The notes: generated by a model from the sequence alone, not told the origin. 64,000 nt of DNA from Thermoleophilia bacterium (GCA_025964555.1 JAOPYQ010000027.1:1-64000), one strand, 5' to 3'; numbered from the stretch's first letter, positions 1 through 64,000 are shown. Numbers and translations are program-made.

Positions 1-43
1 AAGTCGAACTCCGGTCGCTTGACGACCACCCGCGCGGTGAACG

Positions 44-337
44 ATGACGGACGAATCGAAGCAAGATGGAGTGCGCCTGCCGAACAAGTCCGAGGATTGG
101 CACGCCGGATACCACCAAGGCTTGGCGGAAGCGCTGGCAGACATGTCAGTCCAAGTGATTGACGTGCAAGCTCATTGTGGTCTCCCAAAGGCGATCCATG
201 GGGCGATCGTGAGCACCATCGACGCGCACGGGCCGCTGACCCGCACGAGTGCCTCGAGCGCCACGAAGCGAGTGCTGGCTGCGATCAAGGTCCATAACCG
301 ACGCCTCCGAGCTGAAGTCGATGACAGTCCTTCCTGA
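44..337 (+). CDS. Hypothetical protein, 97 aa
   Basis: I do not recognise this family. The protein is short, soluble and mixed in charge, with no membrane segment and no clear motif. The ATG at 44 is preceded by GGTGA about 5 bases upstream, which supports the start. The gene stands ahead of an Xre repressor and an integration module, so it is probably cargo or an accessory gene of the mobile element that continues to the left of the window. Confidence that it is translated is only moderate, because it rests on an acceptable ribosome binding site and codon usage. Confidence 0.45.
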   Translation: MTDESKQDGVRLPNKSEDWHAGYHQGLAEALADMSVQVIDVQAHCGLPKAIHGAIVSTIDAHGPLTRTSASSATKRVLAAIKVHNRRLRAEVDDSPS

Positions 338-516
338 GCCCGGGCCTCCGGAGCGCGTTGTGCGGAAGCAATGACTCGCTAGGAGTCAGGACCGTGGAAT
401 GCACGCGCGCCGCATGGCGGCGCGATCGTTCATTTCCCTCCCCCGATCAGGGCGAGGGAAGGGAAAAGAACGGTAAGAGGCGTGTGTCCGAGCCCCCTGG
501 CGTCACCGTAGCCGGA

Positions 517-900
517 TCATGGTGCGCGGCGGGCGCGGGCAGCGGCGCGGCGGGCGGCCTGCGTTTCGAGGCGAGCCGCAGCGATCCGAGTCTCTGCATC
601 TCGCTCAATTTCCTCCCGCCTTTCCCTCATCGAGTCCACGAAGCCACCGTCGCTGTAAAAAGCTCCAGAGATAGGCGGCATCAACCTTTGCAGCTCGACT
701 CCAAGCGCGTCCGCGATCAGCAACAGCGTTGTCAGCGTTGGATCCGCTTTGCCGTTCTCCAGTTTCGAGATGTAGGACCGGCTGCGACGGGCCCGTCGAC
801 CTAGTTCATCGCGTGTCCAGCCGAGGCATTCTCGGTACAGCTGGATGCGCTCGCCAATACGAACTCGCTCCTCGCTATGGACCAATGGATTCGCTTCCAT
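517..900 (-). CDS. Xre-family HTH transcriptional regulator
   Basis: The 127-residue protein begins MEANPLVHSEERVRIG and has a textbook Cro/C1-type helix-turn-helix at about residues 13-70. Its recognition part reads W-T-R-D-E-L-G-R-R-A followed by S-Y-I-S-K-L-E-N-G. The C-terminal half is an Arg/Ala/Glu-rich helix that could dimerise. The frame is open further upstream to 1155, but that extension looks like non-coding DNA and the HTH sits at the N-terminus when the ATG at 900 is used. The gene is divergent from the excisionase-like genes, and two near-identical palindromes lie in the intervening region. It is likely the repressor that controls the integration module. Confidence 0.8.
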   Translation of the reverse strand: MEANPLVHSEERVRIGERIQLYRECLGWTRDELGRRARRSRSYISKLENGKADPTLTTLLLIADALGVELQRLMPPISGAFYSDGGFVDSMRERREEIERDAETRIAAARLETQAARRAAARARRAP

Positions 901-986
901 GCATCCATCCTGCCGCGCCCTGTGGACGGGCGTCCCGACATATGAGACCTGTCTGGTTGCGGCGCGTGCGAAGCGGCCAATTTCGG

Positions 987-1003
987 TGTTCCTGTCGGGA
1001 ACA
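987..1003. promoter_or_regulatory. Operator-like palindrome 1
   Basis: The site reads TGTTCCTGTCGGGAACA. It is an inverted repeat of 8-bp arms around one central base, with a single arm mismatch. It lies 87 bases upstream of the start of the Xre gene and matches a second site at 1174-1190. A dyad of this size is typical for a dimeric Xre repressor, so autoregulation is likely by inference. Confidence 0.6.
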
Positions 1004-1173
1004 AACTGCGGCTTCCGAGCCCGTGTTCGGCACCACATTTTTCGATGCCCACGCACGCCGCTGAGGAGCCACCTGCGTTTCAGTATTGAAACGCGGATCG
1101 CCTGACTAGGTGTGCAGATCGGCTTGCAAACTGCGATTCGACTCGCGCTGCGCACGTCAATGGTTGCGGCGGG

Positions 1174-1190
1174 TGTTCCTGGCAGGAACA
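1174..1190. promoter_or_regulatory. Operator-like palindrome 2
   Basis: The site reads TGTTCCTGGCAGGAACA, a perfect dyad of 8-bp arms around one base. It shares 15 of 17 positions with the site at 987. It lies about 290 bases upstream of the first excisionase-like gene. Two copies of one dyad in a divergent region argue for a specific regulator, most simply the adjacent Xre protein. Confidence 0.6.
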
Positions 1191-1480
1191 GGGGGTGGGG
1201 CTGAACAGGGCAAGTTCGGTCGAATGACTCGTGCTCATCGCCGTTTCAGTTTTGACCCTCCACGGCGCGCAGACGGCCAACTCGCGGATGCGTGGCCATT
1301 CAAGGCTCCTCTCGTCAGGACGATCCTCGCCAGTACCGGACAAGAGCGTTCGCGTCGATCGGGACCTGCAGTTCCCGTGCTGCGAGCGGCTAGAGAACCA
1401 GCGTCTGGTGTCGAGGGCATTTATGTCTAAGAAGACGACGGGCGGCTCGATCCGCCGACACTCACAGACAGCTTGGAGCC

Positions 1481-1924
1481 GTGGTGGACGATCATGCGGG
1501 CGACCAGATGACCATGGAACTCGAGGCGCCGTCAAAGACGATCGCTGCTCCTCCGGGCGACCGTGCTGTGGAGCGGCCTGCCGGCCCCCACGGACAGTCG
1601 GATACGGCGGCGGCCGCGCCGGCAGATCGCCCAATCGCGCGGCGTGCTGACCCGGATCGCATCCAGCGTGGTTCAACCAGCGCTGTTCGCATGGATCGAG
1701 ATGGAGTACTGGTGAGCGCCGCTGAATTGGTGCCCCCGGAGTTTGCTGGCCAATGGATGTTCAAGGTGAAGGAGGTCGCCGCGATCTGTCAGATCTGTGA
1801 CAGGACGGTGCGACGGGCCATCAAGAAGGAACGGCTCAAGGCGCTGCACGTTGGCGGGAGCATCCGCATAACGCGTGACGCGCTCGAGACGTGGCTTGAG
1901 GAGCGGTCGGGAGGCGCCAAGTGA
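1481..1924 (+). CDS. Excisionase-like HTH protein (MerR/HTH_17 type)
   Basis: The C-terminal 60 residues form a helix-turn-helix of the excisionase/HTH_17 kind: a K-V-K-E-V-A-A-I-C segment, then R-T-V-R-R-A-I-K-K, then a wing ending in I-R-I-T-R-D-A-L-E-T-W-L. The first 85 residues are low-complexity and rich in Ala, Pro and Asp. The true start may therefore be the GTG at 1481 or one of the ATGs at 1508, 1514 or 1688. The stop overlaps the start of the next gene (GTGA), so the two are translationally coupled. Such proteins bend attachment-site DNA to steer a tyrosine recombinase, or act as small DNA-binding regulators. Confidence 0.65.
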   Translation: MVDDHAGDQMTMELEAPSKTIAAPPGDRAVERPAGPHGQSDTAAAAPADRPIARRADPDRIQRGSTSAVRMDRDGVLVSAAELVPPEFAGQWMFKVKEVAAICQICDRTVRRAIKKERLKALHVGGSIRITRDALETWLEERSGGAK

Positions 1925-2193
1925 ACCCCTGGTATGACGTCGACGACGTAGCAGGACTCCTCAAGGTGACACCTCGAACCGTGCAGCGCTGGTGCCGCGA
2001 ACGCCGCGTCCCACACGTGCGGATAGGACGCGGCATTCGCTTCACCGCAGAGCAGCTCGCCGAGATCGAATCCATGTACCAGGTCGGCACGCAGGTGCGC
2101 GTCGACGTCAGCGCGCGCAACCCAGCGTTCGCCGACCGGATCGTGGTGGTCCCGGTGGATGCACAGCTCGTTCGCCAGCGACGGGCAAGCTGA
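1921..2193 (+). CDS. Second excisionase-like HTH protein
   Basis: This 90-residue protein starts with a GTG inside the stop of the previous gene. Its first 50 residues are a clean HTH_17 fold: Y-D-V-D-D-V-A-G-L-L, then R-T-V-Q-R-W-C-R-E-R, then a wing H-V-R-I-G-R-G-I-R-F. Length and fold match small excisionases. It ends 30 bases before the integrase, in the same orientation, as expected for an xis-int unit. Two adjacent HTH_17 genes are unusual. One may be a recombination directionality factor and the other a transcriptional regulator. Confidence 0.75.
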   Translation: MNPWYDVDDVAGLLKVTPRTVQRWCRERRVPHVRIGRGIRFTAEQLAEIESMYQVGTQVRVDVSARNPAFADRIVVVPVDAQLVRQRRAS

Positions 2194-2223
2194 CCGCGTC
2201 ACCCACGTCTCCAAGGAGCACCG

Positions 2224-3420
2224 GTGGCACTATTCAAGAAGACCAGAGATGGACGGACGTTCTACCGCGTCCGCTGGAACTACCGCACCGTCGATGGGCG
2301 GGAAGTCTTCGACGAGAAAGACTTCTCGAGCAAGAGCGCAGCGAAGGCGTTCGACAAGCGGGTCGAAGCATCGACGTCGACGTCCACCGAGCGCATCACG
2401 GTCGCGGAGCTCGCTGAGCACTGGGTCGCCGGGCACGTAGCCGCGGTCGACCATGAAGGCAATCGTCGACTCTCCCAGCGAACCGAGAAGGATTATCGAG
2501 AGCAGCTTCGGCTCCGCATCCTGCCACTGCTTGGGCACATGCGTTGCTCGCGCCTGACGCCCGCCATCTTGTCCAACTGGCAGCTCGAGGCGCTCGCGAT
2601 GGAGCGAACGATTCGCGTTCGCGCGCGGGACGGACGCGGGCGGCTGATTCGAGTCGAGCAAACCGTTCCAACGTCAGCCGCCGTCGTGAACAAGAGCCAG
2701 AACGTTCTCAAGGCCATGATTCGGTGGGGGCGCAGCCAAGGTCTCACCGACAATCGAGCAATCGATGACGTGCGTCGGCTCCCCCAGGCGAAGGCCAAGG
2801 GCGCCAATCCCTACCCGCCGGATGACATCGACCGCATTGCCGCAGGATGCGAGCTGCTGCGCGACGCCACCCTCATCTATGTAGCCGCCTACTCCGGCCT
2901 TCGATGGTCTGAACTGTGCGCACTTGAGTGGCGAGACGTCGATCTGGAATCGAAGACAATCGAGTTGGAACGCTCGCTCGACCTCGATCGCTCGACCAAG
3001 GAGCCGAAGTCCGGCGATACGCGGATCGTTCCCATCCTCGATCCGGGCATCGAGGCGTTGCGGAGATGGCGCGACCAGGCACCCGACACCGAACTCATCT
3101 TTCCGGACCAGAGAGGCGGGCCCTTACGCTCGAACTGGTACCGGCACGATCGCACCATGAAGGAGGTGACGTCCGAGGACCGCAACCTTGGTCGCATCCG
3201 CAAGGCATGCGGTATCCACTTCGAGCCCCATCAGCTCCGGGATACGTACGCGAGCATTCTGATCCAGTCCGGTATTGGCGAAGCCGAGCTCACGCTCTGG
3301 CTCGGACACAAGAGCATCTCCACGACCCTTGAGAACTACGGCAAGCTCTTCGAGCGGCGCAAGACCGCGCTCGCCGTCAAGGCGAACCAGCTGATTGGGA
3401 GCCTGCGAGCGCCGTCGTAG
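2224..3420 (+). CDS. int: Tyrosine recombinase (phage-type integrase)
   Basis: The 398-residue enzyme carries the catalytic set of tyrosine recombinases: Arg227 in G-L-R-W-S-E, His336 and Arg339 in H-Q-L-R-D-T, His362 in L-G-H-K-S, and the nucleophile Tyr372. The N-terminus has an AP2-like arm-binding region (F-Y-R-V-R-W-N-Y-R), followed by a SAM-like core-binding domain. The GTG at 2224 has AGGAG nearby upstream. It is full length for the family and looks intact. With the two HTH genes upstream it forms the integration and excision module of an element that extends left of the window. I could not find its attachment site. Confidence 0.95.
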   Translation: MALFKKTRDGRTFYRVRWNYRTVDGREVFDEKDFSSKSAAKAFDKRVEASTSTSTERITVAELAEHWVAGHVAAVDHEGNRRLSQRTEKDYREQLRLRILPLLGHMRCSRLTPAILSNWQLEALAMERTIRVRARDGRGRLIRVEQTVPTSAAVVNKSQNVLKAMIRWGRSQGLTDNRAIDDVRRLPQAKAKGANPYPPDDIDRIAAGCELLRDATLIYVAAYSGLRWSELCALEWRDVDLESKTIELERSLDLDRSTKEPKSGDTRIVPILDPGIEALRRWRDQAPDTELIFPDQRGGPLRSNWYRHDRTMKEVTSEDRNLGRIRKACGIHFEPHQLRDTYASILIQSGIGEAELTLWLGHKSISTTLENYGKLFERRKTALAVKANQLIGSLRAPS

Positions 3421-3454
3421 CGGCGCCGCCGATGGGCCGCTACAGGGGCCAGCT

Positions 3455-4066
3455 CTACGCGGTCGGTGCGCTATCCCGGTCGTCGTCGGCAGGAACCGTC
3501 GCGCTCCATTCCGGGTCCTCGAACAAGATGAACCGCGTGCCGTTCATGATCGGCATGCGGGGAGGTTCATCCGTGAGGTCGGCACGCGCTGCTTCGATCC
3601 TCTTCGTGAGCTGGTTGAGCAGGTCGCCCGCCATTGCGTCGATCACCCGGACCAGGTCGGTCTCCAGGGTGACGTCGGAGGCGTGATAGCTGGGGGCCCG
3701 CCCAGCAAGCTCCCCGCGCACCTGCCGGTACTCCTGGTCGGTATGTGCCACGGCCTTATCACGCAGCTTCATCCAGTAGGAGTGCGCCTCTGTCCATTCC
3801 GGCTTGGAAAACTCGAACCCGAGCTTGAGAAGGGGCAGTCGCCGGGTCCCGTCAAGACGCTGGCTCTGGGTGAACGTCCGGCCGTAGCTGACCACGATTC
3901 CATCCACGATCGCGCGTCGCAACCCGGTGAACTTGGGCTCCTTGCCGTCTTCCTCGCGCTGGCGGTCGTAGTCGTAAAACGCGGCGCAATACTCACGGCA
4001 GATACTGAGATCGTGATGGTAGGCGCACAGCTCATCGAAAAGCGCTCGCGAGTAGTGATCAGGCAT
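3455..4066 (-). CDS. Hypothetical protein with HEPN-like Rx5H motif
   Basis: The family is not recognised. The 203-residue protein is mostly helical in character and contains K-L-R-D-K-A-V-A-H-T, with Arg102 and His108 spaced as in HEPN-domain proteins (Rx4-6H). The start is taken at MPDHYSRAL (4066), because the upstream extension would intrude toward the neighbouring gene. It lies 44 bases downstream of a second protein with such a motif, in the same orientation, so the two probably form an operon. HEPN proteins are often RNases in toxin-antitoxin or defence systems. Whether this one is catalytic is an inference from a short motif. Confidence 0.65.
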   Translation of the reverse strand: MPDHYSRALFDELCAYHHDLSICREYCAAFYDYDRQREEDGKEPKFTGLRRAIVDGIVVSYGRTFTQSQRLDGTRRLPLLKLGFEFSKPEWTEAHSYWMKLRDKAVAHTDQEYRQVRGELAGRAPSYHASDVTLETDLVRVIDAMAGDLLNQLTKRIEAARADLTDEPPRMPIMNGTRFILFEDPEWSATVPADDDRDSAPTA

Positions 4067-4110
4067 GTGAAGAGGGTGCCACGACACTCGGACGCGGGCT
4101 GGCTGAACGT

Positions 4111-5604
4111 CTACGGGATCGCAGGCGTGCTCCCGCCCCATCCTGAGAGGTGCTTCAGCGCCGCAACCGTGTACTCGTCATCCCAGGAGGCCTGGGCCAT
4201 GCGTTCATCGGCACGCCACCAATCGCTGTCCGGGGTTGGCAGGACTGATACGACCTCCTCGACGCAGGCCGCAACCCCGCGTACCAGCCCATCCACGAAA
4301 CTGTGGGGAATGAGCGTGAGGGGCCCCTGGTACCGGTAGCCACCTGGAATCTGTTCGGCGTCGAGCTCCGCGGCGCTTGCAATGAGCGCGCCTTTTCGCA
4401 AGGTATCGGAGGCGTAGCCGCTCGGACGCCACTCCAAATTGGCGGTGTCCAACGCGCCGCGGTGCGCGACCTGATCGCGAAGTTCGTGAAGCACGCGCGA
4501 GGCGGGCACGAACTCGGAGCTCTGAGCTACTTGGAGAAGCCGGTGAGCGGTCGACCCAGAGTCGAGCTTCTTGATCCAGCCTTTGCGCGATGGCGCTCGC
4601 AGGATCGCATCGCGCCAACTTACGTCGCGTGGATCAACCGTATCGCCCGACAGATCCGCGGCGATGAGCACGAGCGAGTCCAAGAGGCTGCTCGCGAGGA
4701 TCACGGCGTACTGCGTGTGGTAGCCCTGACGGTCCCGGATGCCGTTGCCGGCTCGATCCCATCCCTCCTCAAGATGGATGCGGGTTAGCTCGTCGCGCGC
4801 ACGAAGGAGATGTACGAGCCGGTTCAGGATCTGATGGCAGTGTTGCGCAACCGACTCTGATCGACTGTCCGGATTCCAGGAGGACCGAAGTAGCCGGACG
4901 AGCTGAGGCACGATCGCCATCGCGAGGCCAGAGTAATACGACGTGTCGGCATCGATGGTGTCGCGGAATCCGTTGCCCAGTCCAATGTGGACCTTGCCCC
5001 TGCGCAGCATTTCCAACTCGACGATGCGCACCATCTCAGCCGGCGACACAATTCCGCGGTCGAGAAGGAGATTGCTAGCGACGCGCTCCGAGAGAAGGTC
5101 GGCGTCGACGGTGACGAAGTAGCTCGTGCCGACCGCTTCGTGGGCATGTAGCTCCTCGCCCCACCAATGCGCGGCATGAGGCTCGATCACCGACATCGCG
5201 TGATTCTGCTGGGTGGTGCCTTCCTGCCACTTCGCGTTGTGCGCGTTCGGTACACCTACGGCGTCTGGGATCGGCTTCCACGCCACAGGTGTCGCGCCTG
5301 TCGGTGGACCGGTGCCCGATGCGACGTACACGGAGGCCTCATCCATGTCCGCGTATGCCACGACGCGCTCGCTGCTTTCATCGTGGGCATCAATGACATC
5401 ACTCGCGATGAAGAACTTGAGGTAGTCCGATCCTGTGTCGTCGCGATGGAATCGAGCGCGACTACCCCTGCACGGCTGGGGCGGCGTGCCAAAGCGACGC
5501 CTGACGTCGAATACCTCGGTCGGCGGAACGAGGAGAATGTGGGCGCTGAAAACACGCCCGTAGGCGCAGAGCGCCTCATAGCTGGTCGATGCAGCGGTAC
5601 CCAT
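4111..5604 (-). CDS. Large hypothetical protein with HEPN-like C-terminal motif
   Basis: This 497-residue protein belongs to no family I know. The start at MGTAASTSYEAL (5604) is preferred over 5703, because the extra residues look non-coding. Near the C-terminus it has H-E-L-R-D-Q-V-A-H-R, with Arg376 and His381 in an Rx4H arrangement typical of HEPN domains. The surrounding segment is helical. No membrane segment or signal peptide is visible. It is upstream of another HEPN-like gene and divergent from an esterase gene. It could be a sensor or toxin of an unnamed two-gene conflict system, but nothing beyond the motif and pairing supports that. Confidence 0.7.
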   Translation of the reverse strand: MGTAASTSYEALCAYGRVFSAHILLVPPTEVFDVRRRFGTPPQPCRGSRARFHRDDTGSDYLKFFIASDVIDAHDESSERVVAYADMDEASVYVASGTGPPTGATPVAWKPIPDAVGVPNAHNAKWQEGTTQQNHAMSVIEPHAAHWWGEELHAHEAVGTSYFVTVDADLLSERVASNLLLDRGIVSPAEMVRIVELEMLRRGKVHIGLGNGFRDTIDADTSYYSGLAMAIVPQLVRLLRSSWNPDSRSESVAQHCHQILNRLVHLLRARDELTRIHLEEGWDRAGNGIRDRQGYHTQYAVILASSLLDSLVLIAADLSGDTVDPRDVSWRDAILRAPSRKGWIKKLDSGSTAHRLLQVAQSSEFVPASRVLHELRDQVAHRGALDTANLEWRPSGYASDTLRKGALIASAAELDAEQIPGGYRYQGPLTLIPHSFVDGLVRGVAACVEEVVSVLPTPDSDWWRADERMAQASWDDEYTVAALKHLSGWGGSTPAIP

Positions 5605-5777
5605 GGGCAGAGGGTACCGGAGCAGTTGCACGCGCGGCCACGTGGGTCCCCTTGTGTCTCTGGCCACGCTCTGGAGATACAACGAGCTCGTCGAGTGTCG
5701 CAAGCTGGCTCTCGCCGTCAGCCGGGACTCGGCTCATCCCTGCGTCATGAGGCTCCATGTGCGAATAGGGTGGTGCG

Positions 5778-6713
5778 ATGGATTCTCGAAGCAGAGAACG
5801 CGCGCGTTCACGTCGTCGGCTTCGTCGCCAACGCGCCGTCGTCGGGGCTCTGCTCCTGGTGTTCGCGCTCGGAGCGCTGACGGTGCATCGCCACGGTGGC
5901 GTCAGGCACGTCGTCCAGCGTGTCCAAGACATGGTGCTTCTTCGTGCGGGAGCGGGCGACAACAAGCTCACGGATCCACGAGGAGCTGAGATCGTGCGCT
6001 TCGATTTCTCCAGCAAGGTGCTGCGTCAGAAGTTGCCTCAGATCATTGTTCTGCCGGCCGAGTTCGAGGAGGAGCAACGCCGACCACTGCTGGTGTTCAT
6101 GCATGGGCGCAACTCGCACCCCAAGACTCTGTTGAACGACGAACTCACGGACGCCCTTGCCAGGACAGGCGGCAATGCCCCAGTAGTGCTCCTCGCCAAT
6201 GGGGGAGAGCACTCGTATTACCACGACCGAGCCGACGGCAAGTGGGGGACCTACATCTCGAAGGAGCTGGTCGGCGAGGTCGTCCGGAAGTACCATCTCG
6301 ATCCAGATCGGATCGGATATGCGGGCATCTCGATGGGCGGCTACGGAGCATTCGAGCTGACTCGAGAAGCCGACAAGCAACTATGCGGCGTCGCCGGTCT
6401 CGCTCCGGCGCTGTGGCAGAGTTCGGGCGAGTCGGCTCCTGGCGCATTCGACGACGCCGAAGACTTCAACGCTCACGACCCGCTTGCGGCAGCGCGCGCG
6501 GACAAGGATGCGTTTCACGGCACCCCCGTGTTCCTTGCAGGCGGTGCCGATGACCCCTTCCGCGCGGGCACCGATGCGATGGCCGGCGCCCTTGATGGTG
6601 GTCCGTCGACCGTCGTTCGACGACGCGGCGCTGGCGGTCACAACGCGCTCTATTGGAATCCACAATTCCGACCAATGATCGACTGGTTCGCGAAGAGATT
6701 CGCGAACTGCTGA
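5778..6713 (+). CDS. Membrane-anchored alpha/beta hydrolase, putative esterase D-like
   Basis: The 311-residue protein starts with a strongly basic stretch and one membrane segment (about residues 20-36), so it is probably anchored and faces outside. The rest is a putative esterase fold of the esterase D/S-formylglutathione hydrolase kind. The oxyanion region is F-M-H-G-R, the nucleophile elbow G-I-S-M-G-G carries the catalytic Ser, an Asp lies in G-A-D-D-P-F, and His lies in G-G-H-N-A-L-Y-W. The natural substrate cannot be told. The gene is alone on the plus strand between two minus-strand groups. Confidence 0.8.
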   Translation: MDSRSRERARSRRRLRRQRAVVGALLLVFALGALTVHRHGGVRHVVQRVQDMVLLRAGAGDNKLTDPRGAEIVRFDFSSKVLRQKLPQIIVLPAEFEEEQRRPLLVFMHGRNSHPKTLLNDELTDALARTGGNAPVVLLANGGEHSYYHDRADGKWGTYISKELVGEVVRKYHLDPDRIGYAGISMGGYGAFELTREADKQLCGVAGLAPALWQSSGESAPGAFDDAEDFNAHDPLAAARADKDAFHGTPVFLAGGADDPFRAGTDAMAGALDGGPSTVVRRRGAGGHNALYWNPQFRPMIDWFAKRFANC

Positions 6714-6765
6714 GGGTCGAAGCGGGTCGCGCCGAAGTAGAAGCCCGGTACCAGCAGGGAAAAGC

Positions 6766-7551
6766 TCAGGCGCGAAACCCGTAGAGCCCTCGGACTTGGT
6801 CAGCGAGCAAGGTGACGGGAATGCTCTGGTCGTCCCCGCCCAAGCGACCCGCCACGACCTTGTCCTCGGCATACGCGCGGCGCATGGCGTCCATCGTGAC
6901 CATGAACGTCTCGAAGAATTTCAGCGACCCGTTGATGAGTCGGGCGACCTCGTCGAGAGGTAGAGATGACACCATGATCCCCTCGCGCTCAAATCGAGCT
7001 TCCCGCGAGCGAAACTCGCCTCCGGCGAGGATGTAGTCGGAGTGAAAGAACGCGTTGCGGAGTTGGCTGTTGAAGTACGCATCGACAGCCTGCGGCACTT
7101 CTTGCATTCCTAGCTCCTCACCCTTCTCCCTCAATCGATTGACCACCTGATTGGCAGAGGGTGGTCGCTGTCGGAAGCGCGGACGATTGGCAGGCTGGTA
7201 CAGGTCGTAGAACGGGTCCATCGAGTATCGGCCCCCGGAAGCTATGACCATCAGATTGTGGAGCGTGATGTACATCGCATCCACTTCCGTGACGTGACAG
7301 TAGAGCAGCAGGCCGAGTCGGATCTGGCTCAGCCCCGTCGCCGTCTCGAGGGTGTCACCGATGTCCTGGTAGAGCGCCCAGCTCTCTTGCAACGGATCCC
7401 ATCCGGCATCTTCCAAGCCCCGGACGCGCAGCAGGGCGCAGGCGTACTCGAACTCGTCTGCACGCCTCGCGTTCTCGAACAAGCCCGTGAGCATCTCGCT
7501 AGCGGGTCCGGCCGAGTGCTCCTCAGGCACGTCACTCACACGGTCCTCCAC
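6766..7551 (-). CDS. Hypothetical protein with HEPN-like Rx4H motif
   Basis: The 261-residue protein is not assigned to a family. It contains Q-L-R-N-A-F-F-H-S-D-Y with Arg165 and His170, which resembles the active-site motif of HEPN domains. Helical segments flank it. It is the last gene of a four-gene operon whose members overlap by 4 to 16 bases, so it is translated together with a DUF6980-like protein, a membrane protein and a DUF4288-like protein. No signal peptide is visible. Function is unknown. An RNase or an RNA-binding role would be an inference from the motif only. Confidence 0.7.
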   Translation of the reverse strand: MEDRVSDVPEEHSAGPASEMLTGLFENARRADEFEYACALLRVRGLEDAGWDPLQESWALYQDIGDTLETATGLSQIRLGLLLYCHVTEVDAMYITLHNLMVIASGGRYSMDPFYDLYQPANRPRFRQRPPSANQVVNRLREKGEELGMQEVPQAVDAYFNSQLRNAFFHSDYILAGGEFRSREARFEREGIMVSSLPLDEVARLINGSLKFFETFMVTMDAMRRAYAEDKVVAGRLGGDDQSIPVTLLADQVRGLYGFRA

Positions 7552-8102
7552 TCGACCACCTCGCGCCAGATGGGTTCGCCGAGCTTGCTGGCTGCATCCA
7601 ACTCCAGCGCGTCCCCGTCAAAGTAGGTTCGGAAGAGGTCTAACAGAATCGCTCCAACGTCCTCGGTACCATGTGCCTCGCGGAGCGTTCTCCAGGCGAC
7701 GGTCATCGCCTCACCGCTGAACTCGTCGTCGGAGTTTGGATTGTCATCGGAGGCGAGCGCGTAGACGTTCTCCGCCGTCAACAACCGCAACGTCAAGGTG
7801 TAGAGGTTGGCAAGCTCATCCATGTCTGGCACGGAAGGCTGACCGAGGCTTCCCGGGTGAGGAACCACGCCCTCCTGGGGGTTGGGCAACGGCGATCCAC
7901 ACCACGGGCAGAACGCGATCCCAATCCGAGCTGAACCACCATCGCGTACTGGGATACCGATGGACCCGTCCCGCTTGCTCTGGGTGAGCGTTACGTCGGG
8001 ACAATCCCACGCGTTGTCGTGCAGGTCACACGGGGGATCGAGATGCGACTCCATCACGTTGCAGCAAGGGAAGACGAGTTCGGCAGCGATGTCGTCACTC
8101 AT
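7536..8102 (-). CDS. Cys-rich protein, DUF6980-like
   Basis: The N-terminal 75 residues have a metal-binding look. Cys13 and Cys14 lie in a C-C-N-V-M-E start, Cys25 and Cys34 follow, and a C-P-W-C-G-S-P-L-P knuckle holds Cys65 and Cys68. This pattern matches my memory of DUF6980. The C-terminal half is helical and acidic and unlike anything I know. The gene overlaps the upstream membrane protein by 4 bases and the downstream HEPN-like gene by 16 bases, which marks an operon. In other genomes such small domain proteins often occur as immunity or accessory proteins, but that is only suggestive here. Confidence 0.72.
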   Translation of the reverse strand: MSDDIAAELVFPCCNVMESHLDPPCDLHDNAWDCPDVTLTQSKRDGSIGIPVRDGGSARIGIAFCPWCGSPLPNPQEGVVPHPGSLGQPSVPDMDELANLYTLTLRLLTAENVYALASDDNPNSDDEFSGEAMTVAWRTLREAHGTEDVGAILLDLFRTYFDGDALELDAASKLGEPIWREVVEWRTV

Positions 8103-8737
8103 CTGGCGTCACCAAGTTGGTCGCGGCTGAGACGATCGCGGCGTCCGTCAGGTAGCAAGCATGCGACCAGCATGGCGATCATCGCGGGTACATACACGGG
8201 TCCGAAGATGAGCACCCCGAGGAAGGCGAGCGCAAGCAATGGTGCGAGCGCGACAAGGCGCGCGTACCAGCGGCGGTGCAACAAGGGGTACGCCGTGATC
8301 AAGAGCAGCACGACCGTCTTCACGACTGCCCCCAAGAGCGAGCCTGAATCCGTCTGATCCCAATGAACAGGACACAATCCATCTGATCGGAGCTTGGGGA
8401 CGCACTCGCCACTCAGGTAGGGGTTGTTCACCGGCCATACGAACGACACGCCAGCAGCGACGGTCAGCAGTGCTGCGATCCAGGTCGCCGTGTGTGCACC
8501 CGCACCTCCACGCATCCATCGCGGTGGCGGATAGGACAGAACCTCGCCCCGCCTAGTTGCTGCTACCACGCGAGCCCCACGGTAGAGGCCCAGCAGCCCG
8601 AACACTCCCAGAGCGATTGCCGGGCCCGCGAACACCCACGCGACTGGAGCATTGATTGGCCACGCCCACGCAATGGTGCACACAGCAAGCCCGATGAGGA
8701 CGGAGGGGACGACCACTCGATGCCACGGCGTCGTCAT
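8099..8737 (-). CDS. Multi-pass membrane protein of unknown function
   Basis: The 212-residue protein has five or six hydrophobic helices, for example at residues 8-27, 30-52, 84-104, 130-150 and 155-190. A loop between the third and fourth has two Cys residues (E-C-V-P and G-L-C-P) that could form a disulfide outside the cell. No family is recognised. Start and stop both overlap neighbouring genes by four bases, so it is the second gene of the four-gene operon. A role as a membrane partner of the soluble operon proteins is possible. Confidence 0.75.
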   Translation of the reverse strand: MTTPWHRVVVPSVLIGLAVCTIAWAWPINAPVAWVFAGPAIALGVFGLLGLYRGARVVAATRRGEVLSYPPPRWMRGGAGAHTATWIAALLTVAAGVSFVWPVNNPYLSGECVPKLRSDGLCPVHWDQTDSGSLLGAVVKTVVLLLITAYPLLHRRWYARLVALAPLLALAFLGVLIFGPVYVPAMIAMLVACLLPDGRRDRLSRDQLGDAR

Positions 8738-9441
8738 GCTTCGTACTCGCCTTGCCGCTCATGCCCGGTGTCGAAGTACGCGTTGAGGTACGCCGTGGGC
8801 TCCAGGTCGCTGTCGCGATACAGGGAGAAGATTTCGGCCCCGGACTGCGCTGGGCTGTCAGCCAGCAGGTAGCCCTGCGCGAATCCCAAATAGTTCATGG
8901 ACAACGTGTCGGCGTATTCCTGTGCCTCGACCTCTGCCAGCTTGATTGCCTTATCGATTGAGGGCGACTGCCAGATGGTCACACGCTCCTCGTATGAGCC
9001 GCGCTCCGCGTCGTGGAACACGCACCGAACTGCTGCCCAACCTGCGTTGAAGGCGTGGTCGTCGACACCGAGCAGTCCGAGATGGATCGGTTCGAACACG
9101 AGCGCGTCCCGACCATTGCGGGTGAATCCGAGTTCCAGGTCGAACGCATCAATCCGGGCGAACGGCTCAGAGTACGGAGCCTTCGACCGTGGCCACGGCT
9201 CAGTCGTTGCGTGGGCAATCTGATCCTGCACTCCACTCAACACGGCCATCACCGCCGTGATGAGAGCCTCGTGGACGTTGGTCGTCCAGGAGGGCCAGTC
9301 CGATACATCTGTTCCGCCGAGGAATCCAGTTTCGGGCCACACGATTCCGACGGCGCCAGCGTGTGCCTCTACGCGAAAGGGCGACACGAGACTGAGCCTG
9401 TCGGCTAGGACGGGCGCCAGTTTTTCGACATCAGAGGTCAT
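8734..9441 (-). CDS. Protein with C-terminal DUF4288-like domain
   Basis: The last 100 residues match the DUF4288 pattern as I recall it: Y-E-E-R-V-T-I-W, then A-I-K-L-A-E-V-E-A-Q-E-Y-A, Y-L-G-F-A-Q-G-Y, E-I-F-S-L-Y-R-D-S-D-L-E-P and a final F-D-T-G. The first 130 residues are a separate unknown domain. The start at 9441 is chosen because an AAGGGTGAG ribosome site precedes it. It is the first gene of the four-gene operon, so its promoter should lie between 9442 and the tRNA-derived terminator near 9588. DUF4288 proteins occur near polymorphic toxin loci, but their activity is unknown to me. Confidence 0.75.
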   Translation of the reverse strand: MTSDVEKLAPVLADRLSLVSPFRVEAHAGAVGIVWPETGFLGGTDVSDWPSWTTNVHEALITAVMAVLSGVQDQIAHATTEPWPRSKAPYSEPFARIDAFDLELGFTRNGRDALVFEPIHLGLLGVDDHAFNAGWAAVRCVFHDAERGSYEERVTIWQSPSIDKAIKLAEVEAQEYADTLSMNYLGFAQGYLLADSPAQSGAEIFSLYRDSDLEPTAYLNAYFDTGHERQGEYEA

Positions 9442-9587
9442 CGGCTCACCCTTCCCAACAGCCTTCCCTTCGACGCTGAGCACCATCAGGCGATGTCGAA
9501 AGTCGAGGGGGCGGCGTCGAGCCTATTCAAGAGACCGGGGGGCAAACCGGGGGGCACGCGACATTGGGGCCCTCACCCATGACGCAG

Positions 9588-9613
9588 AAAAACCCCGCCG
9601 GAGCAGGGTTTTT
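9588..9613 (-). terminator. Rho-independent terminator, ancestral terminator of tRNA-Met
   Basis: The hairpin has AAAAACCC and GGGTTTTT outer arms with a GC-rich inner part. Read on the minus strand it lies five bases beyond the tRNA-Met 3' fragment at 9619 and ends in a T-run. It therefore looks like the original terminator of the tRNA gene, now separated from the functional tRNA by the whole island. Confidence 0.75.
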
Positions 9614-9618
9614 CGAGG

Positions 9619-9661
9619 TAGCGGTGGAGGGACTCGAACCCCCGACACGCGGATTATGATT
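9619..9661 (-). repeat. Distal attachment site: 43-bp copy of the tRNA-Met 3' part
   Basis: These 43 bases are identical to 19886-19928, the 3' part of the intact tRNA-Met gene including the anticodon and T-arm. They stop being similar exactly beyond that point. This is the direct repeat left when an integrase inserts an element into a tRNA and restores its 3' end. The fragment lacks the 5' half and cannot make a tRNA. Confidence 0.92.
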
Positions 9662-9766
9662 GCTCGCGAGGCACTTCGGTGCAGCTCGGTAGCTCTCGGT
9701 TTTCCACGGCTACTCGTCGAATTTCGATGATCGGCCTTCGCGCAGTCTCGGGCGATCTCGGCTGGT

Positions 9767-9790
9767 CATGTTCTCATCGTGTTCTCACCC
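9767..9790 (+). repeat. Arm-type integrase binding repeat, left
   Basis: This 24-bp block consists of two TGTTCTCA units 11 bases apart. It matches 19793-19816 in the same orientation with one mismatch. It sits 105 bases inside the left repeat end. Tandem short repeats close to att sites are typical binding sites for the N-terminal domain of tyrosine integrases. Confidence 0.7.
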
Positions 9791-9915
9791 CGCCGCGGAC
9801 GGCGGTGTAGTCGAATGCTAGCGGACCGTGAAGGACTGCTCGGCTCACTTGTCAGCCTGTTGTCCTCAGAGATGCAACCGGACGGACAGAAGCGGTCGCC
9901 CGGACGGACCGGAAA

Positions 9916-10839
9916 ATGGAGCCCGGTTCTTACGCCACTGGGTATACGACCGGCGTGCGAGCACCTGACGACAAGGCGATCACAAGACGGGCCCGTCGCC
10001 TGTTCACGCAGGAGCCGAAGTGGCTCGGCGATGAATCGCTTTTGGCTTCGCTGGACGGCAACCTCGACGGGCGAAAGGCGGTGATGTTGCTTACGGACAA
10101 ACGGGTTCTCGTCGTTCACTTCGAAGGCATTCTGCGGGAACGCCACGTTGATTCGACCAGCTATCTATGGCCGGCGATACTCACCGCCTACCTCGACCGG
10201 CGAGCTGACCACGCGCGCTTCGTACTTGTTCAGGAGAAGAAGGAAGTCGAGTTGGTGACGCCCGATGTTGCCGCCGCCCAACGCTTCATTCGCTTGTTCG
10301 GGCAGACGCGGCCTAAGCGCGACGCATCGAATGCGGACGGCCAGATTGACCCGATGGACGAGGATCAGTTCTGGACGGTCATAGAACATGCCCGAACGTC
10401 CGGCGTAACCACTCCAAGCTCGCTGCGCGCTGCACTCACTGCGCTTGGAGACGACGAGCTGGAGAGGTTTCAGGCTCGTTGGGATGACCTCAAGGATGCT
10501 CTCTATCGCTGGGATCTGTGGGCTGCCGCCTACCTCTTGAACGGCGGATGCTCTGACGATGGCTTCGAGTACTTCCGTTGCTACTTACTCGCGCAAGGTC
10601 GTGATGTTGTGACGCTTTCCATCTCGGATCCCGACGGCCTGGCCGAGGCCGGGTTGGCTCCCGAGGACGATGTCGAGTGGGAGGACTTCTGCTACGTCGC
10701 GGCAGAGGTGTACGAGGGTCGGACCGGCAATGATCTTCCGCGCCGATCAGTAGCAACGATGGACGACCCCGCCGGACACCCTTGGGATGAGGCGGACCTT
10801 CCCGACAGATTCCCTCGACTGCATGCTCGCTACGGCTGA
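9916..10839 (+). CDS. DUF4240 protein with N-terminal PH-like domain
   Basis: The C-terminal part, from about residue 147, fits DUF4240: it begins M-D-E-D-Q-F-W, continues with L-R-A-A-L and F-Q-A-R-W-D-D-L, then W-D-L-W-A-A-A-Y and G-C-S-D-D-G-F-E-Y-F-R. The first 130 residues have a beta-rich segment with L-L-T-D-K-R-V-L-V-V-H that resembles a bacterial PH-like domain. There is no membrane segment. It is the first cargo gene of the tRNA-Met island, on the plus strand. DUF4240 is common in actinobacteria and its role is not known to me. It could be an immunity protein. Confidence 0.8.
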   Translation: MEPGSYATGYTTGVRAPDDKAITRRARRLFTQEPKWLGDESLLASLDGNLDGRKAVMLLTDKRVLVVHFEGILRERHVDSTSYLWPAILTAYLDRRADHARFVLVQEKKEVELVTPDVAAAQRFIRLFGQTRPKRDASNADGQIDPMDEDQFWTVIEHARTSGVTTPSSLRAALTALGDDELERFQARWDDLKDALYRWDLWAAAYLLNGGCSDDGFEYFRCYLLAQGRDVVTLSISDPDGLAEAGLAPEDDVEWEDFCYVAAEVYEGRTGNDLPRRSVATMDDPAGHPWDEADLPDRFPRLHARYG

Positions 10840-11008
10840 GGCTCCGGACTCCGTAGGGCTGCAGGTGCTCAGGCGATTCATCACGTAGCGGAATCTGGTG
10901 CTGACGTGTCCCACTCGGCGCGAGAGCAATGACCAGGTCGTATGCGCAATCTGATCTAGGGTGCCACCGCTCCACTTCGCTTTAGGCTCCGCGGCGGCAC
11001 CCGTCCTG

Positions 11009-12016
11009 TCACACGATGTGTAGTTGTGCGGCGCGTTCGGTCATGTGTCGCCACCGTTCACGTGTGGCTCGCTGCTCGGCTCGGTCCGCGGCTAGATACC
11101 GCGCGATCTCTTCAATGAGGCCGAAGCCGGCGCATCGCTCGCGTTGCGCTTGTTCGAGGGCGTCGGCCAGGCGCTGCTCCAAGTCCTTGGCGCGCTCACG
11201 CTCTTGGCGAACGACTTCGAGGAGTCGATCGAGCTCGCCTACCGGGCGACTGTTGGACATCGCCTGAGCGAGCGTCTCGATCGTCAGTCGGTCAGCCATC
11301 CCGGCTCGGGCGCCTGCCTTGGCGATGGAACGAGCGATCGCGTCGGCGCCGCAGATGTAGGTGACCGTTGCGTACGTGGACCGTGCGTACGCGCCGAGCT
11401 TGTCCACGAGGCGCTCGTACTTCTTCAGCGACAGCTCGACCTCGAACGCATGCAGTCGCTCGTTGATCCGGTCGTAGGTGACGAGGTCAGGCCACATACC
11501 CCGCGCGTCCGCGGTGTCGGGTGCGCCGACCGCCGCGATTCGAAAGCGTGCGTCGCCTCGTTGGTCGATGCGGCGGATCTCACGCTCGGTCAGCAGCAGC
11601 TGCATCGTGGACTGTTCTAGACCGATCGCTGCGTCGACCACTGCGAGGTCGTGTGCTGCGGTAGCGGGAGAGACTCGGGCGCGGGGCAGGTCGAGTCCGG
11701 TCGCTGTAAGCCCCTGGGGCGTCGCAAGATAGATGCGGGCTGAGCGAACACCTTCGTCGTGTCGAACCAGCCCGTGATCGACCAGAACCGCCAATCGCTG
11801 ATAAGCCTTGCTTCGCTGTATCTCGAACCGGCGTATCACCTGCTCTGCCGTCGCCAACCTATGCCGCCCCAACCATCGCGCAATCTCCAAATCGCGCTCC
11901 GTCACTCCAGCCCTAGCCAGCCCGCCCTTGACCTTGCTCTTGACCTTCTCTCTCCTCTCACTCCTCCCCAATTCACTCCCACCCACTACTCCTTCATCAC
12001 TCTCACCTACTCCCAT
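11009..12016 (-). CDS. Replication-relaxation family protein
   Basis: Residues about 38-115 form a winged helix: R-D-L-E-I-A-R-W-L, then A-T-A-E-Q-V-I-R-R-F, then A-Y-Q-R-L-A-V-L-V-D-H-G-L. The central part has the H-D-L-A-V-V-D-A segment of the replication-relaxation family (PF13814), a protein class of mobile elements in Gram-positive bacteria. The C-terminus, from about residue 255, is a charged coiled coil. The ATG at 12016 has GGAGAGG upstream. The first 35 residues are encoded by a purine-rich tract and are low in complexity. It probably initiates or helps rolling-circle-like replication or mobilisation of the island. Confidence 0.8.
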   Translation of the reverse strand: MGVGESDEGVVGGSELGRSERREKVKSKVKGGLARAGVTERDLEIARWLGRHRLATAEQVIRRFEIQRSKAYQRLAVLVDHGLVRHDEGVRSARIYLATPQGLTATGLDLPRARVSPATAAHDLAVVDAAIGLEQSTMQLLLTEREIRRIDQRGDARFRIAAVGAPDTADARGMWPDLVTYDRINERLHAFEVELSLKKYERLVDKLGAYARSTYATVTYICGADAIARSIAKAGARAGMADRLTIETLAQAMSNSRPVGELDRLLEVVRQERERAKDLEQRLADALEQAQRERCAGFGLIEEIARYLAADRAEQRATRERWRHMTERAAQLHIV

Positions 12017-12044
12017 CTCTCACCTCTCCATCCATCCAAGTGGA

Positions 12045-12098
12045 ACCCTTCCTGACCCCTCACTCTCTCTACGTAGGGGGGGAGGGGTCAGGAAGGGT
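12045..12098. repeat. Perfect 17-bp inverted repeat upstream of the replication gene
   Basis: The arm ACCCTTCCTGACCCCTC (12045-12061) is repeated as its exact reverse complement at 12082-12098, with a 20-base loop. It lies 28 bases upstream of the replication-relaxation gene. It could be a replication or transfer origin, a protein binding site or an attenuator. It does not look like a terminator, because no T-run follows on either strand. Confidence 0.75.
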
Positions 12099-12280
12099 GG
12101 AACGACTCGCGCCCTGGACCAATCCAGCATGGGAGCGTGGGATTGACTAGTAGGAGGCGTGGACACTGGCGTGGACGCCCGATCCACCCCGAGATCCACC
12201 GAGAATCAATCGATGGGTAAGCCAGACGGTCCGTTACAAATGTCGCCCTTCACAGACGCCGCTTACACGGAGTCCACCCC

Positions 12281-13717
12281 TCAAGCTTCGACGTTAAGGC
12301 GGCGGCGTGCGGCGTCGGCCGCTTCTTCTCCGCGGCAGGCAGTTCCCGCCAGCGTCGACAGCCGCTGTCGTTCTTCATCGACGTCGAGTGCTGCATGCGC
12401 CGACGCGGTGGACACCACCATGTCGCTGGCGTCGAATAAGCCTTCGAAGATGCCATCTCGGGCACCAGCCCACCTGATCAGGAAGTCCAGCGCGTCGCTG
12501 CGCTCGTGGGCGCAGCACGCTTCGCGGTAGATGTCGTTGGCCGTAGGGAGCAGTAGCTCGGCATCCTGTGCGCGCTCCACCTTCAGCATCCCCTCGGCGA
12601 TGTCGGAGGACATGTCGTGCCAGAGGTCGATGTTGAACTCCTCGGAGAGCGTGTCCATGTCGGCCGCGCTCGCGAGGTCAATCGCACGCAGCAGCGCGTG
12701 CGTCTCGCCCGTGCGGGCGCGGCTGGCACCAGCGATGCACCGCTCCAGCTCTGACCCGTGCTTCACCAGATCGTCGAGGACCTCGACGGCGGCGGCGTCG
12801 TCGAGGCCGGCCACAAGACGGACGACCCGAAGTCGTGTGTTCTCGTCGCCGGCGAGCTCATTGAAGTTCGCAAGTAGGAGATCGGGCCGCAGCTGAGCAG
12901 CGACACGCGCCGCCAGGATCCGCACAGGTCCGCTCGCGTCGACCGAGGAAGCGACAAGCTCCTCAACGTCGGTTCGCTTGCCTCGCCGCCATGCCATGTA
13001 TGCCGGGTTGGACGAGAACCACGACGCCGCCCACCGCGGCTCATCCCGAGCGATGCGCTCAGCGAAGTTCGCATCCACAGCCTCGATCAGCTCCGCGATT
13101 GTGGCGACCTCACGCGACTGATCGGCTCGCTCATGCCGCTGCCGATGACCGGCCCGCTCCTTCTCTGCCACAGCGACACACTGCTCAAGTAGGGCGCGAA
13201 CCTCCGGGTTCGCAGTGCCGTTCATGAGCCGACCCAATGGAGACTCGTCGTCGATGGTGAGAAGCCAAGGCTCGGCGACCATGCGCGCACGAGCCGCAAG
13301 GACCGTCTCGTCATCGATCCAGGTCCCGCAATCGAGGATCGAGTGCCAGCGCTGCCCTGAGACGATGTCGGCGACGAGCGCTGCCCGAGCCTCGCCGTCA
13401 CCACGGACAGCGAGGTAGTTGAGCACGTCGATGGCGACGTCCATGTCCGAGATGTTCTCGTTGACATCCAGCGCCAGAACGTCGACGGCGAGGCGGTGCG
13501 CGGGGGCGCCCGTCATCGCCGCGAGCTCGCCGAGGTAGCTCCCCCAGTCGTTGAAGCACAGGTTCCCTGGACGCTGGGGGTGGGTGATGTGCTCGTGGAT
13601 CACGTCGTAAGCGGCCTCGGGACCCGTATCCCGAGCCCCGAGGTACCCCGCTCCCGTCCCACGCAGAAGCAGGCCAAGCGGATCGGCAAGAGGCGGAAGG
13701 TCCGAAACAAAGGCCAT
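12281..13717 (-). CDS. HEAT-repeat-like alpha-helical protein of unknown function
   Basis: The 478-residue protein is almost entirely helical. It has HEAT-like units such as V-R-I-L-A-A-R-V-A-A-Q-L and R-L-R-V-V-R-L-V-A-G-L followed by A-V-E-V-L-D-D-L. No enzyme motif, signal peptide or membrane segment is seen. The start at MAFVSDLPPLADP (13717) is chosen over 13951, because the extension overlaps the divergent AAA gene and is unlike protein. It shares a 154-base divergent promoter region with the AAA ATPase-subtilase cassette and may be its regulator or adaptor, which is inference from position. Confidence 0.75.
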   Translation of the reverse strand: MAFVSDLPPLADPLGLLLRGTGAGYLGARDTGPEAAYDVIHEHITHPQRPGNLCFNDWGSYLGELAAMTGAPAHRLAVDVLALDVNENISDMDVAIDVLNYLAVRGDGEARAALVADIVSGQRWHSILDCGTWIDDETVLAARARMVAEPWLLTIDDESPLGRLMNGTANPEVRALLEQCVAVAEKERAGHRQRHERADQSREVATIAELIEAVDANFAERIARDEPRWAASWFSSNPAYMAWRRGKRTDVEELVASSVDASGPVRILAARVAAQLRPDLLLANFNELAGDENTRLRVVRLVAGLDDAAAVEVLDDLVKHGSELERCIAGASRARTGETHALLRAIDLASAADMDTLSEEFNIDLWHDMSSDIAEGMLKVERAQDAELLLPTANDIYREACCAHERSDALDFLIRWAGARDGIFEGLFDASDMVVSTASAHAALDVDEERQRLSTLAGTACRGEEAADAARRRLNVEA

Positions 13718-13871
13718 CGCCGTACCGTACCGCGACGAGGCACGCCTCACACACCGACAGTCCCATGCCGCCCGCCACGGACGACCGGGCAAAGTGCAAG
13801 AATCTCCCCTCGCGGGAACATCCCGGGGCGACTGGCATGCCGCGAGTTCTCGCAGCAGGAGTAGGAGTAGC

Positions 13872-14852
13872 GTGGCCCGGGCCGACCAGATAAAAGCGCT
13901 TGTCGAGAGCCACTTCAGTGGCGATGAGCAGCGGTTCCAGGCAACCGCCATCCAAGTTGCGGCCTCCGCCGCGCGTCAAGGCCACACGCGCTTTGCCCGC
14001 GAGCTCCGGGCGCTCATCGATGCCGCGGAAGAGAACGCGTCACAGCGATCTTTCAAGCCAGTCCCAGTAGTCCAGCCGCGAGGTGAGCTTTCGGGCTTGA
14101 TGGCTGTCACCTATCCAAAGACCCGATTCCGCGACATGGTCCTCGACAAGGAATTAGGCGGACGGCTTGAGCGAGTGCTCGTGGAGCAACGCCAGAACGA
14201 CAAGCTTCGATCTCACGGCCTAGAACCTCGACGCAAGCTGTTGTTCAAGGGCGCACCTGGAAACGGCAAGACCATGACTGCCCATGCGCTCGCCGGGGAG
14301 CTCAAACTCCCGCTCTTCAGCATTCAGCTGGATGGATTGATTACAAAGTACTTGGGCGAGACAGCCGCGAAGCTTCGCCTGATCTTCGACGCGATTGCGG
14401 GCACTAGGGCCGTCTATCTGTTCGACGAATTCGACGCCATCGGCGCGCGTCGTGACACGGGTGGCGATGTCGGCGAAATACGCCGAGTGCTCAACACGTT
14501 CCTCCAGTTCCTAGAGCAGGACGACTCGGACAGTCTTGTCATCGGCGCAACCAACTACGCGGATCTCCTTGATGACGCCTTGTTCCGACGTTTTGACGAT
14601 GTCATCGAATTTTCGATGCCGGACGACACGCTCGTTCGGCGCATCATTGAAGAACGGCTCGCAGGCTTCACCCTTCGCCAAACCGGCTGGTCAGGAGTCA
14701 CCAAGTCAGCTCGCGGACTCAGCTTCGCCGAAATTGTTCACGCGAGCGAGGACGCCGCAAAGGAAGCACTGCTGTCAGGCACGGTGAGCGTGTCAACAAC
14801 TCAGCTAACCCGAGCTCTGTCCGTGCGTCGTGAGACGCGTCCTCAGTCGTAG
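13872..14852 (+). CDS. AAA-family ATPase, partner of the subtilase
   Basis: This is a classic AAA ATPase of 326 residues. Walker A is G-A-P-G-N-G-K-T at residues 127-134, Walker B is Y-L-F-D-E-F-D with Asp185 and Glu186, the sensor-1 segment is I-G-A-T-N-Y, and arginine fingers lie in A-L-F-R-R-F-D. The first 100 residues are a helical adaptor. The GTG at 13872 is preferred because AGGAG repeats lie just before it. It ends 9 bases before the subtilase gene, so the two are co-expressed. AAA-subtilase gene pairs are widespread in bacteria. The ATPase probably senses or remodels a target for the protease. Confidence 0.9.
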   Translation: MARADQIKALVESHFSGDEQRFQATAIQVAASAARQGHTRFARELRALIDAAEENASQRSFKPVPVVQPRGELSGLMAVTYPKTRFRDMVLDKELGGRLERVLVEQRQNDKLRSHGLEPRRKLLFKGAPGNGKTMTAHALAGELKLPLFSIQLDGLITKYLGETAAKLRLIFDAIAGTRAVYLFDEFDAIGARRDTGGDVGEIRRVLNTFLQFLEQDDSDSLVIGATNYADLLDDALFRRFDDVIEFSMPDDTLVRRIIEERLAGFTLRQTGWSGVTKSARGLSFAEIVHASEDAAKEALLSGTVSVSTTQLTRALSVRRETRPQS

Positions 14853-14861
14853 AAGCACGCA

Positions 14862-17327
14862 TTGCCCGCTGACCGAGATCACATATTCGTCGACCAGGGC
14901 ACTGGGGTATTCGACTACAACCCGCCTGGGGGCGGCACTCCCCCTCCGACGCCTGTTCGAGACCGGCGCGAGCATGGCACCAAGCTGAGCCGAGAACTCG
15001 ACGCCGCTTGGAGAGAGTCGGTAGCTCGTCGCCAAGCGAGCCAGATGGCGTCGCAGGCGTCGGCGGGCGTCTACCTTCAGTTTGAGAGCGACAGCGACCA
15101 CGACCTAGCGCTGAAGAGCCTCGACCTCCCTAGCCTCGGCGTCCAACTTCGAGCGGTGCGCGACATCGACGGACAGCAAATTGCCACCGTTTTCGTCCCG
15201 GAACGGTCCATCGCCCGGTTCGCCAAGAAGTTCGAGGACTACGTCAACGAGAATGACAGCCGATGGGGCACTCCCAAGAATCGGCTGCTTGCTGAGAGCA
15301 TCAAGGACATCCACCTCGCCACCGTGAGGTCATTCTGGACCGATACCGACGACCAATTTCCTGGCGCGGGGGAGCTGGCGTGGTGGGAGGTGTGGCTCGA
15401 CGGTGGCGACGAGTCCGCGGAGGCATTTAGAGCATTTGCCGAGCGCGAAGGGCTCCAGATCGGACAGCGCGCGTTGCGCTTCGTAGATCGAGTGGTGGTG
15501 CTCGTCTACTGCGTGCCAGAGCAGATGGCAAAAGCCCTTGAGCAGGTGGATGCGTTGGCTGAACTTAGGCGCGCCAAGCATTCCGCCCGTTTCTTCCAGG
15601 ACATCAGTACGGTCGAGCAGCATGGTTGGTCTGACGCGCTGCTCGCGCGCACGACAATGGCAGGAGACGACGCGCCGGCGGTCTGCATCTTGGACAGCGG
15701 GGTGACCAACTCCCATCCCCTGCTCGCCGATTCGCTAGCAACTGCTGATTGCCACGTGGCCGTTACCGGATGGCCATCGCAGGATCGAGATGGCCACGGC
15801 ACCGAGATGGCGGGCCTCGCGTTGTGGGGAGACCTCGCATCAACGGTTGAGTCAGCCCATCCAATCCAACTTCATCATCGACTGGAGTCGGCAAAGATCT
15901 ACGATGAGGCCCTCCAGTCAGCGGACCCGGAGCTGTTCGGCGCGATCACACTTGCTGGCGTGTCCCTCACCGAGGTACAGGCACCTCACCGGCAACGTGT
16001 GTTCGGGCTTGCCGTCACCGCCGATGACAAGGGTCGAGACAACGGCTCACCCTCTTCATGGTCAGCCGCGTTGGACAACATCGCGGCAGGTGTGGATACA
16101 GCGGATGAACACCGCAGGCTGATCCTGGTCAGCGCCGGCAACAACCGACCAGCCAACGCCGACGAGTACCCCGACGCGCTGTTCACGAGTGGAGTCCACG
16201 ACCCTGCCCAGAGTTGGAACGCAGTCACCGTCGGCGCGATGACGGAACTTGACCGCATCGAAGAGACGGCACTCGATGGTTGGGAGCCATTGGCTGAGGT
16301 CGGCGATGTCGCGCCGATGAGCACGTCGTCTGCCAGCTGGGAGGCCCAGTGGCCGATCAAGCCCGAGATCGTTATGGAGGGCGGGAACTTCGCACGCTCG
16401 CCAGGCGGCGACATCGATGCCGCGGATTCTCTGTCGGTGTTGACCACGCATTCCCGACCGGACCAGCGCCTGTTTGCGACGACGAATGGGACAAGTGCCG
16501 CATGCGCAACCGCTGCGGGATTGGCTGCAGACATCGTCGCGCAGTATCCAACAGCATGGGCCGAGACCATCCGGGGCCTCGTCGTGCACTCGGCGCGCTG
16601 GACACCGGCCATGCTCCAGAAGCTCGGTGGCGTCGCTGGGATGACACAGCGCGAGCGCCTAGTACGCGTTTTTGGATTCGGTGTGCCCAGCCGGGAACGC
16701 GCGCTGAAGAGCGCGGCCAGTGAGGTGACGCTCGTGGCCGAGCGCGCGATCCAGCCTTACAAGAAGGACGGATCGCGCACCAAGATGAATCATCTGCACC
16801 TGCACGATCTCCCGTGGCCCCGGGAAGCACTGTTGGCGCTTGGAGAGCATGATGTCCGGCTCCGCGTGACCCTGTCCTACTTCGTTGAGGCAAATCCCGC
16901 TCGGCGGGGGTGGGCGCACCGCCACCGTTATGCCTCTCATGCCCTGCGATTCGACGTCAAGCGCTCCAGCGAATCCGTGGCACAGTTCGGCGAACGGATG
17001 CTGAAGCTCGCTCGCGACGAGGATGCAGGAAGTCGGGCAACAGCACCGGGCGATGACTGGTACCTCGGGTACCGGGCTCGACATCGCGGCTCGATTCACC
17101 AAGACATCCTGACGGTGTCTGCAGCGGAGCTGGCGAGTCAAGGAATGATTGGCATCGCGCCAGTGGTCGGCTGGTGGCGCGAGGCACCGAGTCACGGCCG
17201 CTACGACGACGTCGCTCGATACTCGCTCATCGTCTCCATAGAGACTGATGCTCAGGAAGTAGACCTGTATCAAGAGGTCCTCGCGAACATCCGTGTGCCA
17301 GTCCAGGTCGCCGTCGAGACCGAATAG
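14862..17327 (+). CDS. S8 family (subtilisin-like) serine peptidase, cytoplasmic
   Basis: The 821-residue protein has a complete subtilase active site: Asp278 in I-L-D-S-G-V, His312 in D-G-H-G-T-E, oxyanion Asn427 in S-A-G-N-N and Ser545 in N-G-T-S-A-A. There is no signal peptide, so it should act in the cytoplasm. About 270 residues precede the catalytic domain and about 200 follow it. The start is a TTG with purines upstream, 9 bases after the AAA gene. An N-terminal D-R-R-E-H-G-T-K-L-S-R-E-L segment resembles other ATPase-linked subtilases I have seen. It is likely the effector of the cassette and degrades proteins when triggered. Confidence 0.92.
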   Translation: MPADRDHIFVDQGTGVFDYNPPGGGTPPPTPVRDRREHGTKLSRELDAAWRESVARRQASQMASQASAGVYLQFESDSDHDLALKSLDLPSLGVQLRAVRDIDGQQIATVFVPERSIARFAKKFEDYVNENDSRWGTPKNRLLAESIKDIHLATVRSFWTDTDDQFPGAGELAWWEVWLDGGDESAEAFRAFAEREGLQIGQRALRFVDRVVVLVYCVPEQMAKALEQVDALAELRRAKHSARFFQDISTVEQHGWSDALLARTTMAGDDAPAVCILDSGVTNSHPLLADSLATADCHVAVTGWPSQDRDGHGTEMAGLALWGDLASTVESAHPIQLHHRLESAKIYDEALQSADPELFGAITLAGVSLTEVQAPHRQRVFGLAVTADDKGRDNGSPSSWSAALDNIAAGVDTADEHRRLILVSAGNNRPANADEYPDALFTSGVHDPAQSWNAVTVGAMTELDRIEETALDGWEPLAEVGDVAPMSTSSASWEAQWPIKPEIVMEGGNFARSPGGDIDAADSLSVLTTHSRPDQRLFATTNGTSAACATAAGLAADIVAQYPTAWAETIRGLVVHSARWTPAMLQKLGGVAGMTQRERLVRVFGFGVPSRERALKSAASEVTLVAERAIQPYKKDGSRTKMNHLHLHDLPWPREALLALGEHDVRLRVTLSYFVEANPARRGWAHRHRYASHALRFDVKRSSESVAQFGERMLKLARDEDAGSRATAPGDDWYLGYRARHRGSIHQDILTVSAAELASQGMIGIAPVVGWWREAPSHGRYDDVARYSLIVSIETDAQEVDLYQEVLANIRVPVQVAVETE

Positions 17328-17344
17328 GCAGGGGACCGATTGAC

Positions 17345-18019
17345 ATGACGAACCTCGCGGAAACCATGCTGCCCGACCTGTGGGCGGCGCTTGATCGGAT
17401 CCACTACGACGATGACGTGGACTTCCTCTGGATTGAGTCAGTGGAACCAAGCGGCGACACAGCCACGATCACGTTCGAGCTTTGTCCCTACAACACCGAC
17501 CTGAAAATCGATCCGGCTCGCTGGAAGATCATTGCCAAGGGCGTAGTGCGTGTCACCGTGGACACGCTTGGTGGCCCGGGGCCCGACCTCTCGGTGAGCA
17601 ATCATGACGTCGCGCTCTGGCCCTTCACCGAGAAGCTCGAGGCGCTGTACTTCACCGGGAGCGCCGACGATCCGAACAAGCTCGCGGGCGACTTGCTGGA
17701 TGCGCATCGCGTGACGGTTCATGAGCGTACCGATGAGTTGCCGTTCGCACTCCACCTGCCTGCTGACAAGCTTTTCGCTGGCGGGGGCGGTCTATTGTAC
17801 GAAGGTCCGGCACGAATCGTGAGCGCTTATGAGGACGTCCTCCGCGCACACAAGCTCAAGCCAAGCCGCCTACCCAAGACGAATGGATACGCCTATTGGG
17901 ATCCAATGGCTGACGAGTACGTGACGGCATCCGATTCCCTGGTCGTCGGACGATTCGGATTCGTTCAGGTCATTGCAGAAGGATTTCGGGCAGAGCCCCT
18001 CAGCAGCGGGGGAAGCTGA
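17345..18019 (+). CDS. Hypothetical protein downstream of the subtilase
   Basis: The 224-residue protein is acidic, appears soluble and has a mixed alpha/beta pattern. I find no known motif. It begins 17 bases after the subtilase stop with an ATG (MTNLAETMLP) and is followed after 3 bases by another unknown gene, so it belongs to the same transcript as the AAA-subtilase pair. It could be a specificity factor, substrate or antitoxin of the cassette. No function should be assumed. Confidence 0.72.
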   Translation: MTNLAETMLPDLWAALDRIHYDDDVDFLWIESVEPSGDTATITFELCPYNTDLKIDPARWKIIAKGVVRVTVDTLGGPGPDLSVSNHDVALWPFTEKLEALYFTGSADDPNKLAGDLLDAHRVTVHERTDELPFALHLPADKLFAGGGGLLYEGPARIVSAYEDVLRAHKLKPSRLPKTNGYAYWDPMADEYVTASDSLVVGRFGFVQVIAEGFRAEPLSSGGS

Positions 18020-18022
18020 CGG

Positions 18023-18517
18023 GTGGGGATACACGACGTCGATCGCGCTGACCGGCTGCCCGGGCTGATACTGGAAGACGTGGAATATCTCCGGACCGAT
18101 GGCATCGCCGAGATTGAGCAGTGGAACGGGAGCGACCTAGCCGAGTCAGTACGCCTAGTCGCAGGCGGACAATCGTTCACCTTCTGGGTGTCCGAGGGCT
18201 CCGTGGACACCGTCGCCATCGCGGGCGACCCGTCGGAAGTTGGCCCGACACAATACACCAAGCTCACTGCGCAGGACCGAGTGCCTTGGTGCGATGTAAT
18301 CGGACGGCGCGTCACTGGCACTCGGCTGTCGTTCCTGCCAGGAGAAGAAGCGACGTACAGCCGACCTATGGTGCGTGCCATTGAGCTGGTATTTGAGGGC
18401 GGTCGCTCCGTTACGCTGGCTGGCTATCGCCCGTCAGACGACCTAGCGTCCAACTGTTTTGACGATCTCGCCGTCCTCGACGGCGACCTAGAGGCCGCCT
18501 ACCCAGACGCAACCTAG
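18023..18517 (+). CDS. Hypothetical protein, last gene of the AAA-subtilase transcript
   Basis: The 164-residue protein starts at a GTG three bases after the previous stop. It looks beta-rich and soluble, with segments such as S-F-T-F-W-V-S-E-G and R-A-I-E-L-V-F-E-G-G-R-S-V-T-L-A-G-Y. The family is unknown to me. Close spacing shows it is transcribed with the AAA ATPase, the subtilase and the 224-residue unknown protein. The integrase gene is convergent downstream. Confidence 0.7.
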   Translation: MGIHDVDRADRLPGLILEDVEYLRTDGIAEIEQWNGSDLAESVRLVAGGQSFTFWVSEGSVDTVAIAGDPSEVGPTQYTKLTAQDRVPWCDVIGRRVTGTRLSFLPGEEATYSRPMVRAIELVFEGGRSVTLAGYRPSDDLASNCFDDLAVLDGDLEAAYPDAT

Positions 18518-18606
18518 GATCCTTCGAAGCATCGCCCGGGACCACATGCTCGAAACGCAGGCGTCCTCGGCCCCCGGACCTAGGCGCTCATACTCTCCGG
18601 CTTATG

Positions 18607-19737
18607 TCATCGGCACATTGCCTCGAGAAAGCCCATGTCCGGTTGGTCTTGGGGCAAGAGGTGCACGTAACGGTCCAGCGTGAACGCTGACGAGTGGTGC
18701 CCGAGCAGTCGCTGGATCTGCTTGATGTTGCAGCCATTGGCGAACAGCTGCGACGCGAACGTGTGGCGCAGGGTGTGGAAGCTCGCCCAGGGTGATCCCG
18801 ACGCCTTCGCCGCCGGCTTCATGACGCGCACGTGCAAGTTCGCCGGCAAGTGCATCGTGTGGTTCGCCGTCGCGAATACGGGTTCGTCCTCGGCGGGCAC
18901 GCCGGCCTTCAGTCGTCGCTCGCGAAGTTGCTTTTGCAGGGTCGAGGTCAGCGGAATCGTGCGGAGCCCGAACCTGCTCTTGGGCGGGCCGAGCTCGCCC
19001 TTGTAGACGGTGCGGCTAACGGACAGCGTGCCAGCCTGCAAGTCGAGGTCCTTCCACTGCAGCGCAACGGCTTCGCCTATCCGCAGCCCGGTGCACGCGA
19101 GCAGTTCGATGAACGATCGCCACTCCGGATCGACCTTGCCGAGCAGGGCGCGCAGTTCCTGGCTCGAGAGCGCACGCGCGCGCTTCTCATCCGCCAGCAC
19201 GATCGGGCTCGCGATGCGAACGTTGGCGGCCGGGTTGGATCGGATCAATCCATCCTCGAACGCCGTCGCCAGCAGGGCCTTGAGCGGCGCGAGCACCAGG
19301 CGCAACGATGCCGCGGAGCGCAGTCGCTCGCGATCGGTCCCAAGGTGGATTGGCTTGCGGGTGATGTGCATCGCGAATGCCTTGATGTCGCGCGGCTCCA
19401 TCTCCGCGAGCGGCATTTGCCTGAAGTACGGGATCGCGTGCTCGGTGAGCGCGCGACGGTAATCGGCGCGCGTCTGCTCTCGAAAGCCTCGCGACGTGCG
19501 GCCCGAGTACGTCTCGATCCATTCCATCGCATAGCTCGCGAACGTCGTTCGGCTTTCCTGCCTGTATTCGCCTCGCGTGATGTCGGCGCGGAGCATCGAC
19601 TGGATCTCTCGCGCTTCCGCCATCGTCGATGCAGTGCGGGATACCTGGCGGCCTCGCCGGTCACGCACCTTGACGACGTAGCTGTCGCCTCGACGGTAAA
19701 TGCCGGGGGAATTCGTCTTGGTGAAGGCTGCTGCCAC
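18607..19737 (-). CDS. int: Tyrosine recombinase, integrase of the tRNA-Met island
   Basis: The 376-residue enzyme has the full catalytic set: Arg219 in T-G-L-R-I-G-E, His321 and Arg324 in H-T-L-R-H-T-F, a G-H-H-S-S motif, and the nucleophile Tyr357 in L-D-R-Y-V-H-L. The N-terminus (Y-V-V-K-V-R-D-R-R-G-R) is an arm-binding domain, followed by a SAM-like core-binding domain. The gene lies directly beside the intact tRNA-Met with its start toward the tRNA, and arm-type repeats lie 55 bases upstream of its start. It should catalyse insertion into and excision from the tRNA gene. No excisionase gene is visible inside the island. Confidence 0.95.
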   Translation of the reverse strand: MAAAFTKTNSPGIYRRGDSYVVKVRDRRGRQVSRTASTMAEAREIQSMLRADITRGEYRQESRTTFASYAMEWIETYSGRTSRGFREQTRADYRRALTEHAIPYFRQMPLAEMEPRDIKAFAMHITRKPIHLGTDRERLRSAASLRLVLAPLKALLATAFEDGLIRSNPAANVRIASPIVLADEKRARALSSQELRALLGKVDPEWRSFIELLACTGLRIGEAVALQWKDLDLQAGTLSVSRTVYKGELGPPKSRFGLRTIPLTSTLQKQLRERRLKAGVPAEDEPVFATANHTMHLPANLHVRVMKPAAKASGSPWASFHTLRHTFASQLFANGCNIKQIQRLLGHHSSAFTLDRYVHLLPQDQPDMGFLEAMCR

Positions 19738-19792
19738 GAGCGTTCCTTTCGGTCAGCCGTTCGTAGTGCAGCGGGGCGAGCCTCCGCGATCC

Positions 19793-19816
19793 CATGTTCT
19801 CATCCTGTTCTCACCC
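19793..19816 (+). repeat. Arm-type integrase binding repeat, right
   Basis: The block has two TGTTCTCA units 11 bases apart and matches 9767-9790 with one mismatch in the same orientation. It lies between the integrase start and the attachment site, 69 bases from the latter. Integrase binding here may also repress the integrase promoter. Confidence 0.7.
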
Positions 19817-19885
19817 GAGGAAGAGGGATGCGATCGCCGGTCATCTACTCGACGCAAAAGACCGAATATGCAGGCCTTCTGAAAA

Positions 19886-19928
19886 TAGCGGTGGAGGGAC
19901 TCGAACCCCCGACACGCGGATTATGATT
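19886..19928 (-). repeat. Proximal attachment site inside tRNA-Met
   Basis: This 43-bp segment is the 3' part of the intact tRNA-Met gene and is identical to 9619-9661. Strand exchange must have occurred within these bases. The tRNA keeps a complete sequence because the element carries the 3' part. Confidence 0.92.
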
Positions 19929-19959
19929 CCGCTGCTCTAACCGGCTGAGCTACACCGCC
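19886..19959 (-). tRNA. tRNA-Met (CAT), integration target
   Basis: The minus strand folds into a 74-base cloverleaf. The acceptor stem starts GGCGGTG and pairs with CACCGCT, with discriminator A. The anticodon stem GCGGA/TCCGC holds the loop ATCATAA, giving anticodon CAT. The T-arm has TTCGAGT. It looks like an elongator tRNA-Met. A tRNA-Ile with modified CAT cannot be excluded by anticodon alone. No CCA is encoded. Confidence 0.93.
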
Positions 19960-20079
19960 TCGTGCGGAGCATTGTAGCGGGCGGTGCTGGCCGCGGCCAC
20001 CGCTTGCCGGATGTCCACTGTCCAACGGTGGCCTTCCATCGATCGGTTCTCCACGGCGCTGCGCGGGTATCACCGCGAC

Positions 20080-20484
20080 ATGCCTTCGAGCGATCACACC
20101 GCGACGCACGCCGAGCCCGACGAACTTCCCGATGATTCGCCCTCCTCGGCGATCATCTACCTGGTCGTCGGCATCGGCCTGGCCATGTGCCTGCTCGCGC
20201 TGCTGTTCGCTCGCGGCGAGTTCTCGCTCCTGACAGTCGCGCTCGCGCTGCTCACCACGATGCCGTTCCTGCTCTACGCCCGCCTGGCGATCACGCGCCC
20301 TGGTGCGGAAGCGGTCGTTGCCGGGGTCCTGCTGATCGCGGTCGGGTGCTGGGGCTCCGTCAGCGCGCTCGACAGCGACGCCACTTCGGACTTCGTGCAG
20401 CTGCCGCTCGCGCTCGTGATCGTCGAGCTCGCAGTGTTCGTCACGGGTGCGGCGCTGCGGCGCATCGTCCCCGCGCGCGAATGA
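20080..20484 (+). CDS. Small four-helix membrane protein
   Basis: The 134-residue protein begins MPSSDHTATHAEPDE with an acidic cytoplasmic-looking tail. It then has four hydrophobic helices, roughly at residues 22-45, 48-70, 77-98 and 104-128. The family is not recognised. The frame is open upstream to 19984, but that part is not protein-like and reaches towards the tRNA. Its stop overlaps the ATG of the next gene, an EamA transporter, so both are co-translated. A role beside the transporter is plausible. Confidence 0.75.
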   Translation: MPSSDHTATHAEPDELPDDSPSSAIIYLVVGIGLAMCLLALLFARGEFSLLTVALALLTTMPFLLYARLAITRPGAEAVVAGVLLIAVGCWGSVSALDSDATSDFVQLPLALVIVELAVFVTGAALRRIVPARE

Positions 20485-21440
20485 TGGGTGGGACGACCCC
20501 CCACCGTGAACCGATCGTCGCCGTCGTGGCGGGCAGCGTGCTCATCGCGTGGTCGGGCATCTTGGTGCGCCTCGCCGACCTGCCGCCCGCGACCGCCGCG
20601 TTCCTTCGATGCGCGTATGCCGTGCCCCTGCTCGTCGCGCTCGCATGGTGGTGGCGACGATCCGGTCGCGCCGATGCGATGAGCACGTCGCAGCTGCGAT
20701 GGGCGATCTTCGCGGGCGTGAGCTTCGGCGCCGACCTGGTGCTGTGGCACGTCGCGATCGGCGCGGTCGGGGCGGGGCTCGCCACGGTGCTCGGCAACAC
20801 ACAGGTCTTCCTGTTTCCCTTCGCGGCATGGCTCGTGTGGCGCGAACAGCCGACCCGTCGCCAGGCCGCGGTGCTCCCGGCCCTCGTCTTCGGGATCGTG
20901 CTCATCTCCGGCGCGATCGGTGCTGACACCTATGGCGACGACCCGCTGCTCGGCGTCATCACTGGGCTGCTCACCGCCGTCGCCTACGCCGGCTTCCTGA
21001 TCGGCATGCGCGCGGGTTCACCCACGCGGGGCGGCACGCCGGTCAACACGCTCGCCGTCGCGACCTTCGTCGCGGCGATCGTCTCGGTGCTGAGCGGGCT
21101 CGTGCTCGGCGACTTCGACCCGACCCCGACCTGGCCGGCACACGGATGGATGCTGCTGCTGGCGTGGGGATGCCAGGTGCTCGCGTGGATGCTCGTCTCC
21201 GGATCGCTCGCACGCGTACGCGCGGCACGCGTGTCGATCCTGCTGCTCGTGCAGCCGCTGACCGCCCTCATACTGGGCGTCGTCGTACTCTCCGAGGATC
21301 CGAGCCTCGCGCAGTGGATCGGAGCCGGCGCGCTGCTGCTCGGCGTGGTGGTCGGAGGTGCGGGCGGCCGCGACGAGCAGCCCGCACCACCGACCGATGC
21401 CGTGTCGGTCAGCGAACCTGGAACAGCACCCAGCCGCTGA
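20481..21440 (+). CDS. EamA/DMT-superfamily transporter
   Basis: The 319-residue protein has about ten membrane helices arranged as two similar halves, as in the drug/metabolite transporter superfamily. Signature segments are A-A-F-L-R-C-A-Y-A-V-P in the first half and V-S-I-L-L-L-V-Q-P-L-T-A near the end of the second. Such proteins export amino acids, metabolites or drugs by proton exchange. The substrate cannot be inferred here. The ATG overlaps the stop of the small membrane protein (ATGA). The 3' end overlaps the convergent delta-60 gene by 32 bases. Confidence 0.88.
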   Translation: MMGGTTPHREPIVAVVAGSVLIAWSGILVRLADLPPATAAFLRCAYAVPLLVALAWWWRRSGRADAMSTSQLRWAIFAGVSFGADLVLWHVAIGAVGAGLATVLGNTQVFLFPFAAWLVWREQPTRRQAAVLPALVFGIVLISGAIGADTYGDDPLLGVITGLLTAVAYAGFLIGMRAGSPTRGGTPVNTLAVATFVAAIVSVLSGLVLGDFDPTPTWPAHGWMLLLAWGCQVLAWMLVSGSLARVRAARVSILLLVQPLTALILGVVVLSEDPSLAQWIGAGALLLGVVVGGAGGRDEQPAPPTDAVSVSEPGTAPSR

Positions 21441-23466
21441 CCTTCGGAGACGTGCCGCGGCGCACGATCGTCTCCGTGCGAATGCGCCACGTCGCCGACG
21501 TTGCCCGCCAGTCCGTCGGCAGCTTGATGTCGAGGCCGCCATTGTCGCCGATCGGCAGTCGATGTCGGAACTTCACGACCCAGCGTCCGCGCTCCTTGAC
21601 CTGCATCACCAGCAACACGGTTCGACGACCCGGAATCCCGGCGCTCGCGCGCAGGTACGCCGGTGTCAGTCGCGCGCCTGGTCGAACGCGGTTGACCACA
21701 CACATCACGCGCACGGTTCCGCAGCCGGCGATCACGCGACCGCCGTATCCCGTGATGCGCTGGAGCGTCAGGCGCAGGACCTTCGGGATCGCTGCAGCGC
21801 TCGGCTTCGCCGCGGGCGGCACGACGGGCGTGACGACCGCCGCGGCGACGGGCAGCGGATCGAACGGATGCTCCGCGCTCGTGGCGTCATCCAGCATGAT
21901 GTCGTCGAACGTCGCAGCGTCGACCGTCGCGCTGACCTTGTGCGTGCCGGCGCTCACGGCCTTGATCTTGAGGGCGACCGACTTGTTCGCGCCCGCTGCG
22001 AGGTTCGCGAATCGACAGGTGCCGCCGCGTGCATCGACCGTGCAGTCCGAACCCGTCCAGCTCGTGATGCGAAGCCCGTCGCTCACCGAGAAGGTCAGCA
22101 CGCCCCTCCCCGAGCTGTCGGGCCCGTCGTTGACGGCGCGCACGACGTAGTCGGCAGGGGTGCCGACGACGCCCTTCGCGAGCGGCGTGGCGACCTCGGG
22201 TCGAACGTGCGCGATGCGTGCGAGGTACTGCTCCACACGGGTCTGGCGAACGTCACCAGCAAACGCGTGGTACGCCGACACGAGGGAGCCGTCCGGAGCG
22301 AACGCAAGCGAGTGGTGATCGAGGTAGAAGCGCTTCGTCGACGTCCCCTGGAGGTGGCGGATGCCGCCAGGCCCCCACGCCGCATCCTGCGTGCCGTTGG
22401 AGTTGAGCCGGACGATCGCGCGATGCAGCGCAGGTGATGCATCGGTTCCGGCGACGAACATCGCGCCTTCAGGCTGGCGCAGCAGCTCATGTCCGCGGAA
22501 CGAGGCGGGGAACGGCTGGATCAGGCCGGAGTTGCCGGCGTACTGGCTGATGACGGGTGTCGCGGCAACATCCAGGAACGCGAGGCCAGCGGTCTGCGAC
22601 CCCTCGAGCAGCACGACCGCGTGCGTCGCGTCAGTGGCCATCACGTCGATCGGCTTGTTGTAGGCGTTGGGGAACGCGACGTTCGCCGCGACCCGCGTAC
22701 CGCCGGTGGAGTTGATCCGCCACACCATCGACGCGGTGCCCATGTGCGGATTACCGACGATGTAGTCGCCGTTGGACATCTGCGTGATGCCGCCGAACGA
22801 GTCGGCGTCGGCATCGTAGGGCGAGCCGAACAGCAGGTAGGGGTCGCCCGCGAAGTCGGGATCGTCGACCCCGAACGGCGACAGCCGTCCCAGGAACAGG
22901 TCGTCGGCTTTGGTGCCGTTCTTGACGATCCCGATGAACGTGATCTTGCCGGACGCCTCGACGAACACGTCCTCGATGAGCGGGTTGCTGTCCACGGGCG
23001 TGCCGATCACGAACTTTCCGTCGGCGGAGAACGTGAGGTCAGGCTCTCCGGCTGGTGTCAGTCGACCGATCACGATCGCAGGCACGGTGGTGTCGACGCC
23101 CGCGTAGACGATGCCGCCGTCAGGCTGCAGCGCGATCGCGCGGATGTAGGACGTGTTGGCGGTCGGCACATGCCAGATGCCGCCGGCCGCGAAGGACGGG
23201 TCGAGCTCGCCGCTCGGCAGCAGGCGCACGATGCGCTGGTCGACCTCGGCGTCGTTGAGGATGCTCATGACGATCTTGCCGTCAGGCTGGACGACGACGT
23301 CGGTCGCGCTCTCGTGTCCGGTCGCTGGTCCAACATGCTGGGCGAACGTCGTGAAGCCCGGATACGGATCACCGGGGGACGCGCCCAGGGATGCGGCGGG
23401 CGACGCGAGCACGATCGCGGCGACGGCACAGATTGCAGGGACAAGGCGGCGCAGGGCGGACGGCAT
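21409..23466 (-). CDS. Secreted delta-60 repeat (beta-propeller-like) protein
   Basis: The 685-residue protein starts with a signal peptide (basic start, hydrophobic core, A-S-L-G-A-S-P cleavage region near residue 28). Delta-60 repeats follow, with units such as V-V-Q-P-D-G-K-I-V, L-P-S-G-E-L-D-P-S-F, A-L-Q-P-D-G-G-I-V-Y-A-G and L-N-S-N-G-T-Q-D-A-A-W. After about residue 420 comes an Ig-like or DUF11-like module (D-G-P-D-S-S-G-R-G-V-L-T-F), then a basic C-terminal domain with Cys pairs. It is probably a cell-surface or exported protein, with no activity to be inferred. The start at 23466 gives the best signal peptide. Confidence 0.85.
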   Translation of the reverse strand: MPSALRRLVPAICAVAAIVLASPAASLGASPGDPYPGFTTFAQHVGPATGHESATDVVVQPDGKIVMSILNDAEVDQRIVRLLPSGELDPSFAAGGIWHVPTANTSYIRAIALQPDGGIVYAGVDTTVPAIVIGRLTPAGEPDLTFSADGKFVIGTPVDSNPLIEDVFVEASGKITFIGIVKNGTKADDLFLGRLSPFGVDDPDFAGDPYLLFGSPYDADADSFGGITQMSNGDYIVGNPHMGTASMVWRINSTGGTRVAANVAFPNAYNKPIDVMATDATHAVVLLEGSQTAGLAFLDVAATPVISQYAGNSGLIQPFPASFRGHELLRQPEGAMFVAGTDASPALHRAIVRLNSNGTQDAAWGPGGIRHLQGTSTKRFYLDHHSLAFAPDGSLVSAYHAFAGDVRQTRVEQYLARIAHVRPEVATPLAKGVVGTPADYVVRAVNDGPDSSGRGVLTFSVSDGLRITSWTGSDCTVDARGGTCRFANLAAGANKSVALKIKAVSAGTHKVSATVDAATFDDIMLDDATSAEHPFDPLPVAAAVVTPVVPPAAKPSAAAIPKVLRLTLQRITGYGGRVIAGCGTVRVMCVVNRVRPGARLTPAYLRASAGIPGRRTVLLVMQVKERGRWVVKFRHRLPIGDNGGLDIKLPTDWRATSATWRIRTETIVRRGTSPKVSGWVLFQVR

Positions 23467-23613
23467 CGCAACAACTCCATCGTTCGGTGGCAGCAAGGCG
23501 AACGACGGTAGCGGGCTTGCGCATGCACGATCGTGCACGCGTCGTGCACATCGATGCAGATTCAGCGCGAAGGTGTGCGAGCCGGTGTGTCACCGGCGCA
23601 GGATCTGGACCGA

Positions 23614-25050
23614 CTACGCTGCCGGGTAGATGTTCGGGTAGTCCGGGTCCGGATAGCTCGGGTCGGGATAGCCGGGATCCACGGGGAAGCCGCCGTCGTC
23701 GTCGTCGCCCGGGCTCGTGCCGCCACCCGGCGCGCCGGGAATCCACCCGGACGGGCTCAGCGTCTGCTCGGCGAGCGACACGGCAGCCTGCTGATCGACC
23801 GACCCCCACGAGCTGGTGCGGCTCAGCTGGATCGCCTCGCGGATCATCGACTTCGCTTCGGTCGAGCTTCGGCGCCCGCGCAGCGCGGCGGTCGTCAGGC
23901 GCTCGTCGCTCGTGCGGGACCAGTCATACGGCGTCTCGTTGAGCACGGCGCTGATCGTGGAGCCGACGTCCGCCGCTGGCATGCCGGAGGCGAGGGCAGT
24001 GGAGATGAGCGTCTGGTCGCTTGTCGCCGGCCAGTCGTACGGCGTGGCGTTCGTGACCTTGGAGATGAGCGTGCCGATCGTGTTGGGATCGACTGCGCCC
24101 TGCAGCGCTCCCACGATGAAGTCGATGTCAGCCGTGCGCGGCCAGTCGTACGGCGTGGCGTTGGTGACGCTCGACACGAGACGGCCGACCGAGTTGGGAT
24201 CGGTCTGGCGGGACAGGGCAGCCTCGATGATGCGCTTGTCGTCGGCGGACGTCCAGTCGTACGGCGTCGCGTTCGTCACCTTGGAGATGAGCGACCCGAT
24301 CGTCGAGGCGTCGACCTGGCCGGTCATTGCCGCCTTGATGAAGCGGATGTCGTCGGCCTTGTTCCAGTCGTACGGCGTGGCGTTCGTGACGCCCGACACG
24401 AGTCGCTGCACCTGGTCGACCGGCATGCGCGAGGAGATCGCAGTCTCGATGAGGTCGATGTCGTCTGCGCGCGTCCAGTCGTACGGCGTCGCGTTCGTCA
24501 CCGCGCTGATGAGGCGCGGCAGCGTCTGCGCGTCCTTGCCGCCGCGCAGTGCGGCCACGGCGAAGCGAACGTCGTCGGCGTGCGACCAGTCGTACGGCGT
24601 GGCGTTCTCGACGGCGTCGATCGTGCGGCTCGTCGTGCTCGAATCGAGCCGCGAGCGAAGCGCCTCGACCGCGAGCGTCGCCTGCTCGCCCGTCGTCCAG
24701 CCCGACCACGTGGATGCCGAGTTCTCGACGGAGTCCGCGATGCGCGCGGCCGCGGGTCCATCGACCCCGTATCGCACCGCGGCAGTGGCGACGCGCTGCA
24801 CGTCGGCCTCCGACCACGAGTACGCAGTCGCGTTGCGCACGGCGCTCGCGACGCGCGCGAAGGCTGCGGGATCGACATACCCGCCCGGCGGCAGTGGATC
24901 GTCTCCCGGCGACGTGCCGCCCGGGACGATCGGATCATCGCCCGGCGAGGTCGCGTGCCGATCGCGCGTGGCGTTGACCGCCCAGGCAACTGCGCCCGCC
25001 GCGCCGACCACGCCAGCGCCCACTGCGATGTTGCGAAGTGCAACGTTCAT
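23614..25050 (-). CDS. Membrane-anchored protein with tandem 37-residue N-A-T-P-Y-D-W repeats
   Basis: The 478-residue protein has one N-terminal hydrophobic helix (residues 8-25) and a linker with S-P-G-D-D-P motifs. Seven exact-length 37-residue repeats follow at residues 144-402. Each has the order [IV]-[SD]-x-V-x-N-A-T-P-Y-D-W, then A-D-D and a helical part ending in A-A-L-x-G. Degenerate copies lie at 67-143 and 403-439. A Pro/Asp/Gly/Tyr-rich tail ends the protein. The start at 25050 is the only sensible one, since the frame upstream runs through the neighbouring gene. I know no family with this repeat. It probably forms an extracytoplasmic or cytoplasmic solenoid. Confidence 0.85.
   Translation of the reverse strand: MNVALRNIAVGAGVVGAAGAVAWAVNATRDRHATSPGDDPIVPGGTSPGDDPLPPGGYVDPAAFARVASAVRNATAYSWSEADVQRVATAAVRYGVDGPAAARIADSVENSASTWSGWTTGEQATLAVEALRSRLDSSTTSRTIDAVENATPYDWSHADDVRFAVAALRGGKDAQTLPRLISAVTNATPYDWTRADDIDLIETAISSRMPVDQVQRLVSGVTNATPYDWNKADDIRFIKAAMTGQVDASTIGSLISKVTNATPYDWTSADDKRIIEAALSRQTDPNSVGRLVSSVTNATPYDWPRTADIDFIVGALQGAVDPNTIGTLISKVTNATPYDWPATSDQTLISTALASGMPAADVGSTISAVLNETPYDWSRTSDERLTTAALRGRRSSTEAKSMIREAIQLSRTSSWGSVDQQAAVSLAEQTLSPSGWIPGAPGGGTSPGDDDDGGFPVDPGYPDPSYPDPDYPNIYPAA
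23845..24621 (-). repeat. Coding tandem repeat, seven units of 111 bp
   Basis: The seven units correspond to residues 144-402 of the repeat protein. Spacing is exactly 37 codons in each, and the N-A-T-P-Y-D-W codons are the most conserved part at DNA level. Synonymous differences between units show the array is not a very recent expansion. Confidence 0.85.
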
Positions 25051-25095
25051 CGTCTGCTCCGTCCCCGTCTCGCGACCCGGTCCCGCGAGTCGTTT

Positions 25096-25128
25096 CGGGC
25101 CGCCCCGGATGTGGTCCGGGGCGGCCCG
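25096..25128. terminator. Strong hairpin between the two repeat-protein genes
   Basis: A perfect 14-bp stem with arms CGGGCCGCCCCGGA and its complement encloses a 5-base loop. It lies 30 bases beyond the stop of the upstream (25158-26099) gene on the minus strand. No T-run follows, so it could be a factor-assisted terminator or an mRNA stabiliser that separates expression of the two paralogues. Confidence 0.6.
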
Positions 25129-25157
25129 TCGATCAATGGATCGCCCGTGCTGGCTGG

Positions 25158-26099
25158 TCAGCCACCGACGGGGTAGTAGTCGTCGCCAGGCGACGTGCCG
25201 CCCGGGTATCCGCCAGCCGGGTAGCTGGGATCCGGGTAGCCCGGCGACGGGTAGCCCGGAACCGGGTAGCTGCCGCCGTAGCCGCCGCTGCGCAGCTGCG
25301 CCTCGGCGTTGGCGACCTGCGACTGCTCGCTGCCGCCGTAGTTGCTCGCGCTGCGGATGACCGATCCGACGCTGCTCGACGACACGTGGCCCTCGAGTGC
25401 CGCGACCGCGAGGCGGACGTCCGAGTTCGTCGACCAGTACGAGGGCGTCGACCACTCGACCTGGTCGATGACGTTGCCGGTCTCGTACGCGCTCGCACCG
25501 GTGAGCAGTCCCGTGGCGGCGACGCGCGCCTCCTGGTGGGACGACCACGAGTATGGCGTGGAGTTGTAGACCTCGCGCACCGTCTGTGCCGCGTCGTAGC
25601 TCGAACGACCGGCGCTCTGCGCGGCGCTCACGACCTGCGACACGTCCGAGCTGTTCCACGAGAACGGCGCGGCGTTCTCGACGGCGTTCCACATGCTGCC
25701 CGAGCCCGGGTACGTGGGCGTGGGGTAGTACGGGTCCGTCGGGTAGGTCGGATAGGTCGGATACGTGGGTTCCGACGGGTAGTACGGGTCCGTCGGGTCG
25801 TAGCCGCCCGGGTTGGACGGATACGGATCCGTCGGGTAGTAGCCGCCGGGGTTCGACGGGTAGTCGTCGCCGGGGCTCGTTCCGCCCGGGTACGAGCCGT
25901 CGCTCGGATACGTCGAGCCGCTCCCGGGATAGCTGCCCGGGTTGCTCGGTACGTAGCCGCCCGGATCGGTCGGATAGTCGTCTCCCGGCGAGGTGTCGCT
26001 CAGCACTCGCGTGAGCGCCCATGCGCCAACGCCAACGCCTGCAACGGCAAGCCCGATCTTGAGCGCGGTTCCCGCGCCTGATGCACCAACGGCAGTCAT
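25158..26099 (-). CDS. Paralogous membrane-anchored repeat protein with Pro/Tyr/Gly-rich linker
   Basis: The 313-residue protein has an N-terminal hydrophobic helix (about residues 12-32). A long low-complexity linker follows, rich in Pro, Tyr, Gly, Asp and Ser, with G-G-T-S-P-G-D-D-Y units and P-T-Y-P-T-Y-P runs. About four diverged 37-residue repeats come next, with N-A-A-P-F-S-W, N-S-T-P-Y-S-W and W-S-T-P-S-Y-W signatures. A second S-P-G-D-D tail closes it. It is clearly a paralogue of the downstream protein at 23614-25050, with fewer and more diverged repeats. The start at MTAVGASGAG (26099) puts the membrane helix at the N-terminus. Function is unknown. Confidence 0.82.
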   Translation of the reverse strand: MTAVGASGAGTALKIGLAVAGVGVGAWALTRVLSDTSPGDDYPTDPGGYVPSNPGSYPGSGSTYPSDGSYPGGTSPGDDYPSNPGGYYPTDPYPSNPGGYDPTDPYYPSEPTYPTYPTYPTDPYYPTPTYPGSGSMWNAVENAAPFSWNSSDVSQVVSAAQSAGRSSYDAAQTVREVYNSTPYSWSSHQEARVAATGLLTGASAYETGNVIDQVEWSTPSYWSTNSDVRLAVAALEGHVSSSSVGSVIRSASNYGGSEQSQVANAEAQLRSGGYGGSYPVPGYPSPGYPDPSYPAGGYPGGTSPGDDYYPVGG

Positions 26100-26273
26100 C
26101 TGTCCCCCATCCCTGTGTACTGGCCCCACGCACTGCGCGAGGTCCGTCCTCCGCCCGTACATCGGGGACCGGGCGCCCGCTTGTTCCACGACCGGCGCAT
26201 CTGGCGGCTGGATCGGGGGGAATCGGCCGTCTTCCCTCGGCGCGGTCGGCCCGCTAGGATGTCCGAACACCTT

Positions 26274-26355
26274 GGAGGTGTGCCCGAGTGGCTAAAGGGG
26301 GCGGGCTGTAAACCCGCTGGCTATGCCTACGATGGTTCGAATCCATCCGCCTCCA
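26274..26355 (+). tRNA. tRNA-Tyr (GTA)
   Basis: The 82-base sequence has acceptor stem GGAGGTG/CGCCTCC with discriminator A. The anticodon stem GCGGG/CCCGC encloses loop CTGTAAA, giving anticodon GTA. A long variable arm marks it as class II, as expected for tRNA-Tyr, and the T-loop is TTCGAAT. Confidence 0.93.
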
Positions 26356-26365
26356 TACGTGACGC

Positions 26366-26392
26366 AGGGGTCCCGCATCGCGCGGGGCCCCT
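26366..26392 (+). terminator. Hairpin terminator after tRNA-Tyr
   Basis: An 11-bp stem (AGGGGTCCCGC with its near-complement, one G-T pair) and a 5-base loop lie ten bases after the tRNA and are followed by a T-containing stretch. It probably ends the tRNA transcript before the recycling-factor-like gene. Confidence 0.6.
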
Positions 26393-26429
26393 CGTGTCTT
26401 CGAGCCCGCGCGCGGGTAGGCGTGACCGG

Positions 26430-26984
26430 ATGGCGACGCACGGCATGGGAGCGACGCGGCGACGGATGGATGCTGCGGTGGAGGACGCGAGGCGACGTCT
26501 CGCGGCGCTGCGCGTGGGCCGCGCGAGCCCGGACCTGGTCAACGACATCCGCGTGGCTGCATGGGGCAGCGAGCTGCCGATCTCCCAGGTCGCGCAGGTC
26601 GGCGCGCAGCCGCCGCGCGGGCTGGTGATCACGCCCCACGATCCGTCGCTCATCCCCGCGATCGAACGCGCGATCGGCGACAGCGACCTGGGCGCGCGCC
26701 CGCGCGTGGATGGCGTTCGCGTGCGCATCGAGCTGCCCGCGCCCACTGCAGAGCGACGATCCATGCTCGCCAAGCAGGCAGGCGACACGGCAGAGCAGGC
26801 GCGCGTCGCGGTGCGGCTCGCGCGTCGCGACGCGATCAACGAGCTGCGTCGAAGTCGCGCCGCCGAGGAGATCGGCGAGGGCAAGCTCATCGGGCGCAGC
26901 AAGGACCTGCAGGCGATGACCGACGAGCGCGTGGCGAGCATCGACCAGCTCCTCGCGACGGCGCTCACCGAGCTCGAGCAGTAG
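26430..26984 (+). CDS. Ribosome recycling factor-like protein (orphan copy)
   Basis: At 184 residues the protein has the full length of ribosome recycling factor. The family signatures are present though diverged: R-V-G-R-A-S-P near residue 29, P-I-S-Q-V-A-Q-V, P-R-G-L-V-I-T-P-H-D, A-I-x-x-S-D-L-G, the E-R-R segment of domain I, and V-R-L-A-R-R-D-A with the conserved arginines. RRF splits post-termination ribosomes with EF-G. The usual frr gene sits after pyrH and tsf, which are absent here. This copy follows tRNA-Tyr instead. It may be the only frr, moved, or a paralogue with altered function. Confidence 0.85.
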   Translation: MATHGMGATRRRMDAAVEDARRRLAALRVGRASPDLVNDIRVAAWGSELPISQVAQVGAQPPRGLVITPHDPSLIPAIERAIGDSDLGARPRVDGVRVRIELPAPTAERRSMLAKQAGDTAEQARVAVRLARRDAINELRRSRAAEEIGEGKLIGRSKDLQAMTDERVASIDQLLATALTELEQ

Positions 26985-27072
26985 CCCCGCGCCCACCCGC
27001 AGCGCGCTCGCGCCGCAACGGACCACGCTCCCGACCCGACATGCGGGTGGGACAGGACGACGGGACGAAGAC

Positions 27073-27654
27073 GTGAACGCACTCAACGGACGAGCAGCCG
27101 CAGGCATTGCCGCGGGCGTGGCAGGGCTGGGAACCGCCGTCGGCGTGCACCTGGTCATGCGCGGCGGCAGCGAACGAACGGAAGCCGCGGCGCAGGCCGA
27201 GTGGAATGCGTGGAAGGGCGAGCTCGACGCGGAGTTCCCCAAGGCCGGCACCGGCGCCGGCGAGGCGCGCAGGCCGCTGCTCGACGACGGCGACGAGCAG
27301 CGCTTCGGCGAATTCCTCGCCGAGCATCCGGCCCCCAGCTGGCTCAACGTCAAGCACGAGGACCTGCGTGCGGTCAGCATCGATCCGTTCGAGCCCGACC
27401 CCAAGGGAATGGACTGGAAGAGCTTCGCAGCCGGCACCCTCGGCGTCGGCGGCGGCCTCGGGCTCGGCGTCGCGGGCGCGGTGCTGCTCGAGCGCGCAGG
27501 CAGTGCTGGTTCCACGCTTGGGATGGGACTGAGCGTCGCAGGCGTGACCCTCGGGCTCGGCACGATCGCCGGATTGTTCTTCCTGCCCAGGAGCAGCGTG
27601 TACGACCAGGTCGCGTCGACCGAGTGGAACGTGCCGACGCACTGGACGGAGTGA
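27073..27654 (+). CDS. Membrane protein coupled to a predicted zinc peptidase
   Basis: The 193-residue protein has an N-terminal Gly/Ala-rich hydrophobic helix (about 9-28), an acidic soluble middle section, and two Gly-rich helices between residues 120 and 177. The family is not recognised. The GTG at 27073 is the likely start. Its stop lies within the GTGA start of the next gene, so the two are translationally coupled. It may act as a partner or inhibitor of the predicted peptidase. Confidence 0.72.
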   Translation: MNALNGRAAAGIAAGVAGLGTAVGVHLVMRGGSERTEAAAQAEWNAWKGELDAEFPKAGTGAGEARRPLLDDGDEQRFGEFLAEHPAPSWLNVKHEDLRAVSIDPFEPDPKGMDWKSFAAGTLGVGGGLGLGVAGAVLLERAGSAGSTLGMGLSVAGVTLGLGTIAGLFFLPRSSVYDQVASTEWNVPTHWTE

Positions 27655-28481
27655 CGTTGACGACCTCGCTCCGCCCAGCAACCGCGCCGCCACCCTCGCT
27701 GCCCGTGCGCCGCGCCGCGACGTCGCCCGCCGACATCCAGGCGATCGAGACGGCGATGCAGCAGCTGCGCGCCACGTCGTCCGGGCGTGAGATCGCCGAC
27801 TTCCTCGTTGCCAGCCGCATGGAGATCCGCGTGCTGCCCGACGCCGAGTTCGCGCGCAACTACCCCGGCGCCGGCGCGGTCTACGATCCCAAGGCCAAGG
27901 CGATCTCGGTGCCGCAGGGCGCGCTGCACCGCAGCTCGTTCGTGACGACGCTCGCGCACGAAGGCAAGCACGCCCTCGACTTCTCCGACCGCCCGCACTG
28001 GGCCGTGCAGTCGTTCGGGCTCATCGGTGGCTCCGCCGCCGACGGCGCCAAGGCGCTCGTCACGTTCCGCAACCCCGTCACGGCGTGGCTCGACTCGCTC
28101 ACCGCGCGCCAGAGCGAGGACGAGGTGAACGCGTACCACCTGCAGGCGCAGGTCGCCAGCGAGCTCGGGAAGAACGAGTCGAGCTGGTCGCTCGGGCAGG
28201 CGCGCGACGGAGCTCCGCTGCCGATCGACCAGGTGCGCTCGAACGTCGCCACCAATGACCTGTACCGCATGGATCCCACGCGCCGGCTCGTGCTCGGCGC
28301 GGGACTGGGCCTGGGCGTCACGAGCTTCGCGGCGATCGGAGCACAGGCACTCGCCAGCAAGCTGCGGCCGGGATCGTTCCTCGCCGGGCACGCCTGGCCG
28401 GTCTATGCGATCGGTGGCGCGATGACCGCTGCGTGGGTCGTGAGCGACCAGATCCGCGCACGCCGCCTCGAAGCGGCCTGA
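27651..28481 (+). CDS. Predicted membrane zinc metallopeptidase (HExxH)
   Basis: The 276-residue protein has T-T-L-A-H-E-G-K-H-A-L-D with an HExxH zinc motif at residues 103-107. About 50 residues later S-E-D-E-V-N-A-Y-H could supply a third glutamate ligand, as in gluzincins. Two hydrophobic segments follow in the last 75 residues (around 220-235 and 248-265), so it is likely tethered to the membrane. The start is the GTG overlapping the previous stop. I cannot assign a peptidase family or substrate. The N-terminal 25 residues are Pro/Ala-rich and disordered. Confidence 0.72.
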   Translation: MTLTTSLRPATAPPPSLPVRRAATSPADIQAIETAMQQLRATSSGREIADFLVASRMEIRVLPDAEFARNYPGAGAVYDPKAKAISVPQGALHRSSFVTTLAHEGKHALDFSDRPHWAVQSFGLIGGSAADGAKALVTFRNPVTAWLDSLTARQSEDEVNAYHLQAQVASELGKNESSWSLGQARDGAPLPIDQVRSNVATNDLYRMDPTRRLVLGAGLGLGVTSFAAIGAQALASKLRPGSFLAGHAWPVYAIGGAMTAAWVVSDQIRARRLEAA

Positions 28482-28604
28482 TCCACGCCTGCGGCCCTGC
28501 TCGCGACCGGCGCACCCGTCCCCGAGCCTCGATATCATTCGCCGCTGCAACGAAGCGTGCGCGCACGGATGTGCCACGCCACCTCGAGCGAAAGGTCACG
28601 GAAG

Positions 28605-29144
28605 ATGCAGCTCGCCTCCCCGAGCGTCGCCGCCGCCGGCACCCCCACGGTGCTCGCCAGCCAGACGATCGACGCTTCAGTCACGTCCAACCCGGCCGGA
28701 CACACCACGATGTGGTCGACCGACCGTGAGTTCCGCCTCGCCGGCGCGCACGACGGACTGGACACCTACACGAGCGTGTACGACGCCATCCGAGCCGCCA
28801 GCGCGCTGAGCGCCGGCGAGATGCCCGGCCTCGCGGTCGTGCACTTCCGCGGCGGGTTCCGCGTGCACGACGTGCACACCGCCAGCCGCACCTACTGGTC
28901 CAACTCGCCGCACGGCCCGATGGCGCCCATCACGAAGCTGACCAGCAAGTCGAGCGTGCCGTTCGCGGCCGGCAACGTGCGCCCGAGCGACGCCCCTGGC
29001 AATCGCCACAGCCCGGCCGTCGTGCGCGATGACTCGCTCGTCGCGCTCATCGACGGCGACCGCGCGTTCGTGCCGAGCACCGATGCCTCGTGGGCCGGAC
29101 GCCCGCGCCTGGTCGAGCGCAAGGTTGACGAGTACGAGGCCTGA
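28605..29144 (+). CDS. Hypothetical protein, 179 aa
   Basis: The family is unknown. The protein is soluble and has a central segment with A-V-V-H-F-R-G-G-F-R-V-H-D-V-H-T and a basic-acidic C-terminus ending in V-E-R-K-V-D-E-Y-E-A. There is no signal peptide or membrane helix. The ATG at 28605 is preceded by AAAGGTCACGGAAG, which offers a ribosome site. It ends before a very strong bidirectional hairpin. It may belong with the membrane protein and peptidase pair upstream, from which 123 bases separate it. Confidence 0.65.
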   Translation: MQLASPSVAAAGTPTVLASQTIDASVTSNPAGHTTMWSTDREFRLAGAHDGLDTYTSVYDAIRAASALSAGEMPGLAVVHFRGGFRVHDVHTASRTYWSNSPHGPMAPITKLTSKSSVPFAAGNVRPSDAPGNRHSPAVVRDDSLVALIDGDRAFVPSTDASWAGRPRLVERKVDEYEA

Positions 29145-29281
29145 GAGTCATCGAGCTTGCTCGAATGACCGAGGGCCGACGTACTCGCGGGCGCGAAGCG
29201 ACCAACGAGTACGGCGTCGAGGCCTGAGCCTCGCGCTACGACGTGCTGCGCCACGGCGCGCAGCGCCACGGATGAAGACGA

Positions 29282-29326
29282 GGGGCCGGGTCGGCTCGCA
29301 CCACGCGGTGCGGCCGACCCGGCCCC
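29282..29326. terminator. Strong bidirectional hairpin between convergent genes
   Basis: A 14-bp stem with arms GGGGCCGGGTCGGC and its exact complement continues, after one bulged base, into a 6-bp inner stem with a 4-base loop. It lies between genes that converge, so it probably ends transcription on both strands, although T-runs are lacking. Confidence 0.7.
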
Positions 29327-29349
29327 GAGTTCGTTCGCGGTCGCGCCGG

Positions 29350-30066
29350 TCAGTTGAAGAGCGAACCGATGCCGCTGCCGCTCGAGTTCTGCGTCTGCGC
29401 CATCGTGCTCCACGGGTAGCCCTCGCTCGGCTGGACGATCACGAAGCCCTGGCCGTTGAAGCCCATCGAGAAGAGCTCGCCCGACCCGCGGCCGATCATG
29501 CTCTTCATCATGCTGTCCGTCTTGGTGACCGCCGGCTTGAGGCTCGTCGTCCACGCCACGGCTGCTGCGGGGTCGCAGAACGTCGGCTGCGTCGAGGGAT
29601 CCAGGATCACCGGCGTCCCGATCGTGGTGAGCGCGACTGCGCCCGTTCCCGTGATCTCGACGTTGGTGAGGCCCTGCGCCATCATGCCGCTCAGGCCCTT
29701 GACCATCTTGATGTCCCACTGGAGCGTGGACTCGAACGCCAGCAGGTTCTGGCCGTTGAGCGTGATCGACTCGTTCTCCAGGTACACGATGTGCACTTCG
29801 GCCGCGTAGTCGGCGAGGAACACGTCACCCTGGCCGCTCACCTTCATGAGCTGCAGGTCCTCGCCCGTCACGAGCTTCTTGATGAGCTTCTTGGCACCGG
29901 CACCCTGGTAGGCGAACTCGACGTTGCCCTGCCATGCGACCGCCGCGCCCTGACGCGCCATGATCTCGCCGTTGAGCGCGACCTTGAGCAGTCGTTCGTT
30001 CTGCAGGCCGAAGCCGCCGTGCACCTGATGCTCTTGGAATTCCTGAGCGAAGAGTTGGCTTTTCAT
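29350..30066 (-). CDS. AIM24 family protein
   Basis: The 238-residue protein matches the AIM24/TRAP-like beta-sandwich family: it has V-A-L-N-G-E-I-M-A-R-Q-G, repeated beta strands, V-S-G-Q-G-D-V-F-L-A, and L-A-F-E-S-T-L-Q-W-D in order. Length and order fit bacterial members, whose biochemical role is unclear. The C-terminal tail of about 20 residues is Ser/Gly/Asn-rich. The next gene is a small Rho-N-like protein located upstream on the same strand. Confidence 0.88.
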   Translation of the reverse strand: MKSQLFAQEFQEHQVHGGFGLQNERLLKVALNGEIMARQGAAVAWQGNVEFAYQGAGAKKLIKKLVTGEDLQLMKVSGQGDVFLADYAAEVHIVYLENESITLNGQNLLAFESTLQWDIKMVKGLSGMMAQGLTNVEITGTGAVALTTIGTPVILDPSTQPTFCDPAAAVAWTTSLKPAVTKTDSMMKSMIGRGSGELFSMGFNGQGFVIVQPSEGYPWSTMAQTQNSSGSGIGSLFN

Positions 30067-30100
30067 GCACCGCGCCTACCCGGGGGTTCGGTACTCGAAC

Positions 30101-30385
30101 CTATTGGTGGCGATCCATCCTGCGGTGCCCGTGCACGGCGTTGGCGAGCTGGTCCTTGTCCATCTTGGAGCGACCGGTGATGTTGTAGCGCATCGCCTCG
30201 CGGTAGAGATCGTCCTTGGTCGGATTCGCGGGATCCGGCTCCGCCTTCTTGGGCCGCTTGCGCGACTGCTCGATGGTGCGCGCGGCGTGCTCCGCCGCGA
30301 CGTCCTCCGGAAATCCGGTCTTGATGAATCCATCGCGCACGCGCACGAACTGCGCGAGCTGCTTCTCTGTCCATGCGTCGGTCAT
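30101..30385 (-). CDS. Small basic protein with Rho-N/SAP-like motif
   Basis: The 94-residue protein is highly charged. The C-terminal part D-D-L-Y-R-E-A-M-R-Y-N-I-T-G-R-S-K-M-D-K-D-Q-L has the look of a Rho N-terminal or SAP-like helix-extended-loop-helix motif that binds nucleic acids. The N-terminal half has a T-E-K-Q-L-A-Q-F-V-R-V-R helix. The start is an ATG at 30385. Similar small proteins are common in actinobacteria. A nucleic-acid binding role is an inference. Confidence 0.75.
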   Translation of the reverse strand: MTDAWTEKQLAQFVRVRDGFIKTGFPEDVAAEHAARTIEQSRKRPKKAEPDPANPTKDDLYREAMRYNITGRSKMDKDQLANAVHGHRRMDRHQ

Positions 30386-30468
30386 CGGCTCACCTCCGGG
30401 TCGTCGTCGACCGTAGGTGAGTCGTCGCCGCCACGAAGGCGGTGAAACGCTTGGCGCCTTTCTGTGCG

Positions 30469-31785
30469 TCAGGTTGGCGCAGGCCCGCTGCGAGTGCTGC
30501 CAACGTGCGCAGCGTCCATGACGACGTCACTCGCGTACTCGCCCTCGTCGAACAGCGCGCGGCCACGAGCCACGCGGGCGAGCATGTCCGCGTCGGTGCC
30601 GGCCTCGATGCGGCGCAGTGCGGCGATCGCCGTGTCGGGCGATGTGGCATACGTCGCGAGGCCATCCTCGGCGAGCGCCTCGGCTCCGTCGACGCCATGT
30701 CCGGGCACGGGGCGGTAGAGGACGATCGGGCGCCCGCGCGCGAAGCCCTCCATCGTCGTCATCCCTGCGGAGTTCGTGAGCATGCCGTCGCTCGCAGCGA
30801 GCAGCTTGGGCATCTCGCGCGTGAACGGGATCGGTGTCACCCGGTCTGCCGGAAAGGTTGCCTTGAGGTGGTTGAACGCCTGTTCGTTGCGGCCGGTTGC
30901 GATCGCCAGGTGCAGGTCCGTGTCCCGCAGGATGCGGTGCAGCTCGGCTTCCGGGAGCGCGAGCCCCCACGCTCCACCAGAGACGATGACGACCTTCTCG
31001 TCGAGCGGCAGGCCGAACTCCGCGCGCGCCGCGGCGACGTCGTAGTGCTCGAACGATCGCGGATCCACCGGCGGACGAATCGCGCGACCGGTGATCGGCG
31101 CGGCCTCCGTGCCGAACGACGCGATGCGCGGCAGGTCCTTCGGATTGAGCACGAGGTGGTCGTCGACGAGGGCGCTCACCCACTGGCGATGGGGATCCGA
31201 ATCGATCACGACCCCGATCGCGGGCACCTTGAGGCGTCCGTCGGCGCGCAGGTGTCCGAGCGTGCCGGTGAGCTGCGGGAAGGTGGAGAGCACGACGTCC
31301 GGGTCGCGTCGCGCGATGTCCTCGGCCAGGCGCCTGCCGGTGAACGCGCTCGAGGCCTTCTCGGCGAACTTCGCGATGCCCGGCTTCGTCGCGAGCTCGT
31401 ACATCGCGCCATAGGTGCCTGGTGCGTACTTGAGCTGCGCGGAGTAGCCGTCGCGCATGAGCCGATGCATGATCGGGTTGCCGATCTGCAGCCCGTTCGC
31501 GACCTCGACGTGGACCTGCCCGGGAAAGCGCGTCAGCAGCTCGCCCTTGATCGCGTTCGCCATCGCGTCGTGGCCACCGCCGAGGTCTGCGCTGTAGATG
31601 AGCACGCGCAGCTGCTGCGCGCGGTCGACCGCCGACGCCATGACGGTGTCGGCGAGGATCGACGCGGGCGCATCCGCGAAGGTTGCGGCGAACGTCGAGG
31701 CGGCCGTCTCCGCGACCGTTCCACCACGCGCCAGGAATTCCGTCGCACGTGCGCCTGCGCGCACGGATCCATCAACTGCTGCCAA
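30469..31785 (-). CDS. Glycosyltransferase of the MGDG synthase/GT28 type
   Basis: The core starts with V-L-I-Y-S-A-D-L-G-G-G-H-D-A-M-A-N-A-I, the N-terminal hallmark of monogalactosyldiacylglycerol synthase-like enzymes. The C-terminal domain has V-V-I-V-S-G-G-A-W-G, then L-T-N-S-A-G-M-T-T-M-E-G and P-V-P-G-H, which form the nucleotide-sugar site of family 28. It probably transfers a sugar to diacylglycerol or another lipid at the membrane. The TTG at 31785 has a GA-rich ribosome site. An ATG at 31641, just before the core, is a serious alternative. The last few residues are basic and disordered. Confidence 0.82.
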   Translation of the reverse strand: MAAVDGSVRAGARATEFLARGGTVAETAASTFAATFADAPASILADTVMASAVDRAQQLRVLIYSADLGGGHDAMANAIKGELLTRFPGQVHVEVANGLQIGNPIMHRLMRDGYSAQLKYAPGTYGAMYELATKPGIAKFAEKASSAFTGRRLAEDIARRDPDVVLSTFPQLTGTLGHLRADGRLKVPAIGVVIDSDPHRQWVSALVDDHLVLNPKDLPRIASFGTEAAPITGRAIRPPVDPRSFEHYDVAAARAEFGLPLDEKVVIVSGGAWGLALPEAELHRILRDTDLHLAIATGRNEQAFNHLKATFPADRVTPIPFTREMPKLLAASDGMLTNSAGMTTMEGFARGRPIVLYRPVPGHGVDGAEALAEDGLATYATSPDTAIAALRRIEAGTDADMLARVARGRALFDEGEYASDVVMDAAHVGSTRSGPAPT

Positions 31786-31850
31786 GTCCCCTGTCCCTTC
31801 CCCGTCTGTACGTCGGGAACGGGCGGGTCAGGCGTTGCAGGCGCGGTCAA

Positions 31851-31887
31851 TGTCACCTCCGTCCCGAAATCCGGGACGTACGTGACA
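31851..31887. repeat. Nested inverted repeat between helicase and glycosyltransferase genes
   Basis: The outer arms TGTCAC/GTGACA and inner arms GTCCCG/CGGGAC are separated by 4-base spacers on both sides and a 5-base loop. It follows the helicase stop and precedes the glycosyltransferase start, both on the minus strand. It could be an intergenic terminator or an operator. Confidence 0.55.
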
Positions 31888-31920
31888 TTCGTCGCCTGGG
31901 TTCGTCGCCTGGGCCGTCGC

Positions 31921-33495
<1,575 letters not shown>

Positions 33496-33663
33496 GTGTT
33501 CCTCTCGCGTGCGGGTACTTCCGCAGGTGAGGAGCGGTGGCCCGATACGTCTAGCTGGATTCCTGAGCGGACAGGTTCGCACAGGATCGAGTGCCGCGAG
33601 CAGCGGAACGCATGCAGCGCGACCGCAGGCGGTCAGGAACGTGGCCGCTTGCCAGTCGTCCGG

Positions 33664-35550
33664 TCAGCGAACGGTCGCAGGCAGCACGATGCGTCGGTAG
33701 ACGCTGCGGGTCGTGCCGTCGCTCGTTCGCACGTGCGTGACGACCAGCACCTCGACGCGCTTGCCGTAGCGCGCGATCGCAAAGCGCGGTCGTTGCCGGA
33801 TCTCGACGGTGACGAGGCGGCGGCCCTGCACCGCTCGCGTGCGCGCCGCGCCGATGACGAAGGGGTCGTGCGACGTCGACGTCGCCGGGCGCAGCCCGAG
33901 CAGGCGCGCCGTGTAGTGGCTCACCAGGTACGTCGTGCGCACCGATGCCGAGCGATTGGTGACGACGATCTGGCTCAGGCCGTTGCGCAGCGCGACCGCC
34001 AGCCGGCCGGTTGCCTGCACGCTCGCGCGGAAGCCGATTCGCGGCGCGGCGGACTCGGCGACGCTCGGCTCGGCGAGGCCGGTCGGCACGTCGCTGCCGT
34101 TCGCGAGGATCTTCGTGGTCGCGCTGACGGATTCCCCGTCGAGCGTCGCGGTGGTCGTCGTCGACCCGGCGCTCGTGCCGGCCGTGAAGAGCGTGGAAGC
34201 CGTACCGAAGGCAACGGTCACGCTCGCGGCATCCAGCGTCGCGTTCGTGGACGTGAACGTCACCGGGAATCCAGCTGCGTCGGTCTCGGCGTTGCCACCG
34301 ATCGGACCGACGAGGCGCACGGACACCACTCCGCTGCCGCCCACCAACACCGCGGCCGGTGCTTCGACGCCGACGAGGCGAAGGGGTTCGGAGACGTCCG
34401 CCGGGCCGTTGACCGCCGACGTCGCAAGTCCGGCGCTGCGTCCCCACCAGTTGCGTCGCGCGTCGATGCTGCCGCTCGTGATGGAGCTGACGACCACGTT
34501 CTGTGCGCCGTCGGTCAGCAGGCGGTTGCCGCGCACCACGAGGGGGTCCCCGAGCACGGCGCCCGATGCGCTCACCGCGGTGCGAACGCCTGACACGTCG
34601 TTGGCGCGGAACTGGATGTCGCGCGACGTGCCCGTGCCGCGGTCGTCGGAGACGTACAGCGAGACGGTGCCGCCGACGAGCCGGTTGCGCTCGATCGTCA
34701 CGCCGTCGAGTCCGCCGCCGAGACGGATCGCGTGGCCATTGAGCTGGAGGCCGACGTTGTCCTGCACGAGCACGCGCTCGGTGCTGCCGTCGGTATCGGC
34801 GAGCACGAGCAGCGGGCCGGAGTTGCTGAGCACGTTGTGTCGCACGTGCAGCCCGGGCACGCCGCCCGCGTCGACGATCGCCGAGTCGGGAAAGCCGGTG
34901 AAGCCGCGGAACTCGTTTCGCTCTACGGCGACGCCTCGGATGCCGTCGGGCAGGAACTCGCCGTGCACGAACAGAGCGACGTGTGCGCCGCCCGGCTCGG
35001 CGACGAAGAGGTTGTCGGAGAAGGTGAGTCCGCCGAGCTCGGAGGAGGCGTACACGACCTGCGAGCCGCCGATGCGAGCGAAGGTGCTGTTGATGATCAG
35101 CCCTGCGCCGGCGCCGGCGCCAGGAAGCGGCGCGGCGAATCGCAGCGCGGGCCCCGCGGTGGTGCGGAACTCGAGGCCGTCGATCGTCACGGATGCCTGC
35201 ACGACGATCGTGCCGCGAATCGTGGAGGTGCGGTTGGCCTGGTCGATGCCTCGCGTCACGCCACTCACGCCGGACTGCGCTCCTCGCAGCTGCACGGGAA
35301 CGTCGATCGTCGCACCCTGATAGTCGCCGGGTGCGAGGTCGAGCACGTCGCCGGCGACTGCGTGGTCGATGCCATCGTCGATCGTCTCGCACGGCGCTGC
35401 TGCCGAGCCGCAGGTCGCGGCGGTGGCGTTGCTGCTCGAATCCACGTGGATGGTGGTCGCCATCGCCCCGGCTGGCTGCGCGAGCGCGGCGCAGAGCACG
35501 CTGAGGAGGGCGGCTCGAAGACGGATGCTGGGGAGCAGGCGGGTCACCAC
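33664..35550 (-). CDS. Secreted right-handed parallel beta-helix protein
   Basis: The protein has a signal peptide with a basic start (V-T-R-L-L-P-S-I-R-L-R), a hydrophobic core and a Q-P-A-G-A-M-A cleavage region. The mature part begins with a D-G-I-D-H-A-V-A-G-D-V-L-D-L-A-P-G-D-Y segment typical of pectate-lyase-like folds. Many N-x-x and G-x-x turns follow (V-E-R-N-E-F, L-V-Q-D-N-V-G, I-E-R-N-R-L). An Ig-like domain (F-P-V-T-F-T-S-T-N-A-T-L) and a basic C-terminal domain close it. The start may be the GTG at 35550 or a TTG at 35571. It may bind or cleave a polysaccharide, but catalytic residues are not evident. Confidence 0.8.
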   Translation of the reverse strand: MVTRLLPSIRLRAALLSVLCAALAQPAGAMATTIHVDSSSNATAATCGSAAAPCETIDDGIDHAVAGDVLDLAPGDYQGATIDVPVQLRGAQSGVSGVTRGIDQANRTSTIRGTIVVQASVTIDGLEFRTTAGPALRFAAPLPGAGAGAGLIINSTFARIGGSQVVYASSELGGLTFSDNLFVAEPGGAHVALFVHGEFLPDGIRGVAVERNEFRGFTGFPDSAIVDAGGVPGLHVRHNVLSNSGPLLVLADTDGSTERVLVQDNVGLQLNGHAIRLGGGLDGVTIERNRLVGGTVSLYVSDDRGTGTSRDIQFRANDVSGVRTAVSASGAVLGDPLVVRGNRLLTDGAQNVVVSSITSGSIDARRNWWGRSAGLATSAVNGPADVSEPLRLVGVEAPAAVLVGGSGVVSVRLVGPIGGNAETDAAGFPVTFTSTNATLDAASVTVAFGTASTLFTAGTSAGSTTTTATLDGESVSATTKILANGSDVPTGLAEPSVAESAAPRIGFRASVQATGRLAVALRNGLSQIVVTNRSASVRTTYLVSHYTARLLGLRPATSTSHDPFVIGAARTRAVQGRRLVTVEIRQRPRFAIARYGKRVEVLVVTHVRTSDGTTRSVYRRIVLPATVR

Positions 35551-35636
35551 CGATCCAGCGTCACCCAACAATCCGGATCACGCAAGGGTCCGAGGCGGAA
35601 TTGCGGCCACGAGATGGCCGCGCCGCGAACCGGGCG

Positions 35637-37205
35637 TCAGGCGGCGAGGTCCTCGGGTGAGTCCCATGCGCGCTCGAGGGCGCCACGGTCGGGAAGCAGG
35701 CCTGCCGGCCCGTCGATCGGCTGCATGCCGATGGCCGGCGTGAAGATCGGTACGACGGGCTCCGGCTGCGCGTGGGCTGCGCTCGCCGCGTCGATGCCCG
35801 CACTCGTGCCCTGTGCGAGCCGGCGCACGATGACCGACTCGAGTGCCTGCACGACGATCGGGTCGAACGACGTGCCGGATTCCTCGTGCAGCAGCGCGAG
35901 TGCCCGCTCGACCGGCCACGGCTCCTTGTACGAGCGCGAGTCGGTGAGCGCGTCGAACACGTCGCAGGCAGTCATGATGCGAGTCTCGAGGTCGATCTGT
36001 TCACCCTTGAGCCCGAGCGGATAGCCGGTGCCGGACAGCTTCTCGTGGTGGCCGAGCACGATCATGAGCTCGCCGTCGAAGCCGCGCAGCTGGCTCAGCA
36101 GCTCCACGCCGAAGTCCGGGTGCGCCTTCACGAGGTCGAACTCCTCGTCGGTGAGCTTGCCGGCCTTGTGCAGCACGCTGTGCGGGATGCGCAGCTTGCC
36201 GATGTCGTGCACGAGGCCTGCGGCAGCGATGCGGCGAATCGTGGGAGCGTCGAGCTCGAGCTGCTCGCCGACTTCCACGGCGAGCTCTGCGACGCGACGC
36301 GAGTGGTGCCACGTCGACGGGTCGACCTCGGCGAGGCGCACGGTGAGCGCGTGTACGAATCCGCCGAGCAGCTCCTCGCTCGATTCGACCACCGCGCGCC
36401 CGTCGCGGTGCGTGGTCAGTCGCCAGGCTGACATCGGTCGGCGAAGGTCGCCGACGATGCCGACGCTGATGCACGTCAGCGCGATCGCCTCCAGGAAGTG
36501 ACCGAGCCAGAACTGCGTGTCGAACGGCACCGACTGCACGTAGGAGGAGACGGCCATCGCCAGCGCGAGGATGCCCGTGAACATCGCGGCGTCGCTCGGG
36601 CGGCGCGTGATGTCAGCCACGCGGTGCACGCGCAGGGCTGCGAGCAGGAGCGTGGGGATCGATGCGGCGAGCACGATGGTGGAATACGGCGCGTCCATGA
36701 GCGGTACCTGCGGCACGCGGTGCGGCGCGAGCAGGCCGACGGCTGCGAAGCCGACGGCACCGAAGAGCGTTGCGCACTGGACCTGCACGACGAGCCGACG
36801 GGTCTGACCCGCGCGCGAGGAGATCGACATCGCGATGGCGATGAAGCCGGCGCCGATCGGCATCGACATCACGCCGGCGAAGCCGACGGTCGCGGTCACG
36901 TCATGGAAGATCGGACCGCCCGGGGTGGCGAGTGCGTGCACGAGCAGCATGCCGCCGGTGGCGGTGAAGCCGCTCGCGACGAGGGCCGCGCGGATGTCGT
37001 GGCGCTGCCATGCGGCGCGGCTGACGAAGGCGGCGGTGATGAGCGCGACGACCGCCATGAGCGAGTTGAGCACGGCGTGTCCCATGCCGGCGAGCAGCAC
37101 GTCCCCGTCGAACGTCGGGGTCGCGAGGAAGTAGAGCGGGGCGATGGCAAGGAACGCGACGGCAAGTCGCGCTTTGACCAAGGGGTGATCCATCCAGGCG
37201 GGCAT
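35637..37205 (-). CDS. Membrane HD-GYP domain phosphodiesterase
   Basis: The N-terminal half has about eight membrane helices. After a short linker the HD-GYP domain follows. It shows H-H-S-R-R-V-A-E-L, the H-D-I-G-K-L-R-I-P metal site, H-P-D-F-G-V-E-L-L, and H-H-E-K-L-S-G-T-G-Y-P. All metal and GYP residues are present, so it can be expected to hydrolyse cyclic di-GMP or a related dinucleotide under control of the membrane part. The ATG at 37205 is my preferred start, but 37250 and 37193 are possible because none has a good ribosome site. Confidence 0.9.
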   Translation of the reverse strand: MPAWMDHPLVKARLAVAFLAIAPLYFLATPTFDGDVLLAGMGHAVLNSLMAVVALITAAFVSRAAWQRHDIRAALVASGFTATGGMLLVHALATPGGPIFHDVTATVGFAGVMSMPIGAGFIAIAMSISSRAGQTRRLVVQVQCATLFGAVGFAAVGLLAPHRVPQVPLMDAPYSTIVLAASIPTLLLAALRVHRVADITRRPSDAAMFTGILALAMAVSSYVQSVPFDTQFWLGHFLEAIALTCISVGIVGDLRRPMSAWRLTTHRDGRAVVESSEELLGGFVHALTVRLAEVDPSTWHHSRRVAELAVEVGEQLELDAPTIRRIAAAGLVHDIGKLRIPHSVLHKAGKLTDEEFDLVKAHPDFGVELLSQLRGFDGELMIVLGHHEKLSGTGYPLGLKGEQIDLETRIMTACDVFDALTDSRSYKEPWPVERALALLHEESGTSFDPIVVQALESVIVRRLAQGTSAGIDAASAAHAQPEPVVPIFTPAIGMQPIDGPAGLLPDRGALERAWDSPEDLAA

Positions 37206-37372
37206 GTGGCGTGCATCGGCGCTGGAGCGTCGGAACTGAACCCCCGGCATGCGCCGAAGCGACAGTGATTCGCCCCTCGAAGTGAATGCGGCCGTGGCAG
37301 GAGTGGCGCGCCTTCGCTAGACTTCGGACAGCGCCGCGAAGGTTCGCTTCGTGCAGTCGTCGTGGCGCCCCC

Positions 37373-37444
<72 letters not shown>

Positions 37445-37450
37445 CTCACG

Positions 37451-37476
37451 GAAACCCCTGCTTCGGCGGGGGTTTC
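37451..37476 (+). terminator. UUCG-loop terminator after tRNA-Thr
   Basis: The stem GAAACCCCTGC pairs with GCGGGGGTTTC around a TTCG tetraloop, seven bases downstream of the tRNA. The short T-run within and after the right arm fits intrinsic termination. Confidence 0.8.
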
Positions 37477-37601
37477 GTCGTCTTCAGCGGTCAGGTGCGA
37501 CCGCATGAACGGGCCCGTCTACCGCGAACGTGCCGCGAAGCTGCGACCATGTCGGAGCGTTCATCGCCGGTCAGCGACGCGCATCCCCAGGCAGGAAGTC
37601 C

Positions 37602-39236
37602 GTGAGCCGCTCTCCCAATCCGCCCACCAGGGCCCGATCCGTCGTCGCGCTTGTCGCCACCGACATCACCCGCACATACGCCGATCGCGTCGTGCTCGAC
37701 GGCGTCTCGATCACCGCCGCACCGGGGCGACGCATCGGATTGGTGGGGGACAACGGATCGGGCAAGTCAACCCTGCTGCGGCTGCTCGCGGGCCTGGACG
37801 ATCCCGACGCTGGGCGCATCGTGCGGCCCGCGAACACCGCGCTGCTGGAACAGGACCTGCGCCAGCCGCCCGAGACGACGATCCACGAGGTCGTCGAGGA
37901 TGCATTGGCCGAGCTGCGAGAGCTCGCGCAGGAGGTCCAGGAGCTCTCGGCGCTCGTGCAGCGCCTCCCGGACGACGCGGCGCTCGTTCGTGAGTACGGC
38001 GACGTGCTGGAACTCGCACACATGCGCGAGGCGTGGGACGCTGACCACCGCGTCGCGCGCGTCATGCGCGGGCTCGGTCTCCACGACTTCGAGCGTTCTC
38101 GAGCGATCGGGACCTTGTCCGGCGGCGAGCGCGCTCGCGTCGCGATGGCGGCACTGCTCGTGCGCCAGCCCGAGGCGCTCCTGCTGGACGAGCCGACGAA
38201 CCACCTCGACGAGGCAGGCCTCGAGTTCGTGGAGCGCCACCTGTGCCAGCTGTCCGGTGTGCTCGTCGTGTCAAGCCACGATCGCGCGTTCCTCGATGCC
38301 GTCTGTACGGACATCGTCGACATCGACCCGTCCCGCCACGGCGTCACGCGCTTCGGCGGCAGCTTCGGCACCTACCTCGTCGCCAAGCGCCGCGCGCGCC
38401 AGGAATGGGAGCGCGCGTGGCAGCAGCAGGAGACCGAGCGCGCCCTGCTGGAATCGACCATCGCCGGTGGTGGCGGCCGGCGCGACGTGCACGAGCGAGC
38501 GCGGCGCGACAACGACAAGAAGGGTCAGTCCTCCCGTGACGGGCGCGCCCAGGCCGCCGTCGCTCGCCGCATCCGCGACCTGCGCTCGAAGCTCGCCGTG
38601 CTCGATCGAGACGGCGTTGCCAAGCCCCCGGCTGCACTCAGCTTCCGCGCAGCCGTGGGAGCCGCGCTCGAGGGGGACGAACCACTCGTGCGCATCACGG
38701 GCCTGGCGTTCGAGGGACGGATCGGTCGCCAGACGTTCGAGATCCGCCCGCGCGACCGGCTGCTGCTGTCGGGCCCCAACGGCAGCGGCAAGTCGACCTT
38801 GATCGACCTGCTCACCGGCGAGCTCGAGCCCACGTCGGGCGTCGTCGAGTACGCCGAGGGGGTGCGCATCGGCGTGCTCCCACAGGACCCTGAGTTCCCT
38901 GCAGACGACACCCCGAACGACGTCTACCGAGCGGCGGCCGACGGGCGTGACGACGTGCCGGAACTCGCCGACCTCGGCCTGCTGGACGAGGCCGACCTGG
39001 ATCGACCGATGGGTGAGCTGAGCGAAGGGCAGCGGCGTCGCGTCGCGATCGCGATGCTCATCGCCGGCGCACCGCACGTCCTGCTGCTGGACGAGCCCAC
39101 CAACCATCTCTCGCCGTCGTTCGTGAGCGACCTGGAGGTGGCACTCGACGCTGCAGATGCCGCTGTGGTGATCGTCAGCCACGATCGCTGGCTGCGTGCT
39201 CGGTGGATGGGACGCGAGCTGCGCGTCGACGCGTGA
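37602..39236 (+). CDS. ABC-F family ATPase
   Basis: The 544-residue protein has two nucleotide-binding domains and no membrane part, which defines the ABC-F family of ribosome-acting ATPases. Domain 1 has G-D-N-G-S-G-K-S-T, signature L-S-G-G-E and Walker [12 protein letters not shown]. Domain 2 has G-P-N-G-S-G-K-S-T, a variant signature L-S-E-G-Q, and [11 protein letters not shown] charged linker between them (about residues 255-340) is the tip that reaches the ribosome. The GTG at 37602 follows AGGAAG. It may protect ribosomes from an antibiotic or rescue translation, and the subfamily cannot be fixed by eye. Confidence 0.92.
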
Positions 39237-39240
39237 TTCG

Positions 39241-41127
39241 TCAGGTCGCAGCCGCGTAGCGGCCCAGCAGGCGCACCGACGTGGCCCGCTGGGAAACCGC
39301 CACGACCAACGCGTCCACGGTGCCTGGATCCAGCTCGCCGCGATCTGCCATCTCGACATCGATGGCGAAGGCGTACTCCCACATCGTGTCGCCGGCCGGA
39401 CGTGATTCCAGCTTCGTGAGATTGAGGCCGACGTCTGCGATCGCTTCCATGCAGGCGAGCAGCGCGCCGGGTTCATTGCGCGTGGTGAACACGAGCGACG
39501 CCTTGTTCGCCGATCCCGCCACCGGCCGTGCGCCGAGCACGAGGAACCTCGTCGTGTTGTCGGAGCGGGTCTGGATGTCAGCCGCGAGTGTCTCGAGGCC
39601 GTGCACGACCCCCGCCCGTGCGCTGGCGATCGCCGCGTGAGCACTGCCCGGGCCGAGCTCGGCGACCTCGGCCGCGGCGATCGCGGTGTTGGTTGCAGCG
39701 ACCGCAGCGATGCCGTGCTGCGCGAGGAACTCCGCGCACTGCGCAAGCGCCTGGGGGTGCGAGACCGCGTGCGTGACCTCGTCGAGCCCCGTACCGGCAA
39801 CCGCGAGCAGGTGGTGCCGCACGGCGAGCCTGACCTCGCCGATGACATGCACGTCGTCATTCGCGAGGAGCGCGTCGTAGGTCTCGAGCACGCTGCCGTG
39901 GAGGGAGTTCTCGATCGGCACGATGCCAGCATCGGCGTCGCCAGAAGCGACCGCCGAAACCACGGCGCCGAACGACGCGAGCGCCACTCGCGGGGCGTCC
40001 TCGCCGAAGCGCTGCACGAGGGCTGCTTCGCCGAACGCGCCCGCCGTTCCCTGGAACGCGATCATCGGACTTGCCGTCGCTACGACGCGACCGGCGTCCC
40101 GCACGATGAGCGACCGGTCGACCGCGGCGGCAACGCGATCGACACCACCGAGCAGCTCGCCGAATGCCGCCGGCGTGAGCGACTGCGCGCCGTCGCTCGC
40201 AGCTTCCTCGGGGTGTGCGTGCACCTCGATGATGAGCCCGTCGGCGCCCGCCGCGACCGCTGCCTTCGAGATCGGGGTGATCAGGTCGGCGCGGCCGGTC
40301 GCGTGACTGGGATCGACGATCACCGGCAGGTGCGACACCATCTTGAGCACCGGCACGGCGTTCACGTCGAAGGTCGAACGCGTCGCCGTCTCGAACGTGC
40401 GGATCCCGCGCTCGCACAGCAGCACGTTGGGATTGCCCTGGCTGAGGATGTACTCCGCAGCGAGCAGGAGCTCCTCGATCGTCGCGCTCATGCCTCGCTT
40501 GAGCAGCACCGGCTTGGGCTGGCGGCCGACGGCCTCGAGCAGTCGGTAGTTCTGCATGTTGCGCGTGCCGAGCTGGAGCACGTCGGCGTAGTCGCTCACC
40601 ATGTCGACCTCGTCGGAGCCCATGACCTCGGTGATGATCGACATCCCGTGCGTGTCGCGCACCTCGGCCATGATCTTGAGGGCCTCTTCGCCGAGCCCCT
40701 GGAAGCTGTACGGCGAGCTGCGCGGCTTGAATGCTCCGCCGCGCAGGATCGTCACGCCCTGTGCCGCGAGCTGGTCGGCGACCTCGAACGTCTGCTCGCG
40801 ACTCTCGATCGAACACGGTCCGGCCATGACAGCCACACCAGCACCGCCGACCACGGTCGCATTCGCACCCGAGCCGATCGTGACGATGCTGTCCTCAGGA
40901 TGGAAGTCGCGGCTCGCGAGCTTGTAGGGCGCGCGGATCGGCATGACATCCGCCACGCCTTCCATCGCGCGGAACACGTCCGGGTCCGGGCGGTCGATGC
41001 CGACCACGCCGATCACGACGCGCTCCTGGCCCTCGGTCGGGTGCGGATCCAGTCCGAGGCCCCGGACGCGATCGAGGACGGCGTCGACGAGGTGCTGCTC
41101 GGCGCCCATGCGCATGACGATGATCAT
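39241..41127 (-). CDS. DAHP synthase-prephenate dehydratase fusion
   Basis: Residues 1-66 are a ferredoxin-like regulatory domain and 85-340 a type I-beta DAHP synthase, with [24 protein letters not shown] and the metal-site H-A-T-G-R-A-D-L. Residues about 354-532 are a prephenate dehydratase beginning [12 protein letters not shown] and containing the catalytic N-T-T-R-F. The last 80 residues are an ACT domain with E-S-R-P, the phenylalanine site. So the first shikimate step and a phenylalanine-branch step share one chain. The gene has no other aro genes beside it. Confidence 0.93.
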
Positions 41128-41269
41128 GAATTCACTCTCGAGTTCTCGACGGTGGACCGGTGCGTCCTAGGCTCCTACCCGCATGAGCGAATCATCGCGC
41201 CACGCCGCAGTCTCGCTCGGGCGTGCGCAACGTTTCGATGGTCGTGCCATCGGCCTGTAGCATCGCCGC

Positions 41270-41989
41270 ATGGAACCGGACGAAGAGCCAGCTCGCCGAC
41301 GCCTCACCCGACCCGCCGAGGTGGCGGCCTGGGAGCGGCCCATCGGTCGTCGAGCGTTTCTCGCGACGGTCGCGGCAGGAGTTGGCGGGCTCGCGCTGCT
41401 GTCCAGGTCGAGCGGCATCACCCGCGCCGTGTCCAAGGTCACCGAGGCAGCGTCGGGCGACGGGGGCTGGCGCATCTACGCGGTCGAGAGCCCGATGCCC
41501 GAGTTCGACCCGGCGTCGTTCTCGCTCAAGATCTCGGGCGCGGTGGAGGAACCCATCGAGCTGACCTGGCCCGAGGTCGAGGAGTGGGCCGGCGCGCGGC
41601 GCACCGCCGACTTCCACTGCGTCACCGGCTGGTCCGTCATGGACGTGAAGTGGGACGGCATCCTGCCGGCTGACATCGTGGCTCGCGTGCGACCGAAGCC
41701 GGAGGCGAAGTACGTGAGCATGCTCTCGCTCGAGACCTCCTACATGGACCAGGTCACGATGGAGCAGTTCCTGCACGACTCGAACGTGCTCGCCCACTCG
41801 ATGGACGGCGCGCCGCTCACGCGCGAGCACGGGTCGCCGCTTCGGATGGTGCTGCCGGAGATGTACGGCTACAAGGGCGTGAAGTGGCTCCGCGAGCTGC
41901 GGTTCGACACCGAGCTGATCCCGGGCTACTGGGAGCGCCGCGGATATGACATCGACGCGTACGTGGGGAATTCCAATGGCATCTCCTGA
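41270..41989 (+). CDS. TAT-exported molybdopterin oxidoreductase (YedY/sulfite oxidase-like)
   Basis: The N-terminus has a twin-arginine signal (I-G-R-R-A-F-L-A-T) followed by a hydrophobic stretch. The mature part is an oxidoreductase molybdopterin-binding domain. It has L-x-L-T-W-P-E-V-E-E-W, the presumed molybdenum-ligand Cys in F-H-C-V-T-G-W-S, and V-L-P-E-M-Y-G-Y-K-G-V-K-W near the end. The adjacent cytochrome b gene starts inside its 3' end, so the two form a membrane redox pair, with electrons supplied through the heme protein. The enzyme probably reduces or oxidises a small sulfur compound or methionine sulfoxide. Confidence 0.9.
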   Translation: MEPDEEPARRRLTRPAEVAAWERPIGRRAFLATVAAGVGGLALLSRSSGITRAVSKVTEAASGDGGWRIYAVESPMPEFDPASFSLKISGAVEEPIELTWPEVEEWAGARRTADFHCVTGWSVMDVKWDGILPADIVARVRPKPEAKYVSMLSLETSYMDQVTMEQFLHDSNVLAHSMDGAPLTREHGSPLRMVLPEMYGYKGVKWLRELRFDTELIPGYWERRGYDIDAYVGNSNGIS

Positions 41990-42641
41990 CCGACGCACGC
42001 GACTGACACGCTTCACGCTCACCGAGCGCGTGCTGCACTGGCTCGTCGCGGTCACGTTCCTGCTCATGCTGGGAACCGGCCTGGCGCTGTACTTCCCGTC
42101 GTTCGCGCAGCTGATGAGCCGACCGGTCGCCAAGGACATCCACCTGTGGTCGGCGATCGTGATGGGCGTGTCGATGGTGCTCGTGCCACTGCTCGGCGAT
42201 CGCGCTGCGGTGCTCGGCTCTGCGCGCGAGGTGCAGTACCTCGACGGAGACGACGTCGCATGGCTCAAGGCCGGACCGGTGCGTCAGCTCGGAAAGGTGT
42301 CACCCGTGCCGCAAGGCCGCTTCAACGCAGGGCAGAAGCTCAACACCGCGATGCTCTCGGGCGGCATGGTGATCATGTACCTCACCGGTTTCCTGCTGTG
42401 GTACGGCGAGCGCGACACGAGCTACCGCTTCATGGGCACCGTCCCGATGCACGACGTGTTCACCGTGTTCCTGACGCTGCTCGTCACCGGACACATCTAC
42501 CTCGCGGCGATCCATCCGATGACGCGTGCGGCGCTGCGTGGCATGACGTACGGCGATGTCGATCGCGAATTCGCGGAGCACCACCACGCGAAGTGGGTCG
42601 CGTCGCTCGATGCGGACCGCGAGGCCGACGCGGAGGCGTAA
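41976..42641 (+). CDS. Cytochrome b561/FDH-gamma-like heme membrane subunit
   Basis: The 221-residue protein has four main membrane helices. Histidines suited to heme binding lie in R-V-L-H-W-L-V-A, K-D-I-H-L-W-S, P-M-H-D-V-F and T-G-H-I-Y-L-A-A-I-H-P-M. The pattern fits the prokaryotic cytochrome b561 or formate dehydrogenase gamma family. The ATG at 41976 has GGGGA upstream and overlaps the molybdoprotein gene by 14 bases. It should pass electrons between the quinone pool and the exported molybdoprotein. Confidence 0.9.
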   Translation: MASPDRRTRLTRFTLTERVLHWLVAVTFLLMLGTGLALYFPSFAQLMSRPVAKDIHLWSAIVMGVSMVLVPLLGDRAAVLGSAREVQYLDGDDVAWLKAGPVRQLGKVSPVPQGRFNAGQKLNTAMLSGGMVIMYLTGFLLWYGERDTSYRFMGTVPMHDVFTVFLTLLVTGHIYLAAIHPMTRAALRGMTYGDVDREFAEHHHAKWVASLDADREADAEA

Positions 42642-42663
42642 CGATCCCGGCGCCGGGGATGGA

Positions 42664-43449
42664 ATGGTCCCCATGGCGATCGACCCTGCGCACATCCGGA
42701 TCGGGACCGCCCGCTGGAACATCCCGTTTGACGCGACAGCCCAGGTCGACCCGGACCGAAAGCGCGAGGGCTCGCTGACGAGATACGGACGTGCCTTCGC
42801 CGCATCCGAGATCAACTCGTCGTTCTACCGCCATCACCGTGTGAGCACGTACGACCGCTGGGCACTCAGCGTGCCGCTCGATTTCCGCTTCTCGGTCAAG
42901 CTCCCGAAGTCGATCACCCACGATGCGCGTCTCGACGTCCCGACATCGGTACCGATCCTGGACCAATTCCTCGAGGAGGTGCGCCACCTGCGGTTCAAGC
43001 TCGGGCCGATCCTCGTGCAGCTGCCACCGTCGTTCGCATTCGAAGCGGGAGTCGTCGCGCCGTTCTTCGAGGCGCTTCGAGCACGCCACGATGGCCTCGT
43101 CGCGTGCGAGCCACGACATCCGACCTGGTTCGATCCGGATGCCGATGCGCTGCTGGTCGAGCACCGCGTGGGCCGCGTCGCAGCCGATCCGGCCAAGGTC
43201 CCCGAGGCGGCCGAGACTGGCGGCTGGCCGGGTCTTGCGTACGTACGCCTGCACGGTTCGCCGCGCATGTATTACTCCAGCTACGAGGACGACTACCTCG
43301 ACGCCCTCGCGACGCGCCTCCGGGCGCTGGCGGCCGGCGCCGCGGACGACATCTGGTGCATCTTCGACAACACCGCGAGTGGCGCGGCGTTGTCGAATGC
43401 GCTCGACCTTCGCCGCCTCCTGGGCACCGACGACCTCAGCGACGCCTGA
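42664..43449 (+). CDS. DUF72 family protein
   Basis: The 261-residue protein has the DUF72 (YecE-like) TIM-barrel signatures: I-R-I-G-T-A-R-W, E-I-N-S-S-F-Y-R, R-F-S-V-K-L-P-K-S-I-T-H, L-G-P-I-L-V-Q-L-P-P-S-F, E-P-R-H-P-T-W, Y-V-R-L-H-G-S and a final W-C-I-F-D-N-T-A-S-G-A-A. The role of the family is not settled. The start is taken at 42664, with 42673 a near alternative. It follows the cytochrome gene by 22 bases and might share its transcript. Confidence 0.9.
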   Translation: MVPMAIDPAHIRIGTARWNIPFDATAQVDPDRKREGSLTRYGRAFAASEINSSFYRHHRVSTYDRWALSVPLDFRFSVKLPKSITHDARLDVPTSVPILDQFLEEVRHLRFKLGPILVQLPPSFAFEAGVVAPFFEALRARHDGLVACEPRHPTWFDPDADALLVEHRVGRVAADPAKVPEAAETGGWPGLAYVRLHGSPRMYYSSYEDDYLDALATRLRALAAGAADDIWCIFDNTASGAALSNALDLRRLLGTDDLSDA

Positions 43450-43596
43450 GGTGGGCCTGCGCGGGTTGCATATTGCTACCTGCGCGAACGTTTCACTTGG
43501 GCAACTAAGGAACTTTCAAGTGGGGAAAGCGCTGTGGGGGATGGTCAATGCCGCCCCCGATGCGCGAACCTGCGCGACATGACAAGAGGAGCCCAC

Positions 43597-44184
43597 ATGC
43601 AGACAACGGACTCAAGCAAGCGCGTCGTGCCGGTCGGCGCAAACACGCCCACGAGCACGGTCAACTGGGGAGCGATCATCCTCGCCGTGGTGATCGGCAT
43701 GGGCATCACCATGCTGCTGGTCGCGGTCGGTGCCGCGGCCGGCGCGATGGCAGAGGACGGTGACGTCTCCGACGGCGACTCCGGCAAGATCGCCGCAGCA
43801 GTCGGCGCCTGGACCGTCATCGCCGCCCTGGGTGGCACCTTCGTCGGCTCCTACATCGGCGGACGCTTCAACCGTTGGTCCTCGCGCGGCAGCGCTGTGT
43901 ACCACGCGATGGGCGCCTGGGGCGTGTCGATCATCGTCGGCGCATGGCTGGGCGCCTCCGGCACCTCCGGCCTGCTCGGCAGCTCGCTCACCGCGAGCGC
44001 AAACCAGCCGCGCAAGGCGCAGGCCGCTGCAAGCGGGGTCGATCCGAAGGACATCGTCGATGCGATCGGTTGGAGCGGCTGGGCGCTCGCCGGTGGTCTG
44101 GCATTGACGCTCATCGTCGCCGTGACGGCCTGGTGGAGCGGCGCGCATCGCTCGCTCGACGACTTCGAGGTCGAAGCAGCTTGA
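43597..44184 (+). CDS. Membrane protein of unknown function (four helices)
   Basis: The 195-residue protein has four hydrophobic helices (about residues 23-48, 64-88, 105-125 and 155-177), with Gly zippers such as G-G-T-F-V-G-S-Y-I-G-G-R-F. An acidic loop E-D-G-D-V-S-D-G-D-S-G-K lies between the first two. The start at MQTTDSSKR has AAGAGGAG before it. Similar Gly-rich proteins are common stress-related membrane proteins in actinobacteria. I cannot assign a function. A strong terminator follows. Confidence 0.8.
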   Translation: MQTTDSSKRVVPVGANTPTSTVNWGAIILAVVIGMGITMLLVAVGAAAGAMAEDGDVSDGDSGKIAAAVGAWTVIAALGGTFVGSYIGGRFNRWSSRGSAVYHAMGAWGVSIIVGAWLGASGTSGLLGSSLTASANQPRKAQAAASGVDPKDIVDAIGWSGWALAGGLALTLIVAVTAWWSGAHRSLDDFEVEAA

Positions 44185-44205
44185 TCGGCTGGGAGCACAC
44201 TCGTG

Positions 44206-44244
44206 CCTGTGCGATCGGGGGCGTTCGGTCCCCGATCGCACGGG
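44206..44244 (+). terminator. Hairpin terminator after the membrane-protein gene
   Basis: A stem of about 15 bp, with core arms GTGCGATCGGGG and CCCCGATCGCAC and a 9-base loop, lies 22 bases after the stop. No long T-run follows. It separates the membrane-protein gene from the receiver gene. Confidence 0.7.
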
Positions 44245-44288
44245 CGGCGTGTGCCTCGCTGCGCCGAGCAGGCGCGTAGGATTCGCAC

Positions 44289-44687
44289 ATGCCGCCGCCG
44301 ACCGACATGACGTGCAAGGTCGCCATCTGCGATGACGTTGCCGACTTTCGACGCGTCGTGGGTCTCCTGCTGGAGACGGCGCCGGACATGCAGGTGGTGG
44401 GAGAAGCCGGCAACGGTCGCGAGGCGATCGAGCTCGTGCAGGCGGTCGACATCGACGTGCTCCTGCTCGACGTCTCGATGCCGGTGATGGACGGCATGGA
44501 AGCACTGCCGCACCTCGTCGCAGCGTCGCCGGAGACGTCGATCGTGATGATGACCGGTTTCGGGTCGATGACCAAGCGTCGGGAAGCCGATGCGCTCGGT
44601 GCCACTGGCTGGATCGAGAAGGGCACGTCGCCGAACGCGATGGTCGAGGCGATCCGGGCGGCATGTGCCGCCTGCGACGACGCCTAA
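44289..44687 (+). CDS. Single-domain response regulator (CheY-like receiver)
   Basis: The 132-residue protein is a lone receiver domain. The acidic pair lies in A-I-C-D-D-V, the phosphoacceptor Asp in V-L-L-L-D-V-S-M-P, the conserved Thr in M-M-T-G-F, and the Lys in W-I-E-K-G. No output domain is attached. It converges with a GAF protein and has no kinase directly beside it. It may act by protein-protein interaction or as a phosphate sink in a phosphorelay. Start at MPPPTDM with AGGA upstream. Confidence 0.9.
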   Translation: MPPPTDMTCKVAICDDVADFRRVVGLLLETAPDMQVVGEAGNGREAIELVQAVDIDVLLLDVSMPVMDGMEALPHLVAASPETSIVMMTGFGSMTKRREADALGATGWIEKGTSPNAMVEAIRAACAACDDA

Positions 44688-44701
44688 GCCTGCAGCTACA
44701 T

Positions 44702-45424
44702 TCAGAGCCGGACGTCGGCCATGCGGCGCAGCGTCCCGGCGTCCTCGGAGAGCTCGTCGAGGATCCGGCGGCTCGCGGTCAGCGCCGAGGACACGGCGGT
44801 GATGCCGGCTTCGTGTTCACCGAGCTCCAGCTGGAGCTTCGCGAGCGTCAGACCCTGGACGACGTCGTCGTTCAATTCGGTCGCGCGTCGCGCAGCGCCC
44901 TCGACCCGATCGCGCGCAGCACGAGCCGCCAGGCGCAGCTCGAGCTCGTCGACGACGATCGCCGCGAGATCGGCCAGGATCTGCTCGCCGTTGGGTGGCA
45001 GCTCGCGGGGTTCCTTGTCGATGACGCAGAGGGTTCCGAGGTTGAACCCGTCGTTCGTGGTCAGCGGCACGCCGGCATAGAAGCGAAGCCCGAAGTCGCT
45101 CGAGACGAGGGGATTGGCGAGGGTTCGCGGATCCACGTGCGCCTCGCCGACGATCCATGGACCCTCCTGCAGGATCGCGGAGGCACACAGGCCCGCGTCG
45201 CGGCCGATCTCGTCGACACCGTCGAGGCCATACGCAGACTTGAACCAGATGCGATCGGTGTCGACGATGCTGACGATGGCGATCGGCATGTCGAGCAAGG
45301 TGCTTGCGAGCCTCGTCACGCGGTCGAAGGCGCCGTCGGGCGGCGTGTCGAGCACGTCATATCGACGCACGGCGGCGAGGCGCTCCTGCTCGTCGGGCGG
45401 GAGGATGCTGGCTACGTCGGACAT
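44702..45424 (-). CDS. GAF domain protein with kinase-like but His-less dimerisation domain
   Basis: Residues about 20-160 are a GAF sensor domain (R-Y-D-V-L-D-T-P-P, W-F-K-S-A-Y-G-L, C-A-S-A-I-L-Q, F-Y-A-G-V-P-L, G-T-L-C-V-I-D). The last 80 residues look like the HisKA_3 dimerisation part of NarL-type kinases, but read L-N-D-D-V-V-Q-G-L-T, with Asn where the phosphorylated His should be. No ATPase domain follows. Start at MSDVASIL with AAAGGGA before it. It might sense a small molecule or light-like signal and control a partner by dimerisation. Confidence 0.85.
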   Translation of the reverse strand: MSDVASILPPDEQERLAAVRRYDVLDTPPDGAFDRVTRLASTLLDMPIAIVSIVDTDRIWFKSAYGLDGVDEIGRDAGLCASAILQEGPWIVGEAHVDPRTLANPLVSSDFGLRFYAGVPLTTNDGFNLGTLCVIDKEPRELPPNGEQILADLAAIVVDELELRLAARAARDRVEGAARRATELNDDVVQGLTLAKLQLELGEHEAGITAVSSALTASRRILDELSEDAGTLRRMADVRL

Positions 45425-45521
45425 GAGTTCCCTTTCCCCGGATGCAGCTGCATAGGCATCGGCCACGTCACCTTACTGGTGAACGGCGCGCGACGCGCTC
45501 GAACGGGCTCCGCTAGCAACG

Positions 45522-46271
45522 CTAGCGACCACCTCGGTAGCGTCCGCGCGGCCGCGGCTTGGAGATGTCGCCCAGCGCAGCAGCACGGATCGCTCGCTCG
45601 CGCACTGGCGCCGGCTTGCGGTAGCGGATGCGATTCGCCAGCGCGCGACTGCCGCGCCGCCATCGACGCAGCACCCGCCCGACCGGTGAGATCGCGGTCG
45701 ACTGCGACAACACGGTGATCACGCGCCACGGACCGCCATCGTGCTCGGGAGCCGCCACGAGCAGCGCGACCTCGTCGTCGTCGAGCTCACGCGTGGTCCA
45801 TCCGAACCCCGGTCGCAGCGGTGCCGAGGCCGCCCAGCGGGGCGCCTTGAGCGTGAGCCCGTCGCCGTGCAGCGCGCGATCGATCGTCGCCGCGATCCAC
45901 ATCCGGAACTGGTGCGGATCCAGGTGCAGCTGCTCGACCCGTTCGTCGATGCGCTCGCGCGCGTGACGAGTCAGCCGAACCGGGACCTTGCGCGTCCAGC
46001 CCGCCTTGAGCGACACGCCCGACTGCACCACGTCGAACAGCAGCAGCGCGTCCGGAGACGCGCCCACGGTCTCGACGAAATACATCGTCTCGCGCAGCTG
46101 CTTGCCGGGCTGGGCATGCTGCCACGCCTTCGGGATCCGGCGCACGAGCCGCTGCTCGTCCGCCGCCTGCAGCAGCTCGTCGATCGCCCACCGCTCGAGC
46201 GCGTCGTCGTCGTCGAACCACGGAATGAGCGCGCGGCGCGCAGACGTGGTGATGATGAGTTCGTCGTCCAC
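45522..46271 (-). CDS. Hypothetical protein with DUF4258-like H-A-x-x-R motif
   Basis: The 249-residue protein has a central V-R-L-T-R-H-A-R-E-R-I-D-E-R-V stretch that resembles the DUF4258 motif. An upstream part of mixed helices and a very basic C-terminus (R-K-P-A-P-V-R-E-R and a final R-P-R-G-R-Y-R-G-G-R) surround it. The basic tail suggests contact with nucleic acid. There is no membrane segment. The ATG at 46271 gives the start. Function is unknown. Confidence 0.72.
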   Translation of the reverse strand: MDDELIITTSARRALIPWFDDDDALERWAIDELLQAADEQRLVRRIPKAWQHAQPGKQLRETMYFVETVGASPDALLLFDVVQSGVSLKAGWTRKVPVRLTRHARERIDERVEQLHLDPHQFRMWIAATIDRALHGDGLTLKAPRWAASAPLRPGFGWTTRELDDDEVALLVAAPEHDGGPWRVITVLSQSTAISPVGRVLRRWRRGSRALANRIRYRKPAPVRERAIRAAALGDISKPRPRGRYRGGR

Positions 46272-46382
46272 GAGGCTGATGCTAATGCCAGCGTCGCTGC
46301 GCCTGCTGTTTCACGCAGCGCTGGCGCGGTAGTGCTGGGGTGCACGCTCGCGACGAGCGCGGGCCCAGACCAGGGGGAACGC

Positions 46383-46580
46383 ATGGCTGACGACGACGAT
46401 CTGGACGTCGATCCCGCACGCACCGCGGGCGTCGACACCTCCGACCATCACGACCACACGATCGACATAGCGCTCGAGGCGCACCAGCGCCAGCAGTCCG
46501 AGCAGCCCCCCGGCGTGCCCGAGGGCGCGGCCCGCGACGACGAGCTGCCACCGATACGACACTCGCGCCGACTCAACTAG
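46383..46580 (+). CDS. Small acidic protein, 65 aa
   Basis: This short gene has a strong ribosome site (AGGGGGAAC, seven bases from the ATG). The product is very rich in Asp, Glu and His, with D-D-D-D-L-D-V-D and H-H-D-H-T-I-D-I. It is likely disordered and could bind metal through the H-H-D-H segment. I recognise no family. The frame is open far upstream, but the good ribosome site and the change in composition mark this start. Confidence 0.6.
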   Translation: MADDDDLDVDPARTAGVDTSDHHDHTIDIALEAHQRQQSEQPPGVPEGAARDDELPPIRHSRRLN

Positions 46581-46608
46581 CTGCGGCGACCGATCAGCGC
46601 GCGACCAG

Positions 46609-47418
46609 CTACACGCGTTCCGCCGACGCGACCTGCTCACGCACTAGGCGCAGGACGTCCTCCGGAGCATCGAGCTGCGGACAGTGGCCGACGCCGTCGA
46701 GCTCGATCCACTCCGCGTTCGGCAGCCAGGTGCGATACGAATCGCCCGCGACGGGATGCAGGAGTACGCGATCGGCGGTGCCCCACACGATCCTGACCGG
46801 ACAGTCGATCCGATCGCCATCCACGGCCCACGTCAGCTCGTCGGACATGGAGAGCAGCAGCTGGGCGATCGTGCACGCACGAGCGCCGCGCACGATGTGC
46901 ATGAGCAGCTCTCGCGGGATGTGATCACTGGTGGTGACGATCTCGCGCGTTGCGTAGCGTCGCCCCGCACGCGTCTTGGTCAGGACCCGAGCGAGCGGCG
47001 CACCGACCACCAGCTCACGCTGCATGCGCTCGAAGACGCGGCGCGCATGCGCGAAGGAGGCATCGCCGTCGGGCCAGCCTCCCGCAGGCGCGAACGCCGT
47101 CACCGAGCGAGCCCGACCGCGTTCGGCGAGATGCATGGCGACGTACCCGCCGAGCGAGTTGCCGACGATGTGCGCGGTCTCGAAGCCCGCTGCATCCATC
47201 GCCCGCTCCACGCCATCGGCGAGCAGGGTGTCGCTCGAGTACCCGGTGACCTCGGGGCCGCCGGCGTGGCCGAGGAGCGTGGGTGCGAGCACGTCGTGAT
47301 CGCGTTCGAGCTGTGGACGCACGAGGTCCCAGGTGCGCCACGTGTCGGTGAAGCCGTGCAGCAGCACGAGGGGCGTGCCTGAACCGCCGCGGTGCTGGGC
47401 TGTGAAGCGTGGTCGCAT
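46609..47418 (-). CDS. Alpha/beta hydrolase
   Basis: The 269-residue protein is a standard alpha/beta hydrolase. It has the oxyanion H-G-F-T-D-T, the nucleophile elbow G-N-S-L-G-G with catalytic Ser, Asp in I-V-W-G-T-A-D-R-V, and His in L-D-G-V-G-H-C-P. No signal peptide. The cap region has W-P-D-G-D-A-S-F. The substrate is unknown. It is divergent from the large secreted G8 protein. Confidence 0.9.
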   Translation of the reverse strand: MRPRFTAQHRGGSGTPLVLLHGFTDTWRTWDLVRPQLERDHDVLAPTLLGHAGGPEVTGYSSDTLLADGVERAMDAAGFETAHIVGNSLGGYVAMHLAERGRARSVTAFAPAGGWPDGDASFAHARRVFERMQRELVVGAPLARVLTKTRAGRRYATREIVTTSDHIPRELLMHIVRGARACTIAQLLLSMSDELTWAVDGDRIDCPVRIVWGTADRVLLHPVAGDSYRTWLPNAEWIELDGVGHCPQLDAPEDVLRLVREQVASAERV

Positions 47419-47513
47419 GTACCCAGCCTAGCTGTGAACATCCTGCAGTCGGTGTGCTTTTCGGATCAAGGCATCCCGCCGCACGCCGACGCCGGTGTCG
47501 GGGTCGACCGTAC

Positions 47514-50465
47514 GTGGACATCGCATCGAACATCCAGCACTCGTGGCGCGCCTTGCTCGCGCTGCTCGTCGTCGCGCTGTGCCTGCTCGGCGCGGCCGAC
47601 GCATCGGGCGCCGTCGCGCCGCGCAACGGCCTGACCGCGACCTACTACGACGACGCCGCGTTCCGGCGCCCGGTCGTCAACCGCATCGACGCGCGCGTGA
47701 ACTTCGCCTGGCGCACCGCGTCGCCGGCAACGCGCATCGCCCGGGACACGTTCTCGGCGCGGTGGCGCGGCTTCCTCGTCGCGCCGAAGGGCGGCCGCTA
47801 CACGTTGACCACCCGCGCGAGCGACGGTGTGCGGGTCTGGATCGACGGACGGCTGCGCATCAACCGCTGGTCGCGCACCGCCACGCCGAAGACGAACACC
47901 ACCACGCTCACGCTCGCACGAGGCCGACACGCGATCCGCATCGACTACTTCGAGCACACCGGCGACGCCACCATGGCGCTGCTGTGGAAGGGCCCTGGTT
48001 TCCGCAGCCAGGTCGTCCCCACCGGACGCCTGTTCCCCGCCGCCGCGACGAAGGCCGCCGCACCGACGCAGCCGTGGTCGGACCCGAAGACCTGGGGCGG
48101 CGCCGTGCCCGGTGAAGGCGCTGCGGTGACGATCCCCGCCGGCAAGTCGGTGCTGCTCGATCGCGACGTGTCGCTTGCCAACCTGACGATCGACGGCACG
48201 CTGTCGTTCGCACGCCGCGACCTGACCCTCGAGGCCGACTGGGTGCTCGTGCACGGCGCGCTGCAGGTGGGCACCGAAGCGTCGCCCTTCCTGCAGCGGG
48301 CGACGATCCGCCTGCGCGATCGCACCCCGGGGGAGGACGTGATGGGCGTCGGCGACAAGGTCCTCGCAGTGATGGGCGGCGCGCTCGACCTGCACGGCGC
48401 AGCTCGCCCGGGCTGGACCCGCCTCGGGGCGACCGCCGCGAAGGGCTCCGATCGCATCACGCTCGCCACGTCGCCGCCCTGGCGCGTCGGCGATCGGATC
48501 GCGATCGCGTCGACCGACTTCGCGAGCACGCAGGACGAGGAGGCAACCATCACCGAGATCTCGGGCAGCTCCATCACGCTCGACCATGCGCTCGAGTACG
48601 CGCACTACGGGGTGCTGCAGACGCTCGCAGGGCGCACGCTCGACGAGCGCGCGGAGGTCGCGCTGCTCTCGCGCAACGTCACGTTCGAGGGCGAGTCCAC
48701 TTCGAGCGCCAACGGGTTCGGCGCGCAGATCATGGTGATGGACGACGGCTCCGCGAAGGTCGAGGGCGCCGAACTGCAGCGCGTCGGCCAGGAGGGCATC
48801 CTGCGCCGCTACCCGATCCACTTCCACATGCTCGCCGACGGCGGGGCGAAGTCCTACGTGCGCGGCTCGAGCATCCACCACAGCAACAATCGCTGCGCGA
48901 CGATCCATGGCACCAACCAGGTGTCGTTGACCGGCAACGTCTGCTACGACCACGCAGGCCACGGCGTCTTCCTGGAGGACGGCGCCGAGCACGACAACGT
49001 CATCACCGGCAACCTCGGCATGGGCACCCACGCGCCGAAGGACGGCAAGCGCCTGCTTGCCTCCGATGAATCGCCGGCCACCTACTGGCTCACGAACCCG
49101 GACAACGTCGTGCGCGGGAACGTCGCCGCGGGGTCGGAGGGCAACGGCTTCTGGATTGCGCTGCCCGAGCACCCCACCGGCCTGTTCGCCAAGGTCTTCC
49201 CGGGACAGGCGCGGGCGATGTGGAACCGGCGCACCGCGATCACGGAGTTCTCCGGCAACGTCGCCCATTCCAATGGAGGCGACGGCCTGCACTTCGATCG
49301 TGGTCCGCGACCCGACGGCACGACCGAGACGACCCACCACCACGCGCACACCGATCCGGCGGACGATGATTCGAAGACGATCGTGACCGAGCTGCGCGGG
49401 TTCGTGTCGTGGAAGAACCGGGGCGAGGGTGCGTGGCTTCGCGGGTCCGAGCACCACCTGGTCGATGCAACGCTCGCCGACAACGCGGTCGGGGTGACGT
49501 TCGCCTCCGACGACAGCTACCTGCAGGACTCGCTCGTGGTCGGCGAGAGCGCCAACGTCGGCACGCCGGCGTCGTGGGAGGTCAAGTCGGGCGGGGTCGG
49601 GCGGGATGGACGCAGCGCGCCGCGGCCGTGGGACGCCGACTACCCGATCCGCGGGTTCGAGTTCTACGACGGGCTCGTCGGCGTGCAGCGCACGACGTTC
49701 GTCAACTTCCAGCCGTGGACGACGCCGTCGGGTGCGCGCCGTGAGCAGAGCGCGATCGGCTACCACGTCGACGACGACTTCTCGATCCATCCGCGCAACT
49801 CCGCGACTGCCGTGTCGTTCGTCAACGCTCGACCCGTGTACCTCGAGAACCCGGAAGTCGGCCACGACGGGGACGTGTCGGCGGTGTTCCTGGACACGGA
49901 CGGCTCGGTGACCGGGACGCCCGGTCGATCGGTCATGACGCTCAACCCATTCCTGTACGGCGCCGGCTGCGAGACGCGCGTGGACATGAACGCGCAGGTC
50001 TGCACGGGTGACTATGCAACGCTGTACGTCGACGGTGGCACCACGGCGTCGGTGCGCCCGGTCGTGATCACGCGCCCCGACGGGCAGGCCCAGACGCTGC
50101 GGGGCAGCACCGGCGACGACGCGACCGATGCCGGTACCACGATCCTCGCGAACTCCACCTACGGGGTCGCGTTCAACGGGGGCACGCCGCAGCGGGCGCG
50201 ATTCGTGTTCGCGCACGGCGAGAACCGCTGGGCGCGCATCACGATTCCCCACGCCGAAGGGTTCAAGGTCACGCGCTGGGGCTGCGACGTCGGCAAGTCC
50301 GGCTCCTGGTGCTTCGGCGCGACATCGAGCCTCGCCGCGCTCAACGCCCTCAACCGCTCCGGCTACTGGTACGACAATGCCGGGGATGCTGATCCCGCCA
50401 CGGGAACGCTGCACCTGCGCTTCAACTCCGCCGATTCCGACTACGACGAACTCATCGTCGAGTGA
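47514..50465 (+). CDS. Secreted PA14-G8-beta-helix protein, CEMIP-like
   Basis: The 983-residue protein has a signal peptide when started at the GTG at 47514. A PA14 domain follows (L-T-A-T-Y-Y-D-D, W-R-G-F-L-V-A-P, V-W-I-D-G-R-L at about 38-175). Then comes a G8 domain with W-S-D-P-K-T-W-G-G, V-P-G-E-G-A-A-V-T-I-P and L-T-I-D-G-T-L-S-F at about 190-310, and a right-handed beta-helix with H-F-H-M and N-x-C turns. A C-terminal domain with several Cys closes it. This layout is like animal CEMIP/TMEM2 and fibrocystin. It likely binds or degrades glycans outside the cell. Confidence 0.88.
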   Translation: MDIASNIQHSWRALLALLVVALCLLGAADASGAVAPRNGLTATYYDDAAFRRPVVNRIDARVNFAWRTASPATRIARDTFSARWRGFLVAPKGGRYTLTTRASDGVRVWIDGRLRINRWSRTATPKTNTTTLTLARGRHAIRIDYFEHTGDATMALLWKGPGFRSQVVPTGRLFPAAATKAAAPTQPWSDPKTWGGAVPGEGAAVTIPAGKSVLLDRDVSLANLTIDGTLSFARRDLTLEADWVLVHGALQVGTEASPFLQRATIRLRDRTPGEDVMGVGDKVLAVMGGALDLHGAARPGWTRLGATAAKGSDRITLATSPPWRVGDRIAIASTDFASTQDEEATITEISGSSITLDHALEYAHYGVLQTLAGRTLDERAEVALLSRNVTFEGESTSSANGFGAQIMVMDDGSAKVEGAELQRVGQEGILRRYPIHFHMLADGGAKSYVRGSSIHHSNNRCATIHGTNQVSLTGNVCYDHAGHGVFLEDGAEHDNVITGNLGMGTHAPKDGKRLLASDESPATYWLTNPDNVVRGNVAAGSEGNGFWIALPEHPTGLFAKVFPGQARAMWNRRTAITEFSGNVAHSNGGDGLHFDRGPRPDGTTETTHHHAHTDPADDDSKTIVTELRGFVSWKNRGEGAWLRGSEHHLVDATLADNAVGVTFASDDSYLQDSLVVGESANVGTPASWEVKSGGVGRDGRSAPRPWDADYPIRGFEFYDGLVGVQRTTFVNFQPWTTPSGARREQSAIGYHVDDDFSIHPRNSATAVSFVNARPVYLENPEVGHDGDVSAVFLDTDGSVTGTPGRSVMTLNPFLYGAGCETRVDMNAQVCTGDYATLYVDGGTTASVRPVVITRPDGQAQTLRGSTGDDATDAGTTILANSTYGVAFNGGTPQRARFVFAHGENRWARITIPHAEGFKVTRWGCDVGKSGSWCFGATSSLAALNALNRSGYWYDNAGDADPATGTLHLRFNSADSDYDELIVE

Positions 50466-50753
50466 TCAGCGACTGACGTAGCCGCACTCGTCGCACGTCT
50501 TGACGATCTTCACGGGCGCCTCGCGTGGCGACTGACCCGGAGCCGAGAAGCCGACCTGCTCCGACACGAACAGGCCGCGCGCGCCGCAGTTGGGGCACTG
50601 GTCGTTGAAGCGTCGCGACGCCGCGCCACACGCTTCGCACGACAGGCGACCGTCGCTGCCGTCCGGCATGAGGTCCATCGAGCCGCAGGCCGGACACAGC
50701 AGGAGGCCGTCCTCCATGCGAACGTTGGGCAGCTCTTCAGGCGGGGTCGACAT
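50466..50753 (-). CDS. Zinc-ribbon protein with four CxxC knuckles
   Basis: The 95-residue protein has C-P-A-C, C-E-A-C, C-P-N-C and C-D-E-C pairs, enough for two zinc ribbons. The end D-E-C-G-Y is typical of ribbons that contact nucleic acid or protein. No catalytic part. Its stop abuts the stop of the convergent secreted G8 gene. A regulatory or scaffold role is possible, but its partner is unknown. Confidence 0.85.
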   Translation of the reverse strand: MSTPPEELPNVRMEDGLLLCPACGSMDLMPDGSDGRLSCEACGAASRRFNDQCPNCGARGLFVSEQVGFSAPGQSPREAPVKIVKTCDECGYVSR

Positions 50754-50779
50754 GCGGGCAGACTAGCCGCCCGTCGGCC

Positions 50780-51148
50780 TCAGCGCGTTGCGGTGCGCCA
50801 CTGCAGGTCGCTGCCGCGCATCGCAAGCCAACCGGTCGACTGGGTCCATGCCCATGACCAGCCGTTCGCGTATGGCCAGATGTAGACCTGCGTCCGGCAC
50901 GCGACGGTGCGCCTGGACCATGCGCCGTTCCACGCGTAGCCGGTGAGGCTGATCGTGTGGAAGTCGCAGTACGCGGTGCCCCAGCCCTTGTAGCCGGGGT
51001 TGGCGCTGACCATGCTCGAGGCGAGGTCGTTGGAGCAGGACGGATTCGCCCAGCCGCACATGTCGTGATCAGCGAGCGCGCTGGACGGTGCAGCCATGGC
51101 AATCGTGGTGAAGGTGAGCGCAACGAGCGCGAGTCGACGAAGCTTCAT
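50780..51148 (-). CDS. Small secreted protein rich in Trp and Cys
   Basis: The 122-residue protein starts with a clear signal peptide (K-L-R-R-L-A-L-V-A-L-T-F-T and a S-A-L-A cleavage site near residue 26). The mature part has four Cys and many aromatic residues, with G-Y-K-G-W-G-T-A-Y-C and W-P-Y-A-N-G-W-S-W-A-W. It looks like a compact disulfide-bonded exported domain. The family is unknown to me. Its start at 51148 has a GGGGGGACC stretch upstream. Confidence 0.78.
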   Translation of the reverse strand: MKLRRLALVALTFTTIAMAAPSSALADHDMCGWANPSCSNDLASSMVSANPGYKGWGTAYCDFHTISLTGYAWNGAWSRRTVACRTQVYIWPYANGWSWAWTQSTGWLAMRGSDLQWRTATR

Positions 51149-51275
51149 GTGGTCCCCCCTGGAACATCCCTGGTCCGTGTCGCTGGCACGACAGGTCCAC
51201 GCTACGACGACGATCGCGGAGCGAACAGGGGGAACCGACCGAACCGGTCGGGCGGGGGAGGCGGAGCGCGGTGTG

Positions 51276-51743
51276 TCAGGCCGCGCGAGCGAGCCGGGCG
51301 ACCAGGTCGTGCAGCGCAGCAGCGGCCTCGTCGTGCTCGTCGTGGAAGGCGACCGGAGCGAACCCGAACGTCTCGCAGACGAGGTCGAGCAGGAACTCCT
51401 CGCGGTGATCGATCGCATGGTCCGCGCCAGCGAGCTCCGACAGCTCATGCACGAGGCGAGCACCCATGGTGCGACGGTCCGCGTACTGCACGAGCTCCTC
51501 GAGCACGTCGTCGATGCGCGGGGGGGATGCGGCGAGCTCGTCGAGCAGCGCCATCAGCCGCTCGTAGTCGCGACGCCCCTTGGAATGGCGGTCGACGAAG
51601 TGCACGAGCTGCTCCGCCTCCGAGTCGCCGAGGCGGTCATCCGCGAACGCCATGGCGACCAGCAGTCGCAGCTGCACCGTCGTCACGTCGGCGTCGGCGC
51701 CGTAGCGGACATTGTCGATGAGGCGTTGCAGGTGACCGCGCAT
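51276..51743 (-). CDS. TerB-like helical protein
   Basis: The 155-residue protein has the TerB/DjlA-like helical pattern with two acidic metal-binding loops, A-M-A-F-A-D-D-R-L-G-D-S-E and L-A-G-A-D-H-A-I-D-H-R-E-E. TerB domains are linked to membrane stress and to tellurite resistance. The rest of a ter operon is not present here. No signal peptide. Confidence 0.8.
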   Translation of the reverse strand: MRGHLQRLIDNVRYGADADVTTVQLRLLVAMAFADDRLGDSEAEQLVHFVDRHSKGRRDYERLMALLDELAASPPRIDDVLEELVQYADRRTMGARLVHELSELAGADHAIDHREEFLLDLVCETFGFAPVAFHDEHDEAAAALHDLVARLARAA

Positions 51744-51785
51744 GACCCGGTCATCGGCATATTCGGACGGTTTCTTGACCGTTCT

Positions 51786-52301
51786 TCACCACGCCTCGTC
51801 GAACCGGGATCCCCGCCCAATGCGCATCGGACCGCGCACCTGTCGGGGATCCCGCACGACCGCGCCGCCCTGGCGAATCTCGACGACGCCGTCGTCATGC
51901 AGCTGCGCGGCGACGGCACGCACGAGGTCGAGGCGGCTTCGCCAGTGCGCGGCATCCACGACGCGCGCCGCATCGGTGGGGCAGATGGTGGCGTCGGGAT
52001 CGCGCGTTCGAAGCAGTGCGGCGATCGCCGAGCTGGCCCGCGGCTCGAGCTGCTCGTCGGTGAGCGGCTCCCACCAGCGCGGGCCTCGCTCGCCGAGCGC
52101 GACCTTGGCGTCCTGTACGCGCCGCCGCGCGGCGGACCGGGCATCGTCATCAGCGGCGCGATTGGCTGCGGCGACGGCCCGGCGTGCGTCCATGAGCTCG
52201 TTCACGAGGCGCTGCCGGGTGGCGTCCGCGAGCTGGGGATCGCTGATGCGCCAGCGTCGTCCGCCGATCTCCTTGTGGGTCTGCACGGCTGCGTCGGGCA
52301 T
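51786..52301 (-). CDS. DUF3253-domain protein
   Basis: The C-terminal 75 residues match DUF3253, a winged-helix-like unit with P-T-D-A-A-R-V-V, L-V-R-A-V-A-A-Q-L and V-R-G-P-M-R-I-G-R-G. The N-terminal part is a charged helix (L-V-N-E-L-M-D-A-R-R). The start at MPDAAVQTHKE (52301) is preferred over 52436 because the longer form would intrude on the kinase gene. It is 28 bases downstream of the histidine kinase, in the same direction. Confidence 0.75.
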   Translation of the reverse strand: MPDAAVQTHKEIGGRRWRISDPQLADATRQRLVNELMDARRAVAAANRAADDDARSAARRRVQDAKVALGERGPRWWEPLTDEQLEPRASSAIAALLRTRDPDATICPTDAARVVDAAHWRSRLDLVRAVAAQLHDDGVVEIRQGGAVVRDPRQVRGPMRIGRGSRFDEAW

Positions 52302-52329
52302 GAAGCTGGGATGCCCGCCCGCGCGCGCG

Positions 52330-53661
52330 TCAGTCCTGCGTGGTGTCGCTTGTCGCTCGCGGCAGGCGCACGCCGAAGCTGGCGCCGCGCGGCTCGTTCG
52401 GTCGATACCACGCGTGACCGCCGTTGGCTTCGGCAAGGCCCTCGACGATCGAGAGCCCGAGCCCGGTACCGCTCGAGCCGTCGTGGCGCTCCGCTACGGG
52501 AGCGCGCGCGAAGCGATCGAACAGCTGCGGCACGAACTCCGGATCGACGCCGAGCCCGTCGTCGTTGATGACGAGCTCCACCCAGGCACCGTCGATGGTC
52601 GCGGCGATCGTGACCGGCGGCTCGCCATACGCGCGGGCATTGGTGAGGAAGTTGAGCAGGACCTGCTGCACGTGGTCGGGGTCGGCATGCACGCGGATCG
52701 ACTCGTCGCAGTCGAATGACACGTCCATGTCCCCGAGGTCGCGCAGGGTCCGTTCGACGATCGTGCGCAGGCTCACGTCCTGGAGGTGCGCCTGCAGGCG
52801 GCCGCTCTCGATGCGCGAGAGGGTCAGCAGGTCCGCGACGAGCCGCCCGAGGCGCTGGGCCTGCGCGTCGATGACATCCACGAAGGTGCGCTTGTCGGCG
52901 TCGGACAGGTCGTCCCAGCGGTGTTGGAGCGTGCCGGCGAATCCCTCGATGGCGGTCAGCGGCGTGCGCAGCTCGTGCGACGCCATCGCGACGAACCGGC
53001 TCTTGAGGTCGCTCGTCTGCTGGAGCTCGGCATTGAGGTGCTCGAGACGCTCGGCGTGCAGCTCGCGCTCGCGGTCGCGCTCCGCACGCCGCTGCGCGTC
53101 ACGGTCGGCGCTCGCCAGGAGGGCGCGCCGGAGCATGCCGTTGTAGGCGAGGCACGTGAGCAGTCCCATGGTCACGACGAGCCACTGGCCGGCGCGGTCG
53201 AACCGGAGCACGTCGTCGGAGGTGGCCAGCACCAGGCCGTATCCCGCCGACTGCAGCAGCAGGAACGCCGCCGACCACCACGCCGGGCCGATCGAAGCGC
53301 TGATGCCGAGGAGCAGGATGAGGAACACGGCCTGCACGCCACCGAGGTCGCGCATGCCGAACCACGCGAGGGTCAGCACCACGACGGACAACAGGGCGGT
53401 CGCGACGTGCACCGCGCGCTCGCTCACGTCGCGCGAACGGCTCCACATGAGCACGAACGCGCCGCCCAGCAGCAGCGCCACGCCAACGGCGATGTACTGC
53501 CGGTCGTAGGTGTGATCGGGATGGGGGATGACGATCGAGACGATCGTGAGGATCCCCCCGAGGATGGCCACGACGGCGATCGCACGCAGCAGGCGCGGCA
53601 TGTCCAGGCGTCGCGGCATCGCGACGGGTGGGCCGGGTGCTTCTGCGGCGAGATCGTGCAT
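52330..53661 (-). CDS. Membrane sensor histidine kinase
   Basis: The first half of the 443-residue protein has about six membrane helices without a large sensor loop. A coiled coil (about 190-220) leads into the H box A-S-H-E-L-R-T-P-L and the ATPase domain with N box L-L-N-F-L-T-N-A-R, G1 N-D-D-G-L-G-V-D, F box L-F-D-R-F and G2 G-T-G-L-G-L-S-I. All catalytic residues are present. No response regulator lies beside it. The lone receiver gene 8 kb away is a possible partner by inference only. Confidence 0.9.
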   Translation of the reverse strand: MHDLAAEAPGPPVAMPRRLDMPRLLRAIAVVAILGGILTIVSIVIPHPDHTYDRQYIAVGVALLLGGAFVLMWSRSRDVSERAVHVATALLSVVVLTLAWFGMRDLGGVQAVFLILLLGISASIGPAWWSAAFLLLQSAGYGLVLATSDDVLRFDRAGQWLVVTMGLLTCLAYNGMLRRALLASADRDAQRRAERDRERELHAERLEHLNAELQQTSDLKSRFVAMASHELRTPLTAIEGFAGTLQHRWDDLSDADKRTFVDVIDAQAQRLGRLVADLLTLSRIESGRLQAHLQDVSLRTIVERTLRDLGDMDVSFDCDESIRVHADPDHVQQVLLNFLTNARAYGEPPVTIAATIDGAWVELVINDDGLGVDPEFVPQLFDRFARAPVAERHDGSSGTGLGLSIVEGLAEANGGHAWYRPNEPRGASFGVRLPRATSDTTQD

Positions 53662-53727
53662 CGCCGTGGAGCGTACCCGCTCACGGAGGTGGTGAGCGCT
53701 GGCTAGTGAACGCTCACGTGGGCGGCA

Positions 53728-56700
53728 TCACGCACCGGCGGCGGCTGCGGTCACCGGCACGTGCGCACGCTCGGTCGGATGGATGCAGTGCAGGAGCTCG
53801 AGCGCGGCCGGCCAGTCGGCGAGCAGTTCGGCTGCTCGAGCGGACCCGGTTCGCTCGGCGTGCAGCTCGAGCAGGGCGCGCAGTTCGGCGACGTCCGCGC
53901 CATCGGGATCGACCAGCATCCCAGTCGGTGCGAGCCGGCGTTCGAGACGTGCCCGGTCATCCAGCACCCAGAGCGTGCCGCCCGACATGCCGGATGCGAC
54001 GTTGCGCCCCGGAGCGCCGAGCACGACGATCGTGCCGCCGGTCATGTACTCGCACAGGTGGTCGCCCGCACCTTCGATGACGGCCGTACCACCGCTGTTG
54101 CGAACTGCGAACCGCTCTCCGGCAGCGCCGGCCGCGAGCAGCACGCCGGACGTCGCGCCGTAGAGACAGGCGTTGCCGAGCAGGACGTGGTCGCCGGGTG
54201 CTGCGGCACGGATGCTGCCATCGGGGAAGCGCACGTCGATGCTCGCGCCAGCGAGCCCCTTGCCGACGAAGTCGTTCGCCTCGCCGACGAGCTCGAGATG
54301 AAGACCGCGGATGGCGAACGCGCCGAAGCTCTGGCCGGCAGTGCCGTCGAAGCGCAGGTGGACGCGATCGCTCGCGAGCCCGTCGTGCTGGATGCGTTCG
54401 GCGATGTCGCCCGACAGGCGAGCGCCGACGGAGCGGTCCATGTTGGAGATCGGGCTCGACCAGCGGATCGCGTCGCTGCCACCGGCGGTGGCGAGCACCG
54501 CGGGCCACAGCTCGACCGCGATGTGCGCGTCGAGACCTTCCTCGACCCCCGGCACGGCATTGGGCTCGCCGATGTGGCGAATGGGCCAGTCGCCCGGAAC
54601 TTCCGCTCGGGCGAGCAGCGCGGTGAGGTCCACCTCGCCGGCCCCGGCGTCGCTCGCTGGCGCAGGGCGAAGCAGCTCGACGCGACCGATGACGTCTTCG
54701 AGCCGCCGCGCACCGAGCGCCGCAAGCAGCTCGCGCAGCTCCTCCGCGACGAGCAGCAGGAACGCACCGACTTGGTCTGCGCGCCCGGGGAACAGCTCGC
54801 GCAGGTCGGCGCGCTGCGTGGCGATTCCGACCGGGCACTGGTCGTTGTGGCACGTGCGCGCCATCTTGCAGCCCTCCGCCACGAGCGCGGCGGTGCCGAA
54901 CGAGAACTCGTCGGCGCCGAGCAGCGCCGCGACGAGCACGTCGCGCCCCGTGCGCAGGCCACCATCCGCGCGCAGTCGCACACGGCCGCGAAGGCGATTG
55001 GCGACGAGCACCTGCTGCGTCTCGGCGAGGCCCCACTCCCATGGCATCCCGGCGTACTTGATCGACCCCAACGGGGAGGCACCCGTGCCGCCCGACGCCC
55101 CGCTCACGACGATCACGTCGGCGCGCGCCTTCGCCACGCCGGCGGCGATCGTGCCGACACCCGCTTGACTGACGAGCTTCACGCTCGACCGAGCGCGGGG
55201 GTTGACGCATGCGAGGTCATGGATGAGCTGGGCGAGGTCCTCGATGGAGTAGATATCGTGATGCGGCGGCGGCGAGATGAGTGACACGCCGGGCTGCGTG
55301 TGGCGGATGCGTGCGATCTCCTCGGTGACCTTGTGGCCCGGCAGGTGACCGCCCTCGCCCGGCTTGGAGCCCTGCGCGATCTTGACCTGCAGCTCCCGCG
55401 CCGAGCGCAGGTAGGCGGGCGTGACGCCGAAGCGACCCGATGCCACCTGCTTGATCGCGCTGTTGCGGTCGGAGTTGAACCGATGGAACGCCTCGCCGCC
55501 CTCGCCCGAGTTCGACCAGGACCCCACCAGGTGTGCTGCCTGAGCGAGCGTCTCGTGGGCCTCAGAGCCGAGGGAGCCGTGCGACATCGCGCCCGTCGAG
55601 AAGCGGCGCACGATGTCGCGCGCAGATTCCACCTCGTCGAGCGGAACCGGGTGCGATCCGACTGCCGGCGTGACCTCGAGCAGGTCGCGCAGGTCGATCG
55701 CCGGGCCATCGCGCACGAGCGACGCGTACTGGCGATAGCGCAGGTGCGCTTCCTCGAACCCAGTGACGAGGGGATCGTCCACCGCCAGCGCGTGGTGGAG
55801 TGCCGCGACCACGTCGGGTGCGAACCCGTGCAGCTCGCCGCCTCGCTTGAACTTGTAGAAGCCGGGACTCGGCAGGGGCGTCGCGCCCGACGCGTCGGCC
55901 GCCACGTGCATCGCTGCATGCGCCGCGCGCGCGGCGAGCTGATCGGCCACCCATGCGAAGCCGATGCTGCCGGGGCGCTGCTGCGTGTCGCCCAGGTGGC
56001 GTGCGAGCTCCGGCGCGAGACCGACCGCCTCGAACACGTGTGCGCCACGGTAGCCGTCGATCGTCGAGATGCCCATGCGGCTCATCGCGGTCTTGAGGCC
56101 ACCCTCGAGTGCGCGCACGAGCCGCTCCTGCGCGGCGACCCCGTCCACGTCGAGTCGAGCGCGCGGCCCCTCGGCCAGGTCGTGCGCCGTCGCGAGCGCG
56201 AGCCACGGACAGACCGCGTCCACGCCGTGTCCGAGCAGCGCGGCGACGTGGTGCGGCTCCCGCGGCTCGCCGGAGTCGACCACGAGCCCGACGTGCGTTC
56301 GCACGCCCGCGTCGACGAGGTGTGCATGGACGGCAGCGCCTGCAAGCAGCGCCGGCAGGGCGGGTGTCGCGGGCGAGGCCTGGCGATCGCTCAGGACCAG
56401 TACGTCAGCGCCAGCGTTGACCGCGTCGCGTGCCGATCGACACAGCGCGTCGAGCGCGGCATCGATGTCGTCGGCGTGGGGCGTGGCGCTGGGAACGGTC
56501 ATCGCCAGGTCGACGACGAACACGTCGTGGATGACGGCAACCTTGCGGAGACGATCGAGTCCCGAGTCGGTGAGCAGGGGCGAGCGCAGGCGCAGCGACA
56601 CGCGCGAGCTGCCCCGCCGGTCGAGCAGGCGGGCTCGAGGTCCGACGAGGGTGTCGAGCGACATCGTTGCTCGCTCGCGCAGTGGATCGATCGCCGGGTT

Positions 56701-58335
56701 GGTGACCTCCGCGAACGCCTGGCGCACGAATGCGAACAGTGGTCGCGGCTGGGTCGCGAGCACGGCGAGTGGCGTGTCGTCACCCATCGAGCCGACCGGC
56801 GGCACGCCGCCCTGCACCATCGGGCGAAGCACGGCGGTGAGTTCCTCGCGGGTGTAGCCATGGAGCGCGTGGGCGGCCGTGATGGGCGGGGAGTTCTCGA
56901 AGGCGGCGGCGAGCGATTCGGCTCGGCTCGAGTCCGCGACGTCCGCCTGCTGGGCCGCGACGAGCACGCCCCATGGCTCCGCAGCGGCGAGGCGGTCGAG
57001 CACCTCGTCGCCAGCGCAGACCGACTGGTCGGAGGTGTCGACCACGAGCATCTGGCCCGGACCGAGTCGTCCGGAGAACGTGATGCGCTCGGGATCAACG
57101 GGAACGGCGCCCGTTTCCGATGCACACGCGACGAGTCCGTCGTCGGTGCGCAGCCACCGAGCAGGCCGCAGGCCGTTGCGGTCGAGGCAGCACCCCACGA
57201 GCGTGCCGTCGGTGAACGCCACCGCGGCAGGTCCGTCCCATGGCTCGGAGCTCGCCGAGAGGGCGCGCAGCAGGTCGCGTGCGGTGACGTCGACGTCCTG
57301 CTCGTGATCCCACGCCGGCGGGAGCAGCATGGTCAGGGTTTCCGGGAGCGGTCGGCCACCGTGGACGAGCAGCTGCACCGCGTCGTCGAGCATGGCGGAG
57401 TCCGAGCCGTCATCGTCGACGACCGGAGCGAGCCAGCTGCCGTCGTCGCCGACGCCGGTCCGGTCTGCGGGCCAGCCAAGGTCGGTGCCACGAGCGCGCA
57501 TCCACGCCACGTTGCCGCGCACCGTGTTGATCTCGCCGTTGTGCGCGATGAAGCGGCACGGCTGCGCGCGTTCCCAGGCGGGGAACGTGTTCGTGCTGTA
57601 GCGCTGGTGGAAGACCGCGATCGCGGACTCCACGCGCGGATCGGACAGGTCCGGGAACGCGCGCCGCATCTGGGTGCCGACGACGAGGCCCTTGTAGACC
57701 ATGGTCTGGGCGGACAGCGACGCGACGTAGGGCATCGGCTCGCCGGTGCGGCCGCGGCGAACCAGTTCGCGGCTCAGTCGGTACAGCAGCGCCTCGCTCG
57801 ACTTGCCCGACACGCCTGCAGGGAGCGCCACGACGACCTGCTCGAGGACGGGCAGTGTCTGGCGCGCGGCGGATCCGAGCGCGGATTCGTCGACGGGCAC
57901 GGGGCGCCATCCCACCACGTCGATGCCGAGGCGAGCTGCCTCCTCGACGACTGCCTGGCGAGCGAACGTCCGCTGCTCGGCGTCGCGATCGAGGAAGCAC
58001 ATGCCGGCGGCCGCGCGCCCCGCATCGAGCATGTCGCGGCAACCGGGGACCTCGTCGGCAAGCAGCCCCCATGGCACCTGGAGCAGGATCCCTGCGCCGT
58101 CGCCGGTGGGCTCGCCATCGAGGTCGCCCGCATCCACCGCCCCGCGATGCGCGATCCGTTCGATCGCATCGAGCGCGAGGTCGACGACCCGGCGCGAACG
58201 TCGACCATTGGTCTCCGCGACGAACCCGGTGCCGCACGCGTCGCGTTCGCGACCCGTCCAGAGGGTGCCGCGAAGCGAGCGGGGAGATGTCAGTCGTGCG
58301 TCCATGAACTGTGTCAGTTCCCCGTCGACTGACAT
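53728..58335 (-). CDS. gltB: Glutamate synthase large subunit
   Basis: At about 1535 residues this is a full-length large subunit. It has the N-terminal glutaminase with nucleophile Cys34 (in D-A-C-G-T-G-F, exposed after propeptide removal), H-Q-R-Y-S-T-N-T-F-P and H-N-G-E-I-N-T. A central domain and the FMN/2-oxoglutarate barrel follow (S-G-A-S-G-G-T-G-A-S-P). The 3Fe-4S ligands are spaced C-x5-C-x4-C in G-C-K-M-A-R-T-C-H-N-D-Q-C, and a GXGXG beta-helix ends the protein. It makes two glutamates from glutamine and 2-oxoglutarate. No gltD gene is near. Start may be 58335 or 58305. Confidence 0.95.
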   Translation of the reverse strand: MSVDGELTQFMDARLTSPRSLRGTLWTGRERDACGTGFVAETNGRRSRRVVDLALDAIERIAHRGAVDAGDLDGEPTGDGAGILLQVPWGLLADEVPGCRDMLDAGRAAAGMCFLDRDAEQRTFARQAVVEEAARLGIDVVGWRPVPVDESALGSAARQTLPVLEQVVVALPAGVSGKSSEALLYRLSRELVRRGRTGEPMPYVASLSAQTMVYKGLVVGTQMRRAFPDLSDPRVESAIAVFHQRYSTNTFPAWERAQPCRFIAHNGEINTVRGNVAWMRARGTDLGWPADRTGVGDDGSWLAPVVDDDGSDSAMLDDAVQLLVHGGRPLPETLTMLLPPAWDHEQDVDVTARDLLRALSASSEPWDGPAAVAFTDGTLVGCCLDRNGLRPARWLRTDDGLVACASETGAVPVDPERITFSGRLGPGQMLVVDTSDQSVCAGDEVLDRLAAAEPWGVLVAAQQADVADSSRAESLAAAFENSPPITAAHALHGYTREELTAVLRPMVQGGVPPVGSMGDDTPLAVLATQPRPLFAFVRQAFAEVTNPAIDPLRERATMSLDTLVGPRARLLDRRGSSRVSLRLRSPLLTDSGLDRLRKVAVIHDVFVVDLAMTVPSATPHADDIDAALDALCRSARDAVNAGADVLVLSDRQASPATPALPALLAGAAVHAHLVDAGVRTHVGLVVDSGEPREPHHVAALLGHGVDAVCPWLALATAHDLAEGPRARLDVDGVAAQERLVRALEGGLKTAMSRMGISTIDGYRGAHVFEAVGLAPELARHLGDTQQRPGSIGFAWVADQLAARAAHAAMHVAADASGATPLPSPGFYKFKRGGELHGFAPDVVAALHHALAVDDPLVTGFEEAHLRYRQYASLVRDGPAIDLRDLLEVTPAVGSHPVPLDEVESARDIVRRFSTGAMSHGSLGSEAHETLAQAAHLVGSWSNSGEGGEAFHRFNSDRNSAIKQVASGRFGVTPAYLRSARELQVKIAQGSKPGEGGHLPGHKVTEEIARIRHTQPGVSLISPPPHHDIYSIEDLAQLIHDLACVNPRARSSVKLVSQAGVGTIAAGVAKARADVIVVSGASGGTGASPLGSIKYAGMPWEWGLAETQQVLVANRLRGRVRLRADGGLRTGRDVLVAALLGADEFSFGTAALVAEGCKMARTCHNDQCPVGIATQRADLRELFPGRADQVGAFLLLVAEELRELLAALGARRLEDVIGRVELLRPAPASDAGAGEVDLTALLARAEVPGDWPIRHIGEPNAVPGVEEGLDAHIAVELWPAVLATAGGSDAIRWSSPISNMDRSVGARLSGDIAERIQHDGLASDRVHLRFDGTAGQSFGAFAIRGLHLELVGEANDFVGKGLAGASIDVRFPDGSIRAAAPGDHVLLGNACLYGATSGVLLAAGAAGERFAVRNSGGTAVIEGAGDHLCEYMTGGTIVVLGAPGRNVASGMSGGTLWVLDDRARLERRLAPTGMLVDPDGADVAELRALLELHAERTGSARAAELLADWPAALELLHCIHPTERAHVPVTAAAAGA

Positions 58336-58529
58336 CCGAAAACGAGGCGGATGCGGCCAGAGTCCGCAGCACCTGCAGAAGTCTCGTGTCTCGGGATGGT
58401 CGGAATTGCAATGTATCGAGGGTGCGACGGTCACCCTTCAGTCGTCGAACCTCCCGTCCGATGACGTCCACGACCGCTATTTCACCGGCCGGGACCCGAC
58501 GGCCGCTGCACCACCCAAGGAGAGAGAAC

Positions 58530-60233
58530 GTGCTCGTACGCGCCGGCAATGATGGTGAATGGCTCCAGCTGACCCCGGTTGACGGGATGCCCAGCGGCGG
58601 CCTGCGCTCGCTCTGTGGCGCCGATGCGGCCAATCTCCTGGAGCTCGACTCACCGCTTCCGGTCGCAGCGTATGGCCCGTGGCCGGCCGGCAGCCTGTCC
58701 GGCGTCGATGCCGTCTGCCTCACCGAGACCGGTGATATCGAGCTGCTCGTCGGAACTTGGGGCGAGGAGCCTCGCGACACGCTGTGGCGCTTGCTCGACG
58801 TGGCCGGCACGCTGCGTGGCACGTCGCTGGAGGTATTCGCCTCGCACCTGACGGAGCTGGCCGGCGAGACCTCGGTGACCCGCTGGCTGCACCAGCGCGT
58901 GGGCGGCGACGCCACCCAGCTCGAGGCGCGCCTTCGCGAGGTGCTCGAGACGGGCGACTTCGGATTCGTGCTCGTGACCTCCAACGGCGCCGGCGACCTC
59001 GCGCAGCCGCTGCAGTTCGTGCAGCAGGGATCGACCCGCATTCGCGTGTTCGAGGTCGAAGTGCTTCGCGCAGGTGACGTGCAGGCCATCGAGGGCATCG
59101 AAGTGCCGCTCGCCGGAACTGGTGCGGCCGCGCCTGCGACATCCGAAGCCAGGGCCGCCGTCGAGTCCGCCTGGCAGACACCGACCCTCACGGTCGTTCC
59201 CGAACCCACGCCGGAGCCGATGGTCGAGCCCCGGTCCTTCGAGCGCGACCCGGAGGCCTTCGGCGCCGAGACCTCGACGACCACCTACGTGCCGCGCGAC
59301 GCTGCACCGGGGGCTGCCTCCGTCGAAGCCGAGTCGTCGCCCGCGCCGTTCCACGTGGCGGAGGTCGCCCCGGAAGTCGAGCCGGAAGTCGAGCCGCAGA
59401 CGTTCTTCGAGGAGCCGGAGGCCGACGAGCTTCCTGCCGCCCCGGAGGATCCGTCCGACGTGGATGCCTACTTCCGCGCGGTCGACCGGCTCGACCATCG
59501 CACCTCGGCACACCTGCGCTGGCTGCACGACGCGCTCCTTCGCCTCGTCGACGAGGCCGAGTACACGACCGATGGGGATCGCCAGTTCCTGACCGGCTGG
59601 ATGCACGGCACCGAACGACTGCCGCTGTTCCTGATCGACAGCCGCGGACTGCTGCAGCTCGTGATCGCGTCGCTGCCCGAGCACGAGCAGCGCGAGTACG
59701 CCGACGAGATCGCCGGCATGCTTCCCGAGACCTCAGGCAGCATGCTGCTCAAGGCTGGTTACGCCGACGTGGACGTTCCCGCGCACCTGGATGACCAGAC
59801 GCTCCTCGAGTACCTGGTCGACAACCTCGTCGAAGCACTCCCGGGAGGTCGCGAGGCATTCGGCACCCACACGCCGGTCGACGTTCCCGAGCAGTCGGAA
59901 TCCGTCGAAACCGCCGAGCACGTCGACGGCACCGAAGCGACCACGCCGCTCGTCGAGCACTCGCAGGAGGAGCACGAGCCCGAGGCACACGTTGACGAGG
60001 ACTCCGCCGAGCACTCGAGCGGCGACGACTTCTTCGCCGGCGTGTCCGGAAGCCATGACGCGTCGGACGTCGAGACGGCCGTCGCTGGCCTCGGTGGCCA
60101 GAAGGAAGCCCCGGTCGCCGAAGCGGACGACGCGCCCACTGCGGACGTCGACACGACCCCGGAGCGCGAGTGGGCCGAGCCCGCGAATCCCAAGTCGGGT
60201 TCGCGATGGCTGCGCCGCCGCGGCGCGGCCTGA
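58530..60233 (+). CDS. Large acidic hypothetical protein
   Basis: The 567-residue protein starts at a GTG behind AAGGAG. An N-terminal folded region (about 1-190) is followed by a long acidic, Pro/Glu-rich linker with P-E-V-E-P-E-V-E-P. A helical region then follows at about 310-440 (L-D-H-R-T-S-A-H-L-R-W-L-H), and a second acidic tail ends in a basic R-W-L-R-R-R-G-A-A. The C-terminal basic patch may contact membrane or nucleic acid. I recognise no family. Confidence 0.78.
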   Translation: MLVRAGNDGEWLQLTPVDGMPSGGLRSLCGADAANLLELDSPLPVAAYGPWPAGSLSGVDAVCLTETGDIELLVGTWGEEPRDTLWRLLDVAGTLRGTSLEVFASHLTELAGETSVTRWLHQRVGGDATQLEARLREVLETGDFGFVLVTSNGAGDLAQPLQFVQQGSTRIRVFEVEVLRAGDVQAIEGIEVPLAGTGAAAPATSEARAAVESAWQTPTLTVVPEPTPEPMVEPRSFERDPEAFGAETSTTTYVPRDAAPGAASVEAESSPAPFHVAEVAPEVEPEVEPQTFFEEPEADELPAAPEDPSDVDAYFRAVDRLDHRTSAHLRWLHDALLRLVDEAEYTTDGDRQFLTGWMHGTERLPLFLIDSRGLLQLVIASLPEHEQREYADEIAGMLPETSGSMLLKAGYADVDVPAHLDDQTLLEYLVDNLVEALPGGREAFGTHTPVDVPEQSESVETAEHVDGTEATTPLVEHSQEEHEPEAHVDEDSAEHSSGDDFFAGVSGSHDASDVETAVAGLGGQKEAPVAEADDAPTADVDTTPEREWAEPANPKSGSRWLRRRGAA

Positions 60234-60242
60234 CCCACTCGG

Positions 60243-61373
60243 TCACGCAGCTGCGAGCTGCTCCTCGATGACCTGGTCGGCGACGCGAGCGATGGTCTGC
60301 GCGCTGCGATCCTCGAGCAGCCGCAGCGTCGCGGCTTCGACGACGCTCTGCACGTCGACGTCGTCGAGGTCGTCGAGACGCAGCAGTCGCTCGATGCCCG
60401 GCTGGATCGTGCGCCCGTCGCGGTAGCGATCGATGACGCGCGGATCCACGTAGGAGGAGCGGCACACGGCCGGCGTGTTGCCGAGGAACGACGAGGTCTC
60501 GCGAATCGCCGTCGCGACCTCGCGCTCGAGCGCGCGTCGCGACGCCCGAGGCTCTCGACCACGTGCGCGAGCATCCGCCTCCTGCGACGCCAGCGCGACC
60601 GCGCACAGCACGGTCCCGTGCCACGTTCGAAAATCCTTCGCCGAGCACGCGATGCCGGTTCGCTCGCGCAGGAACACGTTCACGTCCTCCGGCACGAGCG
60701 GGGTCCACGGCCCGCGAGGCGACGACCGCCAGGCAAGGAGCGCCTCGGGCCCGCCGCGTCGTCGATGCAGCACCCGCACCACGGCGAACGAATCGGTGTC
60801 GACGACCCGGCGCTGCATGCGAATGCCGTGCTTGGCAGGAAAGTCGAACGTGATCGCATCAGGCGGCTCGAACGCAACGTGCGTGCGCCGCAACGTCAAC
60901 AGTCCATGCGAGCCGTGCTCGGCCGCGTACTGCTCCGAGCCCACCCGGAAATATGCCCGGTCGAGCAGCCGCACCGCCAGCGCAAGCACCCGCTCACGCG
61001 TGGGGAACCCCGCATCCGGAGCATCGGGGGACAGCAGCTCGCGCACGTGCTCGCGAATCTCCGGCAACGCCTTCGCGAAGTCGAGCATGCGCGTGTACTT
61101 CTCGCGGGAGCGCAGCTCGGCCCAGCGGGGGTGGTACAGGTACTGGCGACGACCTGCGTCGTCGGTGCCGACGGCCTGCAGATGCCCGTTGTCGTACGGG
61201 CAGATCCAGACGTCGCGCCAGGCCGGCGGGATCGCCAGCGCGGAGATGCGTTCGAGGGTCGCCGCGTCGCTGACCGTCGAGCCCGAGGAGTCCAGGTACG
61301 AGAAGCCGCGACCACGTCGGCGGCGCAGGATGCCCGCGCGGGATGGATCGGATCGACGGAGTCGGGTCGGCAT
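60243..61373 (-). CDS. DNA topoisomerase IB
   Basis: The 376-residue protein has the poxvirus-like type IB signature. It begins with G-F-S-Y-L-D and I-P-P-A-W-R-D-V-W-I-C, continues with the catalytic-site region around K-D-F-R-T-W-H-G-T, and has the nucleophile Tyr308 in C-R-S-S-Y-V-D-P. Length fits bacterial members. It relaxes supercoils through a 3'-phosphotyrosine link. Bacterial type IB enzymes are scattered and often acquired. The gene is isolated. Confidence 0.93.
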   Translation of the reverse strand: MPTRLRRSDPSRAGILRRRRGRGFSYLDSSGSTVSDAATLERISALAIPPAWRDVWICPYDNGHLQAVGTDDAGRRQYLYHPRWAELRSREKYTRMLDFAKALPEIREHVRELLSPDAPDAGFPTRERVLALAVRLLDRAYFRVGSEQYAAEHGSHGLLTLRRTHVAFEPPDAITFDFPAKHGIRMQRRVVDTDSFAVVRVLHRRRGGPEALLAWRSSPRGPWTPLVPEDVNVFLRERTGIACSAKDFRTWHGTVLCAVALASQEADARARGREPRASRRALEREVATAIRETSSFLGNTPAVCRSSYVDPRVIDRYRDGRTIQPGIERLLRLDDLDDVDVQSVVEAATLRLLEDRSAQTIARVADQVIEEQLAAA

Positions 61374-61425
61374 GCCCGAATGGATTCCCCGTCCCGCGAC
61401 CGTTAGTACGCCTTCGCGCAGCGGC

Positions 61426-62154
61426 TCAGCCGAGGCGTCGCGTGGCGCGCACGTCGATGACGTTGACGCGCTCGCACCCCGTGGTCACGTCCTCGACGCG
61501 ACCGCGTCGGGCGACCACCCACGCGACATCGTTGCCCGCGCCGCAGTGCAGGCGGTCGCGTTCGCCGTCCAGGTTCGTGGCACGAAGCTGATCGTCGCCT
61601 GCAGCGCCGATGAGCACGTCGCGCCCCGGACCTGCGAACAGGATGTCGTTGCCGCCGGCGCCATGCAGCACGTCGTTGCCGGTCGCGCCGCTCAGGATGT
61701 CGTTGCCGGCGCCGGCGAGCACGACGTCGTCGCCGGCCCGGCCGTTGATGCGGTCAGCTGCTGCGCTGCCGACGAGCGTCTCGTCCGCGCGCGATCCGCG
61801 TGGCCCCTGCTCGGTGCGGTCCCCAGCGACGGTATCGCCGGCTCGCGACTCCGAAGGTTCGGAGTCCGCACCCGCGGTCGCAGTCACGACGACGATGAGC
61901 AGGAGCGTCGCCACACCAGCGCCTCCGACTGCCCGACGCGTGCGCTGCGGAAGCTGTGCGAACTGCTCGCCGGCGCGCAGTGCATGGAAGTGCGCGAAGT
62001 CCCGGCACGCGAGCGCGGCGCGTCGCAGCGACGCCGCGGCAGGCAGCCGACGCCGGCGCGATCGGGGTTCTGCCACGCGCAGGGATGCCTCGCGGCGCCC
62101 TTCGCTTCGCGCGGCTCGCTGCAGTGAGTGGATGGTGTCAGTGCGGTCCGACAT
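61426..62154 (-). CDS. Single-pass membrane protein with RTX calcium-binding repeats
   Basis: A basic cytoplasmic part of about 75 residues is followed by one membrane helix (about 76-96). The outside part then has nonapeptide RTX repeats such as G-R-A-G-D-D-V-V-L, G-A-G-N-D-I-L-S, G-A-G-G-N-D-I-L-F and G-A-A-G-D-D-Q-L-R. These bind calcium and form a parallel beta-roll. The C-terminus has a Cys pair. A type I secretion system is not visible, and the membrane helix suggests anchoring instead. Confidence 0.85.
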   Translation of the reverse strand: MSDRTDTIHSLQRAARSEGRREASLRVAEPRSRRRRLPAAASLRRAALACRDFAHFHALRAGEQFAQLPQRTRRAVGGAGVATLLLIVVVTATAGADSEPSESRAGDTVAGDRTEQGPRGSRADETLVGSAAADRINGRAGDDVVLAGAGNDILSGATGNDVLHGAGGNDILFAGPGRDVLIGAAGDDQLRATNLDGERDRLHCGAGNDVAWVVARRGRVEDVTTGCERVNVIDVRATRRLG

Positions 62155-62224
62155 ACCCGCACTGACAGCAGCAGCCCGACGGACATGCGCGGTCGGGGGA
62201 ATGTTTTACACACCGCTCCGGTGA

Positions 62225-62614
62225 TCAGACGGTCGGCGCGTCCTGCGCACCGGACTCGTCGGGGGCATCCACCTCGAGCCCGGCCTCCTGCCAGGCCCGC
62301 ATGCCTCCGTGGACCGCGACCGCATCGAAACCGTGGCTGGCGAGGAAATCCGCTGCGCGCCCGCACTTGCCGCCCGTGTTGCACACGAACACGATCGGCT
62401 CGTCCGGCGACAGGCCCTGTTCGAGCAGCACGTCGAGGTTGCCGTCCGCGAGGTCGGCATTGACGTCGAGGAGCTCGCTGCCGGGGATCGTCGGCGATGC
62501 CGCGCGGTTGTCGCGAGAGCGGACGTCCAGCACGCGCACGCGCGGATCGCTCGCGCGGCGATCGTCCACCTGCTGCGGTGTCTGTCGAGCCGCGTGTTGG
62601 GGGGTATCCGTCAT
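62225..62614 (-). CDS. Rhodanese-like sulfurtransferase domain protein
   Basis: The 129-residue protein is a single rhodanese domain. It has V-R-V-L-D-V-R-S-R, I-P-G-S-E-L-L-D-V and the active-site loop F-V-C-N-T-G-G-K-C-G with the catalytic Cys, followed by F-L-A-S-H-G-F-D-A-V and V-H-G-G-M-R-A-W. No signal peptide. It likely transfers sulfane sulfur, but the acceptor is unknown. The frame runs open for 400 codons further upstream, but that part is the shadow of the divergent gene. Confidence 0.92.
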   Translation of the reverse strand: MTDTPQHAARQTPQQVDDRRASDPRVRVLDVRSRDNRAASPTIPGSELLDVNADLADGNLDVLLEQGLSPDEPIVFVCNTGGKCGRAADFLASHGFDAVAVHGGMRAWQEAGLEVDAPDESGAQDAPTV

Positions 62615-62695
62615 GTCCTGGTGCCTCCGATGAAACCGTCCGCGCGTCCCGCACGACATCCCGGCAGGGGATCTTCCGGGGGGAAGCTGAACGCA

Positions 62696-64000
62696 GTGGT
62701 TGGACCACGCGACATCGTACGCATCGCCGGGTTGTCGGATGCGATCGTCAGCGGCGAAGCGCCGGTGGCGCTCGTGCGCATGGTCGAACGCCCGGACCTG
62801 GCACGACACGTCGGCGAGGCCGGCGCCGCATCCACCGAGCTGGCGCTCCACCTCCGACCCGGATCGATCACGCCCGTCGACGATGCGCGAGCTGCCGGCG
62901 TCCTCGTGGCGCGTCGAGCGCAGGAGCAGATCGACGCCTGGAACGGTGTGCAGCCCGGCATGGCAACGGCTGACGATCGCTTCCCGTTCCACGCCGCACT
63001 CATGGCACGCGATGGGCAGTGGTACGTCGCGGCCCTGTCGCCACACGTCGAAGGCGCCATCATCCCCAACCACCCGCACGCGGCGCACGCACTCAACAAC
63101 GCCACGGACGCAGTCGCGACGCGGCAGGACGGTGCGCTGCGCATGGTCTCGCACGGCAGTGCCGGCTTCACGTTCAGGAACGGCAGCGACGAGGCAGCCA
63201 TGCGCCGCGCGCACGAACTGCCGCAAACGGTGCTCGGCGACGGCTATCAGGCGAGCATCGTCGACGCGAACGTCGAGCGTTCGCGGGCCATGATGCCCGC
63301 GCTCGCGGCATCCCTCGACGACATGGTTCCCGAGCGAAGGGGCTGGTCGCTGCACCAAGAGGTGCGCGTCGGCAGTCGTGGAGTGCTCGACTTCGGGCAC
63401 GCCCGCTACCCGGTGCGCAACGCGATCGCCGATGCCACCTGGGAGCTGGACCGCCTGCTCCCCGACGAACTCACGTCGGCCGCCGCCGATCCCGCGCTGC
63501 GTGCGCGTGTCGCCGCGATGCGCGCCGACCTCGCGACCGCGCTCGTGACCATCGACGAGCAGCTCGTGACTCCGGCGATGATCGGCGCGCCCGTCGACGT
63601 GGACGCGCTCCGGAGCGCCGTTGGCACCCTGCAGGCCCAGCTCGACGCCCTGCCCGCCGCACCGACGTCGACGCACGGCGGTCAGCTCCCGGAGTTCGAT
63701 GCGTTCATCGCTCGTCTCATGTCGCCGAACATGATGGCGCGCCAAGGATCGATGCGGACGTTCGACTACGGCCTGTTCGGTCGGAACTCGGGCGAACGCA
63801 TGCGCAACGTCGGCATCGCATTGGAGGCGATCCACGAAGGGGTCGGCTTCAACAGCCTGGGCGGGATGCTGCGCCTCAAGGCGTGGCTGCGGTCACTCGC
63901 TGAGGACGCCGCGCAGGTCAGGCGCGAGCTCCCGCCCGAGCACGCGAGGATCGCGCCGCTGCTCGACCAGGTCGAGGAGCACGCGCGACGCAACGGCGCG
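62696..64000 (+). CDS. Large protein of unknown function, cut by the window end
   Basis: From the GTG at 62696 a frame of 435 codons runs to the last base with no stop, so the gene is partial at its 3' end. The GTG is preceded by GGGGGGAAG. The protein is rich in Ala, Asp and Arg, with soluble-looking segments such as F-P-F-H-A-A-L-M-A-R-D-G-Q-W-Y-V-A-A, H-G-S-A-G-F-T-F and a helical section after residue 260. I recognise no domain and see no membrane helix in the visible part. Codon positions show the usual GC bias, which is why I trust this frame over the opposite-strand ones. Confidence 0.8.
   Translation, partial: MVGPRDIVRIAGLSDAIVSGEAPVALVRMVERPDLARHVGEAGAASTELALHLRPGSITPVDDARAAGVLVARRAQEQIDAWNGVQPGMATADDRFPFHAALMARDGQWYVAALSPHVEGAIIPNHPHAAHALNNATDAVATRQDGALRMVSHGSAGFTFRNGSDEAAMRRAHELPQTVLGDGYQASIVDANVERSRAMMPALAASLDDMVPERRGWSLHQEVRVGSRGVLDFGHARYPVRNAIADATWELDRLLPDELTSAAADPALRARVAAMRADLATALVTIDEQLVTPAMIGAPVDVDALRSAVGTLQAQLDALPAAPTSTHGGQLPEFDAFIARLMSPNMMARQGSMRTFDYGLFGRNSGERMRNVGIALEAIHEGVGFNSLGGMLRLKAWLRSLAEDAAQVRRELPPEHARIAPLLDQVEEHARRNGA

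Follow-up and report, generated by a model that had tools for sequence, protein, structure and literature searches.

A pair of adjacent genes from an uncultured actinobacterium of the class Thermoleophilia encodes paralogous proteins, P1 and P2, in which an N-terminal hydrophobic helix is followed by tandem units of 37 residues. The unit is predicted to form two helices, and among the genomes searched this repeat appears to be confined to its own genus. The window analysed, a stretch of 64,000 nucleotides, comes from contig C8 of a genome (G000) of 2.7 Mb that is 64% complete; completeness ranges from 64 to 88% over all genus genomes. P2 lies upstream of P1, both are on the minus strand, and 107 bp separate them. 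From the N- to the C-terminus, P1 consists of the hydrophobic helix, a short spacer, nine 37-residue units, a cap and an acidic Pro/Tyr/Asp tail, and P2 of the helix, a spacer of ∼ 100 residues rich in Pro/Tyr/Gly/Asp, three 37-residue units, a cap and a short tail. The parts map as follows.

23614..25050, minus strand: P1 gene (478 aa, ATG at 25050; orthologue in the sister species, G003)
24973..25029, minus strand: P1 N-terminal hydrophobic helix, residues 8-26 (hydropathy 1.69 over 19 residues)
24934..24951, minus strand: P1 TSPGDD tag 1 (codon-level pattern)
24898..24915, minus strand: P1 TSPGDD tag 2 (codon-level pattern)
23830..24834, minus strand: P1 repeat array, units 1-9, residues 73-407 (AlphaFold2 predicts a helical solenoid for units 5-8)
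23830..24606, minus strand: the seven canonical NATPYDW units of P1, residues 149-407 (from sequence)
23731..23829, minus strand: P1 C-terminal cap, residues 408-440 (aligns with the P2 cap region)
23701..23718, minus strand: P1 TSPGDD tag 3, C-terminal (codon-level pattern)
25158..26099, minus strand: P2 gene (313 aa, ATG at 26099; orthologues in G003 and a third genus genome, G001)
26001..26057, minus strand: P2 N-terminal hydrophobic helix, residues 15-33 (hydropathy 1.69 over 19 residues)
25977..25994, minus strand: P2 TSPGDD tag 1 (codon-level pattern)
25692..25994, minus strand: P2 Pro/Tyr/Gly/Asp-rich spacer (from sequence; its length differs among species)
25863..25880, minus strand: P2 TSPGDD tag 2 (codon-level pattern)
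25344..25676, minus strand: P2 repeat array, units 1-3, residues 142-252 (from sequence and orthologues)
25275..25343, minus strand: P2 C-terminal cap, residues 253-275 (from sequence and orthologues)
25179..25196, minus strand: P2 TSPGDD tag 3, C-terminal (codon-level pattern)

The original prediction placed seven repeats of exactly 37 residues, with an NATPYDW signature, in P1. These seven are present, but they are only part of the array: two diverged units (W79 and W118) precede them and a half-unit cap follows, giving nine units plus cap. The unit tryptophans fall at positions 79, 118, 155, 192, 229, 266, 303, 340 and 377, with W415 in the cap; the W118 unit carries a two-residue insertion that is missing in the sister species. 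Self-identity of P1 at an offset of 37 is 134 residues, compared with a shuffled maximum of 56 (offsets 15-199, 300 shuffles). The value at lag 74 (118) is close to that at lag 37, which is compatible with growth of the array by two-unit duplications. For P2, about four units had been proposed; we find slightly fewer, three clear ones (W148, W185, W222) and the cap. Since the offset-37 self-identity of P2 (44) merely equals its shuffled maximum (44), the repeat call in P2 rests on its likeness to P1 and on the P2 orthologues. The long Pro/Tyr/Gly/Asp linker attributed to P2 is borne out as the spacer. The proteins end in PNIYPAA (P1) and DYYPVGG (P2).

Both genes have support as coding sequences and are under purifying selection. 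Against the sister species, dN is 0.25 and dS 0.66 for P1 (dN/dS ∼ 0.37), and dN is 0.31 and dS 0.85 for P2 (dN/dS ∼ 0.36); third-position GC of the two reading frames is 0.88-0.94. The gap between P2 and P1 contains a perfect GC-rich hairpin (25096-25128, minus strand; fold z-score -3.6 for a 113-nt stretch), which is not conserved, as P2 and P1 are only 3 bp apart in G003. Directly downstream of P1 lies a gene for a Delta-60 repeat protein (21409-23538, minus strand) that matches TIGR02608 at 109 bits as well as the Pfam DUF5122 beta-propeller and DUF11 families.

The fold was predicted with AlphaFold2 for units 5-8 of P1, using an alignment (A6) of this four-unit segment with five in-register rows from P1 and P2 of two species. 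The model has a mean pLDDT of 91.2 and a pTM of 0.85 and contains eight helices, two per 37 residues, stacked as tandem hairpins in an elongated arrangement of the alpha-solenoid class. P1 folded alone gave an agreeing helix pattern at low confidence (pLDDT 49). On the strength of this model we are confident that the P1/P2 repeat would adopt an alpha-solenoid fold with one 37-residue hairpin per unit, in line with the regular solenoid first suggested from the constant repeat length. The NATPYDW signature forms the loop between helical hairpins in the model. As its tryptophan is kept as W or F in diverged members, it is more likely to serve as a structural clamp between units than as a ligand site.

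The original prediction also held that the repeat belongs to no known family, and with one formal exception our searches agree. TPR, Sel1, HEAT, ARM, PPR, PUF, ANK and TAL were absent in Pfam searches of P1 and P2 to E 10 and of their orthologues to E 1, and no member was among the best 50 PDB fold matches listed. NCBIfam and PHROGs gave no credible match for either protein, and a PDB sequence search gave none. With Foldseek, neither the PDB nor the viral models gave the four-unit model a match at E ≤ 0.001; the top PDB match was to a designed helical repeat at 0.12, and the top viral one to a phage minor tail protein at 0.054. The exception is PKD_6, the sole Pfam family above cut-off for P1, with 33.6 bits on P1 and 30.4 bits on its orthologue against a cut-off of 25; taken at face value, it would make the repeats beta-sandwich PKD-like domains. 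The best PKD_6 stretches span just 19-24 of the 82 profile positions, however, and neither the orthologue nor the four-unit segment contains a stretch that reaches the limit by itself; the score therefore adds up repeated NATPYDW fragments. A PKD-like sandwich of ∼ 80 residues cannot fit a 37-residue unit, and the modelled segment is all-helical (pLDDT 91). We regard a PKD-like identity as extremely improbable and, given the helical prediction and the summed-fragment score, rejected it.

The pair sits in an interval of variable length between two conserved tRNA genes.

26273..26356, plus strand: tRNA-Tyr, conserved border of the locus
19886..19959, minus strand: tRNA-Met, likewise a conserved border, at the opposite end of the variable interval

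P2 is present in three of the four genus genomes and P1 in two. The order in G003 is tRNA-Tyr, P2 (381 aa) and P1 (515 aa), the latter 69-70% identical to P1 of the window. In G001, P2 follows tRNA-Tyr and the contig then ends; a second contig opens with an apparent P2 end and continues with an opposite-strand gene (not P1), tRNA-Met and an integrase gene. The fourth genome, G002, has an empty site: an RRF-like gene, tRNA-Tyr, 101 bp, tRNA-Met and the integrase gene. The distance from tRNA-Tyr to tRNA-Met is thus several kb in G000 and G003 but 101 bp in G002; in all four genomes tRNA-Met is closely followed by an integrase gene. Because the genus genomes are incomplete, the absence of the pair from G002 and of P1 from G001 rests on this local gene order. 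The RRF-like gene (26430-26984, plus strand, in the window) adjoins tRNA-Tyr in G000, G001 and G002; a second RRF copy, about 40% identical, occurs elsewhere in G001, G002 and G003, which gives the genus two RRF paralogues.

Beyond the genus we found no relatives. A P1 sequence search of 61 genomes, repeat-profile searches of 129 genomes of the order and a profile search of 399 genomes of the class (best 12 candidates per genome scored) matched genus members only, and a 397-genome sample of the phylum, scored in the same way, returned only the genome of the window itself. P1 and P2 were absent from the 125 other genomes of the order. A P1-based scan of genome contigs matched only the G003 record (JAOPYS010000470.1), and no relatives of P1/P2 were found among the viral contigs searched, of P1 among plasmids or of P3 (a further genus protein, described below) among phages. 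Absence of the pair from related genomes had been named beforehand as counting against the prediction, and such absence is seen in part: one genome of the same genus and all other genera searched lack it. Its conservation in the sister species, under selection, nevertheless marks the pair as lineage-restricted rather than spurious. The retention of the adjacent pair there also agrees with the description of P2 as a diverged paralogue next to P1. Repeat number, proposed as something that might vary among strains, is the same in both P1-bearing species. In a unit-by-unit identity matrix of the two P1 proteins the maximum lies on the diagonal for all nine units; the nine-unit array therefore appears to have been fixed before the species split, with no homogenization seen. 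To judge from these two orthologues, array length and unit order are maintained between species.

The repeat extends to other proteins of the genus. A profile built from P1 and P2 only (A1) detected P4 on contig C9 of the same genome (E 4.6e-12); it adjoins P3, and the two lie at L020:5209-6479 on the minus strand. P3 has five exact 37-residue units with the loop DGFGTGW, and P4 has four units, spaced 37, 37 and 36, with the loop GATPTSF. Used as a query, P3 recovers P1 at E 8.6e-6. The four proteins share the 37-residue spacing, a W/F at one loop position and the profile match, and we treat them as one group. Wider profiles matched G003:C149 (41-residue units, 8e-11) and G003:C73 (7e-5) (profile A2) and a protein at G001:C16 (1e-5; profile A7). 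One row of A1 and its successors contains a two-residue insertion that was treated by hand or omitted; these profiles served for searching, not for folding. Ala-rich helical composition could be part of the cause of the weaker matches, yet a search of the 125 other genomes of the order with profile A7 gave none at E 0.01. P3, P4 and the G001:C16 protein have no clear N-terminal anchor by hydropathy, with start codons chosen by hand. The repeat is therefore not tied to a membrane anchor, and the original description of a repeat family in membrane-anchored proteins applies to P1 and P2 but not to these three.

Several matches of the group were set aside. The P3 loop motif GFGTGW reads like annexin, but there is no annexin match in Pfam; calmodulin/troponin PDB matches of P3 (E 0.003-0.04) are alike in periodicity only and were taken as chance; and weak P3 matches in G128, G034, G030 and G001:C101 are unrelated frames, one of them a leucyl-tRNA synthetase. 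The PQQ enzyme at G000:C9 is only a flank of that locus, and P3 and P4 are encoded on the opposite strand. A match of P3 to phrog_1791 (5e-12) is perhaps another effect of repetition.

A second feature of P1 and P2 is the motif SPGDD. The six-frame translation of the window contains six occurrences of [ST]PGD[DE], all TSPGDD and all in P1 or P2; of the three in each protein, two lie close to the N-terminus and the third close to the C-terminus, just as SPGDD motifs at both ends had been noted. Genome-wide, the TSPGDD codon pattern occurs 13 times in G000 and 12 times in G001, and the reversed pattern 0 times. A relaxed pattern, [TN]SPGD[DE], gave 14 occurrences in G000, 12 each in G001 and G003, 2 in G002 and at most 6 in any of 395 other genomes. 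The one genus genome with few tags, G002, is thus the one without P1 and P2, and the three P2 genomes have many; over four genomes this is only an association between tag abundance and P2 presence. Judged by sequence, SPGDD is a tag that many proteins with little else in common carry throughout the genus, and it is not specific to the repeat family.

The carriers are diverse. In G000, C1:97735-98648 holds two of them, a lipobox-bearing protein with an EF-hand loop and, divergent from it, an anchored protein that contains DPRGWGND repeats; others are a large anchored protein (C20:62041-62127) and an anchored Tyr/Pro/Asp-rich protein ending in TSPGDDY (C1:209661). G001 has seven besides P2 (loci include C93, C127, C189, C190 and C227). 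Among the G003 carriers (C306 is one locus), one protein has an SLT transglycosylase domain above the Pfam cut-off; in the reading frame used, no clear signal is seen in this transglycosylase-like carrier. EF-hand-type loops occur in four carriers, a lipobox after an N-terminal hydrophobic stretch in two, and six end in [ST]DNGNPxxxDF. The TSPGDD-bearing protein at G001:C190 (L100:38-1363) has a period of 36-37 residues (AYATS/AWATS) and maybe represents another repeat family; it fails the repeat profile and was not counted in the group. P1 and P2 share with this set the motif in spacer or tail and the N-terminal hydrophobic helix. They lack the DNGNPxxxDF tail, and they have no lipobox cysteine after the hydrophobic stretch, both being free of cysteine. 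Like the DNGNP-tailed proteins, they end in acidic or low-complexity sequence with no helix, unlike LPXTG, GlyGly-CTERM or PEP-CTERM proteins. A literature text search for SPGDD returned unrelated matter only. The shared motif points to a candidate lineage-specific cell-envelope protein set that has not been described.

The expected N-terminal membrane helix is indeed seen in both proteins as a hydrophobic stretch with a 19-residue mean hydropathy of 1.69 in each (hydropathy, lipobox and EF-hand statements are from simple scans). The fold alone does not imply an outside location, because P3 and P4 show no anchor, and the few, mixed charges beside the helices mean that the positive-inside rule gives no clear orientation. 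P1 and P2 might be tethered scaffolds that face the cytoplasm and gather cytoplasmic partners, their solenoid acting as in the genus proteins with no clear anchor (P3, P4 and the G001:C16 protein). The P1 charges, which lie mostly after the helix (ATRDRH), would fit this, since the positive-inside rule then favours a cytoplasmic C-terminal side, and cysteine-free proteins are compatible with either side. However, the SPGDD tail also occurs on lipobox-bearing and transglycosylase-like proteins. Proteins of the lipobox, EF-hand and transglycosylase types normally act outside the membrane, and envelope proteins are the more usual setting for a long Pro/Tyr/Gly spacer. Because the carriers include such lipobox and transglycosylase-like proteins, the SPGDD tails are probably extracytoplasmic. 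A cytoplasm-facing arrangement is an unlikely alternative to which we nevertheless give some weight. We infer that P1 and P2 are exported and would rather expect them outside the membrane; a cell-surface location is likely.

If they are outside, P1 and P2 would quite probably act as binding scaffolds. We suggest that the N-terminal helix tethers them to the cytoplasmic membrane, that the spacer, disordered and rich in Pro/Tyr/Gly/Asp, would keep the rest of the protein off the membrane, and that spacer and tail carry the SPGDD tags common to the genus-specific envelope-type set, with a possible role in docking, modification or sorting. The solenoid (nine units and cap in P1, three and cap in P2) would be the working part, its extended surface most likely being where another envelope protein or a polymer docks. 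Taken as a whole, the picture in which P1 and P2 are paralogous scaffolds of the tagged envelope set, their solenoids tethered on the outer side of the membrane, is tentative, and we would give it somewhat less than an even chance.

The same anchor-spacer-array layout would suit surface adhesins or ligand arrays, with spacers that cross the wall and a solenoid that contacts cells, minerals or host surfaces. The acidic Tyr/Pro/Asp tails fit this, as does the accessory presence of the genes among species, which is common for surface proteins. Adhesin arrays, on the other hand, frequently vary in repeat number and homogenize their units, whereas both P1 species have the same number of repeats and the units are not homogenized; the proteins are also small (313-515 aa) and match no adhesin family. 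We consider an adhesin function unlikely.

The repeat adds to the natural helical-repeat families one that is lineage-restricted, very regular in its unit and significantly matched by no solved structure; it should be useful for studies of repeat evolution and for design. The SPGDD and DNGNP motifs suggest, in addition, that many envelope-type proteins of an uncultured actinobacterial genus are marked in an undescribed way, and this is directly testable.

Known tandem helical-hairpin families resemble P1 and P2 in building elongated structures from hairpins of 30-45 residues; P1 and P2 differ from them in having no Pfam match to these families and no PDB fold match below E 0.1. To our knowledge, none of these families has a NATPYDW loop or a spacing of exactly 37 residues. 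The best PDB fold matches, DHR8 (5cwf) and a left-handed alpha/alpha toroid (4yxx), have two helices per repeat and short loops, as in P1, but are man-made, and their E-values (0.12 and 0.30; TM-scores 0.30-0.36) are not significant. Phage tail tape-measure and minor tail proteins are the best viral fold matches (E 0.054, probability 0.93, not significant), and PhageMin_Tail is a sub-threshold match to P4. Unlike phage tail proteins, P1 and P2 lie in a chromosomal, tRNA-bordered locus with no tail genes in view and had no relatives among the viral contigs searched. The similarity of P1 to a Xanthomonas phage tail fibre (E 5e-4, 31% over 103 residues) covers a short stretch of a long J gene and was attributed to chance.

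For the motifs, it is conceivable but doubtful that SPGDD and DNGNPxxxDF form an undescribed envelope tagging system with dedicated modifying, sorting or docking machinery, in which P1 and P2 would be tethered organizers of the tagged set. The closest parallels are GlyGly-CTERM/rhombosortase and MYXO-CTERM/myxosortase, where a short motif is likewise spread across differing envelope-type proteins of one lineage (PMC3237569, PMC11980579). In contrast to those signals, SPGDD is repeated and internal, and DNGNPxxxDF stands at the very C-terminus with no helix after it. In actinobacterial O-mannosylation by PMT, Sec-translocated proteins carry their acceptor sites where Thr/Ser stand in a proline-rich context (PMC12331936); by analogy, the T-S-P of TSPGDD would fit such an acceptor context.
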